Shown one piece after another: positions 1-33,790 of a stretch of DNA of 33,790 nucleotides. A program made the position numbers and the translations under genes. This DNA is from a virus: positions 1-33,790 of the IMG/VR virus record IMGVR_UViG_3300006033_000071; one strand, written 5' to 3'. The notes below the pieces were generated by a model. The model was not told where the DNA came from and ran no database searches. It worked only from the letters and a program-made list of their open reading frames with translations. Position 1 is the stretch's first letter. Every line of letters starts with the position of its first letter.

Positions 1-23
1 GGTAGGGGGCAAGGGGGCAGGGG
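1..23 (+). repeat. G-run repeat (right part of junction repeat array)
   Basis: Three runs of four or five G at 5-9, 13-17 and 20-23 are separated by only CAA and CA. The 12-mer TAGGGGGCAAGG (3-14) recurs exactly at the other end of the window (33778-33789), and a one-base variant starts at 33760. If the ends are joined, the array holds at least four consecutive long G-runs on the plus strand, enough for a G-quadruplex. It could be an origin, a packaging signal or a transcription barrier. The sequence does not decide between these. Confidence 0.6.
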
Positions 24-49
24 ACTTTCGATGATGCTGAACGCGATGG

Positions 50-78
50 TTGATTGTCTAAAGCCTTTAGGGTATAGT
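50..78 (+). promoter_or_regulatory. sigma70-like promoter of the rightward late operon
   Basis: A -35 box TTGATT (50-55) and a -10 box TATAGT (73-78) are separated by exactly 17 bases. The predicted transcript start is near 85 and the first gene starts at 111 behind a good ribosome site (AGGAGA, 100-105). This is the only clear promoter before the packaging and structural genes, so it probably drives the whole rightward operon. The downstream repeats at 61-71 and 83-96 suggest that it is controlled. Confidence 0.6.
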
Positions 79-96
79 TGAAAAGCCTATAGGCTT
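61..96. promoter_or_regulatory. operator-like repeats over the late promoter
   Basis: AAGCCTATAGGCTT (83-96) is a perfect 14-base palindrome at the predicted transcript start. A related element, AAGCCTTTAGG (61-71), lies between the -35 and -10 boxes. The two copies start 22 bases apart, about two helical turns, so a dimeric regulator could bind both on the same face of the DNA. The 61-residue HTH protein (31541) and the Arc-like protein (25553, minus) are the only visible candidates. Binding is inference. Confidence 0.5.
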
Positions 97-110
97 AAAA
101 GGAGATTTAA

Positions 111-401
111 ATGGCAAAGACATATTTTGGAAGAATCCCAAACGAAAAAGACGGTTGGTCAATGGTGAAGTCGATTGAAGACGATGGCCAAGAATGGTTG
201 GTATTCAAAAAATCACAGGAACACTCAGACGACTGGAACACCTACAAAGTGGTGGCAAAAGGTAGAGTAGAAAAAAAAGCCAACTATTGGCTGGTGAAAA
301 ATCACGTTACAGGACAGCTTGGATTCCCAGCTGATTACGTCATGATGAGGCAGTACAGACCAAACCTGCATGCTCAAGTTGAGGAGATTTTTAGAAAATG
401 A
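111..401 (+). CDS. conserved phage protein of unknown function, first gene of late operon
   Basis: This is a 96-residue soluble protein with no signal peptide or membrane segment, and I do not recognise its function. It is rich in charged and aromatic residues (several Trp and Tyr). The C-terminal part around residues 60-90 (VKNHVTGQLGFPADYVMMRQ) reads as a compact conserved domain. AGGAGA sits seven bases before the ATG, so the start is secure. Its stop overlaps the next start (ATGA, 398-401), which implies coupled translation with the small protein before the terminase. Being first in the packaging operon, it may be a small DNA-binding or packaging accessory protein, but nothing in the sequence proves this. 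Confidence 0.75.
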   Translation: MAKTYFGRIPNEKDGWSMVKSIEDDGQEWLVFKKSQEHSDDWNTYKVVAKGRVEKKANYWLVKNHVTGQLGFPADYVMMRQYRPNLHAQVEEIFRK

Positions 402-580
402 CCAAACAAAGAGAAACCCCAAACTTCACAACATGGCAACATGACACGCTGGCCAAGTTTGCAACTGAGGTCTACATCAGACTTCAAGATGAGCAGGCCG
501 CAAACGAGCAACTCAGGATGGATTTAAAAGATGCCATGAAACTGGCGCGAATCGAAAACATGAAGGACAATGCAGCATGA
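398..580 (+). CDS. small helical protein upstream of terminase
   Basis: This is a 60-residue, mostly helical protein of unknown function. Residues 9-53 contain the pattern NFTTWQHDTLAKFATEVY followed by a Gln- and Leu-rich helix that could form a coiled coil. I recall similar short proteins (a W-x-HDTL-x-x-FA core, then QLRxDLKDA) directly before small terminases in other betaproteobacterial phages. That is memory, not a search. It overlaps its neighbours by ATGA on both sides (398-401 and 577-580), which is strong evidence that it is translated. A role beside the terminase is inferred only from position. Confidence 0.75.
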   Translation: MTKQRETPNFTTWQHDTLAKFATEVYIRLQDEQAANEQLRMDLKDAMKLARIENMKDNAA

Positions 581-1029
581 CCACAAAATCACACAAAGCA
601 AAAGCTCCAGCCAAGCGAACTAAGCCTGGCAGTGAAGACCGAGCCGTGATCGCTGACATGGTGCTCGAAGGAATGCGCAGCGGTCTGAGCGCCTTCAAAG
701 CCTGTCAAGCAGCTGGTGTTCCTCAAAGCACTTTCTCACGCTGGGTTGACGATGATGCTACCCTTGCGGAGAATTACGCGCGCGCGAGGGAAGACCTGAT
801 CGAACGCATGGCCACAGAGATCATGGAGATCAGCGACCAAGACGTTGGCGTGGCCGTTGATGGCAAGAAAGACTGGGCAGCAGTGCAAAAACACAGACTA
901 CAAGTTGACACCCGCAAATGGCTGTTGTCCAAACTGGCTCCAAAGAAGTTTGGCGACAAGATCGAGGTTTCTGGTGATCCTGCCAATCCCCTGGTGCAAA
1001 GAATTGAGCGCGTGGTCGTTAAGGCATGA
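577..1029 (+). CDS. terminase small subunit
   Basis: This 150-residue protein is predicted to recognise phage DNA for packaging and present it to the large subunit. An N-terminal basic stretch (residues 3-18) is followed by a helix-turn-helix-like segment, about 35-53 (SAFKACQAAGVPQSTFSRWV). The C-terminal part has VDTRKWLLSKLAPKKFGDK (about 111-129), a signature of many phage small terminases. It overlaps the gene before and the large terminase after it by ATGA. In P22-like phages the pac site often lies within the small terminase gene, so this region is also a candidate headful start site. The family call is firm. DNA specificity cannot be read from the sequence. Confidence 0.9.
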   Translation: MTTKSHKAKAPAKRTKPGSEDRAVIADMVLEGMRSGLSAFKACQAAGVPQSTFSRWVDDDATLAENYARAREDLIERMATEIMEISDQDVGVAVDGKKDWAAVQKHRLQVDTRKWLLSKLAPKKFGDKIEVSGDPANPLVQRIERVVVKA

Positions 1030-2249
1030 CCGTTCTGCAACTTCCAACACCCGAGTGGGCAGTTCCACTGCTGGAGCCAAGCCGCTACAAAGGCGCTTGG
1101 GGTGGCCGAGGTTCTGGCAAGTCACACATGTTTGCCGAGTTGATGATCGAGGCTCACATCATGGACCAGAAGCGCAGAAGCGTCTGCGTGCGTGAAATCC
1201 AGAAGTCGCTCAATCAGTCCGTCAAGCGCCTGCTCGAAATGAAAATCGAGCAAATGAACGCTGGCGCTTACTTTGAGGTGCAGGAGGCCGTGATCAAGTC
1301 CAAGAAAGGCGATGGCATGATCATCTTCCAAGGCATGCAAAACCACACAGCCGACTCGATCAAGTCGCTTGAAGGTTACGACTGCGCTTGGGTGGAGGAG
1401 GCTCAAAGCCTGAGCCAGACCAGCCTCGACCTATTGCGGCCAACCATTCGCAAGCCCGAATCCGAGCTGTGGTTTACATGGAATCCGCGCCAGCAAAACG
1501 ACCCTGTCGACTTTCTGCTGCGTGGTCCGACACCACCAAAGGACGCGCAAGTCTTGAAGGTCAACTTCACCGACAACCCTTGGTTTCCACAAGTCCTGCG
1601 CGATGAGATGGAATACGACAAGAGGCGAGACCCAGACAAATACCAGCATGTCTGGATGGGAAGCTATCTCACAAACAGCAACACCCGAGTGTTCAAGAAC
1701 TGGCGCGTCGAGGACTTCGAGGCACCGCCAGACGCAATCCACCGGCTCGGTGCAGACTGGGGATTCGCGGTCGACCCGACCACACTGGTGCGCTGCCACA
1801 TCATTGGCCGCACGCTGTACATCGACTACGAGGCCTACATGGTCGGCTGCGAGATCGTCAACACACCCGAGCTTTTCATGCAGGTGCCAGAGGCCGAGAA
1901 GTGGCCAATCGTGGCCGACTCAGCCAGGCCAGAGACGATCAGCCACATGAAAAAGAATGGCTTTCCAAAGATCATGACAGCGGTCAAAGGCCCAAAGTCG
2001 GTCGAGGAAGGCATTGAGTTCCTGAAGAACTACGACATCGTGGTTCACCCTCGGTGCATCCACACCATTGACGAGCTGACGCTGTACAGTTACAAGCAAG
2101 ACCCGCTGACCGGCAAAATCTTGCCGGTGCTGGAAGACAAGAAAAACCACGTGATCGATGCCCTGCGTTATGCCTGCGAAGGTGTGAGGCGTGCAGCCAT
2201 CACGAAGCCTGCAACATTCACTCCATTGCCAAATGTAAAGAAATGGTGA
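1026..2249 (+). CDS. terminase large subunit (ATPase-nuclease)
   Basis: This 407-residue motor protein pumps DNA into the prohead through the portal and cuts it when the head is full. The Walker A motif is GGRGSGKS (26-33). Walker B with its catalytic glutamates is YDCAWVEEA (118-126), and TWNP (151-154) resembles the coupling motif. The RNase H-fold nuclease half shows GADWG (D244), VADSAR (D298) and HVIDALRYA (D378), the usual three acidic positions. Length and motif spacing fit the PBSX-like branch of large terminases. Its start overlaps the small terminase stop by ATGA. Motifs look intact, so the enzyme should be active. Confidence 0.95.
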   Translation: MTVLQLPTPEWAVPLLEPSRYKGAWGGRGSGKSHMFAELMIEAHIMDQKRRSVCVREIQKSLNQSVKRLLEMKIEQMNAGAYFEVQEAVIKSKKGDGMIIFQGMQNHTADSIKSLEGYDCAWVEEAQSLSQTSLDLLRPTIRKPESELWFTWNPRQQNDPVDFLLRGPTPPKDAQVLKVNFTDNPWFPQVLRDEMEYDKRRDPDKYQHVWMGSYLTNSNTRVFKNWRVEDFEAPPDAIHRLGADWGFAVDPTTLVRCHIIGRTLYIDYEAYMVGCEIVNTPELFMQVPEAEKWPIVADSARPETISHMKKNGFPKIMTAVKGPKSVEEGIEFLKNYDIVVHPRCIHTIDELTLYSYKQDPLTGKILPVLEDKKNHVIDALRYACEGVRRAAITKPATFTPLPNVKKW

Positions 2250-2276
2250 GAAAATCACACAAAATGAGGATATAAC

Positions 2277-4337
2277 ATGGCCAGACTCTCAAACGATCAA
2301 CGCCTTGCGAACCTGCACGACGAAGCTCTCGCGCAATTCGATGATGTGCAAAGCGCACTGCGCGACGAGCGCTTGCAATGCCTGCAAGACAGACGCTTCT
2401 ACTCCTTAGCAGGCAGCCAGTGGGAAGGCCCACTCTGGGACCAGTACGAGAACAAACCCAAGTTCGAGGTCAACAAGATCATGCTGGCCGTGATCCGAGT
2501 GGTCAACGAATATCGCAACAACCGCATCACGGTCGACTTCGTCTCCAAAGATGGCGCTGAAAACGACAAGCTGGCCGAGGTCTGCGATGGCCTCTACCGA
2601 GCAGACGAGCAGGCATCCGTGGCCGATGAAGCCTATGACAACGCCTTCGAGGAAGCGGTCGGTGGCGGCATCGGTGCATGGCGCTTGCGCACCGTCTACG
2701 AAAACGAGGAAGACCCAGAGGACGACCGACAGCGCATCCGCATCGAGCCGATCTTCGACGCAGACAGCTCGGTGTTCTTTGACCTCGGTGCTAAACGCCA
2801 AGACAAGTCCGATGCCAAGTTCTGCTTTGTCGTCACATCGATGACGCGCCAGGCATACAAAGACACATGGAACGATGACCCGACCGACTGGCCAAAGATC
2901 ATCCACCAGTACGAGTTTGACTGGTGCACACCCGATGTGGTCTATGTGGCCGAGTACTACAAGGTCGAGGAAAAGACCGAGACCATCCGCATCTTCCAAA
3001 CCATCACAGGCGAGGAAGAGCGCTACACCCAAGCCGACTTTGCCAAAGACGAAATGCTTGAGGAAACTCTGGCAGCCATCGGCACAGTCGAAGTGCGCCA
3101 GCGCAGAATCAAGACCAAGCGCGTGCATAAGTACATCATGTCCGGTGGCAAGGTGCTTGAAGATGCAGGCTACATTGCAGGCAAGTGCATCCCGATCGTG
3201 GTCGTCTACGGCAAACGCTGGTTTGTCGACAACGTCGAGCGATGCATGGGCCATGTGCGCTTGGCCAAAGATGCCCAGCGCCTCAAAAACATGCAGCTGT
3301 CCAAGCTGGGCGAGATCAGCGCATTGTCCTCAGTCGAGAAGCCAATCCTCACGCCTGAGCAGGTCGCTGGCCACCAAGTCATGTGGGCCGAGGACAACCT
3401 CAAGGACTATCCATACCTGCTGATTAACCCGATCACAGACCAGAATGGCAACCAGGCGGTGTCTGGACCTGTGGCCTACACCAGATCGGCAGCCATCCCA
3501 CCGGCAATGGCCGCGCTCTTGCAGATCACCGAGACCGACATGCAGGACATCTTGGGCAACCCAGCTGGCGCAGAAAAGATGGTCAGCAACATCTCAGGCA
3601 AGGCCGTCGAGATGATTCAGGCCCGAGTCGATGGCCAAGCCTTCATCTACATGAGCAACTTTGCCAAGGGCATGAAGCGATGCGGTGAAATCTGGTTGTC
3701 GATGGCCAAGGACATCTACACCGAAGACAAGCGCAAGATGAAAACCGTTGCACCAACTGGCGAGGCCGGCATGGTCGAGCTGATGCAGCCAACCATTGAT
3801 CAGGAAACTGGCGAAGTAGTCATGGCCAATGATCTGACCAGCGCCACATTCGATGTGATCGCAGACGTTGGACCATCGAGCAGCACCAAGCGCCAGGCAA
3901 CTGTCCGCGCCTTGACCGGCATGCTCCAGATCACCCAAGACCCAGAGACAGCCCAAGTGATCACGGCAATGGCCATGATGAACATGGAAGGCGAGGGCAT
4001 CAGCGATGCCAATGCCTACTTCCGCAAGAAGCTCCTGCGCATGGGTGTGGTTAAGCCAACCGACATGGAAGCCGAAGAACTCATGGCCGAGATGCAAGGC
4101 CAGCCGCAAGACCCGAATGCCATGTACCTGCAAGCCGCAGCTGAGAATGAAACTGCCAAAGCAGCCAAAGCCAGAGCTGATACCGTAGAAACTGTGGCCA
4201 GCGCAGAACTCAAACGAGCTCAAACGCTGGAGACGCTGGGCAAGGTCGATGAGACTGCGCAGAACATGGCGCTCACAAATGCAGAGGCTGTGCAACAAAT
4301 TTTGCAAGGCCAGATCGTTCAACCAGTTGTAAGATGA
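2277..4337 (+). CDS. portal protein, P22 gp1-like
   Basis: This 686-residue protein is predicted to form the twelve-fold ring at the capsid vertex through which DNA enters and leaves. The N-terminal region (YSLAGSQWEGPLWDQYENKP, about 42-61, then VNKIMLAVIRVVNEYRNN) and the long acidic body match the P22-type portal family. P22 gp1 is about 725 residues, so this copy is slightly shorter. The last 90 residues or so are Ala-, Glu- and Gln-rich and probably helical, like the P22 barrel. It follows the large terminase after a 27-base gap containing a GAGGAT-type ribosome site. The order terminase, portal, scaffold, coat is that of P22. Confidence 0.93.
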   Translation: MARLSNDQRLANLHDEALAQFDDVQSALRDERLQCLQDRRFYSLAGSQWEGPLWDQYENKPKFEVNKIMLAVIRVVNEYRNNRITVDFVSKDGAENDKLAEVCDGLYRADEQASVADEAYDNAFEEAVGGGIGAWRLRTVYENEEDPEDDRQRIRIEPIFDADSSVFFDLGAKRQDKSDAKFCFVVTSMTRQAYKDTWNDDPTDWPKIIHQYEFDWCTPDVVYVAEYYKVEEKTETIRIFQTITGEEERYTQADFAKDEMLEETLAAIGTVEVRQRRIKTKRVHKYIMSGGKVLEDAGYIAGKCIPIVVVYGKRWFVDNVERCMGHVRLAKDAQRLKNMQLSKLGEISALSSVEKPILTPEQVAGHQVMWAEDNLKDYPYLLINPITDQNGNQAVSGPVAYTRSAAIPPAMAALLQITETDMQDILGNPAGAEKMVSNISGKAVEMIQARVDGQAFIYMSNFAKGMKRCGEIWLSMAKDIYTEDKRKMKTVAPTGEAGMVELMQPTIDQETGEVVMANDLTSATFDVIADVGPSSSTKRQATVRALTGMLQITQDPETAQVITAMAMMNMEGEGISDANAYFRKKLLRMGVVKPTDMEAEELMAEMQGQPQDPNAMYLQAAAENETAKAAKARADTVETVASAELKRAQTLETLGKVDETAQNMALTNAEAVQQILQGQIVQPVVR

Positions 4338-4361
4338 ACGAAAAAGCGCGAGAATGTGATA

Positions 4362-4382
4362 AACGGCATCCACCCAGCCGTT
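4362..4382 (+). other. short hairpin in portal-scaffold gap
   Basis: AACGGC (4362-4367) and GCCGTT (4377-4382) can pair around a nine-base loop in the 74-base gap between portal and scaffold genes. No T-run follows, so it is not a normal intrinsic terminator. It might pause transcription, be an RNA processing site, or modulate translation of the scaffold gene, whose ribosome site is weak. It may equally be chance. Confidence 0.3.
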
Positions 4383-4411
4383 CTAATGGGTGAGTTTGAT
4401 GGGGTCAGAAG

Positions 4412-5308
4412 ATGAACACAAAGGCAGTATCAGGAGAAGAAAACCAAGACGATGACACCATCGTCATTGAGGACGAAGGCCAAAGCACTGAGCAAACCAC
4501 CGATGAGCAAAAATCCATTGGCGACCAGAGCGAAGACCAGACAACCGAAGATGGCGAAGGCGAAAGCGACGAGGTGATCGTATCCATTGGTGAGGAAGCG
4601 CCACCTCCCGAAGAACAGACTCATGCGCCTGAATGGGTACGCGAGCTGCGTAAGACGAACAGAGAATTGCAACGGCAAAACCGTGAACTGCAAGGCAAGC
4701 TGCAAAGCACCGCACAGACTGAGACCAAGCCGGTCGTGCTGGGCAAGAAGCCAAGTCTTGAAGAACATGACTATGACGCTGACAAATTCGAGGCAGCACT
4801 GGCCGATTGGTTTGAGCGCAAGCGACAAGCCGATGAAGCCCAAGCCAAGCAAGAAGCTGAAGTTATGAATCAGCAAAAAGCATGGCAAGCCAAACTGGAT
4901 GGCTATGGCAAGGCGAAAGCCGAGCTGAGAGTCAAAGATTTTGAAGACGCTGAGGCCGTGGCCCAAGAGTTGTTCAACATCACCCAGCAAGGCGTGGTGC
5001 TCCAAGGTGCAGATAATCCTGCGCTCGTCATCTACGCGCTCGGCAAGAATCCAAAGAAGGCCAAAGAGCTGTCCGACATTAAAGACCCTGTAAAGTTTGC
5101 CTTCGCGGTAGCGAAACTGGAGAAAGAATTGAAAGTTACAAACCGTAAGGCAGCCCCGCCACCCGAGAGAATTGTGTCAGGAACTGGCCGAGTATCTGGG
5201 GCGGTGGACTCAACCCTCGAACGGCTGCGAGAAGAAGCGGCTCGTACTGGCAACCTGACGAAAGTCATCCAGTACAAGGCGCAGAAGCGAGCAGCTTCAT
5301 CTAAATGA
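4412..5308 (+). CDS. scaffolding protein, P22 gp8-like
   Basis: This 298-residue protein is predicted to guide coat assembly into a prohead and then leave. P22 gp8 is 303 residues. Residues 1-70 are extremely acidic. PEWVRELRKTNREL (73-86) opens a coiled-coil stretch and resembles a motif of P22-type scaffolds. The middle is Lys/Glu/Ala-rich and helical, and the C-terminus is basic (ends IQYKAQKRAASSK), like the coat-binding helix-loop-helix of gp8. An in-frame stop at 4397-4399 rules out a longer start. The upstream ribosome site (GGGGTC) is weak, which could help tune the scaffold to coat ratio. It sits exactly between portal and coat. Confidence 0.88.
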   Translation: MNTKAVSGEENQDDDTIVIEDEGQSTEQTTDEQKSIGDQSEDQTTEDGEGESDEVIVSIGEEAPPPEEQTHAPEWVRELRKTNRELQRQNRELQGKLQSTAQTETKPVVLGKKPSLEEHDYDADKFEAALADWFERKRQADEAQAKQEAEVMNQQKAWQAKLDGYGKAKAELRVKDFEDAEAVAQELFNITQQGVVLQGADNPALVIYALGKNPKKAKELSDIKDPVKFAFAVAKLEKELKVTNRKAAPPPERIVSGTGRVSGAVDSTLERLREEAARTGNLTKVIQYKAQKRAASSK

Positions 5309-5325
5309 TTTTTTAAGGAAATACC

Positions 5326-6609
5326 ATGTCCAATAGTTTCTCAAAAGAAGAGCGCGTTGCGTTTGAAGACCTCCTCGAAGGCTTCCAAGACGCGCTGGTT
5401 TTGTCTCGTCATGTCAACATCTACAACACAGATCAGACAATGATGGAACGCGCCAACAACACCATCTGGCGTCCCCAGCCTTACATTGCCCAGTCTATCT
5501 CCAGCACTCCTGGCACGACTATCGCTGGCCAATATCAAGGCATGACACAGTTGGCAGTTCCTGCCACCTTGGGCTACAGCAAGACTGTGCCTTGGGAAAT
5601 GACTGCCCTTGAGTTGCGCGATGCGTTGCAAGAAGGCCGTCTGGGTGAGAGCGCCAAGCAAAAGCTGGCATCTGATATCAACGTTGCCATCATGAGCTCT
5701 GCTGCAAACCTCGGCTCTTTGGTTGTGCCTATCGGTGGCGCTGCTGGTGACTATGACGATGTCTCTTTGTGCGACACCATCATGAACGAGCAAGGCGTGC
5801 CTGACTACGATCGTTTCATGGCTTTGTCAAGCCGTGACTACAACGGTCTGGCCGGCAACTTGTCTCAAGCCAGCCGTTCGTTCGGCAATGCCAAGTCTGA
5901 CAAGGCATACGAGCGCAACTACGTTGGCATGGTCGCAGGCTTCGACACCTACAAGATGGACTACGCAAACCGCTTGGCAGCTGCTGGCGGTGGTGGCTCG
6001 ATCACTATCGACACTAGCGGTTCAGGTACACAAGCGAACTACGCTCCTCAAGCCACTTCCACAGCTGTGGGCGGCCAGATCAACGTGGACAACCGCTTCC
6101 AGACCGTGACCGTCTCCTCGACCACTGGCGTGGTTGCTGGCGATGCATTCAAGATCGCAGGCGTGTACGCTGTGCACCACATCACTAAGCAAAGCACTGG
6201 TCAGTTGAAGACTTTCCGTGTTGTGTCTGTTGATTCTGGTACTACCATGACCATCACACCTCCAATCATTGGCGCTCAAGGCTCTGCCACCGATGCTCAA
6301 AAGCAGTACAAGAACGTGGAAGTCGATCCAGCTTCCAACACTTCTGCCATCACCTTCTTGAACGCAAACGCAGCTTCTGTGAACGTGTTCTGGCAGCGTG
6401 ACTCATTGGAAATCTTGCCTGGCCGTTACGCAGTGCCTTCTGACGCTGGTGTCGCAGTGATGCGTGCAAGCACAGACCAAGGCATTGAGTTGGTCTTGCA
6501 AAAGTGGTACGACATCAACAGCATGACGATCAAGTATCGTATGGACACGCTGTTCGGTGTGGTTAACAAGAACCCAGAAATGTCTGGTATCTTGTTGTTC
6601 AACCAGTAA
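5326..6609 (+). CDS. major capsid (coat) protein, P22 gp5-like
   Basis: At 427 residues it matches P22 gp5 (430). The N-terminal helix, the segment about 58-88 (SSTPGTTIAGQYQGMTQLAV and on), and LGYSKTVPWEMTALELRDAL mark the P22 coat family with an HK97 core fold. A Gly-rich run (about 216-219) leads into a Ser/Thr/Val-rich beta region to about 340, in the position of the P22 insertion domain. The ribosome site AAGGAAAT lies well before the ATG. A terminator hairpin follows the stop by 17 bases, fitting the need for much more coat than downstream protein. Codon use is cleaner here than in neighbours, as expected for the most expressed gene. Confidence 0.94.
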   Translation: MSNSFSKEERVAFEDLLEGFQDALVLSRHVNIYNTDQTMMERANNTIWRPQPYIAQSISSTPGTTIAGQYQGMTQLAVPATLGYSKTVPWEMTALELRDALQEGRLGESAKQKLASDINVAIMSSAANLGSLVVPIGGAAGDYDDVSLCDTIMNEQGVPDYDRFMALSSRDYNGLAGNLSQASRSFGNAKSDKAYERNYVGMVAGFDTYKMDYANRLAAAGGGGSITIDTSGSGTQANYAPQATSTAVGGQINVDNRFQTVTVSSTTGVVAGDAFKIAGVYAVHHITKQSTGQLKTFRVVSVDSGTTMTITPPIIGAQGSATDAQKQYKNVEVDPASNTSAITFLNANAASVNVFWQRDSLEILPGRYAVPSDAGVAVMRASTDQGIELVLQKWYDINSMTIKYRMDTLFGVVNKNPEMSGILLFNQ

Positions 6610-6625
6610 TCCAGCAAAAAAGACT

Positions 6626-6646
6626 GGGGGGCTTCGGCCCCCCTTT
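6626..6646 (+). terminator. intrinsic terminator after coat gene
   Basis: GGGGGGC (6626-6632) and GCCCCCC (6637-6643) form a seven-pair, all-GC stem capped by a TTCG tetraloop, one of the most stable RNA loops. Only TTT then C follows, so read-through to the downstream structural genes is likely. An A-run lies just upstream (6615-6620), so some termination of antisense RNA is also possible. It would lower expression of tail genes relative to coat. Confidence 0.85.
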
Positions 6647-6663
6647 CTCAATAGGAGATCACC

Positions 6664-6834
6664 ATGCCATTGACAAAAGGTTATTCGAGCAAATCCATCG
6701 GCAAGAACATCAAAGCCGAGAAAAAAGCAGGCAAGCCTATGAAGCAAGCCGTGGCCATCGCATTGAATGTGGCAACCAAAGCAGCCAAGGCCGCAGGAAA
6801 GCCAAGCAAAGCGCCTAAGAAGGCCATGAAATGA
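6664..6834 (+). CDS. small basic Lys/Ala-rich phage protein (56 aa)
   Basis: This is a 56-residue, very basic protein starting MPLTKGYSSKSIGKNIKAEK. Residues 9-36 contain the pattern SKSIGKNIKAEKKAGKP and then KQAVAIALNVA, which I recall as a recurrent small protein in many tailed phages, often annotated only as hypothetical. The rest is Lys/Ala/Pro repeats. A strong ribosome site (AGGAGATC) precedes the ATG. Its stop overlaps the next start (ATGA, 6831-6834). The charge suggests nucleic-acid binding or a decoration role inside the head, but this is inference. Confidence 0.75.
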   Translation: MPLTKGYSSKSIGKNIKAEKKAGKPMKQAVAIALNVATKAAKAAGKPSKAPKKAMK

Positions 6835-7007
6835 AGTCCGGCTTATATGCCAACATTTACGCCAAGCGTGAGCGCATTGCAGACCAGAAAGCCGCAGGCA
6901 AAACGCCTGAGCGCATGCGCAAGCCAGGCACAAAGGGCGCACCTACTGCCGCAGCTTTCAAAGCCGCAGCAAAAACAGCAAAGCCCATGAAAAGAAAGGC
7001 CAAATGA
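6831..7007 (+). CDS. small basic phage protein (58 aa)
   Basis: This 58-residue basic protein begins MKSGLYANIYAKRERI and continues through MRKPGTKGAPTAAAFKAAA. I recall this GLYANIxAKRxRI ... MRKPGxKGAPT pattern as a widespread, functionally unassigned phage protein family near head genes. It overlaps both neighbours (ATGA at 6831-6834 and ATGATG at 7004-7009), so the coding call is good despite its size. Together with the 56-residue gene it forms a pair of tiny basic proteins directly after the coat gene. They might be packaged with DNA, which virion proteomics could show. Confidence 0.75.
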   Translation: MKSGLYANIYAKRERIADQKAAGKTPERMRKPGTKGAPTAAAFKAAAKTAKPMKRKAK

Positions 7008-7300
7008 TGGAAGCCATCATTCTCATGCCAAGGTACGCAAAGAATAAAAAGCCCATCAAGGTACGCAAGCCATCCAAGCCCATCGATGGCATCAACCACA
7101 GGTTGCTGCGCGAGCAGGCTGAGGCAGCGGCTCAGGCAGCAGCAGCTCAGGCCATCGTGCCTGAAGACGATGCATTGCCAACCCGCGAGGAACTTGAGGC
7201 CAAGGCCACCGAACTCGGAATTCGTTTTGATGGTCGCACAAAAGACAAAAAACTGGGACAATTGATCCAAGACAGATTGTCTGAGAACACAGGAGAATGA
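7004..7300 (+). CDS. basic protein with C-terminal HeH/LEM-like domain
   Basis: This is a 98-residue protein. Residues 10-30 are Lys/Pro-rich, 33-50 are a Glu/Ala/Gln-rich helix, and 59-92 (starting LPTREELEAKATELGIRFDG) look like a small helix-extended-helix (HeH/LEM-like) fold found in several phage head proteins. Starts at 7004 or 7007 are equally possible because two ATGs are adjacent. It overlaps the previous stop. It lies between coat and the gp4-like tail factor, where P22-like phages place head-completion functions, so a head or neck accessory role is reasonable but not shown. Confidence 0.75.
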   Translation: MMEAIILMPRYAKNKKPIKVRKPSKPIDGINHRLLREQAEAAAQAAAAQAIVPEDDALPTREELEAKATELGIRFDGRTKDKKLGQLIQDRLSENTGE

Positions 7301-7301
7301 C

Positions 7302-7784
7302 ATGGGATGGACAAAGCGCCAATTCGTCACACAGGCCTTCGAGGAAATTGGCCTAGCCTCCTACGTCTTTGATCTTTCACCAGAGCAACAGCAGTCTGCT
7401 CTGCGCAGGCTGGACACCATGATTGCAGCATGGAATGCACTCGGCATTCGCTTGGGCTACCCACTTCCATCAAGCCCACAAGACAGCGATCTGGACGAAG
7501 AGACCAATGTGCCAGACAGCTCAAACGAGGCGATCTACACCAATCTGGCCATTAAACTGGCACCGAGCTATGGCAAGCAGGTCATGCCCGACACCAAAGC
7601 CACGGCCAAGGAGTCCTACAACACCTTGCTGTCGCGTGCGGCCATGCCAATGGAGCAACAACTCCCAAGCACCATGCCAGCAGGCGCAGGCAACAAGCCC
7701 TGGCGCGTATACGACAATCCTTTCATCCGTCCGCCAGTCGATCCAGTCTTGGCAGGTCAAGATGGCCCAATCGAATTCAACTGA
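7302..7784 (+). CDS. tail accessory factor, P22 gp4-like
   Basis: This 160-residue protein (P22 gp4 is 166) is predicted to bind under the portal ring and close the head after packaging. The N-terminus WTKRQFVTQAFEEIGLASYV and the segment QQQSALRRLDTMIAAWNALG (about 29-48) are typical of the gp4 family, as is GIRLGYPL. The ribosome site AGGAG lies in the preceding stop region. It comes before the gp10-like gene as in P22, although three small genes are inserted between them here. P22 gp4 has also been reported to have muramidase activity. No such activity can be read from this sequence. Confidence 0.9.
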   Translation: MGWTKRQFVTQAFEEIGLASYVFDLSPEQQQSALRRLDTMIAAWNALGIRLGYPLPSSPQDSDLDEETNVPDSSNEAIYTNLAIKLAPSYGKQVMPDTKATAKESYNTLLSRAAMPMEQQLPSTMPAGAGNKPWRVYDNPFIRPPVDPVLAGQDGPIEFN

Positions 7785-7796
7785 GGAACCACAATC

Positions 7797-8252
7797 ATGC
7801 CAACCATCAATCAACTATCAGGCATCAGCCAAGTCTCTGGCGGTGATCTGCTTCCTGTTTATGTCTCCAACAATGGCGATGCTCGGAAGGTTTCGATCAC
7901 GCAATTGCTGCAATATTTTGAGCAAACCTTTGCAGCTCCCACCGTGGCCACCAACCTGTACACACCAGGCACTGGCTTCAACATCACCGTTCCCACACCT
8001 ACCAGTGAACAGCAATGGATGGTCATCCAGCCTGCTGGCACTCTGGCCGCAGGCACAATCACACTGCCTTTGAACACTGGCGTGCCTGATGGCACTCAAG
8101 TGCTGGTGACAACCACACAGATCATCACATCCTTCACGCTGGCGGTAAATGGTGCGGCCAATGCCTATGGTGCACCAACAACATTGGCAGCCAATGCATT
8201 TTTTACCATGCGCTTCTACCAAGCCACAAATTCGTGGTATCGAGTTGCTTAA
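7797..8252 (+). CDS. probable minor virion or fibre-type protein
   Basis: This is a 151-residue protein. The N-terminal 40 residues (begins PTINQLSGISQVSGGDLLPV, then NNGDARKVSITQLLQY) resemble an attachment segment I know from many phage fibre and structural proteins. The rest is Thr/Ala/Gly-rich beta sequence without charged clusters, typical of decoration or fibre domains. There is no signal peptide or membrane segment. A GAGGAA ribosome site precedes the start. It probably sits on the virion, possibly as a head or neck fibre, but which structure it joins is unknown. Confidence 0.75.
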   Translation: MPTINQLSGISQVSGGDLLPVYVSNNGDARKVSITQLLQYFEQTFAAPTVATNLYTPGTGFNITVPTPTSEQQWMVIQPAGTLAAGTITLPLNTGVPDGTQVLVTTTQIITSFTLAVNGAANAYGAPTTLAANAFFTMRFYQATNSWYRVA

Positions 8253-8268
8253 TTTTTAGGAGAACACC

Positions 8269-8562
8269 ATGTCCGTAGTCAATCAATTCAGCCCACGCCT
8301 TGGCTCAAACCAAGTTGTCACGCCAGCAGCATCATCTGCTGCAATCACTATCAACCAACAAGACAAAGCAGTCCGACTGGTCAACAGTGGCGCAAATATC
8401 TGCTATGTGCGAATCGGTGAAGGCGCTGCAACTACAGCAGACATTCCTGTTCGTGCTAACAGCGAGATCATTATTCGCAAGTCAACAGAAGACACTGCTT
8501 TGTCGCACATCTCTGCATCTGGCACCACATTGAACGTGGCCACAGGAGAAGGTGGCATCTAA
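8269..8562 (+). CDS. small beta-rich virion protein, possible decoration protein
   Basis: This 97-residue protein has alternating polar and hydrophobic residues, with segments such as AITINQQDKAVRLVNSG and CYVRIGEGAATTADIPV, suggesting a small beta-sandwich. I do not recognise a named family, but short proteins of this style near gp4/gp10 genes are often head decoration proteins. A clear AGGAG ribosome site precedes the ATG. The stop overlaps the next start (TAATG). Its unknown neighbours on both sides are also small and structural-looking. Confidence 0.7.
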   Translation: MSVVNQFSPRLGSNQVVTPAASSAAITINQQDKAVRLVNSGANICYVRIGEGAATTADIPVRANSEIIIRKSTEDTALSHISASGTTLNVATGEGGI

Positions 8563-8846
8563 TGGCCACCAAGGACTCAAGACTCGCTCGCGTTGGCGTA
8601 GAGGGCTACAACAAGCCCAAGCGCACACCATCGCACCCTACCAAAAGCCACGTTGTCGTGGCCAAGGCTGGTGATCAAGTGAAGACAATTCGCTTTGGTC
8701 AGCAGGGCGTGTCTGGGTCTCCAAAGAAGGAAGGCGAGTCCAAGGCAGACAAGACGCGTCGAGAATCATTCAAGGCTAGGCACGCTGAGAACATTGCCAA
8801 AGGCAAAATGAGTGCAGCGTACTGGGCCAACAAGGTCAAGTGGTAA
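8562..8846 (+). CDS. small basic conserved phage protein (DUF6321-like)
   Basis: This 94-residue, Lys-rich protein has a strongly conserved-looking pattern: GYNKPKRTPSHPTKSHVVVA near the N-terminus, IRFGQQGVSGSP in the middle, and ESFKARHAENIAKGKMSAAY then WANKVKW at the C-terminus. I recall this arrangement as a widespread phage protein of unknown function, probably DUF6321, though the number should be checked. A basic surface and an aromatic tail suggest binding to DNA or to the capsid interior. It starts on the previous stop (TAATG) and ends three bases before the gp10-like gene. Confidence 0.75.
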   Translation: MATKDSRLARVGVEGYNKPKRTPSHPTKSHVVVAKAGDQVKTIRFGQQGVSGSPKKEGESKADKTRRESFKARHAENIAKGKMSAAYWANKVKW

Positions 8847-8849
8847 GCC

Positions 8850-10259
8850 ATGCAAATTCCAATCCTAAACGGCATCTACGCTGACAACACGCCAGAACTT
8901 CGCACCAGCTATCCTGTCAACATGATTCCGGTGCCAAAGAAGTCTGGCATCAGCAATGGATTCCTGCGTCCAGCCGATGGCATTGTGGCCAATGGCACTG
9001 GACCAGGCATCGATCGTGGTGGCATCAACTGGAATGGCACATGCTATCGAGTCATGGGAACTAAGCTCGTGACCGTGGCCAGCAATGGATTGGTGACAAC
9101 TTTGGGCGATGTTGGTGGTCCAGTTGATACCTTGGTGACATTTGACTACAGCTTCGATCTGCTAGCCATTGCATCCGGTGGCCGTCTGTACTTCTGGAAC
9201 CCAGTCGCATTAACTCTCACACAAAACACAGACCCAGACTTGGGTGTGGTGCTCGACTTCTGCTGGGTGGATGGTTACTTCATGACCACCGATGGCCAGT
9301 ATTTGATCGTCACAGAGTTGTCTGATCCATTGGTCGTCAACCCGCTGAAATATGGCAGCTCAGAAGCTGATCCAGACCCTGTGGTCGCATTGCTTAAACT
9401 TCGCAATGAGGTCTATGCACTCAACAGCAACACCATTGAGGTGTTTGACAACGTTGGTGGTGAGTTGTTTCCGTTCGCACGCATCGATGGCGCACAAATT
9501 CAAAAAGGCGTGATCGGAACATTTGCCTGCTGTGTTTACCTTGAGCGCATTGCATTCATGGGTGGTGGCCGCAATGAAGCGCCATCAATCTACATTGGCG
9601 CAGCTGCTACCACTCAGAAACTCAGCACGCAAGAGATCGACAACCTGCTGTTGCAATACACCGAAGCACAGCTGGCCACTAGCAAGCTGGAAGCACGCAA
9701 CGACAAAAACCACCAGCACCTCTACGTGCACCTGCCAGACCGCACCATCGTCTATGACGCATCAGCATCTGAGGCATTGGGTGAGCCTGTTTGGTTTACG
9801 CTAACCACCAGCGTGGTCGGCTTTGCGCAGTATCGCGCACGCAATATGGTCTGGGCATACGACAAATGGCTGGTGGGCGATCCACAATCCAGCTCTATCG
9901 GATACTTTGTCCAAAGCACTGGCCACCATTGGGGACAGCAAGTTCGATGGGAATTTGGTACTCTTATTGCCTACAACGAAGGCAATGGCGCGATCTTCAA
10001 TGAGCTAGAGCTGGTCAGTTTGACAGGCAGCGTGGCGATTGGCAAAAACCCGCAGATCAGCACCAGCTACAGTATCGATGGAAAGTCATGGAGCCAAGAT
10101 CGAAGCATCTATGTTGGCACCACAGGAAGCAACAAGCGCCTGGCATGGTTTCAACAAGGCCACATGCGCAACTGGCGCATCCAGCGATTCCGTGGCGACA
10201 GCGATGCTCATATTTCATTTGTTCGTCTTGAAGCCCAGATCGAGGCATTGGCATACTGA
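8850..10259 (+). CDS. packaged-DNA stabilisation protein, P22 gp10-like
   Basis: This 469-residue protein (P22 gp10 is 472) is predicted to form the next ring of the tail tube after gp4 and hold DNA in the filled head. The N-terminus MQIPILNGIYADNTPELRTS and SYPVNMIPVPKKSGISNGFL are diagnostic of the gp10 family, and the remainder is beta-propeller-like with many Gly/Asn/Asp turns. The length match argues that it is complete. The start is three bases after the previous stop, with weak ribosome-site spacing (TGGTAAG), and the stop overlaps the next gene by one base (TGATG). Confidence 0.92.
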   Translation: MQIPILNGIYADNTPELRTSYPVNMIPVPKKSGISNGFLRPADGIVANGTGPGIDRGGINWNGTCYRVMGTKLVTVASNGLVTTLGDVGGPVDTLVTFDYSFDLLAIASGGRLYFWNPVALTLTQNTDPDLGVVLDFCWVDGYFMTTDGQYLIVTELSDPLVVNPLKYGSSEADPDPVVALLKLRNEVYALNSNTIEVFDNVGGELFPFARIDGAQIQKGVIGTFACCVYLERIAFMGGGRNEAPSIYIGAAATTQKLSTQEIDNLLLQYTEAQLATSKLEARNDKNHQHLYVHLPDRTIVYDASASEALGEPVWFTLTTSVVGFAQYRARNMVWAYDKWLVGDPQSSSIGYFVQSTGHHWGQQVRWEFGTLIAYNEGNGAIFNELELVSLTGSVAIGKNPQISTSYSIDGKSWSQDRSIYVGTTGSNKRLAWFQQGHMRNWRIQRFRGDSDAHISFVRLEAQIEALAY

Positions 10260-11893
10260 TGGCAACCGCACCAACATCCAGAAGACTCAATCTGACGCGA
10301 GATCAACTCGCGCAGTTTCTGACTGATCAACAGCAGATCAGACAGTTTGAGTTGCTGTTTTCTGCCGTCGATCAGCTTCAGGTCATTGTTGGCACCGACT
10401 TTGAGTACCAGGCTGACACAGCAGCGGCCACCGCAAACGAAGCACTTGCTCAACTGAGCGCACTTGCACAAGACACAGCAGTCGAGGACGCTGTGCTCAA
10501 TGCCAAGGTGCAACAGGCCTTAGATGCCATCTCTCAGTTGGCTCGAACACTTGAACTTATTGCAACTGCGCCAGCCATCGAAAACAACAACTCGGTGGTG
10601 ACAGATTACATCGACTTCAACACAACCACGCCATCTCCAGCTGTGAAGGTTGGCAGGATGCACTGGAACGGTGGATACACGCTCAATCTTGAAATGACAC
10701 CAAACGTCAATCAAGCCATTGGCGAGTCGCAGTATTACTACATCAAGGCATCGGCAGCCATTGCCAAAGGCGAACTGGTGATGTTCGATGGCTCTGTTGG
10801 TGCATCTGGCGTGCTCAAGGGCAAGCCATCAACTGGCGTGACAAATGGCCAGCTCATCATGGGCGTGGCCGCAGAAGCAATTGCAAACAATGGCTTTGGC
10901 TTGGTCTCCAGCTTTGGCTTGGTGCGAGGATTCAACACCACCGGAACACCTTACGGTGAAGTCTGGGCAGACGGTGACATCCTGTACTACAACCCATCTT
11001 TTGCTGGCGGCCTGACAAAGAATTTGCCAGTAGCACCAACTCCACACATAGTGGTGGCCGCAGTGGTGAATGCTGCAACAGCAGGGTCTGGTTCTATTTT
11101 TGTCAGAGTGCAAGCCGAGCCATTGGTCAGTCAACTGTCTGATGTTTACGCGCCAACACCAGCCAATGGTGATGTGCTTGTTTACGATGCAGTTCAATTA
11201 CGCTGGGAAAACGCTCCTGTAAGCACCGCTGGCGCTGTCACATCTGTCACTGGTACAGCGCCTGTCGTGTCGTCTGGAGGCTCTACACCGGCAATCAGTT
11301 TGGCTTCTGGATATGGTGACACTCAGAATCCATACGCTGCCAAAACTGCCAACTACGTTCTGGCCGCGCCTAATGGCTCATCTGGTTTGCCTACATTCAG
11401 GGCTTTAGTGGCCGCTGACATTCCTGCGCTATCGTATGTCAGCTCAATCGGTGTCACTGCGCCTATTACATCGACTGGTGGTCTGACTCCGACCATTGGC
11501 ATCACCCAGTCTGGTACGGCCAGCAACGGTTACCTGAGCAGCACCGACTGGAACACATTCAACAACAAGCAATCTGTATCAGCGCCAGTCACAAAAACGT
11601 CTGATTTTACTGTTGCGGCAACTGAACTGTGGCTGATCAACAATAAGTCTGGATCAACCTGCACTGCAACATTGCCTGCTGCATCGTCCTACTCTGGACG
11701 AGTATTGCACTTCCAGAACTATCAAGCACAGACATTGGTGTCAGCTTCAAGCAACGTAGTCCCACTGGCTGGTGGTGCTGCTGGAACATCAATTCTGTTG
11801 GCAAGCTCAGGTGACTCTGCGACACTTGTGTCAGACGGCACAAATTGGCTGATGACACAGTACGTGCCAAATAACATTCTTCTTTTGGAGTAA
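10259..11893 (+). CDS. fibre-like protein in the tail-needle position
   Basis: This 544-residue protein lies directly after the gp10-like gene, where P22 encodes its tail needle (gp26), but it is much longer than gp26 (233). Residues about 8-105 are Gln/Ala/Leu-rich and likely a trimeric coiled coil. The rest is Gly/Ser/Thr-rich beta sequence. Two related repeats appear in the second half, VTGTAPVVSSGGSTPAISL and IGVTAPITSTGGLTPTIGI, and GYLSSTDWNTFNNKQ is common in phage fibres. It may replace the needle or be an extra fibre. It has no recognisable enzyme domain. Confidence 0.8.
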   Translation: MATAPTSRRLNLTRDQLAQFLTDQQQIRQFELLFSAVDQLQVIVGTDFEYQADTAAATANEALAQLSALAQDTAVEDAVLNAKVQQALDAISQLARTLELIATAPAIENNNSVVTDYIDFNTTTPSPAVKVGRMHWNGGYTLNLEMTPNVNQAIGESQYYYIKASAAIAKGELVMFDGSVGASGVLKGKPSTGVTNGQLIMGVAAEAIANNGFGLVSSFGLVRGFNTTGTPYGEVWADGDILYYNPSFAGGLTKNLPVAPTPHIVVAAVVNAATAGSGSIFVRVQAEPLVSQLSDVYAPTPANGDVLVYDAVQLRWENAPVSTAGAVTSVTGTAPVVSSGGSTPAISLASGYGDTQNPYAAKTANYVLAAPNGSSGLPTFRALVAADIPALSYVSSIGVTAPITSTGGLTPTIGITQSGTASNGYLSSTDWNTFNNKQSVSAPVTKTSDFTVAATELWLINNKSGSTCTATLPAASSYSGRVLHFQNYQAQTLVSASSNVVPLAGGAAGTSILLASSGDSATLVSDGTNWLMTQYVPNNILLLE

Positions 11894-11896
11894 ACC

Positions 11897-12232
11897 ATGA
11901 CCGTATCAATCAAGGTGCTAATCCCACCAAAGCAAGCTGAAAATGCCCAGACAACGCAGTACACAGCTACCAACTGCAAGGCGATCATTGACAAGTTCAC
12001 GATCACCAACACCAGCGCATCCAACGTGACAATCAGCGTCAACTTGGTGACAAGTGGCGGCAGTCCTGGCGCATCAAACCTGATCATGGACACCCGCGCC
12101 ATTGCACCTGATGAGACTTACACATGCCCCGAGCTGGTTGGTCAAGCACTGGAGTCTGGCAGCTTTATCAGCACCATTGCCAGCGCAGCCACATCACTGA
12201 CCATCCGCGCATCTGGCCGCGAAATCACTTAA
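11897..12232 (+). CDS. small beta-rich structural protein
   Basis: This 111-residue protein of unknown function has segments such as DKFTITNTSASNVTISVNLV and ETYTCPELVGQALESGSFIS that suggest an all-beta, Ig-like or jelly-roll domain. It lies three bases after the fibre-like gene, with GGAG inside the end of that gene as ribosome site. Similar small beta proteins after fibre genes can be fibre tips or head decoration. No function is assigned. Confidence 0.7.
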   Translation: MTVSIKVLIPPKQAENAQTTQYTATNCKAIIDKFTITNTSASNVTISVNLVTSGGSPGASNLIMDTRAIAPDETYTCPELVGQALESGSFISTIASAATSLTIRASGREIT

Positions 12233-12246
12233 TCAAGGAGAACAAC

Positions 12247-12648
12247 ATGGACAAATTCATGATGATGCCAAAGGGCTTTATGGGACTGCCGATGGAGGAA
12301 GAATTCATCACCACAGCAGAAAACAAGAAGAATACCCAGATCGTCATTGATGACTGGATGCTTGGCCCTGAGAATCCAAGCAACGAGCCAACGGCCAACA
12401 AAACCTATTGGATCGCTGTTGGCAAGGCCATGCAAGTGGACGAAAAAGAGGCTCGTCGTCGTCGCTGCTCAAACTGCGAGTACTACGACAACAGCACCAT
12501 GACGCAGGCCAAGATGGAGCGCATTCCCCGCAATGAGTGGGACACCGATGCTGGTTTCCGTGGTTACTGCACCAAATTCGAGTTCATCTGCCACGACCTG
12601 CGCGTCTGCCAGGCATGGGAAGAGCGTGAATTTGAAATGGAAGATTGA
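12247..12648 (+). CDS. Cys-rich putative metal-binding protein
   Basis: This 133-residue protein has C74-S-N-C77, C108, C115 (followed by His116) and C121 arranged as CxxC, 30 residues, C, six, C, five, C, suggesting a zinc or iron-sulfur site in the C-terminal half. Segments such as CSNCEYYDN and CHDLRVCQAWEE look strongly conserved, and I recall similar proteins in aquatic podovirus genomes. The ATG at 12247 is preferred over any upstream codon because AAGGAGAAC stands just before it. Its location among virion genes is unusual for a redox or metal protein. Function unknown. Confidence 0.75.
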   Translation: MDKFMMMPKGFMGLPMEEEFITTAENKKNTQIVIDDWMLGPENPSNEPTANKTYWIAVGKAMQVDEKEARRRRCSNCEYYDNSTMTQAKMERIPRNEWDTDAGFRGYCTKFEFICHDLRVCQAWEEREFEMED

Positions 12649-12726
12649 CCAAATGCTGAAATGTGGGAAAATAGAGCCGCTGAGTCTATCGGGCCGCCAG
12701 CAGCTCACCCTGAATAGGAGTTGTGC

Positions 12727-13176
12727 ATGATTGGTATCGAATGGCTCAAAGAGAACCTGCAAAGGGTTTTCATGCTGCCTGCGCCAGTCGTGGAATGGCT
12801 CGTCATGGTTTACGATGCCATTCAGGTGTTTGACGATATTGCCGATGGCGACACAGTTGAGCGCAAAGACCTGAATGCAACCATCTGGAACACTCTAGTT
12901 GGCATGCATCAAAACCAATTTTTTATCACAAACAGCCATCATCTCGTGCCATTGCTGGCAACAGCAATCATGAAGTGGCAAGCCTCCGACCATGCCGAGC
13001 GTGCAGGTGATGCCGATGCCAGATCATTCGTCTGGCGTGCAGGCTATTACGACCTGATTCTGATGTCCGTCTCGCTCACGCATGGCCCAGGCTTTGCCAC
13101 AAAAAATGCACATCTGGTCATGGAGTTATATGGCGAGAAATTTGAAGACTACATGAAGGAGTTCGGCAATGCCTGA
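12727..13176 (+). CDS. conserved phage protein in the gp14 position
   Basis: This 149-residue helical protein has many Trp/His residues (segments EWLKENLQRVFMLPAPVVEW and SFVWRAGYYDLILMSVSLTH). It occupies the place of P22 gene 14, between the needle position and gp7, but I see no convincing sequence link. TAGGAG six bases before the ATG at 12727 decides the start, and the TTG six bases earlier is less likely. It overlaps the next gene by eight bases. A role in head completion or ejection-protein loading is guessed from position only. Confidence 0.7.
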   Translation: MIGIEWLKENLQRVFMLPAPVVEWLVMVYDAIQVFDDIADGDTVERKDLNATIWNTLVGMHQNQFFITNSHHLVPLLATAIMKWQASDHAERAGDADARSFVWRAGYYDLILMSVSLTHGPGFATKNAHLVMELYGEKFEDYMKEFGNA

Positions 13177-13819
13177 TCCAGTCACAGCCCTAGTTGTTGG
13201 TGGAAGCCAACTTGTCGGAAGCGCAATGCAAGCAGATGCTGCTGGCGATGCAGCAGGCATTCAAGCCGGTGCAGCAGGCCAAGGCATTGCAGAACAACGC
13301 AGGCAATTCGATGCTTTGCAAACATTGCTCAAACCTTACACCGAAGCAGGTGTTCCAGCACTCGAAGCACAGCAAGCATTCTTGGGTCTCAAAGGACCAG
13401 AAGCAGAACGTGCAGCCATCGAGCGCATTCAAGGTGGCGAGACATTCCAAGCACTTGCTAACCAAGGCGAGGAAGCATTGCTACAGCGTGCATCTGCCAC
13501 CGGCGGCCTGCGTGGTGGCAACATCCAAGGCGCACTGGCTCAGTTCCGGCCACAGCTCCTGTCCAGCCTCATCGAACAGCAATATGGTCGCTTGGGCGGC
13601 ATGACACAACTTGGCCAGCGCTCTGCTGCCGGTGTTGGCGCTGCTGGAATGGAAACAGGCACCAATGTGGCCAACTTGCTATCTCAGCAAGGCGCAGCTC
13701 TGGCTGGTGGCGAACTTGGCCAAGCCAAGGCCTATGGCCAGCTATTCAACATGCCTGCTCAAATGCTGGGCTTCCAGTATGGTGCAGGTGGTAAGGCTGG
13801 TCTAGGCTTCGGGTTCTAA
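13169..13819 (+). CDS. DNA ejection protein, P22 gp7-like
   Basis: This 216-residue protein (P22 gp7 is 229) is carried in the virion and released with DNA to help it cross the envelope. The N-terminus is Ala/Gly-rich and amphipathic, followed by IAEQRRQFDALQTLLKPYTE (about 40-59) and a Gln/Gly/Ala-rich body with FRPQLLSSLIEQQYGRLGGM. Annotated relatives are often called DNA transfer protein. It overlaps the preceding gene by eight bases and is followed by the gp20-like gene after 12 bases, with AAAGGAAAA as ribosome site. The order gp7, gp20, gp16 is that of P22. Confidence 0.85.
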   Translation: MPDPVTALVVGGSQLVGSAMQADAAGDAAGIQAGAAGQGIAEQRRQFDALQTLLKPYTEAGVPALEAQQAFLGLKGPEAERAAIERIQGGETFQALANQGEEALLQRASATGGLRGGNIQGALAQFRPQLLSSLIEQQYGRLGGMTQLGQRSAAGVGAAGMETGTNVANLLSQQGAALAGGELGQAKAYGQLFNMPAQMLGFQYGAGGKAGLGFGF

Positions 13820-13831
13820 AAGGAAAACAAT

Positions 13832-15166
13832 ATGGCAGGCATTAACCCATTCCAAGCACCAATCAACTATGCAGTCGAGGTGCAAAGTCCATTTGAGGCA
13901 GCACTCGGTGGATTCAAACTTGGTGCAGCTGGTGCAGAAGCACAGGCACAGGCACAGGCACGCGAACAGGCTTTGAAGGGACAGACAGAGCTAAAAAATC
14001 TGTTGACTAATCCTAATGCAACAGCCTCAGATTATGAGCGTGTTCTACCTTTTTTACCTAAAGACCAAGCTGCAATTGTTACGCAAGGTTTTGAAAGAAA
14101 AACTAAAGAGCAACAGCAAAGTAGTTTGCAACAGTCGGGACAAGTTTATACAGCTCTCAAATCTGGCCAGACTGATATTGCAAAAAACCTGCTCAAAGAT
14201 CAGGCAACTGCATTTCGCAATGCTGGCCGCGAACAAGACGCTAAAGCGACAGAGACATATCTGCAACTGATTGACATGAATCCAACTGGTGCACAGACAA
14301 CCATTGGATTGATGATGGCCACATTGCCTGGTGGAAAAGAAATACTTGAGAATGTCGATAAGACACTATCAACAAGTAGAGCTGAGGAAAAGCAACCATA
14401 CGAGATGATTAAACTCACCAATGAGGCCATCATCAAAGAACAAGAAGCCAAGTTTGCACCTGAGAAATTCTTGACTGACCTCAACCTGACAAAAGAACAG
14501 ATTGAGCAAGCCAAAGCAGCTCGTCGTGCATCTGATGCCGCGGCTAAAAAATCTGGTGCAGATGCTGCGCGTGCAGAGGCTGAGGCCAAACAAATGAGCG
14601 CTGGCATCATTCCTGTTGATAAGCGACCAGAACTGGAAACCAAATTCCGCAAAGAATACAACGACCAGACCAAACCATATCAGGAAGTCAAGTCGGCCTA
14701 CGGTCGCGTGCTCTCGTCAGAGGACAGCGCAGTTGGTGACTTGTCCTTAATCTTCGGTTACATGAAGATGTTGGACCCAGGCTCTGTGGTGCGTGAGGGT
14801 GAATTTGCCACAGCGCAGAACGCAGCTGGCGTGCCAGAGCGCATCACGAACATCTACAACAAGGTGGCAACTGGTCAGCGTCTTAGCCCATCACAGCGCG
14901 AATCATTCAAAGGTCAGGCCAAAGGTCTGTACAACAGCGCATTGGAAGGTGAGAAGACAGTTCGCACAGGACTGGAACGCATCTCCAAGGGTTATGGCCT
15001 CAACACAGAAAACATATTCTACTCTGCCACAGAGCAAGCCCCAGTTGGTGCACCACCTGCACCATCAGCAAACACTGTCAAAGTCGGTGGCCAAACTTAC
15101 ACTCGTCCTGCAAACTTTAGTGATGCTCAGTGGGCAGCATACAAGCAATCCGTGGGGGCAAAATGA
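13832..15166 (+). CDS. DNA ejection protein, P22 gp20-like position
   Basis: This 444-residue protein (P22 gp20 is 471) is rich in Ala, Gln, Lys and Glu, with long helices. A conserved-looking C-terminal domain contains KPYQEVKSAYGRVLSSEDSA and LIFGYMKMLDPGSVVREGEF, which I recall from many aquatic podovirus ejection proteins. Residues about 52-123 (bases 13985-14200) are clearly more AT-rich than the flanks, suggesting a locally exchanged segment. The last residues (FSDAQWAAYKQSVGAK) repeat the theme of the next gene's N-terminus. The stop overlaps the next start (ATGA, 15163-15166). Confidence 0.82.
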   Translation: MAGINPFQAPINYAVEVQSPFEAALGGFKLGAAGAEAQAQAQAREQALKGQTELKNLLTNPNATASDYERVLPFLPKDQAAIVTQGFERKTKEQQQSSLQQSGQVYTALKSGQTDIAKNLLKDQATAFRNAGREQDAKATETYLQLIDMNPTGAQTTIGLMMATLPGGKEILENVDKTLSTSRAEEKQPYEMIKLTNEAIIKEQEAKFAPEKFLTDLNLTKEQIEQAKAARRASDAAAKKSGADAARAEAEAKQMSAGIIPVDKRPELETKFRKEYNDQTKPYQEVKSAYGRVLSSEDSAVGDLSLIFGYMKMLDPGSVVREGEFATAQNAAGVPERITNIYNKVATGQRLSPSQRESFKGQAKGLYNSALEGEKTVRTGLERISKGYGLNTENIFYSATEQAPVGAPPAPSANTVKVGGQTYTRPANFSDAQWAAYKQSVGAK

Positions 15167-17547
15167 GTCCAGAAGAATGGTTGGCATCACAAACTAAGCA
15201 GACTGCACCAGCTGCTCCTACACCTACGGCCACAGCACCAGCTGCGGCCCCAATGTCTCCAGAGCAATGGGCGGCATCACAGCCAAAGCCAATGGGATTC
15301 TTGGAAAGCATTGCCGAGTCTGTCACTGGCCGCGCACGCGCAACGCCTGAGACCCAAGCCTTGCCAGAGTGGACAAGCATGCCTGAGCTCAATCAAATGA
15401 GCGTGGCATCGTTTAAGACAGCTCTTGGCACACTCATGAGCAACCCCAAGGAAACGGTGCAGATTCTGCAAGCCAACTTCCCTGGTGTTCAGGTTCGCCA
15501 AGATGCTAAGGGAAACTACTTACTGCGATCTTCGGTTGATCAAAAAGAATACGCAATCCCACCAGGCTTCACGATGGGTGACATTCCACGCGCAGTTGGT
15601 GGCATTGCAGCATTCACACCAGCAGGCCGAGCCGCAACCATTCCTGGCGCGATCGTGGCCGGTGGCGCAACTCAAGCGGCCATCGAAGCAACACAAGCTG
15701 GAACTGGCGGCAGATTCGACACTGGCGAGGTGGTCACAGCAGCAGCCACAGGCCCAGCAGGGCAGATTTTGCAACGTGTGGCACCTCCGGTCGTCCAAGC
15801 GGTCAAAAAGGGCGTACAGCGCGTCACAGGCAAAGCGCCAGCACCTGCGCCAGCAGCAGGCGCACCAGGCGCTCCAATAGGTACAGCAATGGCACCAGAA
15901 GCGCCTCCAGCAGCACCGATGGCCACAGCAATGCCAGAGGCAGCACCAGTCGCACCAGAGATTCCAGCCGCGCCAGCTTCACCCGCAGTGGCTCCATTGG
16001 TGACAGAAGTGACCGAGGAAGAAGTTGGCAATCTGGTCAAGAAAGCAGCAGGCACAGGCTTTGGCTCGGCTGGCGCACGCGATCGGCTGGCCGATCTTGC
16101 ACAGGTCAACGTGGCAGCCAAAGAAGCAGCCGATCGACTTGGCATCCAGTTGCCTGCCGATGTGTTCAGCGACAACCCACAAGTCCGCGCAGCCGCAGGT
16201 TTGACCAGATCAGCCGCAGGCACTGAGGCCGAGGCTGCATGGCGCAACACCGTCACGCAAGCCGTAGACAAAGCCGACGATGTGATCAAGCAATTCGATG
16301 CCACATTTGTCGAAGGTGCAGTCGCGCCTGGCGTGGTATCGCAAAAGATCAAAGACTCGCTGACAGCGACTCGCTCAGACCTCAATGCACAGGCAAGCAA
16401 GGTCTATAACGCAGTCGATGAAGTAGTGCCAAAGACATCGGTGGTTGACCTGCCAAAGCTCAAAGAAACCCTTGACACCGTCAAGGCTGAGGTTGGCGAG
16501 AAGGGCATGTCAGCAGCCGAGCGCAACTTGGCCAAGATGATCGAGGAAGGCAACATCACTTATGGCCGACTCAAGCGCGAGAAAACGCTGATTGGTAACG
16601 CCATCAATAAGATGGAGTCTCCATACGGCAGCATGGCCGAGGCAGACCTCAAGCGCCTATATGCGGCACTGGCTGACGACCAACTGACAAACGTGGGCAA
16701 CATTGGTGGCGAGGAACTGCGCCAGCAACTGCGTGCGGCCAACTTGCTCTATGCCAAAGAGCGAGCACTTGGCAAGCGTATCGTGAATGCATTTGGCCAA
16801 GACATCGAGGGCAGCGTGGCCAACAAGATGCGCACCGCCATCACTGGTGCTGCCAAGGGCGATGCAGGCGAGTTTAATCGCTTGCTCAAGACCATCCCAG
16901 AAGACCTGCGCAAAGAGACACTGGCCACCGCACTGGCATCTGTCACGCGCTCGTCCAGAGGTGCTGAAAAGGGTGGCTTTGGATTCTCAGAGTTTGCTGA
17001 CATCTATCCCAAGCTGCGTGCCAACCCACCAGTCTACAAAACCATCGTTGACACACTGGGCAAAGACTCGGCAGATGTACTGCGTGACCTGTTCGAGGTC
17101 TCCAAGCGCGTTACAGAGGCCAGAGCCAATGTCTTGACAACTGGCAAGGCAAACCAAGCATTGCTGCAAGGCATGCAGGCTGAGAGCCTGATCGGTAAGG
17201 TCATGGAGAGCACGCTGTCCAAGGGCGCATTGACTGGTGCAGCGGCAATGGGTGGTCCTATTGCAGCCGCAGCCACATCGATCATCACCGGAGCCATGAC
17301 TCAAGGCAACAAGGATTCACTCAAAGCAGCAGGAAAACTGTTTGCTGATCAGGAATTCCAAAAGCTCGCCATTGAAGCTGCGACCAGAGGAGCACCAAGC
17401 GAAGCTAGCATTCGTCGCACAGCCATGTCACAATCCTTCCAGAAATTTGCAGACGCAGCCAAACTGCCAAAAGCATTGGACGCAAGGATTCAATGGTTGC
17501 AAACAGCAACCCAAGCCGAGCGCCAATTCGACCAGGAGAACCAATAA
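15163..17547 (+). CDS. large DNA ejection protein, P22 gp16 position
   Basis: This 794-residue protein is longer than P22 gp16 (609). Two copies of a short motif open it (MSPEEWLASQ at 1-10 and MSPEQWAASQ at 31-40). A hydrophobic Gly/Ala segment lies about 150-180, an Ala/Pro-rich disordered linker about 222-282, a long helical domain to about 680, and a hydrophobic Gly/Ala segment about 685-715. These features suit a protein that is threaded through the tail and inserts in the membrane. The ATG at 15163 overlaps the previous stop (ATGA), so the upstream GTG is not needed. I see no lytic transglycosylase motif. Confidence 0.82.
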   Translation: MSPEEWLASQTKQTAPAAPTPTATAPAAAPMSPEQWAASQPKPMGFLESIAESVTGRARATPETQALPEWTSMPELNQMSVASFKTALGTLMSNPKETVQILQANFPGVQVRQDAKGNYLLRSSVDQKEYAIPPGFTMGDIPRAVGGIAAFTPAGRAATIPGAIVAGGATQAAIEATQAGTGGRFDTGEVVTAAATGPAGQILQRVAPPVVQAVKKGVQRVTGKAPAPAPAAGAPGAPIGTAMAPEAPPAAPMATAMPEAAPVAPEIPAAPASPAVAPLVTEVTEEEVGNLVKKAAGTGFGSAGARDRLADLAQVNVAAKEAADRLGIQLPADVFSDNPQVRAAAGLTRSAAGTEAEAAWRNTVTQAVDKADDVIKQFDATFVEGAVAPGVVSQKIKDSLTATRSDLNAQASKVYNAVDEVVPKTSVVDLPKLKETLDTVKAEVGEKGMSAAERNLAKMIEEGNITYGRLKREKTLIGNAINKMESPYGSMAEADLKRLYAALADDQLTNVGNIGGEELRQQLRAANLLYAKERALGKRIVNAFGQDIEGSVANKMRTAITGAAKGDAGEFNRLLKTIPEDLRKETLATALASVTRSSRGAEKGGFGFSEFADIYPKLRANPPVYKTIVDTLGKDSADVLRDLFEVSKRVTEARANVLTTGKANQALLQGMQAESLIGKVMESTLSKGALTGAAAMGGPIAAAATSIITGAMTQGNKDSLKAAGKLFADQEFQKLAIEAATRGAPSEASIRRTAMSQSFQKFADAAKLPKALDARIQWLQTATQAERQFDQENQ

Positions 17548-19458
17548 ATGTCAGCACTCTCGATTCAACCAACCTACCCGATCTTTACAGAGACGGATGG
17601 CTTGCCATTGGAGAATGGCTACATCTGGATTGGCACAGCCAATCTTGACCCACAAGGCAATCCCATCAACGTGTACTGGGACGCAGACCTGACAATCGCA
17701 GCACCTCAGCCAATTCGCACACTCAATGGCTATCCATCTCGAAGTGGCACTCCTGCACGCTTATACGTTAACAGCGACTACAGCATTCGCGTGCAAAACA
17801 GCAAAGGCAGTTTGGTCTACAGCGCACCAGCTGCGACAGAGCGTTACAACGATTCCGTCATTTCTAGCATCAATGCAGAAGATGTGATCTATGACCCTCC
17901 ATTCACTGGAGGTGTTCAAACCAATGTTGAAGCTAAATTGGCTCAAACTGTGAGCGTTGAAGATTTTGGTGCAGTAGGTGATGGCACAACTAATGACACT
18001 GTTGCAATTCAAGCAGCAATTGATTCATTGGTCAGTGGCCAAACGCTAATTTTTACCAAGAACTACAAGGTAAATGCTTCTTTAACTATCACCAACAAAT
18101 CGCGTATTCGATTGACAGGCAAAGGCCGAGTGTTTCTGTCTGGCGCTGCCAGTGGCGCGTACATTTTCCAACTGATCGGAACTGTTGACGACTTGGAAAT
18201 CGACACGATGACTCTGGTTGGAGACGGAAACTCTGGCTACAGCCAAGTGGCCATCGGTTGCAACTCAGGACAGACTGTCAGCAATACAAGGTTTCACGAC
18301 CTCATCATCAAGAACATCAATGTAGGCTTGAGCCACAATGCCAACTTGGGTGGCTCATGGACAAATGCTTGGGCCTACAACAACTACCTTGAGAACATTC
18401 TTGGCACAGTTTCTGGCTCAGGATATGGCATCCAAGCTGCGCGTGCGTACAACCTTCATATTTACGGAAACACAATCAACAACGCTTCGCGTCATTCAAT
18501 TTATGTTGGCAAAGGTCAGCGTTTGGCTTGTTTGATTGAAAACAACATCATCATCAACCATCGCAAAGATGTCTACGATGCCTCAATTCGTGCTGCAATT
18601 GATTGTGGCCGTGTGTCTGGCGTGACCATTATGGGCAACACATTCCGTGATTGCTACGATGGGCAAATTTATTTGGGTGCGGATACCAGCACTGGTGACA
18701 GCAGCGAAGACATTTTGATTATCGGCAACAAGTTTGGCACTCCTAAAAATACTGTGCCTTGCATCTGGTTGGGTGAACAACTTATCCCAACAACCAATGA
18801 AATGATCAAGATTGACATTTTGGACAATACATTTGAACAAGACGCATCAATTACATCTTCCTCAACAATTTTACTTTTGGCTGGAAAACAGATCACTGTT
18901 AAAAACAATCGACTTCGTGTGTACAGCGTTGGCGCTACCCTTCCAATTTTTGTGGAAATGGGTGACACACGTTATATCACCAGCGACAGTCACATTGACG
19001 ACATTACAGTAGTTGATAACGTAGCAACCAGCGACAAAGGAAGCACAGTTTCTGGCTCTAAGTTGTTGTACATCGTTGACCAACTTTGCACCGGATCGTC
19101 ACGCTACACTGCAAAAAACAACTCTTGTCCAACATGGGCTTCCGAGTATTATTTTGAAGCAACGCCAACAAACGTCAACTCAAAATTAAAGTTTTACGCC
19201 GATGTGACATACACGGTTGGAACATTAGCGCCCGGTGTAAATGGCAGTTATGCTTTTGCCGTGACTGGATGCAAGCCGACCAGCAACGTGACTTCAAAAA
19301 TGATGTACTCATTGCAAACAAATCCCGTTCCTATTTATGCTTTTGGTGCTAAAGATGATGGTGTCAATGCTGTTTATATGCAAGTTGCCAATACAAGTTT
19401 GACCACCACAGCAAACGTGCCATCGCAAACCTATCGTTTCTTTGTTGAAGATTTTTAA
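17548..19458 (+). CDS. tailspike with P22-type head-binding and beta-helix domains
   Basis: This is a 636-residue receptor-binding protein. Residues 1-110 or so (starting MSALSIQPTYPIFTETDGLP, with ENGYIWIGTANLDPQGNPIN) match the P22 tailspike head-binding domain. VSVEDFGAVGDGTTNDT (135-151) is the classic start of a pectate-lyase-type right-handed beta-helix, which fills most of the remainder. It probably binds and perhaps cleaves surface polysaccharide. P22 uses an Asp/Glu triad, but I cannot place it here. Sequence downstream of about 17930 is more AT-rich than the N-terminus, consistent with exchange of the receptor-binding part. The ATG directly follows the previous stop. Confidence 0.88.
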   Translation: MSALSIQPTYPIFTETDGLPLENGYIWIGTANLDPQGNPINVYWDADLTIAAPQPIRTLNGYPSRSGTPARLYVNSDYSIRVQNSKGSLVYSAPAATERYNDSVISSINAEDVIYDPPFTGGVQTNVEAKLAQTVSVEDFGAVGDGTTNDTVAIQAAIDSLVSGQTLIFTKNYKVNASLTITNKSRIRLTGKGRVFLSGAASGAYIFQLIGTVDDLEIDTMTLVGDGNSGYSQVAIGCNSGQTVSNTRFHDLIIKNINVGLSHNANLGGSWTNAWAYNNYLENILGTVSGSGYGIQAARAYNLHIYGNTINNASRHSIYVGKGQRLACLIENNIIINHRKDVYDASIRAAIDCGRVSGVTIMGNTFRDCYDGQIYLGADTSTGDSSEDILIIGNKFGTPKNTVPCIWLGEQLIPTTNEMIKIDILDNTFEQDASITSSSTILLLAGKQITVKNNRLRVYSVGATLPIFVEMGDTRYITSDSHIDDITVVDNVATSDKGSTVSGSKLLYIVDQLCTGSSRYTAKNNSCPTWASEYYFEATPTNVNSKLKFYADVTYTVGTLAPGVNGSYAFAVTGCKPTSNVTSKMMYSLQTNPVPIYAFGAKDDGVNAVYMQVANTSLTTTANVPSQTYRFFVEDF

Positions 19459-19470
19459 GGAGATCGCCAA

Positions 19471-19731
19471 ATGGCTTTCAAGAAAACAATTAGTACCCGC
19501 CACGGCATCGAAGTGGTGAATGCTTATCATCGTGTGACAGCCATTGCCATTGGCCGTCCTCGCATCGTTAATTACGGCCTATCAGTTTTTGTGACTGGTG
19601 CATCTGGCGAGGAACATGTCGAGCATGAAAGCTATTCATTTGATCTTGATCTGAATGGTGAAAATGTGATCGCACAGTGCTACAAGCACGCAAAATCGCT
19701 TGAAAAATACGCAACTGCAACTGACTGCTAA
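19471..19731 (+). CDS. small protein between tailspike and S74 fibre
   Basis: This 86-residue soluble protein has no recognised domain. The sequence alternates short strands (HGIEVVNAYHRVTAIAIGRP, LSVFVTGASGEEHVEHESYS) and ends with a helix and a terminal Cys, suggesting a compact alpha-beta fold. AAGGAGATC precedes the ATG, and the stop overlaps the next start (TAATG). Lying between two receptor-binding genes, it may be a fibre assembly chaperone or a tip adaptor. That is inference from position only. Confidence 0.7.
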   Translation: MAFKKTISTRHGIEVVNAYHRVTAIAIGRPRIVNYGLSVFVTGASGEEHVEHESYSFDLDLNGENVIAQCYKHAKSLEKYATATDC

Positions 19732-21302
19732 TGGCTAACAGCAAAATATCAGCACTGACCTCCGCTACCACGCCATTGGCTGGTACGGAAGCGGTGCCTA
19801 TTGTCCAAGGTTCAACCACCAAACAGGTCAGCGTTGAGAACTTGGTCAAAGCCACCCAGCCAGGCAGCAATGCAAATGCCGTTCAATATTTGAATGCTTC
19901 AAAGGTGCCCACCACAAGCGCCAACTTTGTGTACGATGGCACAAATCTTGTGAATGGATACACCACTGCGATTGCTGGAGTCAGTGGATACACGCCTCCT
20001 TATCAAGCAGTTACTGGTGACACCAACTCTACTGGCTTTGGAGTTTATGGGTACACCTCTGGTGGCGTGCCTCGTATTCAGATCAACCGCAGCAAATCGA
20101 CAACCAAAGGCACAAACACTGCACTAGCATCTGGTGACAATATTGGTATTTTGCATTTTGGTGGTGCAGACGGTACTGGTTTTATTGACTCAGCTCGCAT
20201 TGGTGCGGCAGTTGACGGTGCTGTATCAACAAACATTGTGCCTGGTCGTTTTACGATCAACACAATGAATACTGGCGGCACCAGTGTTGAAGCGGTGCGA
20301 GTTTCTTCAAATCAGTTTGTTGGCATCAATACCCTTGCAACAGCTTCTCGTCGACTTGAAGTTAAGCAAGATGGCGCTCCAGGCTTTCGCATGACCAATA
20401 CAACTGGTGGTGCTGGCCAAGGTATTGAAATGCTCACAGCCACGACCAGACTCAGTTGGTTGCTTGGCGCTCAATACAACGTAGCAGACGCATTTGAAAT
20501 CACACCTTCAACTGCGGCAGGTGGGACTACGTTTTCTAATCCATCGTGTGTATTTATACCTTCAGCAGTTTATCCTGGTGGCGACAACACAATCAGTTCT
20601 GGTCTTTCTAGTAAGCGCTGGTCTGTTGTCTACGCAGCCACCGGAACGATCAACACATCAGACGCACGCGCCAAGACCGCTATCAGCCCATTGACTGATG
20701 CAGAAATCAAAGCTGCTGTTGAGATTGCCAATGAAATCGGCACCTACAAGTTTCTGGATGCAGTCGAATCAAAAGGTGAGTCAGAAGCCAGATTGCACTG
20801 CGGAACAACCGTTCAGCGCGTTATGGAAATAATGCAGGCCAATGGCCTTGACCCTATGCGTTATGCATTTATTTGCTACGACAAATGGGATGACGAATAC
20901 AAAGATTTTTTGACAAATGAAGGTGAAAAAGTCAAAAAATTCAAATCAATTGAACGCCAAAAAACGGTCAAAAAACTCCAACGCTTTTCTGATGTAAAAA
21001 TGATAGATGGCGTGGCAGTCTTGATGACAAATGAAGTTGAAACAGCCGAAGGTGTTTTTGTTGAGCATCCTGTTTTTGACGAGCAAGGTCAGCCAGTTTT
21101 GGTGGATGGCGAAAATGGTCAAGTGCAAATGGTGTACTTGCAGCCAGTCATGGAAACCATAGAAATTGAAGTAGAAGAAGACGCAGAACCAAAATACGAA
21201 TCGCGTTTGATACGACAGGCCGGAGATAAATTTGGTTTCCGTCCTGACGAGTTGAGCATGTTTGTATTGCGAGGTCTTGCGCAATCTTTGAATTCATTTT
21301 GA
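19731..21302 (+). CDS. tail fibre with C-terminal S74 self-cleaving chaperone
   Basis: This is a 523-residue protein. The N-terminal segment MANSKISALTSATTPLAGTE is typical of phage fibres, and the middle is Gly/Thr/Ser-rich beta sequence. TSDARAKT places the catalytic Ser at 310 and Lys at 315 of a peptidase S74 (endosialidase-type intramolecular chaperone) domain. This domain trimerises the fibre and then cuts itself off just before the Ser, so about 214 residues should be absent from virions. The domain ends with GDKFGFRPDELSMFVLRGLA. An unusually long acidic stretch (about 380-495) separates the two conserved halves. Confidence 0.87.
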   Translation: MANSKISALTSATTPLAGTEAVPIVQGSTTKQVSVENLVKATQPGSNANAVQYLNASKVPTTSANFVYDGTNLVNGYTTAIAGVSGYTPPYQAVTGDTNSTGFGVYGYTSGGVPRIQINRSKSTTKGTNTALASGDNIGILHFGGADGTGFIDSARIGAAVDGAVSTNIVPGRFTINTMNTGGTSVEAVRVSSNQFVGINTLATASRRLEVKQDGAPGFRMTNTTGGAGQGIEMLTATTRLSWLLGAQYNVADAFEITPSTAAGGTTFSNPSCVFIPSAVYPGGDNTISSGLSSKRWSVVYAATGTINTSDARAKTAISPLTDAEIKAAVEIANEIGTYKFLDAVESKGESEARLHCGTTVQRVMEIMQANGLDPMRYAFICYDKWDDEYKDFLTNEGEKVKKFKSIERQKTVKKLQRFSDVKMIDGVAVLMTNEVETAEGVFVEHPVFDEQGQPVLVDGENGQVQMVYLQPVMETIEIEVEEDAEPKYESRLIRQAGDKFGFRPDELSMFVLRGLAQSLNSF

Positions 21303-21329
21303 TTGCTAACAATGATGGAGATTGAAGTA

Positions 21330-21545
21330 ATGGCAGTAGAAGGAAACGAGATCGACCTTGTCAAATATGGCGTGCTCTGGCAAAAAGTTCAGGACATGGA
21401 CAAAAAGATGGACAAGGTCGAGCGCCAGCTCGAAGAACTGGTAGCTCTGGCCAACAAAGGTCGTGGAGGTCTTTGGTTTGGCATGACCGTGGTCTCTGGA
21501 GCTTCTGCTGTGGTCGGTTACTTCCTAAGTTATTGGAAGCATTGA
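21330..21545 (+). CDS. small coiled-coil membrane protein, XhlA/holin-like
   Basis: This is a 71-residue protein. Residues 16-45 (WQKVQDMDKKMDKVERQLEE) form a heptad-like coiled coil, followed by one likely membrane helix (LWFGMTVVSGASAVVGYFLS) and a short basic end. The layout resembles XhlA-type lysis accessory proteins. GGAG nine bases upstream supports the ATG at 21330, although other in-frame starts lie at 21312 and 21315. It opens a chain of seven overlapping or closely spaced genes that ends with the endolysin, so a lysis role is likely. A structural or superinfection role is not excluded. Confidence 0.72.
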   Translation: MAVEGNEIDLVKYGVLWQKVQDMDKKMDKVERQLEELVALANKGRGGLWFGMTVVSGASAVVGYFLSYWKH

Positions 21546-21682
21546 AATATGTACTTGCGATTTTTTTAACACTATCGCAAGCGTCATCAACTGAATATAG
21601 ATGCGTCCGATGGGCATGGACCGGTGATGTTTTTAATCGCAAAGTAGTATGCCTTGAGTGGAAAAAGGTAGAGCGAAAATGA
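21542..21682 (+). CDS. tiny secreted protein with two Cys (46 aa, TTG start)
   Basis: A TTG start overlaps the previous stop (TTGA, 21542-21545), and the stop overlaps the next start (ATGA, 21679-21682). The first 17 residues or so (KYVLAIFLTLSQASS) look like a signal peptide. The mature part, about 30 residues, holds TEYRCVRWAWTGDVFNRKVV and then CLEWKK, with two Cys that could pair in the periplasm. I recall similar CVRWxWTGDVxNRKVVCLEW peptides in other phages, which supports it as real. No lipobox is present, so it is not a classical outer spanin. Confidence 0.7.
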   Translation: MKYVLAIFLTLSQASSTEYRCVRWAWTGDVFNRKVVCLEWKKVERK

Positions 21683-22173
21683 TCGATCCAATTACAGCCC
21701 TAGCAGGACTACAAAGTGCAATCAGCGTAGTCAAAAAAGCCAGCAAGGTCGCAAATGACTTGGCTGGTTTGGCACCATCTATCGCCAAGATGTTTGATGC
21801 CAAAAGCGTGGCCACCAAAGCTATGGTGGAGGCCAAACGCTCTGGCAACAAGTCAAACCTTGGCACAGCCTTACAAATTGAGATGGCGCTCGATGAGGCC
21901 AAGCGCTTCGAGGCCGAATTGATGATGTTGTTTCAGGCCACTGGCCGCGCTGATGTGTGGCAAAAGATCAAAGAGCGCCAGCAACAAATGGACATTGAAG
22001 ACGCGCATCTAGCACGCCAAGCCAAAGAAGAAGAAAAGAGGCGCAAAGAGGCCGAGGCCGAACAACTAGAGTGGGCAGTTGCAATTGTTGTGATTGTGAT
22101 GCTTATTGGCGCTATTGGATGGGGTCTCAATGAAGTTGCTGAGTTGTGCGCTAAGACGCGCTGTGGGCGATGA
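21679..22173 (+). CDS. helical protein with C-terminal membrane segment
   Basis: This is a 164-residue protein. The N-terminus MIDPITALAGLQSAISVVKK is hydrophobic and amphipathic. Residues 68-128 are charged helices with a coiled coil (KEEEKRRKEAEAEQLE), followed by a membrane helix about 133-151 (AVAIVVIVMLIGAIGWGL) and a short tail with two Cys. I recall MDPIxAL-type proteins next to lysis genes in other podoviruses, without a known function. The ATG overlaps the previous stop (ATGA). Its architecture, a cytoplasmic coil anchored to the membrane, suits a holin regulator or a virion protein. Confidence 0.75.
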   Translation: MIDPITALAGLQSAISVVKKASKVANDLAGLAPSIAKMFDAKSVATKAMVEAKRSGNKSNLGTALQIEMALDEAKRFEAELMMLFQATGRADVWQKIKERQQQMDIEDAHLARQAKEEEKRRKEAEAEQLEWAVAIVVIVMLIGAIGWGLNEVAELCAKTRCGR

Positions 22174-22319
22174 ATGAATACCAAAAGCAATTTGACCTCT
22201 TTCTCAAAATCTTCGTGCGCATGTGCATTGCTTGGTATGTCTTGGGCCTGCTCAAATTTTTGCCAGACGAGCTTGCCGACAAGGTTGTCAATAAACTACT
22301 TGGGATGATTGGACTATGA
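22170..22319 (+). CDS. tiny single-pass membrane protein (49 aa)
   Basis: This is a 49-residue peptide starting MNEYQKQFDLFLKIFVRMCI. One aromatic-rich membrane helix spans about 11-31 (FLKIFVRMCIAWYVLGLLKF) and an amphipathic helix follows. It overlaps both neighbours by ATGA (22170-22173 and 22316-22319). The overlaps on both sides and the absence of any other open frame here make it a credible gene. It could act as a holin, antiholin or membrane anchor in the lysis set. Confidence 0.72.
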   Translation: MNEYQKQFDLFLKIFVRMCIAWYVLGLLKFLPDELADKVVNKLLGMIGL

Positions 22320-22927
22320 GCGACGAAAAGCCAGCAGACATATTGAGCAAGGTTCTGTCCTATGTGGATAGCCCATTTAAACTGTTTGCGCTGATACTCA
22401 TGGCGGTGTTTGCGTTTTCTGGCTACTTCGTTTGGCAGAACCAAGAACTGCTGATGGGCGCATACAAAGAGTCCAAGAAGATGCCCAGCATTGTTGAGGA
22501 CAGAGTGGAAGACGCTGCTGCCCACTTGTTCAAAACCACCAACGCCACCGTTGTGGCGGTGTTCAAAGTAAACCCCATGTTTGGAACCAGAGTGCTGTAT
22601 CGCGCCTACACCAAAGAAGGCCGAGACAAAGCCAACGATGGGCTTGATGTTGGCCTGTTTACTCAGAATGCAGCCAACAACGCTGATGTGGTCAGGCTGA
22701 TGGCCAGCGAGATTCCTTGCGGTGAATACCGATCAGCGCAATCCGAGATGGGCCTGTGGTACATCGCCAAGGGTGTCACCTACACATGCCGAATCAGCAT
22801 CCCACCTGACCCAAGCCGGTTTGTTGGCCAAATCACTGTTGGCTGGGATAATGAACCCGCTGACATTCAAGTGGCAAGAACCATGATGGAAATTGCATCA
22901 ACCATGCTTTCAAGGAGCAAACAATGA
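22316..22927 (+). CDS. membrane-anchored protein with exported domain, unknown function
   Basis: This is a 203-residue protein. One membrane helix (about 21-40, FKLFALILMAVFAFSGYFVW) is followed by an extra-cytoplasmic domain of about 160 residues. Within it, ATVVAVFKVNPMFGTRVLYR and RDKANDGLDVGLFTQNAANN suggest a mixed alpha-beta, GAF-like fold, and two Cys (in EIPCGEY and YTCRIS) could form a disulfide. It is not coiled-coil-rich like an inner spanin. The start overlaps the upstream stop and the stop overlaps the holin start. Possible roles are a signal-sensing lysis regulator or an exclusion protein. Both are inference. Confidence 0.75.
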   Translation: MSDEKPADILSKVLSYVDSPFKLFALILMAVFAFSGYFVWQNQELLMGAYKESKKMPSIVEDRVEDAAAHLFKTTNATVVAVFKVNPMFGTRVLYRAYTKEGRDKANDGLDVGLFTQNAANNADVVRLMASEIPCGEYRSAQSEMGLWYIAKGVTYTCRISIPPDPSRFVGQITVGWDNEPADIQVARTMMEIASTMLSRSKQ

Positions 22928-23382
22928 TTGGACTCGACGCAATCCTAAACGTGGGCGGCAAGCTTATCGACAAGCTCATTCCAGACCCAGAAGCCAAAGC
23001 CAAAGCGCAGTTGGAGCTGACCAAGCTGGCGCAAGACGGTGAGTTAGCAAAGATGGCCAATGACATCAAACTGGTGGAACTTGAAAACGCCAATACAGAC
23101 AGCGCACGCGACATGAATGCCAAGGTGCAGGAATCCACCAACGCATCATGGCTGGCCAAGAACACGGCCTACGCGCTCGATATTGGAATTGTCACAGCCA
23201 CCATCTTCTTGGCTTGGTTTGCCTTCATGAAGGGCGTGCCAGAGGCCAACAAGGAACTGGTGTACATGGCGCTCGGCTCACTCATCACAATGTGCGGCAC
23301 CGTACTGAACTTTCACCGTGGCAGCTCTCAAGGCTCCAAAGACAAGGGTGGTGAAATCCAAAAACTCAAGGATATGAAATGA
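22924..23382 (+). CDS. holin, GTA 3TM-type
   Basis: This 152-residue protein is predicted to form holes in the inner membrane to release the endolysin. The N-terminus AILNVGGKLIDKLIPDPEAK is the signature of the GTA_holin_3TM family. A charged helical region (about 25-75) is followed by two membrane helices, about 83-102 and 112-130, and a basic tail. The first hydrophobic N-terminal segment may provide the third pass. AAGGAG lies just before the ATG. It overlaps the upstream gene and the endolysin by ATGA. Confidence 0.85.
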   Translation: MIGLDAILNVGGKLIDKLIPDPEAKAKAQLELTKLAQDGELAKMANDIKLVELENANTDSARDMNAKVQESTNASWLAKNTAYALDIGIVTATIFLAWFAFMKGVPEANKELVYMALGSLITMCGTVLNFHRGSSQGSKDKGGEIQKLKDMK

Positions 23383-23816
23383 ACCTAACACCCAACTTCA
23401 CACTCGAAGAACTGACGGCCTCAGAGACCGCAGAACGCAATGGCTGGGACAACAGCCCCAATGACACCGAGCTGGCCAATCTGACGCGCCTGGCAGACTT
23501 TCTGGAGCAGGTGAAGGTGGTGCTTGGTGGCAAGCCGATCATGATCAGCTCAGGCCTGCGCACAAAGCAGGTGAATGATGCAGTTGGTTCAAAAGACTCG
23601 TCACAGCACCGCACTGGCTGCGCTGCCGACTTCAAGGTGCCAGGCATGACACCAGACGAGGTGGTGCGCAAGATCGTGGACAGCGGCATTGGCTACGACC
23701 AGATCATCCGCGAGTTTGATCGCTGGACCCACATCAGCGTACCAAACAGCGATGACACCAGCCCACGCAAGCAGGCTCTGATCATAGACAAGGCTGGCAC
23801 CAGACCCTACGCATAA
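23379..23816 (+). CDS. endolysin, peptidase M15 (L,D/D-Ala carboxypeptidase-like)
   Basis: This 145-residue zinc peptidase is predicted to cut the peptide cross-links of peptidoglycan. SSGLRTKQVNDAVGS (57-71) is the substrate-binding region. Zinc ligands are likely H77 and D84 (in QHRTGCAAD) and H118 (in WTHIS), with E112 as catalytic residue. There is no signal peptide, so it depends on the holin. It overlaps the holin gene by ATGA and is the last rightward gene. Its final ten bases overlap the end of a gene on the opposite strand, so the two operons collide here. Confidence 0.92.
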   Translation: MNLTPNFTLEELTASETAERNGWDNSPNDTELANLTRLADFLEQVKVVLGGKPIMISSGLRTKQVNDAVGSKDSSQHRTGCAADFKVPGMTPDEVVRKIVDSGIGYDQIIREFDRWTHISVPNSDDTSPRKQALIIDKAGTRPYA

Positions 23817-23992
23817 GTGGCCACCACGATGGCTACAAAAGCCATCCAGATCAGGCCAAGAATTGCAATCAGCAACCAATAAAAAAAGCGCCTGAAAAGG
23901 CGCTTTGAGACTAAAGGTTGCGAAGCACGAGCAATGCGCACAGGGCAGTCACGACCCTGTCTGCAATTGCCGTAATCGTCGCAGCAATTCAT
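23807..23992 (-). CDS. Cys-rich small membrane protein, last leftward gene
   Basis: This is a 61-residue protein. The N-terminus MNCCDDYGNCRQGRDCPVRI has four Cys in a pattern I recall from small phage proteins (CxxDxGxCxQGRxCPxR). A single membrane helix follows (about 38-57, FYWLLIAILGLIWMAFVAIV). AAGGAG eight bases upstream and the ATGA overlap with the preceding gene support the start. A terminator-like hairpin (23885-23906) lies inside the reading frame, and the last ten bases overlap the endolysin gene tail-to-tail. Probably cytoplasmic Cys domain, then membrane anchor. Confidence 0.75.
   Translation of the reverse strand: MNCCDDYGNCRQGRDCPVRIARASQPLVSKRLFRRFFYWLLIAILGLIWMAFVAIVVATYA
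23885..23906 (-). terminator. strong hairpin terminator at operon convergence
   Basis: AAAGCGCC (23885-23892) and GGCGCTTT (23899-23906) make an eight-pair stem with a six-base loop. On the minus strand it runs directly into seven T (complement of 23881-23887), a good intrinsic terminator for the leftward transcript. On the plus strand only TTT follows, so it should also partly stop late transcripts about 70 bases after the endolysin. It lies inside the coding sequence of the last leftward gene. Confidence 0.8.
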
Positions 23993-24087
23993 GTTTTTTT
24001 CTCCTTACATTTGTGAAATGGCATAACTCGACCAAGCCAACCAATAAGATCGCCACATTTCTGGCAGCAATAAGATGGGTACTTCAT
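23989..24087 (-). CDS. 32-residue zinc-ribbon peptide
   Basis: The peptide starts MKYPSYCCQKCGDLIGWLGR and ends MPFHKCKEKKT. The set C7/C8-x-x-C11 ... H29-x-C31 can bind one zinc. I recall longer relatives with CCxxCGxxIGWLGR ... HxC in phages of Burkholderiales. A near-perfect ribosome site (TAAGGAGG) and ATGA overlaps on both sides (24084-24087, 23989-23992) make it one of the best-supported tiny genes here. Function unknown. The size suggests a binding peptide that targets a host protein or nucleic acid. Confidence 0.75.
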   Translation of the reverse strand: MKYPSYCCQKCGDLIGWLGRVMPFHKCKEKKT

Positions 24088-24527
24088 GCTTCCTCCTTAA
24101 TGCCGTGTGCGGCTTCGATGGCTCGGGCAAGTTTCAATACACGCCAATAAGGCGCTTGTTCAAGCCACTTATCCAAATTGTTAATCTCCTCATCCGTCAG
24201 CGGCTTGCGCTGTGGTGGGGTGGTGTAAACGCTTCCCTCTTGGTTTGGCTCGTTGCTGTTTGTGCATTGCAATGTATGGTCACTTGCCTTGGGACAACGC
24301 TTATTGCCACAGTTAGGACAAAGAATCATGCGGGTCATGGCAAATGGAATGCCGTTGACTAATTCGTTTTCATTGCACTTGTGACACCAACACGCCACAG
24401 ACTCATCCTTCGCTTCTAGTGCGGCTTTACATTCTTTGATTGCCAACTTAGCCACAGGGAATGGCATCGCTCTATCAATGTTTTGCAACGCCTCCAGCGC
24501 CAACTTCAACGCTTCGTCTTTATTCAT
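24084..24527 (-). CDS. zinc-finger protein with phage EALxxLE helix
   Basis: This is a 147-residue protein. The N-terminal helix MNKDEALKLALEALQNIDRA is common in small phage proteins. The middle holds CWCHKC and CPNCGNKRC, which together can bind one or two zinc ions and recall Lar-type restriction-alleviation proteins. A C-terminal helical part follows (PLTDEEINNLDKWLEQAPYW). The ATG at 24527 is chosen because the 54-residue gene upstream ends there (ATGA); the longer frame up to 24641 would overlap that gene entirely. Specific function not known. Confidence 0.72.
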   Translation of the reverse strand: MNKDEALKLALEALQNIDRAMPFPVAKLAIKECKAALEAKDESVACWCHKCNENELVNGIPFAMTRMILCPNCGNKRCPKASDHTLQCTNSNEPNQEGSVYTTPPQRKPLTDEEINNLDKWLEQAPYWRVLKLARAIEAAHGIKEEA

Positions 24528-24688
24528 GATGACCACCAAGCCACCAAAGTGACAGCCAAGCCAACGCCAATGGCGAAAGCCAACACATAGCCAGCCACAC
24601 GCTCCCAAAGCGGCTCCTTGCGGCCATAGCCCTGCACCCATGTGCAGTCTGCAAAATTACGTGGTGTTTGAAAGTTTGAGTTTTTCAC
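24524..24688 (-). CDS. small membrane protein (54 aa, GTG start)
   Basis: The protein starts MKNSNFQTPRNFADCTWVQG. A single membrane helix (about 31-51, VAGYVLAFAIGVGLAVTLVA) ends in WWSS. I recall NSNFQTPRTxxDCxW ... AIAIGVxLAxxVAWWS proteins in many Burkholderiales phages, which argues that this GTG-started gene is real. AAGGAG stands seven bases before the GTG. The stop overlaps the next start (ATGA, 24524-24527). It is the first gene after an extended -10 promoter and opens the final set of four miniature genes. Confidence 0.75.
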   Translation of the reverse strand: MKNSNFQTPRNFADCTWVQGYGRKEPLWERVAGYVLAFAIGVGLAVTLVAWWSS

Positions 24689-24722
24689 GATCAGCTCCTT
24701 GCTGGTTGGTTAATGTGCCCAC

Positions 24723-24731
24723 AGTATAGCA
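24723..24731 (-). promoter_or_regulatory. extended -10 promoter for the terminal small-gene set
   Basis: On the minus strand this reads TGCTATACT, an extended -10 box (TGn plus TATACT, five of six consensus bases). The -35 region is poor, which extended -10 promoters tolerate. It lies in the 78-base gap between the 162-residue protein gene and the GTG-started small gene, with a start site near 24716. A TAGGG/CCCTA inverted repeat (24755-24769) lies just upstream and could bind a regulator. Confidence 0.5.
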
Positions 24732-24766
24732 CGAAGTCCCACAATCAATGCAAATAGGGACAAACC

Positions 24767-25255
24767 CTAGATCGATGTTATCTCCACATCATGTGGTCTG
24801 CGCTTGCCATCGAGCAGGTCATGCAGTCGTTTTTCGGTGAGGCGGTGGCATCGATACATGGTGCGAGCAGGCAACACATTCAGAAGCTCGGCATAGTCGC
24901 TCAGAATCGAGCGTACAGCCTGAATTCCGACCCCATCCATACGAATGGCGCCACCTGCCCTGTTTCGCTTTCCAGCGATCGCCAAAGCGGTAATAGCATC
25001 CATCAGCAAGCCACTGGAGTCCTCGCAGACCTTCATCTCGACCACCAGGGTCTCCATGAGGTTGATCGCATCACTGACGACCCGCCAGTCGTCCGTGGTG
25101 GGCGCTGGCGCGGTCTCCATTGCATGCAGGCCTTGGTACATCATGGTGAGCTGGTGCGTGCGAAACTTCTCAGGCAACGGCTCGGTCGGACTGGCCATCA
25201 TCTCGTCAAGGATGCTGTAATGCCTTGGCCTTGGCTGTGGCTTGCGCTTTCGCAT
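24767..25255 (-). CDS. conserved helical phage protein of unknown function
   Basis: This is a 162-residue protein. The N-terminus is very basic (MRKRKPQPRPRHYSILDEMM), and the rest is helical with segments DWRVVSDAINLMETLVVEMK and SILSDYAELLNVLPARTMYR. I recall a family in betaproteobacterial phages that begins RKRKYKPRP and has this helix order, with no known function. The ATG at 25255 shares its A with the previous stop (TGATG), so the longer frame to 25342 is not used. A basic tail plus helical bundle suggests DNA or RNA binding. The gene ends before the small-gene promoter gap. Confidence 0.72.
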   Translation of the reverse strand: MRKRKPQPRPRHYSILDEMMASPTEPLPEKFRTHQLTMMYQGLHAMETAPAPTTDDWRVVSDAINLMETLVVEMKVCEDSSGLLMDAITALAIAGKRNRAGGAIRMDGVGIQAVRSILSDYAELLNVLPARTMYRCHRLTEKRLHDLLDGKRRPHDVEITSI

Positions 25256-25386
25256 CAATAACCTCGCCAGATGCGAATGTCGACCAACCACAGCGAGACA
25301 AAGAACTCGCCACCAGAAAAGCCAATACCAAACACTGGCCACTTGTGCATCAACGTGTCGATGCTGATGTGAATCTGCTTCTTCAT
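25255..25386 (-). CDS. tiny protein (43 aa) with IGIGFxGG motif
   Basis: This is a 43-residue protein: MKKQIHISIDTLMHKWPVFG, then IGFSGGEFFVSLWLVDIRIW. The hydrophobic and aromatic pattern suggests beta strands or a membrane-associated peptide. I recall HxISI... WPVxGIGFxGG... SLxxxDIR proteins in related phages. CAGGAG nine bases before the ATG is a good ribosome site. The start overlaps the Arc-like gene's stop (ATGA) and the stop overlaps the next start (TGATG). Function unknown. Confidence 0.7.
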   Translation of the reverse strand: MKKQIHISIDTLMHKWPVFGIGFSGGEFFVSLWLVDIRIWRGY

Positions 25387-25553
25387 GCTTTGGTCTCCTG
25401 TGCTTGCTGGCGCTCCAATTCCATCTTGACGCAGTGCAGAATCTGCGCGGCCAGAGTGCGTGTGTTGCGCTCGGCCATCTTGCGCAGCTCGATCTCGATG
25501 TCGGCAGGCAGCCTGATCGTCATGTAGCGATCTTTGATTTTGGTGGTAGTCAT
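25383..25553 (-). CDS. Arc-like ribbon-helix-helix protein (56 aa)
   Basis: This 56-residue predicted DNA-binding dimer has a basic N-terminal strand (KIKDRYMTIRLPADIEIELR), a first helix through MAERN, the turn NTRTLAAQ, and a second helix ILHCVKMELERQ. This order and size match Arc/Mnt-type regulators. GGGAG lies before the ATG. It overlaps both neighbours (25550-25553 and 25383-25386). It is a candidate for binding the palindromes near base 90 or 31490, which would couple early and late expression. The target is not shown by sequence. Confidence 0.8.
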   Translation of the reverse strand: MTTTKIKDRYMTIRLPADIEIELRKMAERNTRTLAAQILHCVKMELERQQAQETKA

Positions 25554-25969
25554 GCGTCACTCCCTTCTGGAAAATACCAATCGCGCAAAGCCAATGCATC
25601 TGCCAATGCGTTATGTGGATTTTCTGAAATCGTATCCACACGCAAAATGCCCATCGTCAATGGTGGCGTGTCTAATCTTGTGCCTGGTCCAGTAATAAGC
25701 ACTTTGCAAAACCACATGATGTCTTCTGGCCAATCGGCAACGATCTGCACTGTGTCAAACTGATTAAGAAAAATGGCTAGTTGCTCTTGCAAACTTTCCA
25801 TAGTGATCCACGGTTTTCCAAGTTTTGGCATCACGTTTTCAGCGACCCAAGGATCAGGATTGTCGCAACCAAGCACCTCATAAAATGTGCGGCCATCTTC
25901 TGCAACTAGCGCCAGCGAAATCAACTCGCCACCGTAGCTGTTCCACTCTCCATCAATAAAGATTTTCAT
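25550..25969 (-). CDS. DEDDh-type 3'-5' exonuclease (Rv2179c-like)
   Basis: This 139-residue RNase H-fold nuclease has D6-G-E8 near the start (FIDGEWNSYGGELISLALV), D79 in QIVADWPED, and H119 with D124 in PHNALADALALRDWY. Together they form the two-metal DEDDh set seen in short exonucleases such as Rv2179c. The substrate could be RNA or DNA 3' ends. It overlaps its neighbours at both ends. GGAGGG inside the upstream gene's last codons serves as ribosome site. The catalytic residues look complete. A role in host nucleic-acid turnover or recombination is inferred. Confidence 0.8.
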   Translation of the reverse strand: MKIFIDGEWNSYGGELISLALVAEDGRTFYEVLGCDNPDPWVAENVMPKLGKPWITMESLQEQLAIFLNQFDTVQIVADWPEDIMWFCKVLITGPGTRLDTPPLTMGILRVDTISENPHNALADALALRDWYFPEGSDA

Positions 25970-26211
25970 CAGTCAGTCCCTCCAGCATTGGCAATGGCAG
26001 CTTCCTCGAACATGTCAGCAGTGGCAGGTCCACCGGCCAGCTCGATGGGAACGCCATTGGTCAGCAAGTTGACCAAGTCCTCTTGGCCAGCGACCTCGAT
26101 GTCGAATCGAGTCTGAGCAGCATGGCGAATGGCCTGCGCTTGGTTGCCAGCGCGAATCAGACGATGGCGGTTGGTCTCAATGTCAGTGACGACATAAATG
26201 CGAGTGCTCAT
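25969..26211 (-). CDS. small protein of unknown function (80 aa)
   Basis: This is an 80-residue soluble protein. The N-terminal part (MSTRIYVVTDIETNRHRLIR) looks like a beta hairpin and is followed by AGNQAQAIRHAAQTRFDIEV. This layout is common in short phage proteins that may cap or modify host enzymes, but I recognise no family. The start overlaps the VRR-NUC stop (ATGA, 26208-26211) and the stop abuts the exonuclease start (TGATG). Its place between two nucleases suggests a partner role, which remains a guess. Confidence 0.68.
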   Translation of the reverse strand: MSTRIYVVTDIETNRHRLIRAGNQAQAIRHAAQTRFDIEVAGQEDLVNLLTNGVPIELAGGPATADMFEEAAIANAGGTD

Positions 26212-26570
26212 AAATTGTCCTTGTGTTGGTTAAAAAAGGCCTGAAGTTTGCATTTGGCATCATCAGCACCTTTTCCCACTATACAACAGAATCTCACACT
26301 TTCAAGATAGGCAATCCAGTCTTTCTGCTCGGCACTCAAGCTGCCACCCTTGGTGCGCTTCATCTCCACCCAAAGACCCCAGGCAGGGATGAACAGATCA
26401 GGCACGCCAGAAGACACACCCTCAGCCTTCAAGCGGCCAGCGGTGGCCGGACTGCGAGCGCCACCATTGGGAATAGCAAAGATGCGCACGCCTGGCCAAG
26501 TCTGGCGAAACCAACGCACCAGCTCGCGCTGCTCCTCATGCTCGGTGGGAATACGGTCTAGAATGGACAT
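26208..26570 (-). CDS. VRR-NUC domain nuclease
   Basis: This 120-residue PD-(D/E)XK nuclease is probably active on branched DNA. Family motifs are visible: HEEQRELVRWFRQTWP (E12/E13), IPNGGARSPATAGRLKAEG (33-51), GVPDLF with D58, and WVEMKRTKGG with E69 and K71. VRR-NUC enzymes in phages are usually single-domain Holliday-junction or flap nucleases. The ATG at 26570 is preferred, with GGGAG five bases upstream; a GTG at 26582 is in frame but less likely. It overlaps the upstream gene by 13 bases. Confidence 0.87.
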   Translation of the reverse strand: MSILDRIPTEHEEQRELVRWFRQTWPGVRIFAIPNGGARSPATAGRLKAEGVSSGVPDLFIPAWGLWVEMKRTKGGSLSAEQKDWIAYLESVRFCCIVGKGADDAKCKLQAFFNQHKDNL

Positions 26571-26752
26571 TCTGGCTCCCACTTAGGGCAGGCATCCACC
26601 TCAGCCGCAAACTCAGCTGGCGGTGTCATGAAGAACTCGGTGCACAGACCATCGTTGCCGTACATCTCGCAGGTGTGGCAGCACTTTGGTGGACCGGCCT
26701 TGATCCACTCGCGGTAATCAACCAAGAATTGTGGCTCTGGTGGTCGGCTCAT
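26558..26752 (-). CDS. Cys-rich small protein (64 aa)
   Basis: This is a 64-residue protein. Residues 24-45 include CCHTCEMYGNDGLCTEFF and a later Cys (DACPKW), giving about five Cys near the middle and one at ECPF, so it may bind zinc. The ATG at 26752 overlaps the stop of the 50-residue zinc-finger gene (ATGA). The longer in-frame extension to 26800 would lie inside that gene and is not needed. Its function is unknown. It is one of several tiny Cys-rich products in this leftward operon. Confidence 0.7.
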   Translation of the reverse strand: MSRPPEPQFLVDYREWIKAGPPKCCHTCEMYGNDGLCTEFFMTPPAEFAAEVDACPKWEPECPF

Positions 26753-26901
26753 TTCAGACCCCTTTGCATCAACTTCACCCAGCACCGAGCGCAATGCCAC
26801 TTGGTGCGCACCTTGACACCACCAAGCGGATCAGCCTCACGACTGCACACATCACAAACCTTGAGCTTGTGCATCCTGTTCATTTGTTCTTCAACTGTCA
26901 T
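26749..26901 (-). CDS. zinc-finger miniprotein (50 aa)
   Basis: This is a 50-residue protein: MTVEEQMNRMHKLKVCDVCS, then CARCWVKLMQRGLK. Two CxxC pairs (CDVC and CARC), 22 residues apart, form a single zinc-ribbon-like site, and the surface is basic. GGAG precedes the ATG by six bases. It overlaps the helicase stop (ATGA, 26898-26901) and the next gene's start (26749-26752). I recall similar CDxCxREIxPL ... HCARCWVKLM proteins in related phages. It probably binds nucleic acid or a host protein, but nothing proves this. Confidence 0.75.
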   Translation of the reverse strand: MTVEEQMNRMHKLKVCDVCSREADPLGGVKVRTKWHCARCWVKLMQRGLK

Positions 26902-28487
26902 TCCCAGCTCCTTTTCATTACCCTAAAAAACTTTCCGTCCTTGCGATACTCGATCATCTCTGGTGGCGTGGCCATGTTCATGTTCTGCACCATATCCTCG
27001 AGCGTCTTCACATTCAGACCACCAGGCACAATGCTGGCGCTGTTGGCAATACTTAGCAGCTGGCTCATTGCACGCTGACCGGCATACCCTTCATGCATGA
27101 TTGGCAAATATTCGGTGATTGGCGTATCGCTCAGGCCACCGTAGTAGGTCACGGCCAGCATCTCAATGCCCGAGGCCTTGCTGATGTGCTTGCGCCATGT
27201 CCAGCTCGTCACCTCCAGCTCCTGGCCATCCAGACCCATGATGTCGTCGTTGCGCAGCACCATCGACTTCTTGACCGGCTCAGGAAACTGCTCACCGCAG
27301 GAAGGGCAAACCATCACCGAGATGTGCACCAGCTCACCGCAGTGATCGCACACCTTGACTGGTGCCTCGCCATTGCCATCGCCACCCTTCTTGGGCGGCT
27401 GCACATTGGTGATCGGGCCATGCGACTCGACCACACCTGCAAAGTCAAGCACCAAGCAGTGGTCGGTGTGGCTCTTGACCCGCATGCCACGGCCAGCCAT
27501 CTGCACATAAAGGCTGGCGCTCATGGTCGGGCGCAGCATCACTACCAGATCGATGTCTGGATAGTCAAAGCCTGTGGTCAGCACATTCGCGTTTGTGAGA
27601 GCACGCACACGGCCTGCCTTGAAGTCGGCCAGCATGCGCTCGCGCTCTTTCTTTGGTGTCTCGCCAGTCACGCACTCAGCGATCACACCCTGCTGGCGCA
27701 GGACTTCGGCCACGTGCTCCGCATGCTTCACGCCAGCACAAAAGAACAGCCACGCCTTGCGCTCACCGGCCAAGGCCATGACCTCATGCACCACGGCCTG
27801 ATTCTTGTCGTCGGTGTCCACAGCGGCCTGCAACTCAGACTCAATGAACTCGCCTCCGCGCTTCTTCACGCCACTCACATCCAGCTTGGCCTTGGTGATC
27901 TTGGAGCGCAGTGTGGCTAAATAGCCCTTGAACACCAGCTCCTCGATGCTGACCGGCTCAATGATGTCGTCAAAAAGTGCAGGCTTGTCAGTAATAAGGC
28001 CATGCCCAAGTCTGTATGGACTAGCAGTCAAGCCAATCACGCGCAGGTGCGGATTGATGGCCTTCAACTCGCCAAGCAGTTTGCGATAGCCACCCTCGTC
28101 CTTATGGTTGACCAAGTGGCACTCGTCAATGATCACCAGATCGATGTAGCCAAGCTCACGCGCCTTGGTGCGCACCGACTGGATGCCAGCGAAGGTGATC
28201 GGCTCGCTCAAGTCTTTCTGGCCAATGCTGGCGCTGTAGATGCCCATCGGTGCACCAGGCCAATGCTGGCGCATCTTCTCGGCATTCTGCTCGATCAGCT
28301 CCTTGACATGGGTCAGCATGAGCACCCGAGTCTCTGGCCAGTTTTGCAAGGCATCCTTGCACAGCGCAGCCACGATGTGCGACTTGCCTGAGCCAGTCGG
28401 CAACACCAAGCAAGGATTGCCGTGGCTGCCAGCCTCAAACCACGCATACAGCTGGTCAATGGTGCGCTGTTGGTAGTCACGGAGCAT
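26898..28487 (-). CDS. superfamily II DNA helicase with C-terminal zinc ribbon
   Basis: This 529-residue ATP-dependent helicase or translocase has these motifs: Walker A LPTGSGKS (29-36), motif II DECH (121-124), motif III TASPYR (154-159), and motif VI QMAGRGMR (329-336). CDHC and CPSC (C380, C383, C394, C397) form a zinc ribbon after the second RecA-like domain. The layout resembles phage RAD25/UvsW-like DEAD-box repair and recombination helicases. The ATG at 28487 lies within the end of the upstream gene, while the longer frame to 28595 would overlap it much more. It probably remodels recombination or replication intermediates together with the nearby nucleases. Confidence 0.9.
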   Translation of the reverse strand: MLRDYQQRTIDQLYAWFEAGSHGNPCLVLPTGSGKSHIVAALCKDALQNWPETRVLMLTHVKELIEQNAEKMRQHWPGAPMGIYSASIGQKDLSEPITFAGIQSVRTKARELGYIDLVIIDECHLVNHKDEGGYRKLLGELKAINPHLRVIGLTASPYRLGHGLITDKPALFDDIIEPVSIEELVFKGYLATLRSKITKAKLDVSGVKKRGGEFIESELQAAVDTDDKNQAVVHEVMALAGERKAWLFFCAGVKHAEHVAEVLRQQGVIAECVTGETPKKERERMLADFKAGRVRALTNANVLTTGFDYPDIDLVVMLRPTMSASLYVQMAGRGMRVKSHTDHCLVLDFAGVVESHGPITNVQPPKKGGDGNGEAPVKVCDHCGELVHISVMVCPSCGEQFPEPVKKSMVLRNDDIMGLDGQELEVTSWTWRKHISKASGIEMLAVTYYGGLSDTPITEYLPIMHEGYAGQRAMSQLLSIANSASIVPGGLNVKTLEDMVQNMNMATPPEMIEYRKDGKFFRVMKRSWE

Positions 28488-28758
28488 CACGACCCCTTGC
28501 TCGGATTGCTTCTGCGCACCATGCTTTATCAACAAGATAGTTGTGCGCGTTTTCTTCACACACCTTTGCACACGCCTCACGCTCGGCAGCAGCACCTTCC
28601 ATAAACATTTTTTTAAATTCAGTTTGTAGTGAAGGCTTTAGGCTTTTGATTACAAGGGCGGCAAAGCGTTCAAGCGATGCAACATCCATGTCCCACCATC
28701 GAGCAGTAATTGGGCCATGCGCCTCTTGTGCAATGCGAATAATGTCTTCTCTGGTCAT
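28477..28758 (-). CDS. small conserved phage protein (93 aa)
   Basis: This is a 93-residue soluble helical protein. The N-terminus MTREDIIRIAQEAHGP and the segment LERFAALVIKSLK match a family I recall from many Gammaproteobacteria and Betaproteobacteria phages. The C-terminal half has EREACAKVCEENA and CAEAIRARG, which hold three Cys. Its role is not known. It overlaps the Cas4-like nuclease (ATGA, 28755-28758) and the helicase (11 bases). An internal stretch resembles the late operator (28632-28645, 12 of 14 bases), probably by chance. Confidence 0.75.
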   Translation of the reverse strand: MTREDIIRIAQEAHGPITARWWDMDVASLERFAALVIKSLKPSLQTEFKKMFMEGAAAEREACAKVCEENAHNYLVDKAWCAEAIRARGRDAP

Positions 28759-29780
28759 CCCACAATCCTTCCACCAAAGTCCTTGCGCATCTCAGCAATG
28801 AGCGCATCACCACTGGCGCAGGCATTGGCATTGGCCAGCAACTCCTTGGAGCCGTAGACACCCTCCTGCTCAGGATCACCATTGGCCAGATTCACGCCAT
28901 TGATTTCATACACAGCGGTGAACTCGTCCGGTCCGTCCTTGCGCTGCCAAGAAACCAGATCAGGGTGCAGGACATGCGACTCGCAACCAGTGCGCTGTGA
29001 ATCCAAAGGAATCGAAGCATCCCACTTGGCGCAGTGCCAAGTCGAGTCAGGCATCGCTGTGGCCAAAGCACAGGTGCGGCAGTTCACATGCTTGGTGGTC
29101 TTGCTCTGGTGGCAGAACTCATGCGCATCACAGAACTTGCACTGATACCAGCTCGCATCCGAGCTGATTGGCTCGGGCATGCGATCACTCAAAGCAATGC
29201 GCTGGCCACGCTCGATGGCCTTGCCTGCCACATCCTTGTCGAACTTCACGCGCTCGGTGTGGATGCGGTCATCATCCTTGCAGACGGTCAAATACAGCGC
29301 ACGATCGATGCCAGTGCCAGCCATGTAGACCTGCATCTGAACAAAGTGCTCAGGCTTGGATTTCTCAACGCCATTCTTCTCCAGATCGTCAAATGCCTTT
29401 TTTGATGCGGTCTTGAACTCAGCGATGTGCTTGGACTTGGGCGCTTCTGGCACACCCTTGTCGATGATGGCATCGATCGAGCCAGACACATGGCTGCCAA
29501 AGTCAACACGGTGCTGACTCGACACCTTGCGCACATCGATGCCAATGGCACGCAAGTCGCTGATGATGTTGGCCTCCTCTTGGTGGCCACGCCTGAACAG
29601 GCGCAGGATTCGACCAGGAAAGCTCGGCTGCACAGCCCAGCGAAACGACAGCCACAGCCACCGATCACACACATGGCCAAGCGTACTGGCCCCAAGGTGT
29701 GGGCGCGGCACCTCAGCAATGGCCTCATGGTGCTTGTCAATCAACGACTGGATGGTATTATCTGGCTCAGGGATTTTCAT
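28755..29780 (-). CDS. Cas4/RecB-like PD-(D/E)XK nuclease with Fe-S Cys
   Basis: This is a 341-residue exonuclease. RGHQEE (64-69), D103 (in GSIDAIID), E121-F-K123 (AEFKTAS) and Q148-x-Q (HFVQMQVYM) form the RecB nuclease core. C38 near the N-terminus plus C214, C217 and C223 match the four-Cys iron-sulfur layout of Cas4 and AddB. Extra Cys at 234, 237 and 250 form a second possible metal site. AGGAGAG before the ATG fixes the start, and the longer frame to 29819 runs into a hairpin. It probably resects DNA ends to give single strands for the Sak4-like protein. Confidence 0.87.
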   Translation of the reverse strand: MKIPEPDNTIQSLIDKHHEAIAEVPRPHLGASTLGHVCDRWLWLSFRWAVQPSFPGRILRLFRRGHQEEANIISDLRAIGIDVRKVSSQHRVDFGSHVSGSIDAIIDKGVPEAPKSKHIAEFKTASKKAFDDLEKNGVEKSKPEHFVQMQVYMAGTGIDRALYLTVCKDDDRIHTERVKFDKDVAGKAIERGQRIALSDRMPEPISSDASWYQCKFCDAHEFCHQSKTTKHVNCRTCALATAMPDSTWHCAKWDASIPLDSQRTGCESHVLHPDLVSWQRKDGPDEFTAVYEINGVNLANGDPEQEGVYGSKELLANANACASGDALIAEMRKDFGGRIVG

Positions 29781-29803
29781 GTTGTCTCTCCTTTGATGAG
29801 TTT

Positions 29804-29840
29804 GCCCAGACCAGTTCACGCTAGTCTGGGCTTTTCTTTT
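29804..29840 (+). terminator. hairpin with plus-strand T-run inside leftward operon
   Basis: GCCCAGAC (29804-29811) pairs with GTCTGGGC (29824-29831) around a 12-base loop, and TTTTCTTTT follows on the plus strand. It is thus a textbook intrinsic terminator, but for transcription running opposite to the genes here. On the minus strand only a hairpin without T-run remains, between the ssDNA-binding protein and nuclease genes, where it could stabilise or process mRNA. It may stop late rightward read-through into the early genes. Confidence 0.65.
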
Positions 29841-29841
29841 C

Positions 29842-30336
29842 TTACTTCTTAGCCCAAGGCGGTGCGGCCTTGGCAGATGCAGCAGGAGCTGGATTGCTTT
29901 GGCCTTGAGGAATGGCCGCAGCTGGCGCTACGCTACCGGACACAGACTTGAAGCCCTTGACCTCATTGCTTGCACCGTACTGAGCGTCTTCCTTGACCTC
30001 CAGCTTGATGGCAATCTGGCCACCAATCAACTGATCGGTGTCGGTCACTTTGGCCAAGCCAATCGCACGCATGATGTCTCCGAGCTGCTGACGACCAATC
30101 TCCTCGGCTTTAGGGTTGGCATTCTTGATGTTCAGATTGCCAAACACCACGCGACCTTGGTGGCTCGGGCCAGTGATGTCATAGCGCAGCTTGATGTACT
30201 GGCCGTTGCCAGCCTTGGTTGCCTTCAGCTCAGACTGAGAGATGGTGGCGGTGTACCAGCCAGCAGGCAGAGGCTCAAAGTTGCCATTGCCTTGGGGCAG
30301 TTCGTTGACGTTAAATTCTTCGTTTAAAAAAGCCAT
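29842..30336 (-). CDS. ssDNA-binding protein, DUF669 family
   Basis: This 164-residue predicted single-stranded DNA-binding protein has an OB-like core at residues 22-105, with PAGWYTATISQSELKATKAG and GQYIKLRYDITGPSHQGRVV and a conserved GRQQLGDIMRAIGL helix. The tail (about 135-164) is Ala/Pro/Gln-rich and flexible, as in many SSBs, but ends basic (APPWAKK) rather than with the acidic tip of bacterial SSB. DUF669 proteins commonly sit beside Sak4-like ATPases in phages, as here. It probably works with the recombinase. Confidence 0.85.
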   Translation of the reverse strand: MAFLNEEFNVNELPQGNGNFEPLPAGWYTATISQSELKATKAGNGQYIKLRYDITGPSHQGRVVFGNLNIKNANPKAEEIGRQQLGDIMRAIGLAKVTDTDQLIGGQIAIKLEVKEDAQYGASNEVKGFKSVSGSVAPAAAIPQGQSNPAPAASAKAAPPWAKK

Positions 30337-30339
30337 GAT

Positions 30340-30744
30340 TTACTCCTTGGGGATGATTTTGAAAGATGGGCGGCCAGGCTTGGCCGTGATTGCACCGGCA
30401 AGCGGTTTGGTGATGGACTCATCTGCTGCCTTCCAGATTGCCATGTTGATCTCAGGCTTCCAGCGGAACAGTTTGGCCAAGTGATCGGTCAGACCGAACT
30501 CAGCGGCAAGCTCTTGCACCTTGTCTCCGTCGACCTTTCGGTCGATGCGGCCAACGATCTTGATCTCGAATCGACCAGGCTCAACTGTCTCTGTGCCTTC
30601 AAGGTTTTCGGCAATAGTTGCCAGCTTCTTGATGTGGTCCTCAATATCGCGTCGATCCGCTGTCGCATCTTCTTCCTGCTTCTTAGCAGCCAGCCACATG
30701 CTGGCCAGCTCGTTCATGTCATTGGGCAATACCTTGGCGGTCAT
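30340..30744 (-). CDS. DUF7173-like protein between Sak4 and SSB
   Basis: This is a 134-residue protein. The N-terminal half is a charged helix (MWLAAKKQEEDATADRRDIE) likely to be a coiled coil, followed by a beta region (RFEIKIVGRIDRKVDGDKVQ) and a C-terminal PSFKII strand. I recall such proteins, assigned to DUF7173 (number to be checked), in the same place between recombinase and SSB genes in other phages. It overlaps the Sak4-like gene by ATGA. A role as recombination mediator or SSB loader is inference from neighbours. Confidence 0.75.
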   Translation of the reverse strand: MTAKVLPNDMNELASMWLAAKKQEEDATADRRDIEDHIKKLATIAENLEGTETVEPGRFEIKIVGRIDRKVDGDKVQELAAEFGLTDHLAKLFRWKPEINMAIWKAADESITKPLAGAITAKPGRPSFKIIPKE

Positions 30745-31418
30745 GCTTTGCCTCCGATCTTGGCAATGATTGCACCCAGATCAGGCGCTTCCCAAGCCTC
30801 TAACTTGCCAGAGCGATCCTTGGCCAACCAGAGGCCATCAGAGTCGCACATCAGCGCACGCTGGGTCACGCCTTCGGCATCACGCTCAACACGCAGCGCC
30901 AGCACTTCATCAAAGAAGTAAGGCAGGCCTTGTGTCAGGCTCTTGCCAGGCATGCCTGGGTTGTAGAGCATCTTGCCCATCTCGTCGGTGGACTTCTCCA
31001 ACTTGGCCGACATGTAGACATGCTTGCCTGGCAGATCGCGGAAGGCGCGAATCAACTCCTGCATGGTGCTGTTCATCTCGCCATAAGCTGCGCGGCCATC
31101 CTTAGACTTCTTCATCTCATGGGACAAGACCACCTCAGCCACTTCGCTGATCGAGTCAAGCGCCACCGACTGAAAGCCTGCGGCCTCCTTGCTGTCTCTG
31201 GCCCATGTGAAGGCCTCGCGCAAGTCATCCATCGAGGCGATCTCGATGTAAGGCAGGTCAGCGTCCTGAATGGACAGCAGGCCACCCTCGGCACTGAGAA
31301 CAATCACATTGGGCAGCGTCTTAACCAGCGTGGTTTTACCAGCACCAGCTTGGCCGTACACCAACAACTTCACTCCATTGGCAGACAAGCTGCCGGTCGA
31401 TTTCAAATTGATAGCCAT
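30741..31418 (-). CDS. Sak4-like RecA-fold ATPase (recombinase)
   Basis: This 225-residue protein has Walker A GQAGAGKTT (22-30), Walker B VALDSISE (85-92) and the body typical of AAA_24/Sak4 single-strand annealing ATPases, as in LSHEMKKSKDGRAAYGEMNS. It should load on ssDNA with the DUF669 protein and promote pairing. It is the first gene of the leftward operon, with AGGAGAG before the ATG and a 5' leader containing a small hairpin. Its promoter lies in the divergent region at 31471-31503. This points to recombination-dependent replication or repair early in infection. Confidence 0.88.
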   Translation of the reverse strand: MAINLKSTGSLSANGVKLLVYGQAGAGKTTLVKTLPNVIVLSAEGGLLSIQDADLPYIEIASMDDLREAFTWARDSKEAAGFQSVALDSISEVAEVVLSHEMKKSKDGRAAYGEMNSTMQELIRAFRDLPGKHVYMSAKLEKSTDEMGKMLYNPGMPGKSLTQGLPYFFDEVLALRVERDAEGVTQRALMCDSDGLWLAKDRSGKLEAWEAPDLGAIIAKIGGKA

Positions 31419-31437
31419 TTGGCTCTCCTTTTTTTTG

Positions 31438-31466
31438 CACCTCCGTCTGGGAATCAGTTCGAGGTG
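31438..31466 (-). promoter_or_regulatory. leader hairpin of the leftward operon
   Basis: In the minus-strand leader, CACCTC (complement of 31461-31466) and GAGGTG (complement of 31438-31443) pair around a 17-base loop, just before the A-run and the AGGAG site of the Sak4-like gene. It could regulate translation or protect the mRNA. A six-base stem may also be chance. Confidence 0.35.
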
Positions 31467-31506
31467 TGGCTAGACTATAAACCATTTTTTAGTGTAATAT
31501 CCACAC
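31464..31506. promoter_or_regulatory. nested divergent promoters with flanking inverted repeat
   Basis: Rightward: -35 TAGACT (31471-31476), 18 bases, -10 TAATAT (31495-31500), for the HTH and primase genes. Leftward: -35 TGGATA (complement of 31498-31503), 18 bases, -10 TATAGT (complement of 31474-31479), for the Sak4 operon. Each -10 overlaps the other promoter's -35, so only one polymerase can bind at a time. GTGTGG (31464-31469) and CCACAC (31501-31506) flank the pair as an inverted repeat, suggesting one regulator controls the choice. Confidence 0.6.
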
Positions 31507-31540
31507 ATCGCAATAAATATTTTCAACAAAGGAAAAAAAC

Positions 31541-31726
31541 ATGATGACCCTAGAGCAGATACGAGACGCGCTCTCCGACCGAATGCCAATGAAGGTGGCT
31601 GAGGCCACTGGTGTGCACTACAACACCATTCGCCAAGTGCGCGACAACCCAAATGCCAACCCAACTCACAAAGTCATGCTGGCGCTGTCAAACTACTTTG
31701 AAAGCCGCAAGGTGACGCATGGCTGA
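31541..31726 (+). CDS. small helix-turn-helix regulator (61 aa)
   Basis: This 61-residue Cro-sized protein has MMTLEQIRDALSDRMPMKVA, then EATGVHYNTIRQVRDNP, a good helix-turn-helix, and a third helix (KVMLALSNYFESR). I recall many phage proteins of the form TLEQIRDALxDR ... VAEATGxHxNTIRxIRDNP next to replication genes. AAAGGA lies before two adjacent ATGs (31541, 31544). It is the first gene of the short rightward transcript from the divergent promoters and overlaps the primase-helicase gene by eight bases. It probably controls the divergent promoters and perhaps the late operator. Confidence 0.82.
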   Translation: MMTLEQIRDALSDRMPMKVAEATGVHYNTIRQVRDNPNANPTHKVMLALSNYFESRKVTHG

Positions 31727-33734
31727 CCTCTCAAAAGTACTCGGTGGACCTTGGGCACCACCACCAGAAAAACTCGTCGCACCAGCAGAGAATCAATTGA
31801 TTGATGCAATGCGTGCAGCTGGCCTTGAGCCGCCAGACGAAGTCTTGATGGATGGAAAAATTCATCGATTCCGATCAGGCACCAAAGGCGCACCTGGCCA
31901 CGGTGACAAGCCAGGCTGGTATCTGGTGTTCGGTGATGGCATCCCAGCCGGTCGATTCGGATGCTGGCGAGCAGGCATGGAAGTGACATGGCGTGCAGAC
32001 GTAGGACGCAAACTCACGCAGACCGAGGAAATGTCACACGCCAAACGACTGGCCGAGGCCAAAGCTCTGCGTGACGCAGCACTCGAGCGCCAGCACCAAG
32101 TGGCCAGCGACACGGTCGAGAAAATCTGGACAGGCGCACAGGCGGCACTTCCAGATCATCCTTACTTGGCCAAGAAGGGAATTCAAACGCATGGTGCAAG
32201 GGCAACAGGAGACGGTCGACTGGTGCTGCCACTCTACGACGAAGACGGAACACTGGCCACCTTGCAGTACATCGACCACGAAGGCGGCAAGCTCTACCAT
32301 CCAGGCGGTCAGACTGGCGGCAAGTTCTGGATGGTAGGCTCACTAGATGAGACAGGCACACTGTTCGTGGCCGAGGGATTCGCAACGGCAGCCACCATCC
32401 ATGAAACCACCGACAGGCCAGTCGTGGTGGCATACAGCGCCAGCAATCTGGTGCCGGTCACTGGCACACTCAGAGAAATGTACGGAGCAACTCAAGACAT
32501 CGTGATCGTCGCAGACCATGACCAAAGCGGTGTTGGCCAACGCTACGCAGAGCAGGCCAGCGCCAAGTACGGTGCACGCATGGTGATGCCTCCGATACTC
32601 GGTGATGCCAACGATTATGCACAAGCTGGCCACGATCTGGCAGGCCTATTGATGCCACCGGCAGACGACTGGCTGATCCCAGCCGACGACTTCTGCGCAC
32701 AGCCCAGCCCCATCAGCTGGCTCGTCAAACGCTGGATTCAATCCCAAGCCCTAGTGATGGTCCACGGCCCAAGCGGTGGCGGCAAGACATTCGTGGTGCT
32801 CGACTGGTGCCTGCGCATGGCCAGCGGAACAGAAGACTGGGCAGGCCACAAAGTGCGTCAAGGCAACGTGGTCTATCTGGCCGGTGAAGGCCACCACGGT
32901 CTGCGAGGCAGGGTGGCAGCTTGGAAGCACCACCACAAAGCAGGCAAGCTGGCCATGTGGCTGTCCAAAGACGGCTGCGACCTGAACACCCCGACCGGTT
33001 ATCTCAAAGTGGTCGAGCAAGTCAGGATGCTGAAAGACAGACCCAGCGTGATCGTTGTCGACACCCTGCACCGATTCCTCTCAGGCGATGAAAACTCAGC
33101 TCAAGATGCCAAGACCATGCTGGACGCATGCAACGCACTCATGCAGGAATTCAACTGCTCGGTGATCTTGGTGCACCACACAGGTGTGTCAGACGAAGCC
33201 CAGCACCGCGCTCGAGGCTCAAGCGCATGGCGAGGTGCTCTGGACATCGAGATCAGCATCGTGCCAGGCAAAGAAGGCGTGCCCATGCAGATCGTGCAGC
33301 GCAAGTCCAAAGATGCAGAACTGGCCGAGACCATCCACGTCGAGCTGCAACAAGTGGCCATCCCTGGCTGGCGCGATGAAGACAACCAGCAAGTGACTAG
33401 CGCTGTGATCGTCCAAACTGAAGCACCGACAGCCCCGAAAAAAGAGTCGAAACTGGACGCGCATCGCAAAACATTCGAGAACGCATGGTGGGGAACAGGC
33501 GCTGAAATACGCGAGGGTTTACCCTATATTAGCAGGTCGGCACTTAAAGACAAGCTGGCAGCTGATGGCAGAAAACCACGCACGATCGAGAACGATCTGA
33601 GCGCAGCCTACCCAGAAAAATTGATCGGTGCACTCATCCTGTCCGAGATCATCAGCCCACTTGAACACGGCTGGTTGGTGATTGACGATGTCCAATCGAG
33701 TGCCATGATGATGCGAAAAGGTGGCCAAGAATGA
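31719..33734 (+). CDS. Toprim primase-helicase (RepA/DnaB-like ATPase)
   Basis: This 671-residue protein has an N-terminal region (about 1-140, with HRFRSGTKGAPGHGDKPGWY) resembling the start of phage bifunctional primases. The Toprim core shows VAEG (E219) and VADHD (D266, D268). The C-terminal RecA-like ATPase has Walker A GPSGGGKT (350-357) and Walker B VIVVDTL (444-450), with LVHHTG further on. The last 90 residues or so are probably a winged helix. It should prime and unwind phage DNA for the host polymerase, since no DNA polymerase is encoded. The gene ends two bases before the junction C/G-run array. Confidence 0.9.
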   Translation: MADLSKVLGGPWAPPPEKLVAPAENQLIDAMRAAGLEPPDEVLMDGKIHRFRSGTKGAPGHGDKPGWYLVFGDGIPAGRFGCWRAGMEVTWRADVGRKLTQTEEMSHAKRLAEAKALRDAALERQHQVASDTVEKIWTGAQAALPDHPYLAKKGIQTHGARATGDGRLVLPLYDEDGTLATLQYIDHEGGKLYHPGGQTGGKFWMVGSLDETGTLFVAEGFATAATIHETTDRPVVVAYSASNLVPVTGTLREMYGATQDIVIVADHDQSGVGQRYAEQASAKYGARMVMPPILGDANDYAQAGHDLAGLLMPPADDWLIPADDFCAQPSPISWLVKRWIQSQALVMVHGPSGGGKTFVVLDWCLRMASGTEDWAGHKVRQGNVVYLAGEGHHGLRGRVAAWKHHHKAGKLAMWLSKDGCDLNTPTGYLKVVEQVRMLKDRPSVIVVDTLHRFLSGDENSAQDAKTMLDACNALMQEFNCSVILVHHTGVSDEAQHRARGSSAWRGALDIEISIVPGKEGVPMQIVQRKSKDAELAETIHVELQQVAIPGWRDEDNQQVTSAVIVQTEAPTAPKKESKLDAHRKTFENAWWGTGAEIREGLPYISRSALKDKLAADGRKPRTIENDLSAAYPEKLIGALILSEIISPLEHGWLVIDDVQSSAMMMRKGGQE

Positions 33735-33736
33735 TT

Positions 33737-33784
33737 CCCCCTAGCCCCCTGAATCCCCCTAGGGGGCAAATCAGGGTTAGGGGG
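33737..33784. repeat. concentric C-run/G-run dyad at the genome junction
   Basis: The outer arms CCCCCTAGCCCCCTGA (33737-33752) and TCAGGGTTAGGGGG (33771-33784) are nearly complementary (one GT pair, a two-base bulge). The inner 12-mer CCCCCTAGGGGG (33755-33766) is a perfect palindrome. Inner and outer dyads share the same centre (33760.5), so they form one long hairpin or cruciform. It begins three bases after the primase stop and runs into the G-repeats at 1-23. No T-run follows, so it is not a standard terminator. A replication origin is the most attractive reading, but unproven. Confidence 0.65.
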
Positions 33785-33790
33785 CAAGGC

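Follow-up and report, generated by a model that had tools for sequence, protein, structure and literature searches.

What function might be served by the runs of C and G that crowd the two ends of a 33,790-nucleotide stretch of viral DNA (IMG/VR record IMGVR_UViG_3300006033_000071; the whole stretch is hereafter the window), directly 3' of a primase-helicase gene? A preliminary description, made from the letters alone, had seen in these runs a concentric palindrome of up to 48 bases around a perfect 12-base centre, and had considered an origin with iterons, a G-quadruplex switch or a transcription barrier. Comparison with relatives strongly supports the first of these readings, and the palindrome appears to be one half of the site at which an uncultured phage probably starts its replication. 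The features concerned are the following.

33737..33785, no strand: left palindromic word array, found with the same layout and other words in relatives; its words are CCCCCTA (33737-33743), CCCCCT (33745-33750), CCCCCTA (33755-33761), AGGGGGC (33761-33767) and AGGGGGC (33779-33785)
33786..33790, + strand: start of the spacer, whose remainder the window, stopping at base 33790, lacks
1..37, + strand: descending arm of the right hairpin, with AGGGGGC at 4-10 and 12-18, a partial AGGGGA at 19-24 and then the outer stem ACTTTCGATGATGC
31719..33734, + strand: primase-helicase of 671 aa (PHROG DNA primase; Pfam and PDB matches), proposed origin-binding initiator
33450..33722, + strand: C-terminal winged-helix domain, residues 578-668 (AlphaFold2; covaries with word class), proposed reader of the word
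33576..33599, + strand: recognition helix as predicted for residues 620-627, among them residue 625, which switches between Q and V in relatives

The G/C-run element of the window

The 12-base palindrome is present as described (CCCCCTAGGGGG, 33755-33766), and so is the repeat in one direction, TAGGGGGCAA, which occurs on one strand at 33760, 33778 and 3 and has no further copy in the window. The runs composing the concentric structure were likewise confirmed in position, with C-runs starting at 33737, 33745 and 33755 and G-runs at 33762, 33780, 5 and 13, but the significance attached to their symmetry was not: a window of 33.8 kb is expected to contain about 0.7 centres at which 16 of 24 positions are symmetric, and two were seen, and perfect palindromes of 12 nt number six in the window (8.4 expected). 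The 48-base symmetry, being at chance level, was rejected as evidence by itself. Folding of the window fragment alone was no better than that of its shuffles (z -0.46). The real anomaly is the clustering, as seven of the ten G/C runs of at least 5 in the window lie at its two ends. A perfect palindrome of 14 nt (AAGCCTATAGGCTT, window 83-96) was also observed shortly 3' of a TATAGT promoter-like hexamer and is a possible operator.

The record is listed as linear in IMG/VR, and the direct joining of its ends on which the preliminary description had relied is contradicted by 55 identical nucleotides, ATCGAGAAAGACCCCGATAAGCCCCCTGCCCTCCTACCCCCTTTCTATAGGAAGG, which two contigs (L002 and L004) carry between the equivalents of bases 33790 and 1, at 93-98% identity to the window on both sides of the insert. 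These 55 nt comprise the rest of the spacer and, from a second, larger hairpin, the ascending arm with the tip; the descending arm of that hairpin is the start of the window. The full element of 148 nt, as taken from L002, consists of the left palindromic array and this longer right hairpin, and it folds with a z of -5.2. Most likely, the assembly of the window broke inside the hairpin. Several assemblies stop at this hairpin's tip or close to it (the window at 33790/1, L036 and L539), which suggests that the hairpin blocks assembly or sequencing. In L539 (contig 3300007722_000579), a class-A element is found at position 6667 and no primase in the 6.6 kb upstream; a relic of the primase 3' end is retained, from which the winged-helix part is deleted, and the contig ends near the hairpin tip. 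This locus is possibly a deletion relic, an origin borrowed by a satellite or phage, or a chimera.

Word arrays 3' of the primase-helicase gene in relatives

Searches with the primases of the window, a class-D contig, Salicola phage CGphi29, Idiomarinaceae phage 1N2-2 and phage MW202867 led to 219 non-redundant loci; the bacterial genomes searched contributed one contig only. Within 240 nt 3' of the primase-helicase stop codon, 187 of the 219 loci carry one 6-mer 5-12 times, compared with a repeat number of nearly always 2-4 in shuffles of the same 240 nt, and the remaining 32 have no 6-mer repeated at least five times after the gene. The word is AGGGGGC in the window and GGTAAC, GGAAC, GGGTCA, GGGACA, GGTACA, GGTTCA, GGGTAC, GTGGAC or others elsewhere; it varies among loci, and within a locus all copies change together. 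The preliminary description had proposed to look in related phages for an equivalent structure in the equivalent position; location and arrays were indeed found there, with the words altered in concert. Other features are independent of class: a hairpin tipped CTTTAG, CTATAG or similar, present in 112 of 183 loci versus 0.4% of shuffles, a GGGCAAA-like spacer motif, a CGATG after the right array, and DnaA boxes. Exact DnaA boxes (TTATCCACA) occur at 55-fold the density found elsewhere, and 85 of 183 loci have them; no exact box is present in the window or its nearest contigs. GC skew, with a cumulative minimum near 32-33.5 kb, is weakly consistent with an origin, and an Rfam search gave no match.

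Two groups of loci depart from this pattern. In L161-L200, the primase has VMRDYAVANGISNF or a similar sequence as its C-terminus, and a gene comes next instead of a word array, which indicates an origin located elsewhere or of a different kind. In L228-L231 and L253-L256, the C-terminal tails are apparently non-homologous to the winged helix, yet arrays follow (GGGTACA, GGGGGTCT, GTTAG); here the type of reader domain may itself have been replaced.

The primase-helicase and its C-terminal domain

Pfam assigned Toprim_3 to residues 215-303 and AAA_25 to residues 321-491 of the primase-helicase, with no match to D5, DUF927 or RepA_N, and by phmmer residues 323-491 matched RSF1010 RepA (1g8y, E 2.4e-6) as the closest helicase in the PDB. 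For the C-terminal domain, an AlphaFold2 model was obtained with a mean pLDDT of 81.5 (mbc0736e4d231), and a winged helix was predicted for two classes, the readers of GTAAC and of GGAAC. A Pfam search with the 112-aa C-terminal segment gave no match, and neither the PDB by sequence nor Foldseek by fold returned a significant solved relative of the domain, so that DNA binding is argued from the type of fold and from covariation. Among phage records the domain occurs only in these primases, and a search of plasmids for its relatives found none. We propose from model and alignments that this domain is the DNA-binding reader of the word.

Covariation of the word with the C-terminal domain

Per alignment column, residue and word class are associated by 0.81 bits on average across residues 601-630, compared with about 0.1 in the core, and the association peaks at 618-619 and 624-628. 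On a tree of the core, at least 21 changes of word class are required, versus three on the tree of residues 600-655, three being the minimum for the four classes compared. As judged from these alignments, the word follows only the C-terminal domain of the primase. Two pairs of loci illustrate how this comes about. L002 (AGGGGG) and L012 (GGAAC) have cores that are 99.5% identical and C-terminal domains that are 31% identical, and the identity of their DNA falls over domain and element and regains about 94% from 500 nt downstream; the difference between them has the appearance of a bounded cassette of domain plus element. Between L064 (GGTAAC) and L069 (GGAAC), most differences fall into two patches apart from each other, one at codons 625 and 631-632 and the other in the word arrays; the intervening DNA, including the stretch with DnaA boxes, and the flanks are nearly identical. 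Exactly two alignment columns, 625 (Q or V) and 632, split all readers of GTAAC from those of GGAAC without overlap.

The word could also be predicted from the domain. When the nearest neighbour was chosen by domain among loci with cores at most 85% identical, its word was right in 136/150 cases, as against 16/118 for the nearest core with a different domain and 21/184 for random partners. In a held-out set of new loci fetched afterwards, to which the rule was applied unchanged, all 17 words were right at a domain identity of at least 70% (6/17 by core, 3/17 by random partner). Below 70% the prediction mostly failed, as would be expected if specificity has moved on.

Since the domain adjoins the element, recombination links the two and accounts for part of the covariation, and the strongest alternative builds on this. 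It takes the arrays as operators, or as the regulatory region of a separate transcription regulator, with the covariation arising from mere linkage to the adjoining 3' end of the primase gene. The joint exchange of the adjacent domain and element in L002/L012 would suit such a reading, as would the small gene for an HTH regulator 5' of the primase (window 31541-31726) and the promoter-like sequence 3' of the element. However, the tree of this regulator requires 21 class changes versus four for the primase domain over the same rows, and the regulator was rejected as reader of the word. In L064/L069, reader codons and arrays were altered with the DNA between them nearly unchanged, which together with the many independent switches makes linkage alone unlikely; the class signal is highest at the predicted recognition helix, only two columns separate two readers, and DnaA boxes are unexpected at an operator. 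We regard the operator reading as improbable. The HTH-like regulator itself occurs as two alleles of about 35% identity, which are swapped independently of word class and differ even between near-identical primases such as those of L002 and L012.

The other readings are weaker still. A packaging (pac/cos) site could be imagined about 550 bp 5' of the small terminase gene, given that terminase genes lie 3' of the element in the window and, in phage 1N2-2, after a MazG-like gene. The class of the word does not track TerS, though, whose tree requires eight changes versus two for the primase domain, and in CGphi29, Alteromonas phage XX1924 and MW202867 genes other than terminase follow the element, which makes packaging very improbable. 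Hardly more can be said for a G-quadruplex switch: class A does have a series of G-runs on the + strand, but such runs are confined to classes of the AGGGGGC type, and the element persists with GGTAAC, GGAAC and GGGTCA words in relatives that lack the series. Because the primase cores of these relatives are nearly identical, the G-runs are best seen as the appearance of one word class. A role of the hairpin as transcription terminator or barrier, at the boundary of the primase and late genes, is just as hard to credit. The strong G/C-rich hairpin of the complete element between gene blocks would speak for it, but no T-run follows the stem and neither the concerted change of word and primase domain nor the DnaA boxes are explained by a hairpin; a secondary role as terminator is possible.

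Comparison with known initiator-origin systems

In phage P4, the alpha protein, which acts with ori and crr, is primase and helicase at once and also recognises the origin; its DNA-binding domain is C-terminal. The present protein would be similar in having all three functions on one chain, as far as the general description of P4 goes; by that description P4 alpha is set apart by other primase and helicase families and by its distant crr, compared with TOPRIM and AAA_25 by Pfam here. At RSF1010, oriV consists of iterons and hairpin priming sites, and helicase, primase and iteron binder (RepA, RepB' and RepC) are separate proteins, the primase being non-TOPRIM. The hexameric helicase of the RepA family (match to 1g8y) is shared with this plasmid, whereas primase, helicase and proposed reader form a single protein of 671 aa here. 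With theta origins of the iteron type the element has in common the arrays of one repeated word, to which an initiator would bind.

SaPI Rep and SCCmec Cch2 are helicases with a C-terminal DNA-binding domain and a short-iteron origin directly 3' of the gene, and Cch2 requires 5-nt AAGTG words (PMC7581432). The short-repeat arrays directly 3' of the helicase gene in the 187 loci correspond to this arrangement, and so would the C-terminal domain if, as its covariation leads us to propose, it sets origin specificity. However, the SaPI/SCCmec helicases belong to DUF927 or D5/Primase_Cterm and the SaPI primases to the AEP family, whereas our loci combine a TOPRIM primase and an RSF1010-RepA-like helicase in one protein; unlike SaPI/SCCmec, the system sits in the phages themselves and has many interchangeable word classes. 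In PLEs, satellites of Vibrio cholerae, the DNA-binding domain of RepA_N covaries with the origin on an otherwise conserved protein, and the pair has been swapped repeatedly; cognate pairing has been proved, and an origin-directed nuclease may select for the swaps (PMC8263062). The covariation and the repeated swapping on a conserved protein are alike, but PLEs use an N-terminal RepA_N, iterons of about 30 bp and two modules in five PLEs, compared with a C-terminal winged helix, words of 5-7 nt and at least 12 word classes here. As the domain was found only in these primases among phage records, no Odn-like nuclease sharing it was seen. The system works like the Rep-ori of SaPI/SCCmec and the RepA-ori of PLEs and belongs to neither. 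Phage lambda also has an initiator-iteron pair, but its origin lies inside gene O, its iterons, 19 bp long, are recognised through the amino-terminal half of O, and a host helicase is recruited; ectopic copies of the origin arrest the phage (PMC4488673). By analogy, such arrest is a possible pressure for word change. In the literature searched, the word diversity of this system was not found described, and two papers mentioning these phages describe no origin. Given this and the different protein architecture, we consider the system a variant of known initiator-origin systems.

Proposed mechanism and implications

Taken together, the element is very probably a replication origin whose words are read by the winged helix of the primase-helicase, the pair of domain and word being exchanged as a cassette or altered jointly; this view rests on sequence comparison and structure prediction. 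The origin would consist of two arrays of a 5-7 base word plus spacer just 3' of the gene for the TOPRIM primase-helicase, the left one palindromic and the right one carried by the arms of a hairpin whose tip is C-TTTA-G or a similar sequence. We infer that the C-terminal winged helix binds the arrays and so brings the protein's own helicase hexamers and primase to the origin, where the DNA would be melted, the helicase loaded and priming begun, and the origin would fire. Once exposed, the right hairpin might serve to signal priming, by analogy with RSF1010. In many relatives, host DnaA may assist via the adjacent DnaA boxes, which are not universal.

To judge from the loci compared, the matched pairs that would start replication in these phages, fitting like lock and key, seem to be exchanged again and again. 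One could speculate that the pairs are replication passwords under diversifying selection, and that repeated switching, even among near-identical relatives, evades origin-directed nucleases, satellites or decoy origins; we think this rather unlikely. If it were true, each pair of domain and word would define one replication compatibility group. The loci offer a natural series of matched initiator domains and origin words on a single protein scaffold. In one near-isogenic pair of the series, the word differs by one base and the protein by a few residues, above all Q625V. With this series, the reading of a 5-6 base word by a winged helix, the joint change of specificity in an initiator and a multi-copy origin with function kept, and the cause of frequent origin swaps in phages become testable, and likely origins with their initiators are now located in many uncultured phages.
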